Both the position numbers and the translations under genes were made by a program. The notes below the pieces were generated by a model, which searched no databases, had not been told where the DNA came from, and was given only the letters and a program-made list of their open reading frames with translations. From contig CASDUP010000023.1 in assembly GCA_949283955.1 (NCBI GenBank), positions 1 to 47,574 on the forward strand: a stretch of 47,574 bases of DNA. Direction: 5' to 3'. The DNA is from an uncultured Verrucomicrobiota bacterium (GTDB taxonomy: Bacteria; Verrucomicrobiota; Verrucomicrobiia; Opitutales; Intestinicryptomonadaceae). Each line of letters opens with the position of its first letter. Position 1 is the first letter of the stretch. Positions 1-47,574 of this stretch are shown here, piece by piece.

Positions 1-249
1 AACCCCCATCGCACCAAGATCAGCAATGGTGTTCGCGCCTTCTATGAGCCGGTCCGAAAAACTCGTTCCGCCATCTTCGAAAAAAACGCCGTTGGTTTTG
101 GTCTCTGCGGAAACCCCCGTCCCGTCAAAACCTCTCGTCCAGTAAACGTTCTTTTCGGCCGAAGCAAAACAGAGCGCACTAAATGCGGACATACCCGCGA
201 TAGATAGAAATATTTTTAAACTTTTTGGGTGTACTGGTGTAGTGTTCAT
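1..249 (-). CDS. N-terminal part of a PEP-CTERM-type surface protein (cut by window edge)
   Basis: The first 83 codons of a gene that runs off the left edge. It begins with an export signal (basic N-terminus, hydrophobic stretch ending in CFASA). The mature part contains VYWTRGFDGTG, EDGG and DRLI-GAN, which match the mature N-terminus of the full-length protein at 652-3243 almost position for position (VYWTRGFDGTG, IEDGGS, DRLISGAN). The two are therefore tandem paralogs on the same strand. ATG at 249 is the only start that gives a signal peptide; no Shine-Dalgarno sequence is visible. By analogy with its paralog it should be an exported repeat protein with a C-terminal PEP-CTERM anchor, but that end lies outside the window. 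Confidence 0.75.
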   Translation of the reverse strand, partial: MNTTPVHPKSLKIFLSIAGMSAFSALCFASAEKNVYWTRGFDGTGVSAETKTNGVFFEDGGTSFSDRLIEGANTIADLGAMGV

Positions 250-265
250 TTTTAGATTTTTGTAA

Positions 266-295
266 TTTATATGATACGGTGTGCGTAAAAACCAA
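266..295 (-). promoter_or_regulatory. Candidate promoter of the partial surface-protein gene
   Basis: Minus strand: TTGGTT (290-295), an 18-nt spacer, then TATAAA (266-271). The predicted transcript start is about 10 nt before the ATG at 249, which implies a very short leader. The call rests on consensus reading only. Confidence 0.35.
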
Positions 296-299
296 TGAA

Positions 300-610
300 A
301 CACTAATTAATCCCCCTTTCATTTACCGTCAAGTTTTTTGTTAAATTTATTTTTGCAGCCCATTCTAAATCTATATAAACTAAGCGGATTTCCAATATTT
401 AAATTTATTACTAAATTATTATCAGTATATTACAATTTAACACCCTCGACCTATCTTTCAGGAGCAAAAATACCATTTTGCAAACAAATTATATTATGTC
501 TAACAAGGTCGGCATGTCGTCCCGCGTAGCAAAACGATTCCGACCACAAAAAAGCTCTGACCTTCGGATATGCATGCAACACTGTGCGCCTCCATATCCA
601 TTCCGATTAT
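300..610. other. AT-rich intergenic DNA, no gene seen
   Basis: Separates the two tandem surface-protein genes. Short open frames here have no start context or recognisable protein features. Apart from the promoter to its left and the terminator to its right, nothing was recognised. Confidence 0.6.
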
Positions 611-642
611 AAAAAAAGCTCCGCTCGAAAGGACGGAGCTTT
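611..642 (-). terminator. Rho-independent terminator of the 863-residue surface protein
   Basis: A 9-bp stem (AAAGCTCCG at 634-642 on the minus strand, pairing with 615-623), a 10-nt loop, and a T-run on the minus-strand 3' side. It lies 9 nt after the stop codon. A T-rich flank on the other side could make it work in both directions. Confidence 0.8.
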
Positions 643-651
643 ACTTTTTTG

Positions 652-3243
652 CTATACTCTCCGGCGATGCAAGAGCGCAAACCCGAGAGCAAGCGCGCCT
701 ATTAGAGCGGCAACTTCCGACGGCTCGGGTATTATGTAATATTCCCAGCATTGTGCTCCATACGAATCCGTAGTCTCAAGCTCTGCAAGATAGTAATCGA
801 CTCCATACTTCTCAGAGTCCATGTAGCCTGCTATTCTAAACAGATTGTCCTCCAACACGCTTTCGCTATACGCGTCCCTGCCGTTTATAGTGACTTCCGA
901 AAGTTTCACGTACGACAATATCTTATCCTCTCCAACCGCATAATTTTCAAAGAGAATATAGCAATCCTCCAAAGACGTGTCGTCTCTGAACCTAACCCCT
1001 CCTATCGAAAACACCTGTGAAACACCCGCCCCCGTGGCGTTTATCATCTCCGTCGTTATGCCAAACGCTTCAAGTTGTTCATTCGACATTCCGTGGTCGG
1101 ACATTCCGAAATCTATCACAAGACTTCTACTGGATCCTACAAAATAAAGTCCTCCAACATCCAGATTGCTTCCGTTCAGATTTATCGTACCCGCAATTCC
1201 ATCGGTAGCTGTCCAAAGGTAAATTTCCGTTTGGGAGGTGAGCTTTATCTGGTTCTGTCCAAACACATTCACCTTCGCATTAGCCCCAAACCCCATGTAG
1301 GTCTGAACGTTCAATGCTGCCGAATCGTTCGCATTCAAAAGATTGAATATGCTTGTTCTCAATCCTATGTTGTTGAAAGTGTTGTCGACCGACCCCCTAA
1401 GGTTTATTATCGAACCTTGGTTCGTGGAAGCAAAAGACGTCTCAACTGTTCTTCCAGTCGTATCCAACCTACCGTAAAAATTCGTCACACTTCCCACGGC
1501 CCGATTTCCGCCAAGTAAATTTGTGCACGAAACATTATTCGTGACTGTAATATCCCCGTAAAAATTGATTAGTGTTGATGTAGAGTTATTGTAAAAAAGC
1601 GAGGTTGTACTGGTGCCGTCCATGATGGATATGTCGCCGTACATATTCACCTCAGAATCGACTACTCCGCTTCCCACTGAAAAAAGATATCCCTTGTACT
1701 TGCCGTTCAAATTTATGTCCCCGTTGACTGTCAAATTAAGCCCGGATTTATTGTAAATTCTGTATCCGTAAGCCGTAGAGGTATTTTCGGTCTTGTTGTT
1801 GATGTATAAATCTCCATCGAAAACGGCAGTCCCGTTCTCGCCGTTCATTCTGATGATCTCGAAATCGCTCGACGTTATGCTATTTATTATAATGTCTCCT
1901 GTGGAAACTATCTTGTTGTTTCCTGACAAACCACTAGCGGGAGAGTCGTCGTATATGAAAAACGGCCTCGTTCCGGTGTCATTTATGGTTATGGTGTTAG
2001 AAACAGAAACATTGCCTTTCTCTCCGTTCAAGTGGAAAAGACGCGAGGTTCCGTTTAGCATGCCCACTTTGTCGACGGTCAATTTACCATTCAAATTTAT
2101 AGTCTGATCCGCCGCCTTTGTTAAAAACAAGGAAAAACCGCTATACGGATTGGCGTTCTTTATGGTTACATCTCCATTCATGGTAAGAACGTTCCCCGCC
2201 CTATTTACATAGAAACCATCTAGCGCACTCTTCGTTGTGGTGACGTCCATCGTTATGTTCCCGTCAATGATCGCTTCCCCTGCGGGATAAGCAGTCGAAT
2301 CATCACCCCACATCGTCATAAACGAAACGTAATCGGGGGCGTCTTTTACCTCCCACGTTATATCCCCATATAGATAAAACGAACCCTGTCCGCAGAAAAC
2401 ATATCTCCCCGCTCCGTTGATGACCATGTCGCTATAGGAAGTCAGGCTACCACATCCGTAAACCGTAAAAATGCCGTCTTCCCAATTCCCCGTATCCCTA
2501 GCGGTAAACGTTCTTTGATGATCTTCGGAGCCCAACACCAAGTGATTATTCGCGGAAACATTGAAAAGATAATAGGATTTTGAAGGATCGTCCGTCCCGA
2601 TAAGCCCACTTACTATATCTACATTCGAATCCAAAGTGAATGTTGTGGAATAGGCAGCGGAAGTGGTCCCGCCGTTTCCCCTGAAGAAAAACAATTCATT
2701 TGCTGTCCCGCTATAGTCAAATGTTATGGTGTAGTCGCTGTCTCCGGCGCTCATTACTGTCGCGAAATTTGCGTTCTTTATTGTTTCTCCGTTGCGATTG
2801 TAAGTATTCTCTATTGCCAGCCTTCCGACAACCAAATCTCCGTTGAGATTTATACTTTGAATCTCGCTTCCGCTGCCTGTGAAGCCGGAATTTATATACC
2901 CTAAGTGGAGATACGCCGAACCGTCGTTCGCGTAATCGGCAGTAACACTTTCGTCTAACCTCGCTCCGCTTACGGTATTCATCACGCCCATGGCGTCGAC
3001 GTCCGATATCTGATTTGCTCCGCTTATGAGCCTATCGGTAAAAACGCTTCCGCCATCTTCGATAAAAACTTTATTGGTCGTGGTTTCACCAAACGTTCCC
3101 GTCCCGTCGAACCCGCGCGTCCAATAAACATTGACGTTTGCTGCCCCGGCAAACGCCGCAACGGAAGTCGCAACTTCCGCGAAGAACAAAACCGCCTTTG
3201 GGACCAAGCCTGCAAAGGAGATACTTTTGTTTTTTGCTTTCAT
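652..3243 (-). CDS. Large PEP-CTERM surface protein with beta-helix-like repeats
   Basis: An exported protein of 863 residues. It has an N-terminal signal (ends about residue 35), then the family motif VYWTRGFDGTG, then several hundred Asn/Gly/Thr/Ser-rich residues. These carry recurring strand-turn units of the type GDI-I or LNGDL/INLNG every 30-45 residues, as in parallel beta-helix passengers. The C-terminus is a textbook PEP-CTERM signal: PEP at about 839-841, a hydrophobic helix, then HRRRV. In known systems this tail is recognised by an exosortase and the protein goes to the cell surface or matrix; no exosortase gene is in this window. No enzymatic motif was found, so a structural or adhesive role is an inference. 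It has its own terminator and an upstream dyad that looks like an operator. Confidence 0.85.
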   Translation of the reverse strand: MKAKNKSISFAGLVPKAVLFFAEVATSVAAFAGAANVNVYWTRGFDGTGTFGETTTNKVFIEDGGSVFTDRLISGANQISDVDAMGVMNTVSGARLDESVTADYANDGSAYLHLGYINSGFTGSGSEIQSINLNGDLVVGRLAIENTYNRNGETIKNANFATVMSAGDSDYTITFDYSGTANELFFFRGNGGTTSAAYSTTFTLDSNVDIVSGLIGTDDPSKSYYLFNVSANNHLVLGSEDHQRTFTARDTGNWEDGIFTVYGCGSLTSYSDMVINGAGRYVFCGQGSFYLYGDITWEVKDAPDYVSFMTMWGDDSTAYPAGEAIIDGNITMDVTTTKSALDGFYVNRAGNVLTMNGDVTIKNANPYSGFSLFLTKAADQTINLNGKLTVDKVGMLNGTSRLFHLNGEKGNVSVSNTITINDTGTRPFFIYDDSPASGLSGNNKIVSTGDIIINSITSSDFEIIRMNGENGTAVFDGDLYINNKTENTSTAYGYRIYNKSGLNLTVNGDINLNGKYKGYLFSVGSGVVDSEVNMYGDISIMDGTSTTSLFYNNSTSTLINFYGDITVTNNVSCTNLLGGNRAVGSVTNFYGRLDTTGRTVETSFASTNQGSIINLRGSVDNTFNNIGLRTSIFNLLNANDSAALNVQTYMGFGANAKVNVFGQNQIKLTSQTEIYLWTATDGIAGTINLNGSNLDVGGLYFVGSSRSLVIDFGMSDHGMSNEQLEAFGITTEMINATGAGVSQVFSIGGVRFRDDTSLEDCYILFENYAVGEDKILSYVKLSEVTINGRDAYSESVLEDNLFRIAGYMDSEKYGVDYYLAELETTDSYGAQCWEYYIIPEPSEVAALIGALALGFALLHRRRV

Positions 3244-3284
3244 CGTGTTAATATGGTTGAGGTTAATAAGAAATCTTAGCGCCG

Positions 3285-3331
3285 CGCTTATTAAACGATT
3301 TACGTAAAACGCATAATAAGCGTTTTGTCAA
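3285..3331 (-). promoter_or_regulatory. Promoter overlapped by a 38-bp operator-like dyad
   Basis: Minus strand: TTGACA (3326-3331), a 17-nt spacer and a weak -10, TTTACG (3303-3308). A dyad covers 3285-3322: outer arms CGCTTATTA/TAATAAGCG, 5-nt gaps, and a central palindrome TTTACGTAAA (3299-3308). It spans the -10 and the spacer, the usual place for a repressor operator. The target gene would be the surface protein starting at 3243. The regulator is unknown. Confidence 0.55.
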
Positions 3332-3350
3332 TATCTTTTTTTTGGTTATC

Positions 3351-3372
3351 CTGCAAAAAATAATTTTTGCAG
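3351..3372. repeat. Perfect inverted repeat in the divergent intergenic region
   Basis: CTGCAAAAA (3351-3359) and TTTTTGCAG (3364-3372) are separated by 4 nt. It lies between the surface-protein promoter and the thioredoxin-like gene, so it could be a second protein-binding site or a leader hairpin. Confidence 0.5.
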
Positions 3373-3439
3373 AAAATTGGAACGTTTTTAAAAAAAATGA
3401 GTCTGAATAAACGGAGCGATAAAAATTGTGAAAAGGAAC

Positions 3440-3934
3440 ATGAAAAAGACACTGGTTGCGCTTTGCGCTTCGGCGTTTGTATTCGCCGAACTTGCTGCGG
3501 CGTCGAACTCCGGCGAGGGGGAGAAGGTCGTTCAAGAAGCGAAGCGCTTTGAGCTGAAAACCTTCGAAGATTTCGACGCAGCCTTGAAGGAGGCAAAGGC
3601 CGAAGGTAAGAAACTTTTGCTCGATTTTACGGGATCCAAATGGTGTCCCCCGTGCAAGATGATGGATTCTCTTGTGTTAAAGACAGAGAAATTCGCCGAA
3701 TACGCGAAAGACAAATTAAAAGTTGTGGTTGCGGATTTTAGTTATGACGACGGTCCAGTAAGCAAGAAATTTGGGAACAGACATATTGAGCTTGCTCAAC
3801 AGTTCAAAATTACCGGATTTCCAACTTTAATTCTAATAGATCCGAAAAGTGGAGAAAATGTCCGTTTTGAGGGTTTGAAATTTTCAACGCCGGAGGAATT
3901 GATAGCCGCTGTGGAAAAATTTGGTTCGAAATAG
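3440..3934 (+). CDS. Exported thioredoxin-family protein
   Basis: 164 residues from ATG 3440. A signal peptide ends near AELAAAS, followed by a thioredoxin fold with the redox-active motif WCPPC (preceded by LLLDFTGSK) and the cis-proline loop ITGFPTLILID. Thioredoxin-like proteins of this type act in the envelope as thiol-disulfide reductants or isomerases; the partner is not evident. An in-frame GTG at 3428 has a GGAG at 3413-3416 (11-nt spacing) and would add four residues, so the exact start is uncertain. The gene is monocistronic, divergent from the surface-protein gene, and followed by a strong terminator. Confidence 0.85.
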   Translation: MKKTLVALCASAFVFAELAAASNSGEGEKVVQEAKRFELKTFEDFDAALKEAKAEGKKLLLDFTGSKWCPPCKMMDSLVLKTEKFAEYAKDKLKVVVADFSYDDGPVSKKFGNRHIELAQQFKITGFPTLILIDPKSGENVRFEGLKFSTPEELIAAVEKFGSK

Positions 3935-3993
3935 TTCGTGTGTGCGAACAGACAAAATGGGTGTATCGATATGTGGTAATCGTATGTGTGCAA

Positions 3994-4035
3994 GAGCGCG
4001 CGGGTGAGTGTTCAGCCCGCGCGCTCCCTATTTTT
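3994..4035 (+). terminator. Strong rho-independent terminator after the thioredoxin-like gene
   Basis: An 11-bp GC-rich stem (GAGCGCGCGGG at 3994-4004 with CCCGCGCGCTC at 4016-4026) with an 11-nt loop, followed by ATTTTT. The remaining sequence to 4237 shows no gene or other feature I recognise. Confidence 0.85.
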
Positions 4036-4237
4036 AAAATTTATATTCATCTATTTGAAAGCAGCCTACGGTTGCTTCTGCGCATTCGCACCCGGGACAG
4101 GCAATGCTTGAGCGTTCACAAGCAACATAGAACTTTTACCATTCCCATCAAACACGCACTAATGCGAAAAGCTAGGCGCGCGTCAATTTCCCGCCACGCT
4201 TGCTACCATATCTTTTTGCGCGATTGGAGTCGGCATT

Positions 4238-5656
4238 TTAAAGTTGTCCATTCACGAACTTTAATATGCTCGCCGCCGCTTTTTTGCCCTGACCCATGGC
4301 GCTTATTACCGTTGCCGCTCCGCTCACGGCGTCTCCTCCGGCAAACACCTGTGGAATCGACGTCTGAAGAGTATCAGGATCGCAGGCGATTGTTCCCTTC
4401 TCTGTAAGTTTCAAGGTGGGCGTAGTAAGAGGAATTAGGGGGTTCGGACGGTTTCCGATGGCTTCAACTATCGCGTCGCACTCTATGACAAACTCCGTTC
4501 CGGGAAGCTCTTTCACGCTTTTTCTTCCGGAAGAATCGGGTTCTCCAAGCTCCATTTTTACGCATTCCAAGCCCCTCACGCGACCTTTTTCGTCGGCCAA
4601 AATTCTCTTGGCTCCAGAGAGGACTTGGAAAACGACTCCCTCTTCTTGGGCGTGGTGTATTTCTTCTTTTCGGGCGGGCATCTGTTCAATGGCGCGCCTG
4701 TAAACGAGCGTCGATTTGGCTCCTATTCTCAAAGCCGTCCGCGACGAATCCATAGCCACGTTTCCTCCGCCTATGGTGACGATATGCTTAGCCTTGACGG
4801 GAGTGGTTCCAAATTCGGGAAATCTGTAAGCCTTCATTAGGTTGAAACGCGTCAAGAATTCGTTCGCCGAAAATACTCCTACGCTGTTCTCTCCGGGAAT
4901 TCCTTGGAACATCGGCAAGCCTGCTCCGGTTCCGATAAAAATCGCGTCGAAGCCGTCGTTTATGAACTCTTGAATTCCCGCGAGCTTGCCGACCGTGTAA
5001 TTCAAGTGAATTTTGACTCCGAGTTTTTTTAGTCCTTCTATCTCGTGCGATACGATTTCCTTGGGAAGCCTAAACTGGGGAATTCCGTACATTAGCACGC
5101 CCCCCGCCAAGTGCAAAGCCTCGAAAATTTCGACATCGCAGCCGGCGAGAGCCAGGTCGCTAGCTGCGGTTATTCCGGCCGGACCGCAACCAATTATAGC
5201 CACTTTCTTTCCATTTTTCGGAGCGCACTCCGGAGCGTCCTCGAGGTTGTTCAAACGAACGTAGTCCGCCGCAAATCTCTCGAGCATTCCTATTGCCACT
5301 GGCTCCTTTTTGATTCCCAGAATGCAAGATCCCTCGCACTGTATTTCCTGCGGGCAAACTCTTCCGCAAACTGCCGGAAGCGCCGTTTGTTTTTTCAATT
5401 TGTCTGCGGCGGCTTTGGGATCGCCCTTGGCAATTTCCTCTATGAAAGACGGAATATTGATGTTAACCGGGCACGCAGCCATACATCTTGGTTTTGGGCA
5501 GTGGAGACATCTACTCGCCTCGTCCATAGCCATTTCGAGGGAAATTCCGTACGGTACCTCCTCGAAATTCGTAGCGCGCCTTACGGGATCCTGAGCGGGC
5601 ATTTTTATTCTGGGCAAACCCGACGCCCTCGTTTTTCTGACTTTTTCTTCAGACAT
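4238..5656 (-). CDS. NfnB/GltD-like NADP(H)-binding flavoprotein subunit of a bifurcating transhydrogenase
   Basis: 472 residues. The N-terminal Cys-rich domain has two iron-sulfur motifs (C50, C53, C58, C62 and C97, C101, C107, C111). It is followed by an FAD Rossmann motif, GCGPAG (about 157-162), and a second dinucleotide motif, IGGGNVAMD, for NADP(H). This is the architecture of NfnB/SudA and of glutamate synthase small subunits. The neighbours are NuoE-, NuoF- and NuoG-NfnA-like genes and there is no large glutamate synthase gene, so the redox-complex role is favoured. The start at 5656 is set by AAGGAG 9 nt upstream, which overlaps the TAA of the preceding gene; an ATG at 5710 would overlap that gene. 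It is the last gene of the operon. Confidence 0.85.
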   Translation of the reverse strand: MSEEKVRKTRASGLPRIKMPAQDPVRRATNFEEVPYGISLEMAMDEASRCLHCPKPRCMAACPVNINIPSFIEEIAKGDPKAAADKLKKQTALPAVCGRVCPQEIQCEGSCILGIKKEPVAIGMLERFAADYVRLNNLEDAPECAPKNGKKVAIIGCGPAGITAASDLALAGCDVEIFEALHLAGGVLMYGIPQFRLPKEIVSHEIEGLKKLGVKIHLNYTVGKLAGIQEFINDGFDAIFIGTGAGLPMFQGIPGENSVGVFSANEFLTRFNLMKAYRFPEFGTTPVKAKHIVTIGGGNVAMDSSRTALRIGAKSTLVYRRAIEQMPARKEEIHHAQEEGVVFQVLSGAKRILADEKGRVRGLECVKMELGEPDSSGRKSVKELPGTEFVIECDAIVEAIGNRPNPLIPLTTPTLKLTEKGTIACDPDTLQTSIPQVFAGGDAVSGAATVISAMGQGKKAAASILKFVNGQL

Positions 5657-5669
5657 TTTGAAAGTCTCC

Positions 5670-8093
5670 TTATTCCCTTGCGGAATTTTTATAGCACTTG
5701 GAATCCGCATGCCTGGGCATTGCGTCTATTTCTATGAGTTTATATGCGTTTCTCCTGCTTATGAGCTCGTTGAAGTCGACCTCCAACAGAGGGAACATAG
5801 GCCCGTCGACGCAGGCGAACTTCGTCTTTCCCCCGACGCTTACTCTGCAAGCTCCGCACATTCCCGTTCCGTCAACCATTATGGGATTGAGCGAGCAAAG
5901 GGCTTTTTTTACCTCTTCGGGCATAGCCGAGGAGCACTGCTTCATCATGAAGACGCAGCCTATCGCTATTACCGTATCGAAATCTTTTCCGATTTCCTTG
6001 AGCACGTCGAAGCAGCCTCCCTTTTTGCCTTCGGTGCCGTCCCTTGTTCGAACGACAAGCCTGTCGCAAACTCCGGCGAGCTTTTCCTTGTAGTAAAGCA
6101 TGTAAGAGCTTGACGCCTCTATCGCGCAGACGACATTCGCCCCCCTATTTTTTAGGGCTCGGGCAATCGGATAAATCGCGGCTATTCCGTAGCAACCGCC
6201 CAAGAGCAATACCTTGCTGTCTTTTCCGTATTCGTCCGCTTCAAAGGGAGTACCCAAGGGTCCGCTCATAACCGAAACAAAATCGCCCTTTTCAAGCGAG
6301 CCCAGCTCCGCGCTCGACCTGCCCACTTCCTCCACTATAAACTTCACCCAGCCTTCTTCCCTATTCCAATCGGAGATAGTAAAGGGAGATCTTTCGCTTT
6401 CGGGATTGGCCATCAAAACGGCGAACTGTCCCGGCTTTGCGTATTTGGCAGCATCGGGAGCTTTTATAGTGATTTCGTGGAAATTCGGGGCTACCATTTT
6501 GCTGTCCAGAATCTCGAATCCCTCTCCCGCTTTCTTGGAGCTTTCGTAAGACTCGGAGTGCTTTAATCCGAGCAGGGCAAGATCCGGAACCATATCGGCG
6601 AGGTTGTGGCCGAAATCGAAGTTCCAGAGTTTGGACTTGTCTTCCGCCGGGGAAACTCCCTCAAATTTTTCGGGCTTGGGAAGTGTTGATGCCGACACCT
6701 CCAGCTTCCGGCAAAGCTCCCCGAGAAATTCTCCGAGAGGAACTGCCGCCTTAACCGGCTTGACCGCCGCCTCAACTGAAATTTTTTCGCCTTCGGACGA
6801 ATAGTAATCCCCCGCAAATTCCCCCATGAAAGCCATGGGAACCACCACTTCCGCGTATTTTTGGGCGGGAGCTGCCAAGTAGTCTATTGCTATCAAACGC
6901 TTAATTTTTGAGGCGTCTTCGGGCGAAACGAAGTTTCCAATCTCCAGAACGCAATCGTACGAATCGAGATTTTTTTGCGGCAGTTTGCCGAGGGAATCCG
7001 CGTTGCGGTGCAGCTCGACAAAATCCGCCCCGAACTTGTTTGCAAGCTCCTCGAGGCAAGCCCGGGAATTGAGATCGCAAGCATTGTTGGAAACAATCAA
7101 AATTTTTTCGCTTTCTGAAATCGCCTTTGCTGCCGCTTCGGCCGCCTCCGAAAAGGAAACCGGAATCTGTTCTCCGGAGCGCCTCACAAACGCCTTTCTG
7201 AGCCGGTGCGGGGAATTTACGATCTGGGAATAGGCGAACCTTCCCAAAGCGCAAAGGGACTTTCCCCTCTCCTTTGCCGGAGAGGATGCTGAAATTATTC
7301 TTCCTCCTTTTATTTTCAGGGAAATTTCGCAATGCTTGCCGCACAAAAGGCAGACGCTCTTTTTGGAGAAATCCTCTTTTCCGAACCACTTGCTCCAGCG
7401 ATCCGTCAGGCTTCCCGTTGGGCACACATCGACGCAATCGCCGCAAAACAGGCATTCCTCACCGCTCCACGGATTGTCGAACTCCGCCGAAATTTTCGCG
7501 AACTTTCCCCTGTTTATTATTCCTATGGCGGGCTTCCCGTGGACTTTTTCGCAAACCCTAAAACACCTGCCGCACAAAACGCAAACGTTGTGGTCGCGGT
7601 CTATGAACGGATCGTTTTTCTCTATTTTTTCGGGATCGTAAAAGATGGGAAGGTCGATGTCTTTCGTAAATGATGCGACGGACCTGACTTCGCAAACGGG
7701 CCTGTTAGAACAGGTTCCGCAGCGGGTGGCCGCTCCGGAGCGGGTCGGCTCTTTTTTCACGGATTCGCAATCCGCGCGCGAATCGCAACTAAAACACGGC
7801 GAAGGATGGGTGCTCATCATAAGCTCCAAAGTTCGCCTTCTGTTTGTTTCCAAAAGTTCCGAGGTGGTTCTGACCACCATTCCGGGAGTCGCCGGAGTGG
7901 TGCACGAAGTGGGAGTCCCGCGAACTCCGTCTATCTCCACCACGCAAAGCCTGCAAGCCCCATACGGCGAAAGCCCCTCGAGAGCGCAGAGGGACGGTAT
8001 GAATATTCCCGCTCTGCGGGCAGCCTCTAAAACGGTGTCTCCGGCAACCGCCTCCACTTTCTTTCCGTCTATAGTCAACTCAAATTTTTCCAT
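5670..8093 (-). CDS. NuoG-NfnA fusion iron-sulfur flavoprotein (Stn-type transhydrogenase subunit)
   Basis: 807 residues. In order: an N-terminal [2Fe-2S] ferredoxin (C36, C47, C50, C64); a His-Cys3 [4Fe-4S] site (H96, C100, C103, C109); extra cysteines C125, C128, C134; two [4Fe-4S] motifs (C171/174/177/181 and C214/217/220/224); and a molybdopterin-oxidoreductase-type [4Fe-4S] motif (C248, C251, C255, C281). A shortened NuoG-like region to about 510 follows. The C-terminal 280 residues are an NfnA/SudB ferredoxin-NADP reductase module: RSPFTIS flavin motif at 569, and D741, C746, C749, C761 for an Asp/Cys3 [2Fe-2S] site. The [FeFe]-hydrogenase H-cluster motifs are absent. The start at 8093 has GGAGG 5 nt upstream; an ATG at 8108 would overlap the previous stop as ATGA. 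Confidence 0.85.
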   Translation of the reverse strand: MEKFELTIDGKKVEAVAGDTVLEAARRAGIFIPSLCALEGLSPYGACRLCVVEIDGVRGTPTSCTTPATPGMVVRTTSELLETNRRRTLELMMSTHPSPCFSCDSRADCESVKKEPTRSGAATRCGTCSNRPVCEVRSVASFTKDIDLPIFYDPEKIEKNDPFIDRDHNVCVLCGRCFRVCEKVHGKPAIGIINRGKFAKISAEFDNPWSGEECLFCGDCVDVCPTGSLTDRWSKWFGKEDFSKKSVCLLCGKHCEISLKIKGGRIISASSPAKERGKSLCALGRFAYSQIVNSPHRLRKAFVRRSGEQIPVSFSEAAEAAAKAISESEKILIVSNNACDLNSRACLEELANKFGADFVELHRNADSLGKLPQKNLDSYDCVLEIGNFVSPEDASKIKRLIAIDYLAAPAQKYAEVVVPMAFMGEFAGDYYSSEGEKISVEAAVKPVKAAVPLGEFLGELCRKLEVSASTLPKPEKFEGVSPAEDKSKLWNFDFGHNLADMVPDLALLGLKHSESYESSKKAGEGFEILDSKMVAPNFHEITIKAPDAAKYAKPGQFAVLMANPESERSPFTISDWNREEGWVKFIVEEVGRSSAELGSLEKGDFVSVMSGPLGTPFEADEYGKDSKVLLLGGCYGIAAIYPIARALKNRGANVVCAIEASSSYMLYYKEKLAGVCDRLVVRTRDGTEGKKGGCFDVLKEIGKDFDTVIAIGCVFMMKQCSSAMPEEVKKALCSLNPIMVDGTGMCGACRVSVGGKTKFACVDGPMFPLLEVDFNELISRRNAYKLIEIDAMPRHADSKCYKNSARE

Positions 8094-8104
8094 AAAATCC
8101 TCCG

Positions 8105-9964
8105 TCATGCGCGGGCAATAGCCCCAAATTTACACGTTTGATAGCACGCCCCGCACGATATGCACTTGGTATAATCGATGCTGTGCACTTTCTTGACCCC
8201 TCCCGAAATAGCCCCTGTCGGGCAGGCTCTTTCGCAGGCCGTGCAACCTTTGCATTTTTCTGCCACAACCGTGAATTTAACCAGTTTAGGACATACCGAC
8301 GCCGGACATTTTTTCTCGTTTATGTGCTTGTCGTACTCGTCTCTAAAGTACTTTAGCGTGGTTAAAATCGGATTCGGAGCGGTCTGCCCGAGCCCGCATA
8401 GAGCAGAAGTTTTCATCGTGGAGCAGATTTTCTCGAGCCTTTCGATGTCTCGAGGCTCTCCTTTTCCTGCGCAAATCTTCTCCAATATTTCCCTGCAATG
8501 GCGGGTTCCTATTCTGCACGGCACACACTTTCCGCAAGATTCGCTCTCGGTAAAGGATATGAAGAACTTGGCTACTTCCACCATGCACGAATCTTCGTTC
8601 ATTACCACCATTCCTCCCGAGCCGATTATCGAACCTACTCTCGCGAGATTTTCGTAGTCGACGGGAAGATCCATGTGGTCGGCTGTCAGGCAGCCTCCCG
8701 AAGGTCCTCCCGTTTGAACCGCCTTGAATTTTTTCCCTTCGGAGCATCCTCCCCCGATCTTGTTTATTATGTCTCCAAGCTTTAAGCCAAGCTCGACTTC
8801 TATGAGTCCAGTTCGCTCCACCTTTCCAGCGAGGGAAAACGTCTTGGTTCCCTTGCTTTTTTCGGAGCCCAATTTAGCGTACTCCTCCGCTCCTTCGCGC
8901 ATTATCGTGCCGGTAGCCGCGAGAGTTTCCACGTTGTTTATGTTAGTTGGCTTTCCGAATAGGCCCCTGTTGGCCGGGAACGGAGGCTTGGGGCGCGGCA
9001 TAGCTCTTACCCCTTCTATGCTTGCCATCAGCGAAGTTTCCTCTCCGCAAACGAAGGCTCCCGAACCCCTCTTTATTCTTATTTCAAATTCGAAACCGTT
9101 GGGAAACTTTTTTTTCAATAGTCCCGCTTTTTCGGCTTGGGATATGGCAAGCTTCAATCTCTCGATAGCAAGGGGATATTCAGATCTCACGTATATGTAG
9201 GCAACTTGGGCGCCTATTGCAAAACCCGCTATCATGAGTCCTTCGAGAACGCTATGGGGATCTCCTTCGAGAACCGACCTGTCCATGAAGGCTCCCGGAT
9301 CCCCTTCGTCGGCGTTGCAGACTATGTATTTTTTCTCGGAAGTCTTGGAAGCGCGGGCAAAACCCCATTTTACACCTGTTGGAAATCCCGCTCCGCCCCT
9401 TCCGCGAAGCCCGCTTCTTTTCATTTCCTCTATGGTTTCGTCCGGTCCCAAATCAAAAGCGCGCTCGAGTCCCTCGTACCCCCCGCGCGCCAAGCAATGT
9501 TCGAAATTCGACGGATCTATAATTCCGCAGTTGCGCAAAACGACCCTGTGTTGAAGGGCCATCATGGGATGCTGCGATATGGGTGCCACTCCCTGATAGG
9601 GCTCGGGAGACATTACAGCCTCCGCCTTGCGCGAGAGAACCTTTCCGGATTCGATATGCGATTCAACTATGTCTGCTACGTCTTTTGCGGAAACCTTCGA
9701 ATAGAGAACAGATGGTTCTCCTGGTCTTTTTACTTCTACCAGAGGCTCCGCGTAGCAAAGTCCAAGACATCCCGTCTCCACCACTTCGGCGCTGTCCGAC
9801 AGACCTTTTTTAGAGAGTTCCTTTTTGAACTCCTCCATCACTCCGAGCGCTCCCGCCGCCCTTCCGCATGTTGCCGCTCCGACAAGTATTCTTATCTTGT
9901 CGCCGTCGGCGAATTTTTTCCACGCCTCTTTCGCGGCCGCCCTTTCCTTCTCCAAAATCTTCAT
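8105..9964 (-). CDS. NuoF/HydB-like NADH- and FMN-binding subunit
   Basis: 619 residues. The N-terminal thioredoxin-like domain has three cysteines (ATCG at about 33, then GCLGLC at 65 and 69), a variant also seen in some HndC/HydB proteins. Next is the NuoF core with the glycine-rich NADH/FMN signature (GLRGRGGAGFPTG, then NADEGDPGAF) and the C-terminal [4Fe-4S] ligand set ESCGKCVPCR. The tail adds two ferredoxin-type [4Fe-4S] clusters (CKGCTACERACP and CISCGACYQTC), as in HydB/HndC/Stn subunits but not in respiratory NuoF. It should oxidise or reduce NAD(H) and pass electrons to the fused subunit. It starts 2 nt after the NuoE-like stop, so the two are translationally coupled. Confidence 0.9.
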   Translation of the reverse strand: MKILEKERAAAKEAWKKFADGDKIRILVGAATCGRAAGALGVMEEFKKELSKKGLSDSAEVVETGCLGLCYAEPLVEVKRPGEPSVLYSKVSAKDVADIVESHIESGKVLSRKAEAVMSPEPYQGVAPISQHPMMALQHRVVLRNCGIIDPSNFEHCLARGGYEGLERAFDLGPDETIEEMKRSGLRGRGGAGFPTGVKWGFARASKTSEKKYIVCNADEGDPGAFMDRSVLEGDPHSVLEGLMIAGFAIGAQVAYIYVRSEYPLAIERLKLAISQAEKAGLLKKKFPNGFEFEIRIKRGSGAFVCGEETSLMASIEGVRAMPRPKPPFPANRGLFGKPTNINNVETLAATGTIMREGAEEYAKLGSEKSKGTKTFSLAGKVERTGLIEVELGLKLGDIINKIGGGCSEGKKFKAVQTGGPSGGCLTADHMDLPVDYENLARVGSIIGSGGMVVMNEDSCMVEVAKFFISFTESESCGKCVPCRIGTRHCREILEKICAGKGEPRDIERLEKICSTMKTSALCGLGQTAPNPILTTLKYFRDEYDKHINEKKCPASVCPKLVKFTVVAEKCKGCTACERACPTGAISGGVKKVHSIDYTKCISCGACYQTCKFGAIARA

Positions 9965-9966
9965 GG

Positions 9967-10419
9967 CTAATCCAAACTCTTCAAAATTTTATCGAGGGAA
10001 GCTATGGTCATGCGAGCATGCACCTTGTCGTCTATAACTACCGCCGGAGCTAGCGCGCAGGCTCCCAAACATGCCACTCTCTCAAGGCTTATTTTTCCGT
10101 CCGGAGTAGTTTGACCCTCCTTTATGCCGAGCCTCTCTTCGAGAGCCGCCGCCAAATTCGCAGATCCTTTGACATGGCATGCGGTTCCTTTGCAAACCTT
10201 TATTACATGCCGTCCCGCAGGCTTAAATTTAAACTGCGCGTAAAAACTGGCTATCGAATAAATTTCAGCCTTAGATATTCCGAAGTAAGACGAAGCTTCG
10301 GATATCGCCTCCGGAGAAATGTATCCCGATTCTGTTTGTATGTCCTGAAGCGCGCTTACGAGATTTTCCCGCATGGGCTCGTAAGTTCTCAGGAGCGCAA
10401 GGAATTTTTCGTTTTCCAT
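9967..10419 (-). CDS. NuoE-like [2Fe-2S] subunit (thioredoxin-like ferredoxin)
   Basis: 150 residues, the normal NuoE/HydC size. The N-terminal helical part contains SGYISPEAISEAS and the family signature IYSIASFYAQF. The thioredoxin-like [2Fe-2S] domain has CKGTACH and CLGACALAP (C-x4-C and C-x3-C). It is the first gene of the redox operon and would shuttle electrons next to the FMN of the NuoF-like subunit. ATG at 10419 gives a family-typical N-terminus; an in-frame ATG at 10446 would add nine atypical residues. Confidence 0.9.
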   Translation of the reverse strand: MENEKFLALLRTYEPMRENLVSALQDIQTESGYISPEAISEASSYFGISKAEIYSIASFYAQFKFKPAGRHVIKVCKGTACHVKGSANLAAALEERLGIKEGQTTPDGKISLERVACLGACALAPAVVIDDKVHARMTIASLDKILKSLD

Positions 10420-10519
10420 ATGCTCTAAAGTTAAACTACCACCCATTTCTGACCAACCGTGTTTTGTCCGCGAGAAAAGCTTCGAAATGTATGTACGTAC
10501 TTAAAATGTAATTCCCAGA

Positions 10520-10548
10520 ATTTGAAATTTTTAATTTTCCTTTTGCAA
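10520..10548 (-). promoter_or_regulatory. Candidate promoter of the transhydrogenase operon
   Basis: Minus strand: TTGCAA (10543-10548), a 17-nt spacer, TCAAAT (10520-10525). The match is moderate. The upstream interval to 10837 is AT-rich and holds two inverted repeats but no gene. Confidence 0.3.
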
Positions 10549-10680
10549 CATTTTTCGGCGATTTTTTCTTCTTTTTTACATCTAAAATTTCTCCTCAAAA
10601 ATTGAGGCGACAAAGTGTGATTTTTTCTTTGTGAAAAACCTGTGAATTGTTTCCATAAAAAACCGTAAAAATTTTCCGAA

Positions 10681-10714
10681 CCAAATGGGAATATGGGAAT
10701 ATTCCCACTTTTGG
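10681..10714. promoter_or_regulatory. Operator-like palindrome upstream of the transhydrogenase operon
   Basis: A perfect 14-bp palindrome, TGGGAATATTCCCA (10694-10707), preceded by a second TGGGAATA half-copy (10686-10693). The whole is flanked by CCAAA (10681-10685) and TTTGG (10710-10714). It lies about 130-190 bp upstream of the candidate operon promoter. It does not match the Rex operator I know, so the regulator is unknown. Confidence 0.45.
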
Positions 10715-10770
10715 ACTAGGCTAATTCTCCGAAGCCGCGCGAAACAATTTTTGCCAACTTACTTAGTTTT

Positions 10771-10791
10771 CAACAAGTAGAAAACTTGTTG
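10771..10791. repeat. Inverted repeat downstream of the RsmB-like gene
   Basis: CAACAAGT (10771-10778) and ACTTGTTG (10784-10791) flank a 5-nt loop. The T-run lies on the plus-strand side, so it is not a clear terminator for the minus-strand gene ending at 10838. Confidence 0.4.
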
Positions 10792-10837
10792 TAGTTTTTC
10801 GCAAAACATAATAGTGATAATTTAAGAAATAAATAAT

Positions 10838-12253
10838 TTATCTTTTTCTTAGAAAGGCAGCCATTCCGGCGCCGTCGGAATTTTCGGACGGAAATATCTT
10901 TTTTTCTTCAACCAGTTCAAAGCATTTATTTTTTTCCAAAAACTTTCTTGCCACAATCTCGTTTTCCTCAGGCTCGATGGAACAAGTCGAATACACGAGA
11001 GTTCCTCCAATTTTGACAAATTCCGCAGCTGTGTCTAAAAGTTTTCCTTGAAGTTCAGACCTATTTAAAAAATCAAGATGCGAAAGTCTATATCTGGCAT
11101 CGGGTCTTCTTCCCAAAACTCCACTGTTTGAGCATGGAGCATCTAAAAGAACTTTATCGAACTGTTCGGGCAATTTTTTTTCTTTCAGAAACTCTAAAAA
11201 TTTTTTGGCTCCAAGTCTCAGGTCGAAATTCAAAACCGACACGTTCAAAAAATCTATTCCGCTCAAATTTTCATTTAAAATCCTTATCCTGCCCTCTCCG
11301 AAATCGCACGCCACCAAAGTTCCCTCCGGTTTTTTAAGATGCGAATCCTTCAAAATCAGATCTGCTATCATTCTGGATTTTCCGCCCGGAGCCGAACATA
11401 AATCCAAAACCGATTCTCCGGATTTCGGACTTAAGAGTTTTGGAGCGAAGGAAGTGGAGGGATCTTGGATATAGGCTAGCTTTGAAGTAAGAATTTTTTC
11501 CGCCTTTTTCCAATTTCCTGATTTCAAAAGCCAAAAATCTTCAAATTCCGTAGAGCTGAAAAGGTCGGAATTTTCCTTCAAAATTTTCAGGGCTTCTTTG
11601 GTTGGAGAATATCTGAAATATACTCCGCTCGGAACGGAGTTGGCTCTTAGAATTTCTAAAGTTTTTTCCGCTCCGAAATTTTTTATCCACTTTTCGACCA
11701 AAAATTTTGGATGGCTGTAATAGATTGAGGAAAGTTCCGCGAATTTTTCTGAAGCTCCCTTCTTTTCTTCCAAAGCCGCAAAAAAAGCCGATTTCAAGTC
11801 TTTTCTAATGGACTCGCAGATTTCAGGAAATTTTCTGAGGAAAGCATTTAGGAATCCCGACTCGCTTTTTGAACAGTGTTTTTTTGAGTATTCTACCCAC
11901 GAGTGCGCGGACTTTGCCCGTTTGTTTTCATCTTGAGCTTCAAATATTTCTGCGCATGCCAAAAGGGAGCAAGCCATTAGTTTTCTCTTTGGCTTACCGC
12001 TTCTCGAAAAATTCTCGAGGGCTTTCTCAAACAGCAGCTTTCTACGAAGAACCCCCAAAAAGAGAAATTGACAAATACCATGAAAATGTCTGTTCTTAAA
12101 AGTCAATATGGGATACTCGCAACGGACGTCTCCGTTTTCCGGAAACGCTTCTTCGCGAGATTCCAATATCTTTACGATGTCGGACAAGTCGGCGTTCGGA
12201 TTTTCGTCCCTACAGCTCATATTTTCCGCTCGCTTGTAAAGACTCTTGCGCAT
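10838..12253 (-). CDS. rsmB: RsmB/NOL1-NOP2 family rRNA cytosine-C5 methyltransferase
   Basis: 471 residues. An N-terminal NusB-like helical region is followed by a Rossmann methyltransferase domain: SAM motif LDLCSAPGGKS, motif IV DAPCSNSG with one catalytic cysteine, and motif VI YSTCSIEPEENE with the other. This cysteine pair is the signature of RNA m5C methyltransferases, and the NusB-like N-terminus favours RsmB (C967 of 16S rRNA in E. coli). The ORF opens further upstream (ATG 12319) but would then overlap the divergent GreA-like gene, so 12253 is preferred; ATG 12220 is also possible. Neither has a good Shine-Dalgarno sequence. Family assignment is firm; exact target is inferred. Confidence 0.85.
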   Translation of the reverse strand: MRKSLYKRAENMSCRDENPNADLSDIVKILESREEAFPENGDVRCEYPILTFKNRHFHGICQFLFLGVLRRKLLFEKALENFSRSGKPKRKLMACSLLACAEIFEAQDENKRAKSAHSWVEYSKKHCSKSESGFLNAFLRKFPEICESIRKDLKSAFFAALEEKKGASEKFAELSSIYYSHPKFLVEKWIKNFGAEKTLEILRANSVPSGVYFRYSPTKEALKILKENSDLFSSTEFEDFWLLKSGNWKKAEKILTSKLAYIQDPSTSFAPKLLSPKSGESVLDLCSAPGGKSRMIADLILKDSHLKKPEGTLVACDFGEGRIRILNENLSGIDFLNVSVLNFDLRLGAKKFLEFLKEKKLPEQFDKVLLDAPCSNSGVLGRRPDARYRLSHLDFLNRSELQGKLLDTAAEFVKIGGTLVYSTCSIEPEENEIVARKFLEKNKCFELVEEKKIFPSENSDGAGMAAFLRKR

Positions 12254-12275
12254 GAAAATACAAGAAAAATAAATT

Positions 12276-14321
12276 ATGACCTCCGAAGAGATTGACACAA
12301 TTTTAAGGAAAAATCGCAAACTTGCCGGAAAAAGAGCGAAACTTGAGGCGATGAAAGACGGCGCCTATTGCTGGCACGGAAGCTGGGGCTTCGGACGGAT
12401 TAAGAGCTACGATTCCTCGAAGGGGAAGTTGGTGATAGATTTCGAGGGGAAACCCGGGCACATGATGGATCCGGTTTTTTGCGTGGACAAGCTCGACATT
12501 TTGAGCGACGACAACCTCATAGTTCGGTTTCGCAACGACAGGGAGAATGTCGAAAAGGAGATGAAAAATCCCGCCGATTTCGTGGAGAGAATTTTAGCGG
12601 GCAGGGAAGACAGAAGCGTGAGTTCGGTGGAGTTGGAAAATCTGCTGAAGCAGTTGTTTGGATACATGTTTGTGAACGCGTTGGAGCTTCCCGAGAAAGA
12701 GTTTGAAAAGAAGAACAAGGCAGCGGAGAAGGCTTACAGGGCGTGGTGGAGCAAAGCGAAAGAGGCTTTGTTCCGCGATCCGCGCGTTGCCTGTCCGAAG
12801 ACGAAGACGGGAGCGTATGTTCTTCGCCAGGAAGGGGAGGAGAAAAACCCCGAACAAGAGGTAATAGAGGAGTACTTCATAAACCGCGAGCCCAAGAAGA
12901 AGATACTTTTGGCGGAGCGTCTGTTCAAGACAGTAAAGAACGGGGGCGACGTTGGAAAGATAATGGACAAGCTGCCCCAGATAAAGGAGGAGCTTACCGA
13001 GGCAATAAAGAACGCCCGTTCCCTAAACGACGCGGACAAGTTGCATGGAATTTGGGTTAGGAACGACTTGATTCGCTATCTTTACGAGGGCGACGAATCC
13101 AAGGTAGAGGAAATAGCTCCGCGAAGCAAAGACATCATAAAGGCAACCGACGAGCGCGATCCGAAAGAGGGGCTTACCAATCTTGCGAAAAATCTGCCGT
13201 CGGCTTATTTGGAGAGGTTCCTCGATCTTCTCACTCGAATTTACAAGGAGCATTGGCGCGACGTGATAATGAAGCTGCTTCAAAACAGCGAGGGTCGCTT
13301 CACGAACGAGTGCATAGACTTTCTGTTGGATTGGGACGTAAACAAGGAGTCGCGCAACGTAAAGGGGGAGCAAATTCCCGACGACGGCAAGAAAAACGCG
13401 AAGGGGGAGCCGCTCACTTCCCGCGAATTGATAAAGATAAGTTTCAAGCGTTGGCTCGACGAACAGACTTTGCACGGGCCAGTGATTCTTTGGATAGTGA
13501 AGAATCGCAACGCTTCCAGATACAAGGATATTCTGGAGGACATAATAGGGCAGGATTTGTTGAGCGCGTTGTTGTCGGCGGTCGATGACGAATCGCTGCA
13601 GCGCGAGACGGTTGTTTCCACTGCGCGCATTCCGCTTGCGGACGCGTTGAGCGACGACAAGTCTCTCATATCGGACATGCTCAAGAATTCCACACCTGAA
13701 AATGCAAGGGATTTGGCGCAAAGCCTGTTGTTGAACCAGGGGTTTGAAGATCTGACGAAAAAGTCCATACTTGCTAGATTCATAGCTAAATTTCCGAATA
13801 TCACGTCGCTTGTGGCGTCGAAGACGGTTTCCAAGAGCAGCCGCCTGATAGTTTCTGAATGGAGCATGCAGGCGCACAGGGACGAGCTCGAAGACATACT
13901 CAGCCGCCAGTTGCCCGAGAACACAAGGGCTATCGAAGCCGCCAAGGAACTCGGGGACCTCTCGGAGAATTCCGAATACAAAATGGCCCGCGAGCACAAC
14001 GCCATACTTACGGCACGTCTCGGAAAACTTCAGGAGGAGATCAAGAGCGCGGACGTCACGGACTTTACGGAGGCCACGAACGACGTTGTAGGAATCGGAA
14101 GCGTGGTGACCATGCGTTCGGAAGGGGGAAAGACCTTCACTTGCACGATTCTCGGAGCGTGGGACGGCGATACGGACAGAAACATATATTCGTATCAAGC
14201 TCCTCTTTCGATGGGGCTCATGTCGCACAAGGTCGGGGAGAAGCTTGTCGCCTCAATCGGAGGGAAGCCCGAGACTTGGGAAATTACAAAAATCCAAAGA
14301 TACGTGGACTTGGTGAAATAG
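12276..14321 (+). CDS. Long GreA-like transcription elongation factor (PVC-type)
   Basis: 681 residues; ordinary GreA is about 158. The C-terminal 140 residues are a GreA/GreB: an antiparallel coiled coil whose tip carries the acidic DLSENSEY (near residue 560), then the FKBP-like C-terminal domain (SVVTMRSEGG, DGDTDRNIYSYQAPL, GEKLVASIGG). The first 90 residues form a small beta domain (WGFGRIKSYD, KLVIDFEGKPGH) that resembles a tudor- or CarD-like fold. A long helical linker of about 400 residues lies between them. Chlamydia encodes a similar giant GreA, so this may be a PVC-superphylum form. It should rescue backtracked RNA polymerase; the role of the extension is unknown. It is monocistronic with a strong terminator. 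Confidence 0.85.
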   Translation: MTSEEIDTILRKNRKLAGKRAKLEAMKDGAYCWHGSWGFGRIKSYDSSKGKLVIDFEGKPGHMMDPVFCVDKLDILSDDNLIVRFRNDRENVEKEMKNPADFVERILAGREDRSVSSVELENLLKQLFGYMFVNALELPEKEFEKKNKAAEKAYRAWWSKAKEALFRDPRVACPKTKTGAYVLRQEGEEKNPEQEVIEEYFINREPKKKILLAERLFKTVKNGGDVGKIMDKLPQIKEELTEAIKNARSLNDADKLHGIWVRNDLIRYLYEGDESKVEEIAPRSKDIIKATDERDPKEGLTNLAKNLPSAYLERFLDLLTRIYKEHWRDVIMKLLQNSEGRFTNECIDFLLDWDVNKESRNVKGEQIPDDGKKNAKGEPLTSRELIKISFKRWLDEQTLHGPVILWIVKNRNASRYKDILEDIIGQDLLSALLSAVDDESLQRETVVSTARIPLADALSDDKSLISDMLKNSTPENARDLAQSLLLNQGFEDLTKKSILARFIAKFPNITSLVASKTVSKSSRLIVSEWSMQAHRDELEDILSRQLPENTRAIEAAKELGDLSENSEYKMAREHNAILTARLGKLQEEIKSADVTDFTEATNDVVGIGSVVTMRSEGGKTFTCTILGAWDGDTDRNIYSYQAPLSMGLMSHKVGEKLVASIGGKPETWEITKIQRYVDLVK

Positions 14322-14353
14322 AAAAAAGGCCGCCAAACAAGGCGGCCTTTTTT
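14322..14353 (+). terminator. Rho-independent terminator of the GreA-like gene
   Basis: A 13-bp stem (AAAAAAGGCCGCC with GGCGGCCTTTTTT) around the loop AAACAA, directly after the stop codon. The 200 bp from here to ribF show nothing else. Confidence 0.9.
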
Positions 14354-14553
14354 GTTATTTAGTTAAAATGTTTTTTGCCCATCTAAGGTTTCAATTCCTT
14401 TGTTGTATTTTGCGAATCTTTTTTTAAAGCGGATTCTCTTCTGCCCGGCTTAGAAAAAGATCTGCTTCGGGCTTGCCGCTCTAATTCCCTTCGCTTTTGC
14501 GGCGAATCTTCAGCCAATCCGAATACGCGAAAAAATCCGAAAAAATATTTTTT

Positions 14554-15516
14554 CTAAGAGCTCTTTTTTTTCCTTTTGGCTCTCTTTGAGAAAAATTCCG
14601 CCGCCGATTCCTTATCCAGGGAAATCTGCTTTTTCAGCTCGTCCAGAGAGGAGAATTTTCTCTCGGGCCTCAAAAATTTTTTAAGAGAAATGGAAACTTT
14701 CGTTCCTGCCCTTATAGAGGCGGGCTCAAACAAATTTATCTCGAGAAGAGGGGAATGTTTTTTCTTGTCGGTAGTAGGGGAAAGTCCGTAGTTTGCCACG
14801 CCGTTCATTTTGCCTTTGAGCGTTTCAAGTACGGCGGCGTACGCCCCGAAAGGAGGTTTGCAATGCGGGTTCCAAGGAAGGTTTACTGTCGGGAATCCGA
14901 TTTTTCTTCCGAGCCGCTTTCCCGCGGAGGTTTTTCCCGAGGCGGAGTACGGCAAGCCCGACAATATCTCGAATTTTTCCAACTCACCGTTTCGGAGCGC
15001 CTCGCGGAGCCTCGAGGAACTCACTCTCGAGCCGAGTTTTTCCACTCCTTGAACCTCCGAATATTTCCATCCTTCCTTCTTGGATAGCGATCTGAGAACT
15101 TTCGGATTTCCCTCCGCGCCGCGTCCGAAGACAAAATTGCTTCCCGTGACCACTCCTTTAAGGGAGGGAAATTTTTTCATTAAAAAACCCGAAAATTCCT
15201 CTGGGGAAAGGGAGGCGAATTTTTTTGTAAATTTTTTGACAAATACTCTATCTATTCCTTCCCTGATAAATTTTTCGGCTCGGGATTCTCCGTCGAAGAG
15301 TAGGGAGGCGGGAGGTCGGCCCATGTTTATTACGCTCGATGGATGTGGAGAAAACGTGAAGACGCAGGCTTCCGCCCCGAATTTTTTCGCGATGGATTTT
15401 GCTCTAGACATGACTTTTCTATGGCCCACGTGGGCTCCGTCGAACATTCCGATGGCAAGAACGCACGGTTTTTTGTAGGAGGAAATTTTGTCGATGTCTG
15501 TCAGAAGTTTTCTCAT
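14554..15516 (-). CDS. ribF: Bifunctional riboflavin kinase/FAD synthetase
   Basis: 320 residues, the normal length. The N-terminal FAD synthetase (nucleotidyltransferase) domain has GMFDGAHVGH (23-32) and GSNFVFGRGAEGNP. The C-terminal riboflavin kinase domain has GKRLGRKIGFPTVNL and GVANYGLSPT. It converts riboflavin to FMN and then FAD, the cofactors needed by the transhydrogenase encoded nearby. It is the last gene of the nusA operon, 16 nt after truB. The C-terminus is unusually basic (RAKRKKKSS). Confidence 0.95.
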   Translation of the reverse strand: MRKLLTDIDKISSYKKPCVLAIGMFDGAHVGHRKVMSRAKSIAKKFGAEACVFTFSPHPSSVINMGRPPASLLFDGESRAEKFIREGIDRVFVKKFTKKFASLSPEEFSGFLMKKFPSLKGVVTGSNFVFGRGAEGNPKVLRSLSKKEGWKYSEVQGVEKLGSRVSSSRLREALRNGELEKFEILSGLPYSASGKTSAGKRLGRKIGFPTVNLPWNPHCKPPFGAYAAVLETLKGKMNGVANYGLSPTTDKKKHSPLLEINLFEPASIRAGTKVSISLKKFLRPERKFSSLDELKKQISLDKESAAEFFSKRAKRKKKSS

Positions 15517-15532
15517 TGCGGGCGGTCAGAAA

Positions 15533-16255
15533 TCAAAACGCGAAACTGGGCACAGCTTCGCGGGCGGGAATTATGTGGCGGCGTATTTCTGAAGCGCCCA
15601 TGTGCCGCAGAGCTTCTATTGTGACGGCGTCCGAAACGTTCAGTTTGTCGCTGGAAATTCTCCGAAGCTCCGTCATGTACGCTCCGCATCCGAGCTTTTT
15701 GCCGAGGTCGTGGCAGATGGTTCTGACGTAGGTTCCCTTGCTGCACGCGAGGCGGAATTTCGCGCGGGGAGGCTTCCATTCGAGAAGGTTAAAGGAGGAA
15801 ACGTTGATGAATCGCGGCTGGCGGGCGACTTCCTGACCTTTTCTTGCGAGTTTGTAGAGGGGAACTCCGTTTATTTTTTTTGCGGAAAACATGGGAGGGG
15901 TTTGATATTGGTCTCCCACAAACCCTTTCATGGCCTTTTCCAGCTCCTCTGCGGAGAAATCTGGAACGGGGAAAGATGCCACGCGCTCCCCTTCCGCGTC
16001 GTGGGTATCCGTTTCGGCTCCGAGTTCAAATTCGCCCTGATAGACTTTGTCGAGGCTCATCAGATATTGTGAAACTTTGGTCGCCTTGCCAACCAGTATG
16101 ACAAGAAGCCCCGTGGCGAGCGGGTCCAAAGTTCCTGCGTGGCCTACGGAGCGCATTTTTAAAATTCGGCGCACGTCGTTTACCACGTCGTGCGAAGTGC
16201 AACCCGAGTGTTTGTCGATAAGAAGAATTCCGTCAAAGGCGTTTGTTTTTTCCAT
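15533..16255 (-). CDS. truB: tRNA pseudouridine-55 synthase
   Basis: 240 residues. It has [18 protein letters not shown] and the catalytic motif [12 protein letters not shown] (Asp44), followed by VGKATK, all classic for TruB. It isomerises U55 in the T-loop of tRNAs. It is somewhat shorter than E. coli TruB (314) because it lacks a full C-terminal PUA domain, as in many bacteria. It starts 4 nt after nrnA, within the nusA-infB operon where truB is usually found. Confidence 0.95.
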
Positions 16256-16259
16256 GAAA

Positions 16260-17267
16260 TTACTTTTTCTTGGCAGAGTCGATTTCGCGCAAATGTTCCT
16301 CTATTGCGGAGAGAAGCTGCGGATAGAAGGTGTTTATATCCATTCCTTTCGCGGTAAATCCCGCGGCGGCCATGTGGCCTCCCCCGCCGAATTTGGCCGC
16401 TATCTCGTCCACGCGAAACTTTGGATCTTTCGCTCTCAAGCTGCCCTTTACCCCGTCTGGGATATGCTCCAAAAGCGCCGCCACTTCAACCCCGTCGATT
16501 GAGCGGGCGTAGTCGACTAATCCGTCGCTGTCGGCTTTTTCGGCTCCCGTGCGCTCGTAAACTCCGCTTTCCAAAAGCCCTATGCAAACCCTGTTGTCGA
16601 AATGCATAGTCAGGGTTTTCAGATAGCTTGCGAGAAGTTTTATTTTTGCAAAACTTTCCCTCTGATAAAGTTCTCTGGCGACTTTTGCCGGGTCGGCCCC
16701 GAGTTTTACCAGCTCGGAGGCGATTTCCCATGTGCGGTATTTTGCGGAGGGAGTAGTGAGTTGCCGCGTGTCCATCATGATTCCCATGAAGAGCCTCTCC
16801 GCATTTTTTTGCGAAATAGAGATTCCTGAGTCGAGATGCATTCCGGCAATCAATTCCGCGGCGGCGGCCGCATCGGGCTCCAAAATGTCTATGAGAGCAC
16901 CGGAAGGACCGCTCGAGACGTGGTGGTCTATAGTTGCTAGGAAGGGCAGATTTGAGAAATTTTCCGCTCCGGTTCTGGAAAAGCTCGAGCAGTCAACGCA
17001 AACGGTGTGGAAATTTTTCCCATCAAAATTCTTTGCGGGAACGATTTCCTCCCCGAAGGCGAAATTTTTATAAAGGCGCGGAAGGGGATGGGCGTCGACG
17101 CACACAACCTTTTTTGCCCCCGCCTCTCTTAGAGTGTCTGCCGTAGCGAACATCGACGACACGCAGTCTCCGTCCGGTCGGACGTGCCCGAAAACTGCTA
17201 CGTTCAATCCCCGAACCGACTCGAGGAGCCTCCGGAATTTTTCTGCGGAATTTGGAAAATACATCAT
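16260..17267 (-). CDS. nrnA: DHH-family bifunctional oligoribonuclease/pAp phosphatase
   Basis: 335 residues. The DHH domain has HVRPDGDCV (D32, D34), [10 protein letters not shown] and the DHH motif in [10 protein letters not shown] (114-116). The C-terminal DHHA1 domain has the [12 protein letters not shown] motif. The family degrades nanoRNA and dephosphorylates pAp. The ORF opens upstream to 17312 but that would overlap rbfA by 31 nt; ATG 17267, 14 nt after the rbfA stop, gives the family-typical N-terminus. The rbfA-nrnA-truB order is conserved in many bacteria. Confidence 0.9.
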
Positions 17268-17281
17268 GTTCCGAAAAATTT

Positions 17282-17773
17282 TTAGTCGTCGTCTTCGGCG
17301 AGGCTTTTCCAATCGTTTCTTCTAGGTTCGGATTTTTTCGCCGCGCGTTTTTCCGCCTTTCTAGCCTTCCAGGCCTCTTTCTCCCGATATCTTTCCTCTT
17401 CCGTTTTTTTGCCGTTTCCCTCTATGGGAGCTTCTCCGCTCTCGTCCAATTCGTCCAGAATTTCGAGGACGCGCATTCCGCGCTCCACCGAATGGTCGCG
17501 GCAAAACCGCAGTTCCGGAGTAAACTTTAGTACGATTTTAGAGCCTACAATCCTTCGTATTTCGCGGGAGTTTTTTGCGAAAAACTTAGCTGCGGCAGCC
17601 GAGCTTTCTCTGTCGCCCAAGACGGAGTAAAAAACCCTGCACTTTTGCAAGTCCGACGATATGTCGGCTCCTGTGATAGTAATTCCTTGGGTTTCTGAAC
17701 GCCAGCGCGCATGCATGAGAGAGCTCACCTCCCTCATGACGAGTTCCGCTACCCTAATCTGGCGCTGGCTCAT
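17282..17773 (-). CDS. rbfA: Ribosome-binding factor A
   Basis: 163 residues. The KH-like RbfA domain is clear in the first 110 residues (RVAELVMREVSSL, ITGADISSDLQKCRVFYSVLGD, IVLKFTPELRFCRD). The last 50 or so residues are a highly charged Lys/Arg/Glu tail that most RbfA proteins have in shorter form. It assists 30S maturation near the 5' end of 16S rRNA. It lies 18 nt downstream of infB. Confidence 0.9.
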   Translation of the reverse strand: MSQRQIRVAELVMREVSSLMHARWRSETQGITITGADISSDLQKCRVFYSVLGDRESSAAAAKFFAKNSREIRRIVGSKIVLKFTPELRFCRDHSVERGMRVLEILDELDESGEAPIEGNGKKTEEERYREKEAWKARKAEKRAAKKSEPRRNDWKSLAEDDD

Positions 17774-17791
17774 TTTTATTTGTTTAGTGGA

Positions 17792-20269
17792 TTATAGATC
17801 CGGGCGAACCTTGAGGACTTCGTAGCATTCTATTATGTCTCCGGCCTCGAATTCCGCGAATTTGGAAAGAGAAATACCGCATTCGTATCCGGCGCGGACC
17901 TCCGCGACGTCCTCTTTGAACCTCTTGAGGTCGTTGATTTTTCCCGCCGGAATTTGTTCTCCCTTTCTGAGAATGCGCGCGAATTTTTCCCTCTTGACGG
18001 TTCCTTCCGTAACCATGCAACCCGCGATCTTTCCTCCGTGGCTTATGTTGAAAATCTGCCTTACTTCCGCGGCTCCCAACTTGTTCTCGCGAAGTTCGGG
18101 GTCGAGCATGTCTTTCATTGCGTCGCGAACCTGGTTGATGAGCTCGTAGATTATGTCGTGGGATATGATTTCCACGCCCGAGTGCTTTGCCTCTCCGGAG
18201 ACTCCGTTTTCCTGCTTCACGTTGAAGGCTACGATCGAAGCGTGGGAGGTGGCCGCCATAACCACGTCGTTTTTGGTAATCTGCCCGACGGAGCTTCCGA
18301 TTACCTCCATGCCGACTTTGTCGCTCTTAATTTCCTTCAAGCATGCCACGAGAGCCTCGGTTGTTCCTGAGACGTCGCTTTTTACTATGCACTTGAATAC
18401 CTTGTGGTCCTTATTTTCTATTGCGGCCATAAGGTCCTCTATGCTTGCTGGTTTGGGTGCGGATTCTTCGGCGGCTTTTTTCTTCTGCTCGAGAACGTAC
18501 TCCTCGGCGGCCTTTCGGGCGACTCTGTCATTGGCAACTTTCGAGAAGGTGTCTCCCGCCACTGGAGCTCCGCTCCAGCCCATTACCACCGCCGGGGTGG
18601 AGGGAGTAGCGCTCTGGATCTTTTTGCCTTTGTCGTCCAAGAGGGCCCTAACTTTGCACCAATTTCCGTTGCAGATGAGAACGTCGCCCTGCTTGAGCGT
18701 TCCGGCTCTTACTATGACTGTGGCCGTCGCGCCTCTTCCGGGCTCAACTTGGCTCTCTATCACAATTCCCTCCGGAATAGCCTTCGGATTGGCCTTTAAT
18801 TCCATCATTTCAGCCTGGAGCAAAACGAGCTCGAGCAGCTTTTCCAAATTTTGGCCTTTCAGCGCCGATATTCCGCAGCACAAAGTTTCTCCGCCCCAGT
18901 CTTCGGAGGTGATTCCGCGCTTTTGCATCTGCTGCTTGACCTTGTCGACGTTGGCTCCCTTGGCGTCTATCTTGTTTATCGCCACAACCACGGGGACTCC
19001 CGCCTTTTGCGCAAAATTCAAAGCCTCGTCGGTTTGCGGCATGAATCCGTCGTCGGCGGCTACTACCAAAATCGCTATGTCCGTCACGTTCGCTCCCCTT
19101 TCGCGCATCTTGGAGAAGGCGGCGTGTCCGGGGGTGTCGAGGAAGGTAATCTTCTTTCCGTTGCATTCCACCTGGTAGGCGGCCGTATGTTGCGTTATTC
19201 CTCCGGCTTCTCCGGCGACAACGTTCGTATGGCGGATAGCGTCGAGAAGCGTCGTCTTGCCGTGGTCGACGTGTCCGAGTATGCACACTATCGGAGGGCG
19301 GGGAACGTAGTTCTTTATGTCCTCCTGAAGGCTCTTTGCGGCGGCGGCCTTTTCGGCCTGTTTTTTCAAGAATTCGCGCTGCTGCTCGCCTCTGTGTTTT
19401 ATGTCAAGTTCGAACCCGTGCTTCTTTGCTATTCTGACGGCCACGTTTTCTTCTATGGCCAGATTCATCGAGGCGAAAATCCCCATGTCCATTAGTTCGG
19501 ATATGAGCCTAAACGGTTTGAGCCCGATGGCCTTGGCAAAATCGCGTACGATGATGGGGGGTTTTATTTGAATTAGCTTTGCAGTGTCGCCTTGGCTTGC
19601 CTCCGATTTTACTTCCTGCCTTTCCGGAAGCGGAGGCGGGACGGAGGGCGTCTTTGGAGCGGAGGAAAAGTCTCCCTTGACGACAACGTCGGGGGAAACG
19701 TCCCGCGGAGGAACGCTCGGAGCGCTTTTGAAGGAAATGTTGGGAACCGGAAGCGGAGTTTTTCGCTGTTGCGGAGCGGAGGGTTTTCTAAAGCCGGGAA
19801 TTGAGGGCGGGACAGAGGGCGCCTTCGGCATGGAAACGACCGGAGGCTTGATGGGAGCCTTTGGTTCGGGAGCTTTGATGGAAACTTCAGCAGCAGGAGG
19901 TTCGGGTTTTGCCGCTTGGGGTACAGGTTTTGCCGCTTGAGGGGCAGGTTTTACCGCTTGGGGCGGGCGTTTCGGAGGGAGGGGAATAGAAACTTTAGGA
20001 GCGGATTTTATCGTTTCTGGAGCTTTTTCCCCTACGGGCTTTTCCTCGCGGGGAGCCTCCTCCTGGGGTTTTTCAGGCTCCTCTTTTGGAGCTTCGGCCG
20101 ATTCCCTGCTCTTTATGAAATCCGCCTTTATGGCGTCGGCATAGAGGTTGGCAATCGTGCTGGAGGGCGACTTTATTTCGACTCCGTATTCGCGGCTGTT
20201 GATGAAATCTATCAACTCCTTGTTCGGAACTTCAAGCTCCTTTGCCAGTGCGTAAATTCTTATGCTCAT
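17792..20269 (-). CDS. infB: Translation initiation factor IF-2
   Basis: 825 residues. The N-terminal domain [14 protein letters not shown] is followed by a long Pro/Ala/Lys-rich linker (about 60-225). The second N-domain motif ([11 protein letters not shown]) precedes the GTPase: G1 GHVDHGKT (332-339), DTPGHAAF and NKID. Domains II-IV complete the protein. It brings initiator tRNA to the 30S subunit. It lies 34 nt downstream of nusA in the standard order. The linker is low-complexity and proline-rich. Confidence 0.95.
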
Positions 20270-20303
20270 GTTCCCTTTTTTCCGCCGGTTATTTGCAAAA
20301 CAA

Positions 20304-21560
20304 CTATTTTTCCGCGCGCTTGGCGGCTATCTGGTCGAGAATTTTCACGGCGTCCTCTTCGGTGAAGCCAAGATCCACGAGGTCGGCGACGACAACCCCC
20401 TCGAAGGCGTCGACCCCGTTGAGGCCGTTGTTGGCGAGTATTGCCGTTTGTTCTGCGGTAAGACCGGAGAATATCTGGGAGAGCGAGTCCGCCGACTGGA
20501 GCACCTTTTCCCTTATGCTCATTCCGGAGGAGGTCTCCTTGCCTATCTCCAATCTCCAGCCCAAGAGTCGGGAGGTGAGTTTGGCGTTGGTTCCCTTCTT
20601 GCCGATTACAATAGAAAGATCGTTTTCGGACACGTCGAAATATATTTTCTTTTCCCGTTCGTCGATGCGGACATTCTTGGCTACCGCAGGCTTTATGCAT
20701 TCCTCGAGAAGTTCGCGTGGATTTGGGGAGTATTTGATGACGTCGATTTTTTCCCCGCCGAGTTCGCGGACTATGCTCTTTACTCTCGAGCCTCCCGCGC
20801 CCACGCAAGCTCCCACCGGATCTATTCTCGGATCCGAACTGCTCACGGCTATTTTTGTTCTGTAGCCCGGTTCGCGGGCCATGGATTCGATTTTGACCGT
20901 TCCGTCGGACATTTCCGTGACCTCCAGCTCGAAGAGCCTTTTGACAAATTTGTAGCTGGCTCTGCTTAGGATTATTTCGGGACCGCGGGTGGTGTTGTCT
21001 ATCTCGAGAAGAAGGCAGCGAATTCTCTCTCCGGGGGCGTAATCTTCGCCTATTATGGATTCGCGCTTGGGCAAAAGAGCTTCGGCTTTTCCCAAGTCGA
21101 CTATCATTGCCCCTTTTTCGCGGCGCCTTACGGTTCCGGTCACTATGTCTCCGACGACATTTTTATAGTCGTCGTATATGCGTTCCTTTTCGAACTGGCG
21201 TACCTTTTGGATTATGCTTTGGTACACGTTTTTTGCCGCTATTCTTCCGAGTGCGGACAAGTCGAGTTCGCGCTCGACAACGTCGCCTATTTGCGGATCG
21301 GCCTTGTAGAGCTTTGCCTTGTCTATGTGGATTTGCGTGCACGGATCCGCCACGCTATCCGTCACAGTCAGCTGCGCCCACGATTTTATCGCCCCCGTCT
21401 TGGGATTGATTTCTATCTTGAGGTTGTATCCGGCGTGGCCGCTTTTGGCCGCGGCGTTGCGGATTGCCGAAGATATGGATTCTATCATATCAAGCCGGCT
21501 GATTTGCTTTTCCTTCTCCATGTATTCGAGAATGGCCAGAATTTCGCTGCTGTTGCTCAT
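20304..21560 (-). CDS. nusA: Transcription termination/antitermination factor NusA
   Basis: 418 residues from ATG 21560. The N-terminal RNA polymerase-binding domain ([14 protein letters not shown]) is followed by S1 (about 133-198: [22 protein letters not shown]), KH1 ([15 protein letters not shown]) and KH2 ([12 protein letters not shown]), then a short C-terminal helix-hairpin-helix-like segment ([26 protein letters not shown]). It is the first gene of the nusA-infB-rbfA-nrnA-truB-ribF operon. rimP, which precedes nusA in most bacteria, is absent here. The leader carries a probable transcription attenuator 30 nt before the start codon. Confidence 0.95.
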
Positions 21561-21590
21561 AGTCGATTGTGTTAAATATATACGCGTCGG

Positions 21591-21631
21591 AAAAAAAAGA
21601 GCGGGCTTTAGACCCACTCTTGCCTAAGAGT
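21591..21631 (-). promoter_or_regulatory. Attenuator (terminator/antiterminator pair) in the nusA leader
   Basis: Minus strand, between promoter candidates and nusA. A terminator hairpin, AGAGTGGG (21613-21620) with CCCGCTCT (21598-21605) including one G-U pair, is followed by eight T. Immediately upstream, ACTCTT (21626-21631) can instead pair with AAGAGT (21616-21621), which shares five bases with the terminator stem. The two structures are mutually exclusive, as in classical attenuators. NusA autoregulation through leader termination is known in other bacteria, which makes this plausible here. Confidence 0.65.
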
Positions 21632-21648
21632 ATTTTCTTTAACACCAC

Positions 21649-21706
21649 ATAGAATCCTTCAACTGCGGGCGCGTCAAGTACTAAAATATAGAGTGGTGCG
21701 CGTCAA
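21649..21706 (-). promoter_or_regulatory. Candidate tandem promoters of the nusA operon
   Basis: Two TTGACG -35 elements on the minus strand (21701-21706 and 21672-21677), each with a weak -10 at 17-nt spacing (TAGTAC at 21678-21683; TTCTAT at 21649-21654). Either would produce a leader that includes the attenuator. Confidence 0.35.
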
Positions 21707-21765
21707 AATTCTTTTATAAAACACTTAGCTCGGAGACGCTTGACGCCGATTTTATAAAATGAGAT

Positions 21766-22659
21766 ATGAACTCTATGAGGATTTTAGCCATCTTACCGTT
21801 TCTTTGCTGTGCCGCAAGCGCGGCCTATTTGCCGGCGGACTTGATGAAGGACGTCGCCGAAAACAAGGAGCAGAACGATTCCGAGAACAAGATGGAGATC
21901 TCGAGGGTCACCATGTCGCCCGAAGAGCTCGAGAAAATCGGGCAGATTGGCTCCAAGGACGAGAGGAAAGGCAGAACCGTGGCAAACCGGGAGGTTTTGG
22001 AGCAAGTTCGGGCGAAGCTGGTGGACGGCAAACTGCCCCCCGTGGCAAAGGACGGGATTCCGAGAATAGACGCTACGGACAACAACACTTTGCAGCAGTC
22101 TTTTTTCGATGCGCTAATGTCGCTCGATGCCGAGGCGCAGGAAAAATTTTCCAACGCGTGGGTTACGATAAGCGTCATGATGTCCGATCCGACCGTGGGA
22201 AATTCTGTTTTATTTAGGGAGGTAATGCACGGCAAAAGTCCCGACGAGCTCATAGCTATTTCCCGCAAGCTGATACCGATTTCCTCGGACGCAAAGTTGA
22301 TTATAGACGGAAGTTCCTCGAAGGCGTTTGGGAAGAGCGTAGGAGACATACTCGTTTCGCTCGACTCCTCGGAGCGGGCGGATTTTTCGGAGGCGATAGC
22401 TAAAATTCTCTACGATCTCGGAGAGGATAGCAAGGGGGAGATTTTAAAGATGCTGGACGGAAAAAATGCGAAGGAAGTGGTAAAGCTTGCCGGTTCCATA
22501 AAGACTCCGTTCGACGCCATGAAAAGGAAAAATCTTTCGGAGATGGACATAGTTCTCGAGCCGGCCAAGCTTTCCGAACCGTCGGAGGAAAAGGATTTTC
22601 CCTCTTTGGACAAAAGCCTTTCCCCTTCGTCGGCGATTCCGGAGCATCTAAATACATAG
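21766..22659 (+). CDS. Exported helical protein of unknown function
   Basis: 297 residues with a clear signal peptide (MRILAILPFLCCAASA). ATG 21766 or ATG 21775 could start it. The mature protein is hydrophilic and helical, rich in Lys, Glu, Ser and Asp, with no cysteine, catalytic motif or repeat that I recognise. I do not recognise the family. It is divergent from nusA and convergent with pssA. A TTGACG lies 26 nt upstream of the start and a palindrome TTTTATAAAA is repeated 38 nt apart (21712-21721, 21750-21759). Its last 16 codons and stop lie inside a 96-bp segment that is duplicated just downstream. Confidence 0.7.
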   Translation: MNSMRILAILPFLCCAASAAYLPADLMKDVAENKEQNDSENKMEISRVTMSPEELEKIGQIGSKDERKGRTVANREVLEQVRAKLVDGKLPPVAKDGIPRIDATDNNTLQQSFFDALMSLDAEAQEKFSNAWVTISVMMSDPTVGNSVLFREVMHGKSPDELIAISRKLIPISSDAKLIIDGSSSKAFGKSVGDILVSLDSSERADFSEAIAKILYDLGEDSKGEILKMLDGKNAKEVVKLAGSIKTPFDAMKRKNLSEMDIVLEPAKLSEPSEEKDFPSLDKSLSPSSAIPEHLNT

Positions 22660-22703
22660 CCGATTCGGAGATCTTTCCGCCGCGGGTAGCTCGAGAGTTT
22701 TCC
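22608..22703. repeat. Copy 1 of a 96-bp tandem duplication (gene end)
   Basis: 88 of 96 positions are identical to 22738-22833, at a constant offset of 130 bp with no indels. Copy 1 encodes the C-terminus (DKSLSPSSAIPEHLNT) and stop of the exported protein gene. Confidence 0.9.
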
Positions 22704-22730
22704 GACCCGACAGGGAAAAGGGAATTTTTT
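22698..22730 (+). terminator. Possible terminator between the duplicated segments
   Basis: TTTTCC (22698-22703) can pair with GGAAAA (22714-22719) over a 10-nt loop, followed after a short gap by seven T. It would end the plus-strand gene; the stem is weak. Confidence 0.35.
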
Positions 22731-22737
22731 TCTTTTA

Positions 22738-22833
22738 GGACAAAAGCCATTTCTCTTCGTCGGCGATTCCGGAGCATCTAAATAAATAGCCGATTCGAAG
22801 ATCTTTCCGCCGCGGGGGGCTCAAGAGTTTTCC
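22738..22833. repeat. Copy 2 of the 96-bp tandem duplication
   Basis: On the plus strand it still reads DKSHFSSSAIPEHLNK followed by a stop, a ghost of the neighbouring gene's end. Its right end overlaps the last codons and TGA stop of pssA on the minus strand. Eight substitutions separate it from copy 1. Confidence 0.9.
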
Positions 22834-23753
22834 TGCCGGGCGGAGTTTTTCTTGCTGATTTTTTTTGCCTTGTATTTCAGTATCTTCAATCCGCGTGGCA
22901 GATATTTTAGCGGAGAGTAAAAGACGTAGCTTAAAAACATTATCGCAAAACTGTATTCTCTCATTAACACTATCAAAAGAACGCAAAGAACCAGGGCAAC
23001 AAATGTTCTAAATCTGGCGCTTGTCGTCCAGTTTATGTGCTTAAACGACGGATACGGAATGTTGCTGACCATGAAAAACGCAATCAAAAGCATGAGGGGA
23101 ATGAGAGCGTACATGTAGTTTTTCAAGTCGAAACTGAGCATGGTCAGTGCTATCGAAGTGACGGCCCCTGCTGCGGCGGGCGCGGGAAGTCCGCTAAAAT
23201 CTCCCGAGGAATATTTTTCGTTTCCGGTTATATAGGGATTTGTCAAAACATTGAATCTTGCCAGCCTCACCGCGGCGCAGAGCAGGAAAATAAAACCTAT
23301 CAGCCAGCCAGTGTTCTTTAGAAATGAGCGCCACGATTCGCTCATGTTTTCCGCCGGTTGCAGAATTAGAAAGAACATCAGAAGAGCCGGAGCCAGGCCG
23401 AAAGAAACGCTGTCCGCGAGCGAGTCGAACTCCTTTCCAAACAGGGACGTCTTGCCGCTTGCCCTTGCCACTCTTCCGTCGAAGGCGTCGCAGAAGAAGG
23501 CGATCAATATGCAAATCATGGCGAAAAGATAGTACGCCGTACTTTGGTCTATGTTTTTGGCGTTGGGCAGAAGGAAGCTTGCGATGGTTTTCATTGCGGC
23601 GCTTTCTCCGGCGGCGGCGTTGAAGCGCGCTTGAACGCACATTACTATCGACAGAAATCCGAAAAACAGATTTCCGGCCGTGAAAAAATTCGGCAATATG
23701 AATATTTTGCTTGCCTGATGTACGTTTTCCCAGAGTTCTTTTTTTTCGCCCAT
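22821..23753 (-). CDS. pssA: CDP-diacylglycerol-serine O-phosphatidyltransferase
   Basis: 310 residues. The CDP-alcohol phosphotransferase signature is exact: D92-G93-x2-A96-R97-x8-G106-x3-D110-x3-D114. Several hydrophobic segments indicate an integral membrane protein. It makes phosphatidylserine, the precursor of phosphatidylethanolamine. The upstream motif LPNFFTAGNLFFGF is typical of PssA rather than PgsA. ATG 23753, 5 nt after the preceding stop, is preferred over the ORF opening at 23789, which would overlap that gene. The C-terminus is a basic, disordered tail whose last codon lies in the duplicated segment. Confidence 0.9.
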   Translation of the reverse strand: MGEKKELWENVHQASKIFILPNFFTAGNLFFGFLSIVMCVQARFNAAAGESAAMKTIASFLLPNAKNIDQSTAYYLFAMICILIAFFCDAFDGRVARASGKTSLFGKEFDSLADSVSFGLAPALLMFFLILQPAENMSESWRSFLKNTGWLIGFIFLLCAAVRLARFNVLTNPYITGNEKYSSGDFSGLPAPAAAGAVTSIALTMLSFDLKNYMYALIPLMLLIAFFMVSNIPYPSFKHINWTTSARFRTFVALVLCVLLIVLMREYSFAIMFLSYVFYSPLKYLPRGLKILKYKAKKISKKNSARQENS

Positions 23754-23758
23754 AGTGT

Positions 23759-24115
23759 TTATTTTTTCAGCGAGTCCAAATACTTCCAAAAGTTGTCCTG
23801 TTGCTCCAGGGCGGTCTCTTCCGTGAAGGGGAGTTTAAGTCGGAACACGAAATCCGCGATTGTGTGTTGGTGGAGCAGATAATGGGCATGCAGGGTTTTG
23901 CCGTCCGGCATGATTTCGAAATAAATTCTGTAATCTCCCTGCCGAAGCCTGTAGAAGACTTTTCCCCCGCGATGAATTCTGCCTATTGCCGAACTTCCGC
24001 CCTCCAGTTCGGAGGGGGTGAGGGAGCCGAACGCCTCAATGACTTCGAGTTGCGACGCCTTGTCGAGACGGTTGAGAACGCCCATGCTTTGGTCGCTGAA
24101 GGTGATTTGGTACAT
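23759..24115 (-). CDS. RelE/ParE-superfamily-like small protein
   Basis: 118 residues. The central region, GRIHRGGKVFYRLRQGDYRIYFEI, resembles the beta-sheet core of RelE/ParE toxins (basic strand, then YRI-F-I). The C-terminus (LHQHTIADFVFRLKLPF onward) is longer than in most toxins. No antitoxin-like gene is adjacent; instead the gene sits 5 nt upstream of pssA and looks co-transcribed with it. It may be a domesticated or solitary member with a regulatory role. Family assignment is moderate and no activity should be assumed. Confidence 0.6.
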   Translation of the reverse strand: MYQITFSDQSMGVLNRLDKASQLEVIEAFGSLTPSELEGGSSAIGRIHRGGKVFYRLRQGDYRIYFEIMPDGKTLHAHYLLHQHTIADFVFRLKLPFTEETALEQQDNFWKYLDSLKK

Positions 24116-24258
24116 GGTATTTTACTTAAGTCTCCACTATGATGAGATGCTTTGAACAATCTTCAAACAAAATCGATCGTTCAATCGGTTAGTTTTTCTT
24201 CATGAAACTTTGGAGGTTTTCATGCGTTTACATCGGGCAAAGCAAAATAGGAGAGAAG

Positions 24259-24966
24259 ATGAAAAATAAAATATTAACACTAGCGGCGCTTACGGCGTTG
24301 ACGCCTCTTTGGGCGCAGGAACCCCCTCCTCCTCCCCCCGACAATGCGGCGGGAGTTCTCGAGAGGGGAAAGAGGGAGCCCGGAATGGATCCGGCGCTTA
24401 GGATACAGATAATAAAGCAGTTTGACGCCGACGGTGACGGAAGGCTGAACAAGGAGGAGCGCGAAGCTGCGGAGAGGGTTCTTCGCGAGAAGCGCATGGA
24501 CTTGGACGAAATGAAGGCGAAGCATGCCCGCAATATAATAGCGAAGTTTGACTCGGACGGGGACGGCAAGCTGGACGAAAAGGAAGTGATGGCGTTTCTT
24601 GACGAGCAGCGGAGGATGATGGACATGAACCGCAAGAAGCGTGCGAATAGGCGCGGGAATTTTGCCATGCCGAAAGATTTGCTTGCCAAGTACGACAAGG
24701 ACGGAGACGGCAAGTTAAGCCCCGAGGAGCGCCGGAGCATGCACGACGACATGCGAAGCCGCCGCGAGGCTCTCTTGAAGAAATACGACGCGGACGGAGA
24801 CGGGAAGCTCAACGATGCCGAACGCAGCGAGCTGATAAAGGATCCCGAAGTTCAAGCTATGATGAAGCGAATGATGGGAGACCGTTTGCAAGGGCCTCCC
24901 CCTCCGCCCGCCGAACCTCCCGTTCCTCCGGCGGAGCCTCCAGTTCCGCCGGCTTTGCCGGAGTGA
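24259..24966 (+). CDS. Exported EF-hand calcium-binding protein with proline-rich ends
   Basis: 235 residues. A signal peptide ends at LWAQ, followed by a Pro-rich stretch and four EF-hand loops with canonical DxDGDGxL spacing (56-67, 98-109, 146-157, 177-188), then a Pro-rich tail with PPVPPAEP repeats. The helices between loops are rich in Arg, Lys and Met. It would bind Ca2+ in the envelope or outside; a structural or sensor role is an inference. The start at 24259 has AGGAG 5 nt upstream. It is convergent with the ATP synthase operon and shares a terminator with it. Confidence 0.9.
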   Translation: MKNKILTLAALTALTPLWAQEPPPPPPDNAAGVLERGKREPGMDPALRIQIIKQFDADGDGRLNKEEREAAERVLREKRMDLDEMKAKHARNIIAKFDSDGDGKLDEKEVMAFLDEQRRMMDMNRKKRANRRGNFAMPKDLLAKYDKDGDGKLSPEERRSMHDDMRSRREALLKKYDADGDGKLNDAERSELIKDPEVQAMMKRMMGDRLQGPPPPPAEPPVPPAEPPVPPALPE

Positions 24967-25001
24967 TTGGCGGGGTTTTTTGAGAGGAACGGAGTAAACG
25001 T

Positions 25002-25033
25002 AAAAAAAGGCGGCCTTGCGGCCGCCCTTTTTA
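25002..25033. terminator. Bidirectional terminator between the EF-hand gene and atpC
   Basis: GGCGGCC (25009-25015) pairs with GGCCGCC (25020-25026) over a TTGC loop, flanked by an A-run on the left and a T-run on the right. It can serve both convergent transcripts. Confidence 0.85.
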
Positions 25034-25450
25034 TTTGTTTTTAAAGCGCTCCTTTGTGAGTTGTTGGGCTATGAGGAATCGGGATATTGACTCCAGCCTG
25101 TCTATTTCCATCTGGTCGGAGTTTCTGCCTCTCTTTGCTTTTTCGAGGGCTTCCTCAGCGGCTTTGCGGGCCTTCTCCACTTCGTTTTCGGAAATTTCGT
25201 TTATGTTGATTGCTGCCTCCGTCAAGAGAGTCACAGAATCTCCCGAACATCTCACGAATCCCCTGTCGACCGCCAAGACCTCCTCTTTTCCGTCGAATTT
25301 TGCTATGGCGCTTCCGGCCTTCAAGATGGAGATTAGCGGAATGTGTCCCGGCAGAATCTCTATTTCCCCGCTTTCGGTTGGAATTACCGCGCTATCGACA
25401 GAGCCGTTTTCCCACGCGATTCCGTCGGGAGTTATGATTTCAAGTCTCAT
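25031..25450 (-). CDS. atpC: F1 ATP synthase epsilon subunit
   Basis: 139 residues, the normal length. The N-terminal beta-sandwich (LEIITPDGIAWENGSVDSAVIPTESGEIEILPGHIPLIS) is typical, and the C-terminal two-helix part is complete. It links the gamma subunit to the c-ring and can inhibit hydrolysis. It is the last gene of the atp operon, 3 nt after atpD. Confidence 0.95.
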   Translation of the reverse strand: MRLEIITPDGIAWENGSVDSAVIPTESGEIEILPGHIPLISILKAGSAIAKFDGKEEVLAVDRGFVRCSGDSVTLLTEAAININEISENEVEKARKAAEEALEKAKRGRNSDQMEIDRLESISRFLIAQQLTKERFKNK

Positions 25451-25453
25451 TTT

Positions 25454-27767
<2,314 letters not shown>

Positions 27768-27786
27768 GCCCAAACTCCCCCCAGAC

Positions 27787-29319
27787 TCATGCGAAGGACT
27801 TTTTCCACTCCCCGCATGCCGACCTTATCTCCGATTCGAGCTCGTCCGAAATCTTGCCTTCTCCCAATATTCTCGCGGCAAGATCGCCCTTTTTGAGGGA
27901 GAAAAATTCGGCAAGGCTGTTTTTTGCGTCCGCTGTTTTTTTCACCTCTATAGAGTCGAAAACTCCGTTCTGGAGCGCCCAGAGCAGCAAAATTTCGATT
28001 CCCGTGCCTTCGGGTTTGTTGTTCTTTTGCTTCATCACCTCGACAAGCCTGTCCCCTTTGTCTATGATGGCCTTGGTTCTTGCGTCAAGGTCGCTTCCGA
28101 ACTGTGCGAAGGCGGCCAGCTCCTTGTACTGGGAATACTCGCCCTTCAGCTTTCCCGCGACCTGCTTAAAGGCTTTCAACTGGGCAGAACTTCCGACTCG
28201 GGAAACCGATATTCCGACGTTTATAGCCGGACGGACTCCCTGGTTGAAGAGTTCGGTATCGAGGAATATTTGCCCGTCGGTTATTGAAATTACATTTGTG
28301 GGAATGTAGGCGGAGACGTCGCCCGCCTGGGTTTCTATTATGGGGAGTGCTGTTAGGGAGCCGTCGCCGTTTTCCTCGTTGAGCCGCGCGGCGCGCTCCA
28401 AAAGGCGACTGTGCAGGTAGAACACGTCTCCCGGATAGGCTTCCCTGCCCGACGGCCTCTTGAGAAGAAGCGATATTTGCCTGTATGCGGCCGCATGCTT
28501 GGAAAGGTCGTCGTAGATTACGAGGGCGTCCATTCCGTTTTGCATGAACCACTCCCCCATTGCGCAACCCGAATAGGGAGCGATATATAGATTGGCGGCG
28601 TTGTCGGAGGCGGATGCCAGAACGATTATCGTGAAATCCATGGCCCCGTTTTCCTCGAGCAGCTGTATGGTGCGCGCGACGTTGGCGTTCTTCTGCCCTA
28701 TGGCGACGTATATGGAGTAAACCGGGCGGAAATTCGGATTCTTGGAAGCGAGCCCTTCCCTGTTTATTCTAGCTTGGTTTATTATGGTGTCGAGGGCTAG
28801 AGTGGTTTTGCCTGTGCTTCTGTCCCCGATTATGAGCTCTCTTTGCCCTCTTCCGATGGGAATCATGGAGTCTATTTCCAAAATTCCGGTTTGGAGGGGC
28901 TGGTTTACAGACTTTCTGGGAAGTATTCCGGGGGCGATTTTTTCGACCGGATATTTTTCCGAAAACGGAATGTCGCCCTTTCCGTCGAGCGGATTGCCGA
29001 GCACGTCGACCACCCTTCCGAGAAGTCCCTTACCCACCGGAACGCTCAAGAGCATTCCGGTAGTTTCCGCCTCGTCGCCTTGGCGCAGCTCGGTATAGTC
29101 GCCGAGAACCACGCAGCCGACCTCGTCCTTGCCGAGATTCAGCGCCAATCCGGTAGATCCGTTTTTGAACCGAATCATCTCATTGTACATCGCGTGGCTA
29201 AGACCCGAAAGTTTAGCTACTCCGTCGGCAAGAGAGACTATCCTGCCGACGTTCTTGCGCCTGCTTTCAAGTTCCAAGCTCTCTATTCGCGACTCGATTT
29301 CCTTAATTATGTCGTTCAT
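27787..29319 (-). CDS. atpA: F1 ATP synthase alpha subunit
   Basis: 510 residues, normal length. It has P-loop GDRSTGKT, the motif [26 protein letters not shown] and the C-terminal helical domain. It forms the regulatory nucleotide-binding half of the F1 hexamer. It begins 9 nt after the atpH stop. Confidence 0.97.
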
Positions 29320-29328
29320 AATACACGC

Positions 29329-29697
29329 CTATTTTAATTTTTCGAGCGCCGCCCGCGCCGAATTTTCCACTATCTCGTCGCCCACTGACAACTTCACTCC
29401 CGCTATCAAATCGGGATTTATTTTGACGCTTATCGAAGCCGACGGATTCATGGAAAGAACTATTTTTTTTAGTTCTTGCATGGAGTCTTCAGGGAGCGGT
29501 GCTGCGCTTTCTATGGAAGCTTTGTCCTTTTCGGCCTTGTCTTTTACGAGTTTCAGATAGGCCTTGTATGCTTCTACGGGCTTGTCGGAGCACTTTTCTA
29601 TGAACTCGCAAACTTTGCGGGCGCGGTTTTCGTCGAGTCCCCCGTTTTCGCCGAGAGACAGCCTAAACAGCTCTTCGATTTCCGTCTCCAGTTTCAT
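29329..29697 (-). CDS. atpH: F1 ATP synthase delta subunit, unusually short
   Basis: 122 residues, against about 175-180 normally. The C-terminal part is clearly AtpH (INPDLIAGVKLSVGDEIVENSARAALEKL). The segment LDENRARKVCEFIEK matches the last helices of the usual N-terminal bundle, but roughly the first 50-60 residues are missing. The start overlaps the atpF stop by 4 nt (ATGA), leaving no room for a longer version in this frame without a large overlap. The missing part normally contacts the alpha N-termini at the top of F1. Confidence 0.85.
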   Translation of the reverse strand: MKLETEIEELFRLSLGENGGLDENRARKVCEFIEKCSDKPVEAYKAYLKLVKDKAEKDKASIESAAPLPEDSMQELKKIVLSMNPSASISVKINPDLIAGVKLSVGDEIVENSARAALEKLK

Positions 29698-30218
29698 TTT
29701 AATTTCTTTGCGGCCATTTCTGAAAGCTTCGATTTTTGTTCCTCCGTGAGAACCTCTCCCACGACGGCTATAGCGGCCTCTTTGACAAGCTCGGAGAGCT
29801 CCGATCTGAGTTCCCCGCGCAGCCGCTCTATGTCGAGCCTGGCCTGCTCTTCGCTCTTTGCCCGAATTTCCTCGGCTTTTTCCCGGGCCTCTTTAGAGGC
29901 TTGCTCCATGGCTTTTTTCGCGTCTTCCCTGGCTTTGGATAGGGTTTCGGAAGCTTCTCTTGCGGCTCTAGATATTTCCTCTTTTGCGGTATTTTCCGCT
30001 TCCACGAGCCTCTTTTTCGCCTCTTCGGCGTCCGCCAATCCGCGGGCGATTTCCTCGCGGCGGGAGTCGGAAACTTTTATGACGGGCTTAAAGACGAACC
30101 AGTAGAGAGCCACGGCGACAATGCCAAACGAAAGCGCCTGGCTGAGCAGGAGTTCCCATTCTATGCCGAAACCGTCGAGAAATTCCAACGGATTTCCCGT
30201 CGCGATAATCAAATCCAT
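29694..30218 (-). CDS. atpF: F0 ATP synthase b subunit
   Basis: 174 residues. One N-terminal membrane helix (LLLSQALSFGIVAVALYWFVF) is followed by a long charged coiled coil rich in Glu, Ala, Lys and Arg. It forms the peripheral stalk with the delta subunit. It starts 9 nt after atpE and overlaps atpH by 4 nt. Only one b gene is present, so a homodimer is expected. Confidence 0.93.
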   Translation of the reverse strand: MDLIIATGNPLEFLDGFGIEWELLLSQALSFGIVAVALYWFVFKPVIKVSDSRREEIARGLADAEEAKKRLVEAENTAKEEISRAAREASETLSKAREDAKKAMEQASKEAREKAEEIRAKSEEQARLDIERLRGELRSELSELVKEAAIAVVGEVLTEEQKSKLSEMAAKKLK

Positions 30219-30227
30219 GGCTAAATA

Positions 30228-30467
30228 TTACTTTCCGAGGAAGAGGGCGTAGAAGGCGACCGCTTCCGCAAGGGCCATACCGAGAATTCCAAGAACCATT
30301 ATTTTGCCGAAGCCTCCGGGATTGCGGCCTACGGCGTCGACAGCCTTTGAGCCGACCCAACCAACGCCCAGAGCCGCTCCCAGGCAGCCGAGGCCGCCCT
30401 GAATGCTGCTGCCCAACGATATTACTTGCGCCGCCTGATTTGCGGCTTCCGCGATTATTTCAACCAT
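30228..30467 (-). CDS. atpE: F0 ATP synthase c subunit
   Basis: 79 residues, two membrane helices with the polar loop GRNPGG. The ion-carrying carboxylate is E68 in ALAEAVAFYAL. Aligned by eye to the Na+-type c subunit of Ilyobacter, the Gln in helix 1 is replaced by Val35 and the Ser after the Glu by Ala69, so a proton-type site is more likely. The N-terminus has a few extra polar residues. Confidence 0.95.
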   Translation of the reverse strand: MVEIIAEAANQAAQVISLGSSIQGGLGCLGAALGVGWVGSKAVDAVGRNPGGFGKIMVLGILGMALAEAVAFYALFLGK

Positions 30468-30498
30468 TTTGTATCCTTGTTTGTTTGAGTTGAGAATT

Positions 30499-31386
30499 CT
30501 ATTCTTCTTTGCCTTCGGAGTTTGTGATGAGTCCTATGTAAACGGCCGTAAGCAAGGTGAACACGAAAGCTTGGATTAGACCAATCAAGATTTCGAGCAA
30601 ATAGAAAGGAAGAGGAATGATCCAGGAGGCGAATCTGGGAAGCGATATGGCCATTCCGTGCATATTTTCGAGGAGAGCTTCGCCGCCGAAGTTGTTTCCG
30701 TAGAGACGGAAGGATAGGGAGACGAGCCTCATTACTATGGATATTAGGTCAATGCACCCGACCGCGAAGAATATGACGAACAAAAATAGCCAGATAGGCA
30801 GGGCGATATCTTTTTTATCCGCCTTATTCCCGAAAGTTTCGTGCAGGAACGCCTTCAGTCCGGCGTATCGGAGCACGAAATATATCCATGCTGTAAAAGA
30901 GATTATAGCGAGAGCCAGTGTGGTGTTTAAGTCGGTGTTGGCTGGTCGGAGGAAGGGAATGAAAACTTCCTTGCCGTTTTCGGAGGAGTATTCGCCGATG
31001 GAACCGACTCCCGGCAGCAGCCCGCTCCAATTCATTATCAGAATGTAGGCGAAAAATCCCAGCAGCAGAGGGAAAGCTCCGGAGAATGCCCGCTTTCCCA
31101 TAAGTGGTTCGAATATTCCGCGGAGGGAATCTATCATGGATTCCACCACGAGTTGCCCGCGGGTTGGCACGGGCTTGGCTCCACCCCTTAGGAGGAAGAA
31201 CCTAAAAAATACAATTATCACCAGGGTGAAGATCCACGTGGTGACCATGGAATTGGTTATTGGAAGGCCTCCGACTTCTGAAAGTTTTCCCGCTGCTATC
31301 TCGGAGGCGCGGGAGATATGGGCGGTGAACGCAAACAAAAAAGCACCCACCGTTACTCTTGCGAGAAACTTTGTTTTTCTGAACAC
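30499..31386 (-). CDS. atpB: F0 ATP synthase a subunit
   Basis: 295 residues from GTG 31386. It has multiple membrane helices, with the essential arginine in LSFRLYGNNFGGE and the closing helix IGLIQAFVFTLLTAVYIGLI. It forms the two proton half-channels. It is the first gene of the operon; atpI is not present. An N-terminal hydrophobic stretch ending in SRASE looks like a cleavable signal. GTG 31350 is an alternative start, and the candidate promoter lies so close that the leader would be almost absent with the upstream start. Confidence 0.93.
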   Translation of the reverse strand: MFRKTKFLARVTVGAFLFAFTAHISRASEIAAGKLSEVGGLPITNSMVTTWIFTLVIIVFFRFFLLRGGAKPVPTRGQLVVESMIDSLRGIFEPLMGKRAFSGAFPLLLGFFAYILIMNWSGLLPGVGSIGEYSSENGKEVFIPFLRPANTDLNTTLALAIISFTAWIYFVLRYAGLKAFLHETFGNKADKKDIALPIWLFLFVIFFAVGCIDLISIVMRLVSLSFRLYGNNFGGEALLENMHGMAISLPRFASWIIPLPFYLLEILIGLIQAFVFTLLTAVYIGLITNSEGKEE

Positions 31387-31394
31387 TGACCCGA

Positions 31395-31423
31395 TTTATC
31401 GGAGTGGAAACTTTTTTTGTCAA
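31395..31423 (-). promoter_or_regulatory. Promoter of the atp operon
   Basis: Minus strand: TTGACA (31418-31423), 17-nt spacer, GATAAA (31395-31400). It lies in the 58-bp gap between the GH78 gene and atpB. The predicted transcript start is about 31388, two bases before the GTG. Confidence 0.6.
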
Positions 31424-31444
31424 GAGCGGAAATTTTGCCAATTT

Positions 31445-33967
31445 TTATCTTTCGGAACTGCCGCTGTTTCTATCTCGTTCGACAAAAATTTCATTTTTTC
31501 CGGGCTTCAACATAGTGTTCTTTCCCTTGAAAACAAAGGTTCCTTCGGTTTTTTCGGGTAGGGAAATTTCGAATTTGTTCCCGCGGTACGAAAACGATAT
31601 TTCGCCCGAGGGGTGGGGAATTTTCGCGTCCAATTTATCGAAATCCCCCGGGCTGGGCTCGACTCTTACCCTTCGAAACCCCTCCCCTTCGGAGCTTATT
31701 CCGCAGACGATGGCAAACAGGTCGCAGTTTGGCGACGAACTCCACGCATGGCATTCCGATCTCGACGGATCGGGAGTTTCCGGAAATGTAGTCAGGCCGA
31801 GAGCAAGAAATTCCTTCCATATCGGAAGAATCTTTGCGTATTCGTCGCCCATTCCCGCCTTTTTTAGGGCCCTCGAGAGGTAAAACTTGAAATACATCGT
31901 GGTGTCGGCGACGAAATTTCCCTCGTTGTCGGCACTTTCTTCCGGGGTTCCTCCGCGCTTTTTTCCCTGATAGTATTTTCTTGTTTTATCCAGGGCGGAT
32001 TTCATGGCTTTTTTGCGAAGGTTTTCGGGAATTGTGCCGGAGAGAACTCCCAATATTTGTGCGTGCTGGGAGTATTGTTCGAGCCCTTCGGCGTCTCTGA
32101 GCATATTCAAATCTTTGTTCCAGCATCTCTTGAAAACGGATTTTCTTATCTTGTCGGAGCGCGCACGGAACTTCTCTCCGTTTCTGCCGAACCTTTCGAA
32201 CAAAAAGGCGGAGTCGTCGAGAGCCATCGCATACAGCATCGTTTCCACTGCCGAGCCCGATTTTTCGCCGCTCGGGGGGACTCCCCTCACCCAGGAATCC
32301 GTCCAATCCACAAAGTTCCAATGGGGGATATTCTTTTTTAGCATTCCGCTTTCTTCGTCGAAATGCCTGTCGAACCACGCGAGTACCGTCTCCACTCCGC
32401 CGAGCCTGTTTTCTATAAAATCTGGTTCGCCCACATACATTAGATAGTCTCGAAGCATGAAAATCCAAACGAGAGAAAACGGCGGAATGACTTGTCGTAT
32501 TCTGGCCGGATACATGCACATGGTAAGGCCTTCCGAATCGCGCGACATGTCAAAAAGAAGAATAGCCTTCCTCATGAGACTCGGATCTGCGCACTCGTAT
32601 AGGGAAATGAACGCCTGCACCCTTGTGTCGCCTACGTATTGGAGCCTTTCGTAAAATGGGCAATCGTAATAAGTGTCCGCGGCGCAAAGCCGGGCCGTCC
32701 TCCAGCCTATTTCCCTTATGGAATTTATGTCGCTTTCGGAGAGAGCCCCTCCCCCGCAGCTGAAACTCGCCCTCCTCTTGAAGGGGTATCCCGTAAATAC
32801 CGATTCGAAACTTTCCAAAACAACGGGATCGCTTCCCGTTTGGACTTCCAATTCTACGAATCTAAAAGTTCTAAAATCGAGGGGAGAGTATTCTTGTCCA
32901 ATCCCGCCGTCGGGGAAATAGATGTCTGTCCGGCAGCGTGCGATTACTTTGTCCTTTAAGTCGTTTCTATTTCCCTTTGCTCCGTGGGCAGTAAGGGCGA
33001 TTTTTTCTCCCCGGGCTTTCAGAATCTTCGCCTTTTCGAGCGGAAGGTAGAGATTTTCGGCGTACTTGATCGAAATTTTTGCCCCCTTCCCTCCCGAAAC
33101 ACGCAAAATCGGATGGGCGTTGACCAGCTCGGTCTGGTCGAGAAGAAGGATTTTTTTTGAGTTTTGACCGATTTTTATAGGTTTGGAGAAGGCTTCGTTT
33201 TTTCCGGCAATGAGAGGGGCGGGAATGGGGATTTGGCACAGCAAAGGAATGTCTCTGGGGGTTAACCGCCAGCTTGTTATCCCGTAGTTGTCGGATTTTT
33301 CGCTTGCTTTAGACAGCGAGACGCACCCGCTCCAACCTTTGGAAAAATCTTTCTCTTTCCATATGGGCGTTTCGGCCTTCGCGTCGAAAATTTCGTTGGA
33401 TCCGGCTTGCACTCCGGATTCAGCAGGAGGCGGGCGCGGATACCCCTTGAGTTTTTTAGATACCCATTTGTTCTTAAAATCCCGCTTCAACTTCAAAAGT
33501 TCGGGCGTGGCAGGTTCGATTTTCTCGCATTGCAGAAAAAACGCCGTCTGGTTGGACATCTGCGAAAACGGCCTCAAGCTCCCGAAGTTCCACACGGCAG
33601 CGGCAATACAATTTTCCCCCTCCTTCAAAAACGGAGCTATGTCGATTGTATCGTAATACCAGCGTCTCGGCTCTCCGGCAGCCGGGGAGTTGAGAACCCA
33701 TTTTCCGTTTACCCAGAGCTTGCACTTCGGATCGGCGGAGACGAGAATTTCGAACTTTTCGGGAAGCGTTTTTAAATCGAATTTCCTTCCGAAGGCGTAA
33801 ACTCCGACTTGGTCATATAGAGCGTTCTTGTCGGTAATCCAATTTGCCGAAAATTCCTTCGGGTGCCCGATTTTTCGCGGGGCATTGTCGGAGGCCCGAA
33901 TCTCCGGCAACGCCACACACATCGCAAGAAAAAGCAACGCGGCGATTTTATCGAGCTTTCCCGTCAT
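31445..33967 (-). CDS. Exported GH78-type alpha-L-rhamnosidase
   Basis: 840 residues with a signal peptide ending near EIRAS. After N-terminal beta-sandwich regions, the six-hairpin catalytic domain starts near residue 420 and has the GH78 signature DCP-YERLQY-GDTR (435-449; Glu440 is in the general-acid region). A C-terminal SECHAWSSSP segment and a closing beta domain (VRVEPSPGDFDKLDAKIPHPSGEISFSY) complete the GH78 plan. It should release terminal L-rhamnose from plant, bacterial or host-associated glycans; the exact substrate is unknown. It overlaps the preceding lipoprotein gene by 4 nt, so they are translationally coupled. Confidence 0.85.
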   Translation of the reverse strand: MTGKLDKIAALLFLAMCVALPEIRASDNAPRKIGHPKEFSANWITDKNALYDQVGVYAFGRKFDLKTLPEKFEILVSADPKCKLWVNGKWVLNSPAAGEPRRWYYDTIDIAPFLKEGENCIAAAVWNFGSLRPFSQMSNQTAFFLQCEKIEPATPELLKLKRDFKNKWVSKKLKGYPRPPPAESGVQAGSNEIFDAKAETPIWKEKDFSKGWSGCVSLSKASEKSDNYGITSWRLTPRDIPLLCQIPIPAPLIAGKNEAFSKPIKIGQNSKKILLLDQTELVNAHPILRVSGGKGAKISIKYAENLYLPLEKAKILKARGEKIALTAHGAKGNRNDLKDKVIARCRTDIYFPDGGIGQEYSPLDFRTFRFVELEVQTGSDPVVLESFESVFTGYPFKRRASFSCGGGALSESDINSIREIGWRTARLCAADTYYDCPFYERLQYVGDTRVQAFISLYECADPSLMRKAILLFDMSRDSEGLTMCMYPARIRQVIPPFSLVWIFMLRDYLMYVGEPDFIENRLGGVETVLAWFDRHFDEESGMLKKNIPHWNFVDWTDSWVRGVPPSGEKSGSAVETMLYAMALDDSAFLFERFGRNGEKFRARSDKIRKSVFKRCWNKDLNMLRDAEGLEQYSQHAQILGVLSGTIPENLRKKAMKSALDKTRKYYQGKKRGGTPEESADNEGNFVADTTMYFKFYLSRALKKAGMGDEYAKILPIWKEFLALGLTTFPETPDPSRSECHAWSSSPNCDLFAIVCGISSEGEGFRRVRVEPSPGDFDKLDAKIPHPSGEISFSYRGNKFEISLPEKTEGTFVFKGKNTMLKPGKNEIFVERDRNSGSSER

Positions 33968-35253
33968 TTATTCTCGGAGCTCTTTTCTGCTTTGTGTTCC
34001 GCAAGAGCCTGCGCCGTTGCGTTTAAGTATCCGTATCCGTACTGCTTGTCGGGCATAAGGTATGCGCCTTCGGTCCATTCGTTCCAGGCGTTTAGGGGAA
34101 TCAACTTCGGCAGGCCGGGATTGTTTTTATCCGCCCAGTCGAGAACTTTCTTCAACGCATTTTTGTAGGCTTCGGGAGTGGCGTTTGTGGTTATGTAAGT
34201 GTACTTTTCCATAGGGTATCTGGCGTTGTTGTCCCAGCCCAGGGAGGCGTTCGCAAAATACGGTATGCCGGCAAGCTTTGCCTGAGAGTCGAACTTGCCT
34301 ATAGCTATGTCGGCCCATTCCGAATAATCGTAATCCCTTTTATCAAGCTTTTGTATCTGCGTCCAGTTGTAGTTTGTCCAACTGTCTATGCCCAAATACT
34401 TTGCAATGGAAGCTTCGTTTTGGGGCTCTCCGTTCGGAAGTCCTCCGGGGAGTTTGTCGGGGAATTTCGATATCACCATTACATGCACTCCCTTAAAGCC
34501 CTCTTTCTTGCAGAGCTCGTCCAAATATTCCAGAAGTTCCTTGGCCTTCTGCGCTCCGCCTACTCCCTCGACAAACACGGGAACGCGGAAAATCGAAAAT
34601 ACCGGCTTGCCGTCTATTTTGTAGTAGTTCGGTTTCTTGAAGTACTGGTTTACAACCCTATTGGCGATCTTCTTGAATTCGTCGTAGCTAACAAAGGCGC
34701 TGTAAAGAGGAGGCTCGGCCTTTTTGTCCGCCTTTTTGTTGTTCCAAAGATAAGTGACATGGTGGTTGGCCCACATTATAAAAAAGCGCATTCTTTCATT
34801 GTTCGGGGCCTTCAAAAACCCCTCGTTTACCGCGTTTTCAAGAAACGGACGACCTTGGTACCAGTACCAGTCGTATATAAATACGTTGATTCCAGCAGCA
34901 AGTGCCGCGTCTATCTGGCGAGACATCTCCACAGGGTCGTCGTCTCTTCCGTAGCCCCAAAGCGGCTCTTTCGGTTGGACGTGGCCCTCCTTTTTCGAAA
35001 CCGCTTCGTAAACATTTTGCCACTCTCCCGTTCCATGGTCGAAAATTCCAAGTTCGGACCATCTCGGTTCCGCTTGATAGGCGGGCCAAATTATAGCGGC
35101 AAGATCGTATTCATTTTTTGTTCCACAAACGTTCGCAGAAGCTTCCAAAACATTCCCTTTGCAGGCGGGGGTTTCGGTTTTTTGCAGGTTTGGCTGAGAT
35201 ACGCATGCGGCAACGAAAGCACATGCGAGAGGAATTAGTGCATATTTTGACAT
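33964..35253 (-). CDS. GH99/WbsX-like glycan-active lipoprotein
   Basis: 429 residues. A lipobox ending at C17 (AFVAAC) indicates lipid anchoring. The mature protein matches the GH99-like/WbsX group: AIIWPAYQAEPRW at the start, GINVFIYDWYWYQGRPFLENA, MRFFIMWANHH, and the terminal ELPLNAWNEWTEG-type segment (here LIPLNAWNEWTEGAYLMP then YGYGYLNA). Characterised GH99 enzymes are endo-mannosidases/mannanases, and WbsX-type relatives occur in polysaccharide gene clusters; activity here is not proven. It is the first gene of a two-gene operon with the GH78 enzyme, suggesting sequential attack on one glycan. Confidence 0.75.
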   Translation of the reverse strand: MSKYALIPLACAFVAACVSQPNLQKTETPACKGNVLEASANVCGTKNEYDLAAIIWPAYQAEPRWSELGIFDHGTGEWQNVYEAVSKKEGHVQPKEPLWGYGRDDDPVEMSRQIDAALAAGINVFIYDWYWYQGRPFLENAVNEGFLKAPNNERMRFFIMWANHHVTYLWNNKKADKKAEPPLYSAFVSYDEFKKIANRVVNQYFKKPNYYKIDGKPVFSIFRVPVFVEGVGGAQKAKELLEYLDELCKKEGFKGVHVMVISKFPDKLPGGLPNGEPQNEASIAKYLGIDSWTNYNWTQIQKLDKRDYDYSEWADIAIGKFDSQAKLAGIPYFANASLGWDNNARYPMEKYTYITTNATPEAYKNALKKVLDWADKNNPGLPKLIPLNAWNEWTEGAYLMPDKQYGYGYLNATAQALAEHKAEKSSENK

Positions 35254-35286
35254 ATTATAGCTTTCTTTTGGTTTTTTGTTGGAAAA

Positions 35287-35315
35287 TTTCTAAAGAAATA
35301 TTTTTTAGGGGTCAA
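35287..35315 (-). promoter_or_regulatory. Candidate promoter of the glycosidase operon
   Basis: Minus strand: TTGACC (35310-35315), 17-nt spacer, TAGAAA (35287-35292). The short inverted repeat ATTTCT-AA-AGAAAT (35286-35299) overlaps the -10 and may be an operator. Confidence 0.45.
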
Positions 35316-35498
35316 TTCAAAATTTCGCAAAATAACTTTTTTGTGCTAAATGGGTTATTGAAAGCAAAAACTATTTTTATTAGATTTTTTAATAATTGGT
35401 AGATAGTCAGTTATGCTATTTGCTGGATTTGGCTAAAGAACCATAAAATTCTTTGTTCGACGGATAATATGCAAATCGAACAGTCGATTTAAAACTTT

Positions 35499-35527
35499 TT
35501 GACATTGCAAGTGTCTAAAAATATAAA
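35499..35527 (+). promoter_or_regulatory. Strong promoter of the superoxide dismutase gene
   Basis: TTGACA (35499-35504), 17-nt spacer, TATAAA (35522-35527). The predicted start is at about 35534, directly at the ATG (35535), so the transcript may be leaderless. Confidence 0.7.
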
Positions 35528-35534
35528 AGAAAAT

Positions 35535-36266
35535 ATGAAAAGAAGGTCTTTTTTGACGGCAGCTATTGTAGCGGCGCTTGCCGCGAAGTCGCTTGCGAAT
35601 AACTGTAAGAAAGGAAAAGTAATGCAATACCCGCTAACTCCCTTGGAGTATCCCCATAACGCCCTCGAACCGTGGATAGACGAGGAAACCGTTGGGTTCC
35701 ATCACGACAAACATCAAGCTACATATGTGGCGAATTTAAATGCGGCATTGGACTCCGGGTTTAAATTCGAGGGCAGCTTGACTTCCCTGCTCGAGGGGCT
35801 CGAAAAGGTTCCCGATGGAATTCGAGGAGCCGTTCGCAACAACGGGGGCGGCGTTTGGAACCACGAATTTTATTGGCTTGGTCTTAGTCCGAATAAGAGC
35901 GAACCGTCTCCCGAACTTTTGTTGGCAATAGAAAAATCGTTTGGAAGCCTTGATGGGCTAAAGAAACTTTTGAGCGAAGCTTCGGTAAAGCGTTTTGGCA
36001 GCGGTTGGGGCTGGCTTTGCGTAGATTTCGATGGAAACCTCAAAATATGTTCCACACCGAACCAGGACAATCCGATAATGGGCGAAACTGCGGGGCTTGA
36101 AAAAATGGTACCCCTTTTGAATATAGATGTGTGGGAACACGCTTACTATTTGAAATACAAAAACTTAAGAGCTGAATACGTCAAAAATATTTGGAATTTG
36201 GTAAATTGGAAGCGAGTAAGCGAACGGTACGAAGCGGCAATAAAAGATAAGAAAGCGACACTTTAA
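35535..36266 (+). CDS. Fe/Mn superoxide dismutase with a twin-arginine-like leader
   Basis: 243 residues. The metal ligands are H56 (GFHHDKH), H110 (WNHEFYW), D198 and H202 (DVWEHAYY). The Gln in TPNQD resembles manganese-type enzymes, although metal use cannot be read with certainty. The N-terminus, MKRRSFLTAAIVAALAA, fits a Tat signal, unusual for this enzyme class. An internal ATG at 35622 (Met30, MQYPLTPLEYP) corresponds to the usual cytosolic start and is preceded by AAAGGA at a good distance, so two products are possible. It removes superoxide, a defence in anaerobes facing oxygen. It is followed by a terminator. Confidence 0.9.
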   Translation: MKRRSFLTAAIVAALAAKSLANNCKKGKVMQYPLTPLEYPHNALEPWIDEETVGFHHDKHQATYVANLNAALDSGFKFEGSLTSLLEGLEKVPDGIRGAVRNNGGGVWNHEFYWLGLSPNKSEPSPELLLAIEKSFGSLDGLKKLLSEASVKRFGSGWGWLCVDFDGNLKICSTPNQDNPIMGETAGLEKMVPLLNIDVWEHAYYLKYKNLRAEYVKNIWNLVNWKRVSERYEAAIKDKKATL

Positions 36267-36282
36267 GAGGCCATGCTTTTTT

Positions 36283-36312
36283 GCGCGCGGAAGTTTCCGC
36301 GCGCTTTTTTTT
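36283..36312 (+). terminator. Rho-independent terminator of the superoxide dismutase gene
   Basis: GCGCGCGG (36283-36290) pairs with CCGCGCGC (36297-36304) over a 6-nt loop, followed by eight T. Confidence 0.85.
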
Positions 36313-36699
36313 GAGGTTAATGGAATAAAGGTTATCCCATTTTAGGTTTTTCCTTGGTGCGTGCGAGTGTTTTGTTCTGGTTTCATTTGTTTTGAGATTA
36401 TTTGAAGCTGGCGGCTTTCTGGCTATAATGTCATCTTTCGGAAAAACTTTTGCATTAGCAGCCTCATGGGCGCGGCTCTGCGGCCGCTTAGCCTATTTCC
36501 GCAAGTTCAGTGCAGGAAAATAACGGATACGTCTTCCCGACTCTGGTGTATTTGCTAATTTGTGTGGATAGCTTCGTTAGATGGGCGATAAATTTAACTC
36601 GGGAACGATGCTCGATTTTTGCGGCAACGGCGGATAACCCATCGAGGGAAGATGTTGCGGCTTGGCAAATATTGGCGCGGGTTCTCGTGCCAAAAAACG

Positions 36700-36728
36700 C
36701 CCGGAGTGCAGCCGGGAAATTTTTTTTA
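36700..36728 (+). terminator. Weak terminator-like hairpin before the parS palindrome
   Basis: CCCGG (36700-36704) and CCGGG (36712-36716) flank a 7-nt loop, followed by AAA and nine T. No gene is assigned to it. Confidence 0.35.
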
Positions 36729-36730
36729 GC

Positions 36731-36760
36731 GATAAAATGTTCCACGTGGAACATTTTATC
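36731..36760. other. parS-type centromere site within a 30-bp perfect palindrome
   Basis: The core TGTTCCACGTGGAACA (36738-36753) is a recognised form of the ParB-binding parS consensus. The palindrome extends perfectly by GATAAAA/TTTTATC to 30 bp. parS sites bind ParB for chromosome segregation and usually cluster near the replication origin. The parAB genes are not in the window. Confidence 0.8.
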
Positions 36761-36967
36761 ATTCCGATTTTTTAAGGGGTGTTTTCCGTCAAAATTGTTA
36801 AAGGTGTATTTATGTTTGCGGATATACCGTTGTAGGCGCCACGGTGTTAGGGCGGGAACTGTCCGCCTTTTTCGAATTGTTTGGGAATTGGGCGATGGCG
36901 CAGTATTTCTTTGGATTCGTGGTATTGCTTTTTTGCAAGTATTTTCACAATGAAAGAATTTCCGGAT

Positions 36968-36996
36968 TATAGAAGGCAGATCCCCCCTGCCCTGTT
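36968..36996 (+). repeat. Repeated hairpin element, copy 1
   Basis: TATAGAAGGCAGA, a 6-nt C-rich loop, then CTGCCCTGTT. The GGCAG/CTGCC arms form a hairpin. Nearly the same element recurs at 37208-37235. Confidence 0.6.
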
Positions 36997-37207
36997 ATTT
37001 ATTTTTATAGCTGGAGGTAGCTAAAAGGTTTTTGGGAGAAAACAAACGGCTTATTGCCATGAGCCAGATTTTTAATCGATTTTAAATGTGAGAAAAAGTT
37101 TTTCCTTTTGTTGCTTTGCTTCGCGGGCGTCTATGTTTTGGAGATATTTTTATGGAATGTTCTTTAGCGCATTAAAGGCTTTAATATGGGGTTTGCGCTA
37201 TGAAAGG

Positions 37208-37235
37208 TATAGAAGGCAGAGTTTTCTGCCCTGTT
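37208..37235 (+). repeat. Repeated hairpin element, copy 2
   Basis: The same outer sequences as 36968-36996 (TATAGAAGGCAGA and CTGCCCTGTT), but with GTTTT between, so the stem lengthens to GGCAGA/TCTGCC. Arms are conserved while the loop differs, which suggests a structural element. Confidence 0.6.
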
Positions 37236-37793
37236 TAGTAGCAATGGCTGTGTTTTCCTATCACTTTTGGACAACGAAGATAATTCGCTTTGTTTAAGGA
37301 GTTCCTTGTTATTGCCTGCTTTTTCTTGCGGTATTTTTTCCCTAAATGAGAGAATGGGCATTTTGCTCTTAATCTATTAAAACGCATAGTGGCCTCTCGT
37401 TTCTTGGCAAATAAAAGGATTTTATTCGGCGGCTGGGAATGCGGTTTTGCACTGCGGGCGCAGTTTTTAAAGTTTTTTGGATATTCGGCGTTTCTCCAAT
37501 ATGGTCCGGAATAGCGGGCAGCATTCCTATTGTTGTCCGCTTTCAAGAGGGGCGATATTGAGGCCGCGTTTTGCCGCTTGGAATTTTAGCCGCGATCCCC
37601 CTATAAATTCCGCGAACTTTGGAATTTCTTTCTACATGAAAAGCGCGTTTTGCTTAGCCGGAGGCTAGCCCTTCCCTGCTAAAGAGCCGTTGGCGAATCG
37701 CCCCGCATTGTGGTTTTCTTTTATCCTTTCGAATCGGAAGTTCGAGGGATTTTTCTTGCGGGAGAGGTTTGTCGGAGGCAAAATCGCCCCTCC

Positions 37794-40043
37794 ATGTTGA
37801 AAATAGGCAGAGAGTCGCCTTACGGAGTTATCGTGTGCGGAGCCGGACACGCCGGCTGCGAAGCGGCTTTGGCGTCGGCGCGCATGGGCGTAAGTACTCT
37901 CCTAATCACGGGAAATTTGGACACCATAGCCCAGATGAGCTGCAATCCCGCCATAGGAGGACTTGCGAAGGGCCATATCGTTCGGGAAATAGACGCCCTC
38001 GGGGGCGAAATGGCAGTCAATGCCGATGCTACGGCGCTTCAATTCCGGGTGCTGAACGCCTCAAAAGGACTCGCGGTTCAAGGACCCCGGGCCCAGTGCG
38101 ACAAAAAGGCCTACCAATTCAGAATGAAAAGGGTTTTGGAGGCGGCGGAAAATCTTTCGGTTTTTCAGGCGGAGGTCGTTAGGTTGATTGTCGAGAACGG
38201 AACAATTCGGGGAGTGGGAGTCAATTTGGGCGCCGAGTTTTACGCGGAAACCGTGATTGTCACTACGGGAACTTTTCTGAAGGGACTAATGCATGTCGGC
38301 GGAGCCAAAACGGAGGGCGGAAGAATGGGCGATTTTTCTTCCCGAAAACTTTCGGCCAGCCTCGAGGAGTGCGGCATAAAACTCGAGAGATTAAAGACTG
38401 GAACTCCGGCCAGAATTTTAGGCAAGTCGATTGACTTTTCGAAATGCGTTCCCCAGAGGGGAGACGAAGATCCTCAACTTTTTGCATTTTACGATACCAG
38501 GGTGTCGGATTTTTCGTCGGAGGCGGAAAGGGCTATTATATTTGAAAAGAAAGGCATTTTTTTGCCAAAAAACGAAGGGAAACATCCGCGGAAGGGGGTA
38601 AAACGCGTTTTAGGGGCAAAAGAATGCGAAATAGAGGCTGTTGTCCAAAAATGTAATTTTTGGGAGCCCGAAAACGGATCCGAGAAGGGGCAGGAGGGCT
38701 TCGGAGAAAAAATGTTCCACGTGGAACATTCTGAACCGGGTTCGGGAGAGAATTCCGTTCACGGAGAGGGAAAAAATCTTCTAAAAACACTCGACTCTTG
38801 CTCGTCGTTTGTAAATCCGTCGACGGGCCTTCCGTACGGGGAGGATTCCGAGGGGCGAAACTTCTCTTCGATTCCAGAGTCCGGAGAATGGAAAAGGGCC
38901 TACGAGTCGGAGTTTGAAAAAATGTCTTTTGGGAATTTCGACGGGTTTGGGAAATCCCAGCTTTTGTGCTATGAGGTCCACACGAATGAAAGGACGAAGG
39001 AGATAATCCTAAAAAATCTCGGAAGATCCGCGATGTATGGAGGGGAGATAAAAGGGGTCGGGCCGCGCTATTGTCCGAGCATAGAGGACAAGGTTGTTCG
39101 GTTTACAAGCCACGAGACGCACCGTTTGTTCTTGGAGCCCGAGGGGAGGTTTACCGACGAGTGGTACATAAACGGCCTTTCAACTTCTATGCCTTTGGAC
39201 GTCCAGCTTGAGATTATTCGTTCTATTGAAGGGCTTGAAAACGCCGAGATAGCCAGGCCGGCGTATGCGGTGGAGTACGACTATGCTCCTCCCACGCAAA
39301 TATTTTCTACTTTGGAATCCAAAATTGTCCGCAATTTATTTTTCGCAGGGCAGATAAACGGGACGAGCGGCTACGAAGAGGCTGCGGGGCAGGGGCTTGT
39401 TGCCGGAATAAACGCGGCTGCGCGGGTTTTGGGTTTGGAGCCGCTCGTTTTGCCCAGGCACGAAAGCTACATAGGGGTTTTGATAGACGATCTCGTGACC
39501 AAGGGCACGAAAGAGCCGTACAGAATGTTTACTAGCAGGGCGGAGTACAGGCTTCTTCTAAACCATCAAAGCGCAGACATTAGGCTTTTCAAGTACGCGA
39601 AGCGGTACGGGCTTTTGGGCGCGGAGAGGGAAGGCGCGGTAGCGCGCAAAAAGGAGGCTATAGACGCTTGGACGAGAGCTCTTTCAGCGGGGGGCGCGTC
39701 GAGGATCTTGAGAAGGTCGGGAGGGATTGTTTCTTTCGGAGATTTGCCCGAAGAATTGGCGGTCCTCTCAAGGGACGCCCGAAACGAAATTCTATACAGG
39801 GCGGTTTTTGGCGGCTATTTGGAGCGGGATTTGCGGCAGATAGAGAAAATGAAGGACGTGGAGGACGTGGTCGTTCCGGAGGAGATGGATTTTCAAAATT
39901 TAAAAGGATTGAGGATAGAGGCTTCCCAAAAGTTCGCGAAGGTAAGGCCGAGAACTGTGGGGCAGGCCTCGAGAATTTCCGGGGTGTCTCCGGCGGATAT
40001 TGGTGTTTTGCTTGTGCATATAAAAAGTTTCCGCAAGCGGTAG
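37794..40043 (+). CDS. mnmG: tRNA uridine-5-carboxymethylaminomethyl modification enzyme MnmG with a large insertion
   Basis: 749 residues; E. coli MnmG has 629. The N-terminal FAD motif is GAGHAGCEAA (about 16-25), followed by SCNPAIGGLAKGH, QGPRAQCDKKAYQ and GTFLKG. The later core is intact: CYEVHTNERTKEII, GVGPRYCPSIEDK, LFFAGQINGTSGYEEAAGQGL and SRAEYRLLLN. Between about 235 and 388 lies an in-frame hydrophilic insertion of roughly 150 residues (E. coli has about 15 here) that contains MFHVEH, encoded by a parS site. Together with MnmE, MnmG modifies the wobble uridine of several tRNAs. ATG 37794 gives the family N-terminus; a GGAGG lies too far upstream to be decisive. Confidence 0.93.
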   Translation: MLKIGRESPYGVIVCGAGHAGCEAALASARMGVSTLLITGNLDTIAQMSCNPAIGGLAKGHIVREIDALGGEMAVNADATALQFRVLNASKGLAVQGPRAQCDKKAYQFRMKRVLEAAENLSVFQAEVVRLIVENGTIRGVGVNLGAEFYAETVIVTTGTFLKGLMHVGGAKTEGGRMGDFSSRKLSASLEECGIKLERLKTGTPARILGKSIDFSKCVPQRGDEDPQLFAFYDTRVSDFSSEAERAIIFEKKGIFLPKNEGKHPRKGVKRVLGAKECEIEAVVQKCNFWEPENGSEKGQEGFGEKMFHVEHSEPGSGENSVHGEGKNLLKTLDSCSSFVNPSTGLPYGEDSEGRNFSSIPESGEWKRAYESEFEKMSFGNFDGFGKSQLLCYEVHTNERTKEIILKNLGRSAMYGGEIKGVGPRYCPSIEDKVVRFTSHETHRLFLEPEGRFTDEWYINGLSTSMPLDVQLEIIRSIEGLENAEIARPAYAVEYDYAPPTQIFSTLESKIVRNLFFAGQINGTSGYEEAAGQGLVAGINAAARVLGLEPLVLPRHESYIGVLIDDLVTKGTKEPYRMFTSRAEYRLLLNHQSADIRLFKYAKRYGLLGAEREGAVARKKEAIDAWTRALSAGGASRILRRSGGIVSFGDLPEELAVLSRDARNEILYRAVFGGYLERDLRQIEKMKDVEDVVVPEEMDFQNLKGLRIEASQKFAKVRPRTVGQASRISGVSPADIGVLLVHIKSFRKR
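38711..38730. other. parS-type site inside the mnmG coding sequence
   Basis: A 20-bp perfect palindrome whose core TGTTCCACGTGGAACA (38713-38728) is identical to the intergenic site 1,975 bp upstream. It lies in frame within the MnmG insertion and encodes MFHVEH (residues 307-312). Confidence 0.8.
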
Positions 40044-40225
40044 AGTTTTCCTTGTTTAGCCGCGTGGAGGGCGCTTAGCGGCGGAATTTGCGGCGCGGCG
40101 CTTGCATCGTTTTGTCCGAAGCAAAAAGAGCAGGGCTCTAGCGTTAAAGAATTGGCGGGCGGATAGTCGGGAAACAAAGCGCCGCGCGTTCAAATGCAAC
40201 GCTTAATTTGTTGAATGTAAAAATG

Positions 40226-41575
40226 TTATTTTGAAGACGGGGAGGCTTTCGCATCTTTCGGGGTTTTGGGGGCAGGGGAACTGCCGGCTTTTTTTTCCTC
40301 TTTTTTCTTGAGGGCTTTAGATGCTTCGGCTTTTACTCTCGCGCGCTCGAAAAGCGATCCTATCGCGTCTCCGAGCCTTGAGTTCACGTCGTTTTTGACT
40401 GCCCAAGTAAGGTATTTCCCGAACAGCTCGTTGCGCGTGTTCGACACCACGCTCCATTCTGCGGCCATTGCGGAAAGTCCTTTCATTAGCTTTGCCACCT
40501 GCGCCGGATCATTTTTATTGATGTCTTTTTTGCGCATTCTTTCGTCAGCAAAATTTCTCTCCTCCTCGAAGAGCAGGGCGTCGAGAACCCTTCTTGCGGG
40601 GGCGTAGGTTCCCCTCGCTTCGAATTCTCCCCAGAGCAGGTCGAGATCGGACGGCGCCTTTATCTCTTTATAGGGATCGTCGTCGAATTTCATCTCCCGT
40701 ATATTCGATTGCAAAACGACTTCGTCGGGGGTCATTTTTTCTTTTTCGAACTCGGGTTCCCCGAGTATTCCAAAGAGAACTATCATATTCTCGCGCTGCT
40801 GCGGCGAAGCGGAATCGAACTCTTTTCTGAGAATGGGAAGCAGAAATTTGTTCGCTTGAAATGCGTATTTAAAGAAGGAATACATGGCGGGATTAAGGCC
40901 GTGCCAGGGTCCACGCTGCATAAAGGAAAGGTGAGGGGACATGAAGATAGAGTAGAGGGTTTTCGGCGAAAGGTTTGAGTTAAACTCGTAGATTGTCTTG
41001 TTTAATTCGTTCGCATCTTCTATCGGTTTTGGACTTTCCCATTCCACGAAATTAATTTCTGCCGTGGCGGTGCTCTTTTCTCCCGTTTTTTCGTTCTCAA
41101 TCTCGAATACTATTTCCTGCGGGCCTGGTTCGTCTTCTTTGCCGAACCTTATCATTATAAGGCTTTCGCTAAGCAGCCTGATATTGTGGGGATTCCACCA
41201 AGTCCCTTTGGCGTACTGAACTCCTATGTCTTCCAGGCTTCCCTTTTTTCCTCCTCGGGCGGTTATTTTCAGGGAATACGGTTCGTCGGGTTTGGAAGTG
41301 AAATTCAAAGCAAGAGGAATTATCGTGATGGCGTCTCCCGGATAGACTTCGGAAGTGGTGGTTATTTTTGCCGAATTCAGCGGAACCCGCCCCCACCAGT
41401 CGAGACCTATGTCCATTCTGGTCGAGAAGACAAAGCTTCTGAAGGAATCCTTGGGGCTTTTGTCGGGAGTGGCTTGAGCGTCGGCTTTGGAGTTCCCTTC
41501 TTGTGCGGCAGGGGCCAATGCCGGCAATAAAAGCAAAGAAAAGAAAAGGGCTGCAACAAGGGTAATTTTTTTCAT
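40226..41575 (-). CDS. Exported protein of unknown function
   Basis: 449 residues with a signal peptide (MKKITLVAALFFSLLLLPALAPAA). The N-terminal part appears beta-rich (TSEVYPGDAITIIPLALNF, DEPYSLKITARGG, IVFEIENEKTGEKSTATAEINF). The central and C-terminal parts are helical, with ARRVLDALLFEEERNFADERM and RARVKAEASKALKKKEEKK. The tail is Lys/Ala/Pro/Ser-rich and disordered. The family is not recognised and there are no catalytic motifs. It is transcribed toward mnmG and ends 183 bp from it. The mnmG-side gap has no evident terminator or gene. Confidence 0.75.
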   Translation of the reverse strand: MKKITLVAALFFSLLLLPALAPAAQEGNSKADAQATPDKSPKDSFRSFVFSTRMDIGLDWWGRVPLNSAKITTTSEVYPGDAITIIPLALNFTSKPDEPYSLKITARGGKKGSLEDIGVQYAKGTWWNPHNIRLLSESLIMIRFGKEDEPGPQEIVFEIENEKTGEKSTATAEINFVEWESPKPIEDANELNKTIYEFNSNLSPKTLYSIFMSPHLSFMQRGPWHGLNPAMYSFFKYAFQANKFLLPILRKEFDSASPQQRENMIVLFGILGEPEFEKEKMTPDEVVLQSNIREMKFDDDPYKEIKAPSDLDLLWGEFEARGTYAPARRVLDALLFEEERNFADERMRKKDINKNDPAQVAKLMKGLSAMAAEWSVVSNTRNELFGKYLTWAVKNDVNSRLGDAIGSLFERARVKAEASKALKKKEEKKAGSSPAPKTPKDAKASPSSK

Positions 41576-41634
41576 CAGGATTTATTTTTTATTAGTTGTT
41601 TATATCTCCCCCAAAAAAGAAGCGCATTGCCGAT

Positions 41635-41663
41635 ATTACAACTTCCGCATAAAATGGAAACAA
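41635..41663 (-). promoter_or_regulatory. Candidate promoter of the exported-protein gene
   Basis: Minus strand: TTGTTT (41658-41663), 17-nt spacer, TGTAAT (41635-41640). It gives a leader of about 50 nt. Confidence 0.35.
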
Positions 41664-41765
41664 TAATCTGTTAGGTTAAAAAAGCTTATGTCAGTCTAAG
41701 CAAAGGCTGCGCGTGCTCCTGCGCAATGCTTGGTTTTGCGAAAACCGCTTTGCAAGCCCCGATTT

Positions 41766-42509
41766 TTATAGCTTTCGGGCAAGGGCGAAAGCATCGACAT
41801 TTTTGAATCCGGAGGCTTTGAGCGCGCGGGCGCATTCTGAAAGAGTCGCCGAAGTAGTCATCACATCGTCAACCACGATAATCCTCGATTTCCCTTCCAT
41901 TCTTTTCGGAGGCGACAAAACTTCAAACGCTCCAGCTACGTTTCTTTTTCTCTCGTCTTTTTCGAGAGATGTTTGGGAAGGCGTGTTTTTTACTCTTCCC
42001 AAGATGTTCGCAATTTTGATATTCAGCCGTGGAAAAGTTTTTATGAGAGTTTTGCAAATTAGTTCGGATTGGTTGAATCCCCTGCGCATCCGCTTTTTCC
42101 AGTGCAAGGGCACGGGAACGAGCGTCGCGTTCTCGAGGAATTCGGGCAAGTCCGGAACTTCTCTTGCCAACAGCTCCACATCTTTTAGAACCCGCAAGTC
42201 TCCTCCGTATTTTAGCGCCTCAATCAAAACTTTTCCCGAACCAGCGTACGCAAATATAGCCCTGCTATGCGAGAAATTTGGCGGGTCTCCAAAACATTCG
42301 GAGCATCCCTCCATATCGGGCAGATTTCCCGAGATGCTCAAAATCTCCGAACAGACCAGACACCTTCCGGTTTTTGCTACAAATAAAGACTCCGCGCAAC
42401 TGTCGCAAATAGTGTTCAAGCGGCCTTCAAAATTTATTTTCCCGCATGCGGCGCACCTTCTTGGGAAAGCTATATCTAAAATTTCGCTCACTGCCTCGGA
42501 AATCTTCAT
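41766..42509 (-). CDS. ComF-family phosphoribosyltransferase-like protein
   Basis: 247 residues. The N-terminal zinc-ribbon-like part has paired cysteines (RRCAACGK, CDSC, CLVC, CSECFG). The phosphoribosyltransferase domain shows ALKYGGD, LVPVPLHWKKRMRRGFNQSELI and the PRPP loop IIVVDDVMTTSATL. ComF proteins function in DNA uptake or in recombination and replication-stress responses in various bacteria; the substrate is unsettled. No other competence gene is in the window. Confidence 0.88.
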   Translation of the reverse strand: MKISEAVSEILDIAFPRRCAACGKINFEGRLNTICDSCAESLFVAKTGRCLVCSEILSISGNLPDMEGCSECFGDPPNFSHSRAIFAYAGSGKVLIEALKYGGDLRVLKDVELLAREVPDLPEFLENATLVPVPLHWKKRMRRGFNQSELICKTLIKTFPRLNIKIANILGRVKNTPSQTSLEKDERKRNVAGAFEVLSPPKRMEGKSRIIVVDDVMTTSATLSECARALKASGFKNVDAFALARKL

Positions 42510-42745
42510 AAGCCTTGCGGAACGCGATTAGCGCTTGTTGAATTTGGAAGTCTACTTGTAAAAATAGTCGTATTTTAACAAAGATATTCAAGCCTTTAGC
42601 GAATATTTTTACAATGCAGAACGAGCCATTCTTTTTTGAATTCAAGTCTCGTTTTTATTCGGGATTTTGTACCTCCCAAAGGGCGATAAAATGAGCTAAA
42701 AATTGGAAAATCACGGCGTTTTGAAAAAGGCAAACCATAAAATTA

Positions 42746-42774
42746 TTGACAAGAGTCTACAAATATATTTTGAT
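42746..42774 (+). promoter_or_regulatory. Promoter of the third surface-protein gene
   Basis: TTGACA (42746-42751), 17-nt spacer, TTTGAT (42769-42774). The leader would be about 35 nt, ending in a GGAG 5 nt before the ATG at 42815. Confidence 0.5.
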
Positions 42775-42814
42775 TGGCGCATCTCTCTATCAAAGACACA
42801 AATACGGAGACGTT

Positions 42815-44197
42815 ATGAAAAACAAATATCTGATAATTACATCACTCTTATTATCTTTATTTGCGCAGCCGCTCTTTTCGGCCACGCAGATATTTTTTAC
42901 TCGCGGGAAAGAGGGGCAAAGTTCTTACGACCACAGTTTGAACACGTTGGGTAATTATTCGACCACCTCGCCGCAGGCTTCGTCGAATTATTACGCCACA
43001 AGCACTCCATCGGCGCTTCCAGCAAAGGGAAGCAGGCTTTGCATTGGAGCATATAGCGGATACGCCGGAGGGTCCTACGCCGATGAAGGCTACATTCAGC
43101 TTAATGAAGATATAACAATTTCTTGTTTGGATATAAGCGCCGAGTTTGGAGGAACCACCACAGGGATAGCCAAGGGCATAAGCGGAGAGGGGACGATTTA
43201 CATAAACCAAATAGACGGAAGCGAATCCATAAGACAGCAATATACCAACTACGCCTATGTAGATTTTGATATAGGCGTCAATGTGGCAATCGACACATCG
43301 TCATATTCAAATAACGCTATGTTTTGGCGTCCCGAAAAGACGCTGACATTTTCAGGGGACACCGTTTCGATTGCAGGAACAAACACTTACAATCTGTACT
43401 TCGCGTACACAGATGCCAATAATCCGAGAAGCTCAAATTTGATCTTCGATACACGGCTGATTGTTTCTGCAAAGGCGCTTACACAGTCGCCAAGTTTGGG
43501 GGACGGGTGCAAATGGATCGTGTCGATGCGTGGTACTCAGGATAACGATATATCTACGGGTTATGTTGTCCGCAAGACCGGCTCTGAGTTGAATCTTGAA
43601 AAGAGCGGGGGGGCGAAGGCGTTCAATGCAGGCTCTACGCTGGTAATCTCCGAGGGCGGGACTGTCAATGTAAACGGGGTGGGACAAATGGATAAAGGTT
43701 CCAACCTCTACATGGGAAATTCGGTCTCATTCCTAAATCTGAATGGAAATTCTCTCGAGGTCGGAAAGTTTGGGTTGATATCTACCGAACCTTTCACCAA
43801 TTACTTCGTAGATGGAGCCGTAAGCGCTTGCATAGATTTTGGGGAGGGAGGAAGCACATTTAAGTTCGAATCCTTCGACACTTCGGATTCCAGTGTCGTC
43901 TGGTCTATCGCCGCGATTCAAATTTCCAACTTCGACGCGGAGACAGACAGATTTCTTTCTGGGGAAAAGCTTTCCGAGATAATAGTCGAGGAAGTGACCG
44001 AAATGAGCGCTAAGGATCTTCTGATATTTCAGGGCCACGAGGGCGAGGTGTACGAATGTGAAATTGACATTGACGGAGATGTGTATTACGCATACTCCTA
44101 CGCTCCTATTCCGGAGTCGTCTTTTGTGGCGGTTCTCGCCGGATTGGCCGGGCTTGCGTTCGTCCTTGGCTGGCGTTGCCGGAAAAATGCTCTTTAA
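42815..44197 (+). CDS. PEP-CTERM-type surface protein, third family member
   Basis: 460 residues. A signal peptide ends at LFSAT, and the mature N-terminus is QIFFTRGKEG, matching the VYWTRGFDG motif of the two left-hand proteins. The body is Ser/Thr/Asn/Gly-rich, beta-type, with few charged residues. The C-terminus is a PEP-CTERM variant: PIPESS, a hydrophobic helix rich in Ala, Leu and Gly, and WRCRK. The PEP triplet itself is altered. The start at 42815 is supported by GGAG with 5-nt spacing. It probably goes to the cell surface through the same sorting system. Confidence 0.8.
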   Translation: MKNKYLIITSLLLSLFAQPLFSATQIFFTRGKEGQSSYDHSLNTLGNYSTTSPQASSNYYATSTPSALPAKGSRLCIGAYSGYAGGSYADEGYIQLNEDITISCLDISAEFGGTTTGIAKGISGEGTIYINQIDGSESIRQQYTNYAYVDFDIGVNVAIDTSSYSNNAMFWRPEKTLTFSGDTVSIAGTNTYNLYFAYTDANNPRSSNLIFDTRLIVSAKALTQSPSLGDGCKWIVSMRGTQDNDISTGYVVRKTGSELNLEKSGGAKAFNAGSTLVISEGGTVNVNGVGQMDKGSNLYMGNSVSFLNLNGNSLEVGKFGLISTEPFTNYFVDGAVSACIDFGEGGSTFKFESFDTSDSSVVWSIAAIQISNFDAETDRFLSGEKLSEIIVEEVTEMSAKDLLIFQGHEGEVYECEIDIDGDVYYAYSYAPIPESSFVAVLAGLAGLAFVLGWRCRKNAL

Positions 44198-44236
44198 GAA
44201 AGAAATCTTTTTTGAGCGTATTTTAGGAACTTGAAT

Positions 44237-44242
44237 TATAAT
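44237..44242 (+). promoter_or_regulatory. Perfect -10 hexamer before the phosphoesterase gene
   Basis: TATAAT 12 nt before the ATG at 44255, with TTGAGC (44212-44217) at a long 19-nt spacing. Transcription would begin about 6 nt before the start codon; co-transcription with the preceding gene is also possible. Confidence 0.4.
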
Positions 44243-44254
44243 TTCACGAAAAGC

Positions 44255-45181
44255 ATGAAGAAATCAGTAAAAATATTTGCAGTTTTTTTTCTTTTTGCGT
44301 CTGTGCTGTACGGGGCTTCTGAGGCTCCGAAGAACAAATCCGACGCAGCGGAGCAATGCGCTGCTCCCATAAAGATGAAAGTTGCAAGTTTTAATATAAG
44401 GTTTTGGGATATTCCTCCGCGCTGGGACGAGATGCGGGATCTTATAGCTCCGCTCATTGCGTTCCACGATCTGGACATAATAGGGACGCAGGAGATGTCT
44501 GTTCCGCAGAGGGACTATATTCTTTCCCAAATGGGAGACCGCTACGGTTCGGTCAACGCGTGCGAGATGAACAATCCGAAAGCTCCCCGATTTTATCTCG
44601 ACAACATGAACAACTTCATACTCTACCGGAAGGACAAGTTTGAAGTTGTAAAGCAAGGGGTATTTTGGCTCGGGAAAGATCCGTTTCCCGCGGAGAAGAA
44701 GACTTCCGGCTGGGGCCCGAAGGGGCAAAACAGGTTTTGCGTCTGGGCGGAATTCAAGGACAAGGAAAGCGGCAGAACTTTCTTTTGGTTTAACACGCAT
44801 CTAAACCAGCTCGACGAGGGCGAGCGCTTGGAGTCGTGCAAACTAATCCGAAAGATGGTTCCGAAAATCTCTGGGGATTTTCCGCTATTTATAACGGGAG
44901 ATTTTAACTGTTTCCCTAATTCGAAGCCGATTATGAAACTTCTTCCAATGGACGGAGCCCGCATAAATGATGCCCGCATAGTTTGCAAAACGAAAGTCTA
45001 TGGTCCCAGATTTGGCTTTCATGGCTTTACCGGCAAATCAAATCCGGCGTCCTTCCCGATAGACTACATCTTTGTATCTCAGAATACCGATGTTCTCAAG
45101 TGCGGAACTCTCACCGACAATCTCAACGGAGTTTATCCTTCAGACCATTTCCCGCTCGTGGCTGAAGTGATACTTAAATAA
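44255..45181 (+). CDS. Exported endonuclease/exonuclease/phosphatase-superfamily protein
   Basis: 308 residues with a signal peptide (MKKSVKIFAVFFLFASVLYG). The catalytic motifs of the EEP fold are all present: SFNIR (45-49), IGTQE (Glu80), FNTHLNQ, ITGDFNCFP, IDYIFV and the C-terminal YPSDHFPLVAE. The family includes DNases, phosphodiesterases, sphingomyelinases and inositol phosphatases, so the substrate is open; extracytoplasmic nucleic acid or phosphodiester scavenging is an inference. It lies 57 nt after the surface-protein gene and is followed by a strong terminator. Confidence 0.88.
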   Translation: MKKSVKIFAVFFLFASVLYGASEAPKNKSDAAEQCAAPIKMKVASFNIRFWDIPPRWDEMRDLIAPLIAFHDLDIIGTQEMSVPQRDYILSQMGDRYGSVNACEMNNPKAPRFYLDNMNNFILYRKDKFEVVKQGVFWLGKDPFPAEKKTSGWGPKGQNRFCVWAEFKDKESGRTFFWFNTHLNQLDEGERLESCKLIRKMVPKISGDFPLFITGDFNCFPNSKPIMKLLPMDGARINDARIVCKTKVYGPRFGFHGFTGKSNPASFPIDYIFVSQNTDVLKCGTLTDNLNGVYPSDHFPLVAEVILK

Positions 45182-45193
45182 AGGATAAATTCT

Positions 45194-45222
45194 AAAAGGG
45201 CGGCAGTTTGGCCGCCCTTTTT
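45194..45222 (+). terminator. Rho-independent terminator of the phosphoesterase gene
   Basis: AAAAGGGCGGC pairs with GCCGCCC and following T residues over the loop AGTTTG, then a T-run. The sequence from here to about 45370 shows no feature. Confidence 0.88.
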
Positions 45223-45380
45223 AATGCTAGAATGCTTTTCCCATCTTCCCCCAAGAATGCCTGTCTTACGCAAGCCGCAGTGAGCATGCTTTGGAATCGA
45301 ATGGCTACGTGCAAGAATCAGTGTTTTAAGGTGGTTGGAGCCGCGCTTGAAGGAGAATAGCTGGCGTAGCAAAAAAAAAT

Positions 45381-45453
45381 GAAAAAAGTCTTGCAAATAA
45401 AAATAAAAAGTTCAGCTTGGGCGACCTTTTCCGATAAAGGAGAGGCGTTCTTT
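45381..45453 (+). promoter_or_regulatory. rRNA promoter/leader module 1 (degenerate)
   Basis: An A-rich block, then TCTTGCAA (-35-like TTGCAA at 45391-45396), and a TTCTTT motif at 45448-45453. No good -10 at 17-nt spacing. It matches the modules that follow in order and spacing. Confidence 0.4.
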
Positions 45454-45500
45454 GGATACTAAAGAGAGTTTCGCGGCAAATCCCCGCGAAAAACTTTTTA

Positions 45501-45578
45501 GAAAAAAATAAAAAAAAGTCTTGCAATTCGAAAAAAAAAGTTCAGATTGCGTAGCACTTTTTTATAAAGCGGTTCTTT
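45501..45578 (+). promoter_or_regulatory. rRNA promoter/leader module 2 (degenerate)
   Basis: An A-rich block, TTGCAA at 45521-45526, and TTCTTT at 45573-45578. The offset from module 1 is 130 bp. The -10 is poor. Confidence 0.4.
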
Positions 45579-45641
45579 ACCCCTTTGAGATTCTCGAAAG
45601 AGTATGCGGGCCGGAGTTCTTTTAAAAGTTCTGAGAAAATC

Positions 45642-45731
45642 AGAAAAAATAAAAAAACTTCTTGACATTCGAAATGAGGTCTGTCCTAATGGGCGGCTCA
45701 CACTTTTCGAAGTGGGTAGAAAAAGTTCTTT
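45642..45731 (+). promoter_or_regulatory. rRNA promoter module 3
   Basis: An A-rich upstream block resembling an UP element, TTGACA (45662-45667), 17-nt spacer, CCTAAT, then a GC-rich discriminator (GGGCGGC) as in stringently controlled promoters, and TTCTTT at 45726-45731. Confidence 0.6.
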
Positions 45732-45778
45732 AAAAAAAGCCCTTAAGTTTTCTTTAAAAGTTTCGAAAAATTTTTTTC

Positions 45779-45873
45779 GAAAAAAATAAAAAAACTTCTT
45801 GACAGAATATGAGACATCTGTCGTGATGGGCGGCTCACACTTTTTAGTGTGAACCAAGTTAGAGATGTTCTTT
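45779..45873 (+). promoter_or_regulatory. rRNA promoter module 4, closest to 16S
   Basis: An A-rich block, TTGACA (45799-45804), 17-nt spacer, CGTGAT, GGGCGGC discriminator, a small hairpin (CACACT/AGTGTG), and TTCTTTGAAA (from 45868), which resembles the boxA antitermination signal of rRNA leaders. Confidence 0.6.
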
Positions 45874-46026
45874 GAAATTTACTAAGTACGATTGTGCGAA
45901 CCAAGAGCCGAAGTTAAACTTCGGCGAAGTCAATCAACTTTGACAACTTAATTATAAGTCCAAACGAATCATAGTAGTATTCTATTATAAGATTCAGTTT
46001 CGGCTCTACAAAAAATCTTTTAAAGA

Positions 46027-47572
<1,546 letters not shown>

Positions 47573-47574
47573 TT

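Follow-up and report, generated by a model that had tools for sequence, protein, structure and literature searches.

Why should the gene of MnmG (GidA), a conserved tRNA-modification enzyme, carry within its reading frame a perfect palindrome of the parS type, and is this palindrome a chromosome centromere? Here we report the analysis of a window of 47,574 nucleotides (the whole stretch of DNA under study; positions 1 to 47,574 of contig CASDUP010000023.1, GenBank assembly GCA_949283955.1) from an uncultured member of the Intestinicryptomonadaceae (Verrucomicrobiota: Opitutales), together with a comparison of the locus across related genomes. Comparison of the sequences makes it very probable that the palindrome is a chromosomal parS, i.e. 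an origin-proximal centromere, which is held in a permissive loop of MnmG within the mnmG reading frame.

The mnmG gene and its palindromes

The coordinates of the locus are collected in Table 1. The MnmG encoded there has a complete domain set (TIGR00136, 746.3 bits against a cut-off of 524.85; PF01134 and PF13932 present). In the alignment to E. coli MnmG (PDB 9hip), query residues 8-233 correspond to chain residues 25-250, and the match restarts at query residue 388 (chain residue 258). An earlier note on this DNA had described an in-frame insertion of about 150 residues between residues 235 and 388, which was measured here at 154 residues; the E. coli enzyme has 7 residues at this place (251-257, chain numbering) rather than the about 15 given in that note. 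The composition agrees with its description as hydrophilic and rich in Gly, Ser and Glu (38% Gly + Ser + Glu versus 24% elsewhere in MnmG; 27% versus 43% hydrophobic residues).

Table 1. Features of the mnmG locus, in positions of the window.
Feature	Position	Strand	Basis
mnmG (gidA) CDS, 749 aa, host of parS	37794-40043	+	open frame; TIGR00136, PF01134, PF13932
Hydrophilic insertion, residues 234-387, predicted disordered	38493-38954	+	alignment to 9hip; composition; pLDDT
20-bp perfect palindrome AATGTTCCACGTGGAACATT with exact parS core TGTTCCACGTGGAACA, inside mnmG	38711-38730 (core 38713-38728)		identical 16-mer in mnmG of relatives and in P. aeruginosa parS2/parS3
Six codons ATG TTC CAC GTG GAA CAT (MFHVEH, residues 307-312) across parS	38712-38729	+	
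Second parS, 30-bp perfect palindrome, between superoxide dismutase gene and mnmG	36731-36760 (core 36738-36753)		

In an AlphaFold2 model based on 36 sequences, the MnmG core outside the insertion was predicted at high confidence; pLDDT was at least 90 at 477 of the 749 residues and below 50 across most of residues 239-379, and the top PDB matches of the model were solved GidA/MnmG structures. A model computed from the single sequence was uninformative (mean pLDDT only 33). The low pLDDT agrees with a disordered, solvent-exposed loop, as the earlier note had supposed, without being proof of the exposure itself. The window MnmG has the full domain set of MnmG/GidA enzymes and matches GidA best in structure, and differs from the E. 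coli enzyme in the long loop and from MnmG/GidA in general in the DNA site.

The palindrome in the middle of the insertion was found exactly as described before, with MFHVEH encoded across it. Its 16-bp core is identical to parS2 and parS3 of Pseudomonas aeruginosa, which are reported as perfect palindromes that are bound best by the ParB of that species (PMC4368675). A second exact copy, absent from the earlier note, lies 1,975 bp upstream of the one in mnmG. The window holds two exact copies of a 16-bp palindrome with the parS consensus, against 0.16 matches expected at ≤3 mismatches from shuffles of the window. No third exact copy was found in the draft genome (1.65 Mb in 58 contigs, 91% complete), both of whose copies sit at mnmG, one inside and one upstream.

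Distribution of the site in the Verrucomicrobiota

The proposal that a parS-type palindrome has been accommodated within MnmG has strong support from sequence and holds far beyond the source genome. Within the family, exact parS was present in 15 of the 17 mnmG frames that were fetched. A long insertion without the palindrome, which the earlier note had named as evidence against its reading if widespread, was seen in the other two (G001 and G002, with loops of 128 and 127) and counts in part against that reading; in both of these exact parS lies about 1.5-2.1 kb upstream of mnmG. In G001, which belongs to a sister genus, four exact copies occupy 380 bp (L132:3916-4295) upstream of the site-less gene; the only open frames that cover them are 96-166 aa long, and this genome may therefore have shifted its centromere to non-coding DNA.

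Two observations concern single assemblies of the family. One of the 15 site-bearing frames (G006, L009) has an in-frame TAG in the insertion, upstream of parS, which could reflect a split gene, a sequencing error or readthrough. A single-contig, 95%-complete genome of the same genus as the source (G009) gave no match to MnmG, ParB or DnaA and no parS at ≤2 mismatches; either the assembly is odd or partly missing, or the loss is real.

Exact parS was found anywhere in the genome in 72 of the 94 genomes of the order sample and in 68 of the 125 genomes of the phylum sample, most sampled genomes being drafts. In the pooled samples, one or more exact copies are present in 129 genomes, and mnmG was fetched for 123 of these (the six left out of the pooled count are G069, G075, G083, G142, G160 and G174). 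Because mnmG was fetched for most site-bearing but only part of the site-less genomes of the phylum sample, the following counts describe the site-bearing fraction and not a phylum-wide frequency: exact parS lies inside the mnmG frame in 116 of the 123 genomes, 143 of the 172 exact copies fall within that frame, and the sole site of single-site genomes is within mnmG in 74 of 78 cases (per-genome totals transcribed by hand from the order and phylum scans). The seven site-bearing genomes without an exact copy in mnmG are G020, G079, G095, G109, G167, G200 and G125, and G079 has a copy with one mismatch in the mnmG loop.

An MnmG frame was recovered by HMM parse in all 173 fetched loci, and parS was located in this frame in 134 of them at ≤1 mismatch and in 125 exactly; the frames run from stop to stop, so that sites at the N-terminal end (L015, L154) may precede the true start. 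Both genome-wide copies of Cerasicoccus frondis are in the mnmG loop, and the single parS in the 5.8 Mb of Verrucomicrobiae bacterium DG1235 is located in mnmG.

The position of the site within the gene differs among lineages. Its distance to the GPRYC codons that follow is 142 nt in most of the order and 100 nt in four families of the same class (f28, f29, f31, f32); in family f27 the site falls in the C-terminal part of mnmG. In a tree of 123 of the 173 loci, made by a quick method with long branches flagged and not used to count independent gains phylum-wide, the C-terminal sites of f27 form one group, the loop label requires 11 changes (starred branches force 9 of these), and 9 changes are required for the absence label, so that gains, losses or moves of parS have recurred. 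The 50 loci left out by the motif filter of the tree include 45 from other classes, the three-frame cases described below among them.

The span between the TGTP and GPRYC motifs is 221 residues in the window MnmG and 90-221 residues among 16 parsed family members, with a median of 92 (range 85-152; 81 parsed loci) in the rest of the order. The earlier note had offered two routes to the present arrangement. Arrival of parS together with the insertion was rejected, as the site is found in shorter MnmG loops across the order, and growth of the insertion around an existing parS fits the Intestinicryptomonadaceae. Since the order-wide sites sit in shorter loops, parS is probably older than the long insertion. 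Judged from these alignments, the insertion is a family-level, lineage-specific growth of a loop that is very short in E. coli.

Replication origin, ParB and other possible roles of the palindrome

In E. coli, gidA adjoins oriC. The dnaA gene was sought in 28 genomes and lies 7-70 kb from mnmG in six of them (G137, G177, G175, G170, G143, G214) and 0.27-2.2 Mb away in others. GC skew was determined in ten 20-kb samples from each of four single-contig genomes with dnaA 1.0-1.9 Mb away (G050, G101, G022, G135), and its sign fits an origin at mnmG in 39 of the 40 samples, being negative on one side and positive on the other. The lone sample of the wrong sign (G050, +60 kb) places the flip of that genome between +60 and +300 kb. 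In all four genomes the flip tracks mnmG and not dnaA, which is therefore a poor origin marker there and was dropped as such. Between 34 and 42 kb of the window, which comes from a draft genome, the local GC skew is positive and reaches 0.19.

These positions bear on a first alternative, namely that ParB at the palindrome mainly regulates mnmG or its neighbours and that gene control, not a centromere, drives the conservation. The palindrome does lie inside a gene, the source genome has one site upstream of mnmG and one within, and in P. aeruginosa promoters next to parS3 and parS4 are reported to be repressed more strongly when ParB is raised (PMC5521831). We nevertheless consider gene control improbable as the main role, because the site shifts between two loop positions and, in f27, the C-terminal part of the gene, unlike an operator, and is found at or near the GC-skew flip. 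Furthermore, a regulatory site would also have to be the centromere wherever it is the only exact parS of the genome, as it is in nearly all of the single-site genomes.

One ParB was found in the draft genome (PF02195, 9.8e-29; TIGR00180, 173.5 bits against a cut-off of 58.45). It has ParB_N, HTH_ParB and ParB_C domains, is encoded on a different contig from mnmG, and we infer that it is the cognate of the in-mnmG parS. In a by-eye reading, its segment KPRSTVAN aligns with KERSTVAN of PDB 7bnk, and SMGHAK with SMGHAR. The Arg and Gly of parS specificity (which would be Arg173 and Gly201 in Caulobacter numbering) are kept, and some adjacent contact residues differ, e.g. K for R after SMGHA. Arg versus Gln and Gly versus Arg at these positions are reported to separate parS-reading ParB from its relative Noc, which has Gln and Arg (PMC7383237). 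TIGR04285 (Noc) scored 213.1 bits on the source ParB, under its cut-off of 315. The mnmG site also differs at several positions, the centre included, from the Noc-binding consensus (NBS), given as TATTTCCCGGGAAATA (PMC7383237).

The search for ParB covered 80 of the 218 genomes, a set chosen to be rich in site-less ones, and 48 of the 80 had a TIGR00180 match over the cut-off; seven genomes with weak, sub-cut-off ParB-family matches were scored as negative. After omission of the 13 genomes whose mnmG was not fetched, 67 remained, in which a site in mnmG (≤1 mismatch) was present in 35 and missing from 10 ParB-positive genomes, and present in 2 and missing from 20 ParB-negative genomes (Fisher p = 1e-7, with relatedness uncorrected and site-less genomes over-represented). 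The two ParB-negative genomes with a site are drafts (G089, 60 contigs; G027, 160 contigs). Among the ten ParB-positive genomes without a site in mnmG, seven had no exact parS anywhere (G073, G085, G105, G090, G104, G150, G213) and three had one elsewhere in the genome (G095, G020, G001).

That some factor other than ParB binds the palindrome would account for these ten of 45 ParB-positive genomes, and the role of ParB in the phylum is itself read from sequence. This second alternative is very unlikely, however, as the 16-mer is the same as that of the two parS sites bound best in P. aeruginosa, its presence follows that of ParB, the source ParB keeps the Arg and Gly that read parS, and in the four genomes sampled the skew flips at the site or near it.

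Several of the exceptions have features of their own. The reduced f25/g45 genomes G073, G085, G105 and G095 have kept ParB and have no parS in mnmG; as three of the four lack any exact copy, their ParB may read another sequence. In G020 the mnmG loop reads LYVERP and has no parS copy, and the sole exact site is in another open frame some 21 kb distant from mnmG, in the FHVE frame (L131:259-2001 (+), site at 992); a Pfam search of this open frame returned 0 families. The mnmG loop of G104 (L118) contains two sites with the same variant core GTTCCATGTGGAAC (CAT for CAC), which perhaps reflects a shifted ParB preference in that species.

Probable selection on the DNA, proposed role and related systems

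Whether nucleotides are more conserved than amino acids at the site, a question put by the earlier note, can be answered from the codons. Where MnmG contains FHVE, it is encoded by TTC CAC GTG GAA in 156 of 167 cases, a share that the codon usage of the rest of these genes would put at 3.6%, and the synonymous codons are near-fixed; 34 of the 42 families with the peptide use these exact codons only (the test is uncorrected for relatedness, and the families are not independent). The 11 exceptions have CAT (8) or GTA (3), and every one of them is a single change.

None of the three forward frames of the parS 16-mer contains a stop codon, and the same holds for the reverse frames because the sequence is palindromic. 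In-frame sites at ≤1 mismatch are read in the FHVE frame (162), the CSTWN frame (7) or the VPRGT frame (9), and the FHVE frame accounts for 142 of the 154 exact in-frame sites. Two loci, L164 (G177) and L166 (G134), have three parS copies in one mnmG loop, one per frame (LFHVEQ/LFHVEH, DVPRGT and CSTWN), and one of the copies in G134 has one mismatch. As position and frame vary between MnmGs, parS seems to shift within the gene, and from frame to frame, more readily than it leaves mnmG. Selection on the in-mnmG site looks, in these comparisons, to act at the level of the DNA.

Accordingly, there is hardly any probability left for the third alternative, in which the peptide [MLV]FHVE[QH] is functional in MnmG and the identity of the DNA is incidental. 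The predominance of the FHVE frame would suit it, as would two 0.9-Mb f30 genomes without ParB that retain FHVKQ or FHVRQ in the loop, with 4 and 6 DNA mismatches from parS. These two reduced genomes also speak for the centromere reading, since their DNA has diverged from parS where ParB is missing. Against it stand the near-fixed synonymous codons, the encoding of CSTWN and VPRGT by the same DNA in other MnmGs, and the segment itself, which is absent from E. coli MnmG and predicted to be disordered in the window MnmG. The peptide was rejected as the conserved entity because of the codon fixation together with the three reading frames.

Rickettsia palindromic elements are in-frame palindromes in protein genes that occur in many dispersed copies. 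A mobile element of this kind, inserted in frame and by chance in mnmG, would share with them a short palindrome within a coding sequence, here in a growing low-complexity segment, but was rejected because of copy number and has next to no probability, as the family, order and phylum samples have at most four exact copies per genome, mostly 1 or 2 and at one locus, the flanking bases differ among relatives, and many-copy dispersal in unrelated genes occurs in none of the three samples.

The reading that we prefer, a parS centromere in a permissive loop, would work as follows. The MnmG loop would tolerate very different peptides, so that every base of the site can be held constant although translation runs across it. 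ParB would nucleate at the mnmG parS and then slide over the adjacent DNA with CTP, and the loaded ParB would provide a handle for ParA and SMC in the origin region. The gene would host parS owing to its proximity to the origin and its permissive loop, which in the Intestinicryptomonadaceae would additionally have grown around the site. We infer both ParB occupancy and centromere function of the mnmG parS, and in one part of MnmG the sequence seems to be set by the segregation of the chromosome and not by the enzyme.

Sites within genes have been described before. Nine of the ten parS of P. aeruginosa PAO1 are reported as most likely within coding sequences (PMC4368675), so that intragenic parS is already known, and those nearest oriC lie in recF (PMC3909081). 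The ParABS system of P. aeruginosa has in common with the present case an identical palindrome and sites in coding sequence; its ten sites in PAO1 are, however, distributed along the chromosome, whereas the Verrucomicrobiota mostly have one or two, chiefly in mnmG, and this in many genomes. In a Hi-C study of twelve gut bacteria, Akkermansia among them, parS sites were mapped, and the accessible part of its text does not give the host gene (PMC10197239). The accessible parts of the literature searched (including PMC10197239, PMC7383237, PMC4368675, PMC6315104 and PMC3909081), the survey by Livny et al. 2007 aside, contained no description of parS as a conserved element of mnmG/gidA. The survey by Livny et al. 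is said to be the main one for parS and may mention single cases.

The arrangement would illustrate clearly, in nature, how a function of the DNA can shape a coding sequence, with the same 16 bp in three frames of one protein, and it offers a reason for the variable loop of MnmG. It predicts where many uncultured Verrucomicrobiota have their centromere and probably also their origin region, even those with dnaA far from the GC-skew flip, and makes it a directly testable question whether the centromere of the phylum lies inside a conserved enzyme gene.

A contig collection was scanned for parS 96-156 nt upstream of GPRYC codons, and at least 120 loci matched. All of the matches listed have TGTTCCACGTGGAACA, at a distance of 142 nt in at least 60, 100 nt in at least 42, 119 nt in at least 8 and other values in at least 10. 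Nearly all titles among the matches listed are Verrucomicrobiota or taxa within this phylum; two others among them, L349 (titled Betaproteobacteria) and L346 (titled Acidobacteriaceae), are probably mislabelled. The matches at 119 nt (at least 8) comprise seven Sphingopyxis records and a further one with the title Proteobacteria (SPHING1), and each of them uses the CSTWN frame. Four Sphingopyxis genomes were searched whole and have three parS within about 3 kb, one of the three in the mnmG loop. In a Prevotellaceae MAG, all three genomic parS are inside mnmG, in the VPRGT frame. From their sequences, the Sphingopyxis and Prevotellaceae cases may be read as independent uses of the same MnmG loop.

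A wider reading is tentative and, in our estimate, rather unlikely. According to it, mnmG itself would be the chromosome centromere of the Verrucomicrobiota and the main or only ParB loading site through most of the history of the phylum, moving among loop positions, frames and the C-terminal part but rarely out of mnmG; Sphingopyxis and a lineage of the Bacteroidota would have converged on the same solution independently, and ParB loading would couple segregation to the expression of an enzyme of tRNA modification. The loop pattern was present in 13 of 296 genomes of the order to which one of the Sphingopyxis genomes (G218) belongs, so the in-loop parS is restricted within this order.
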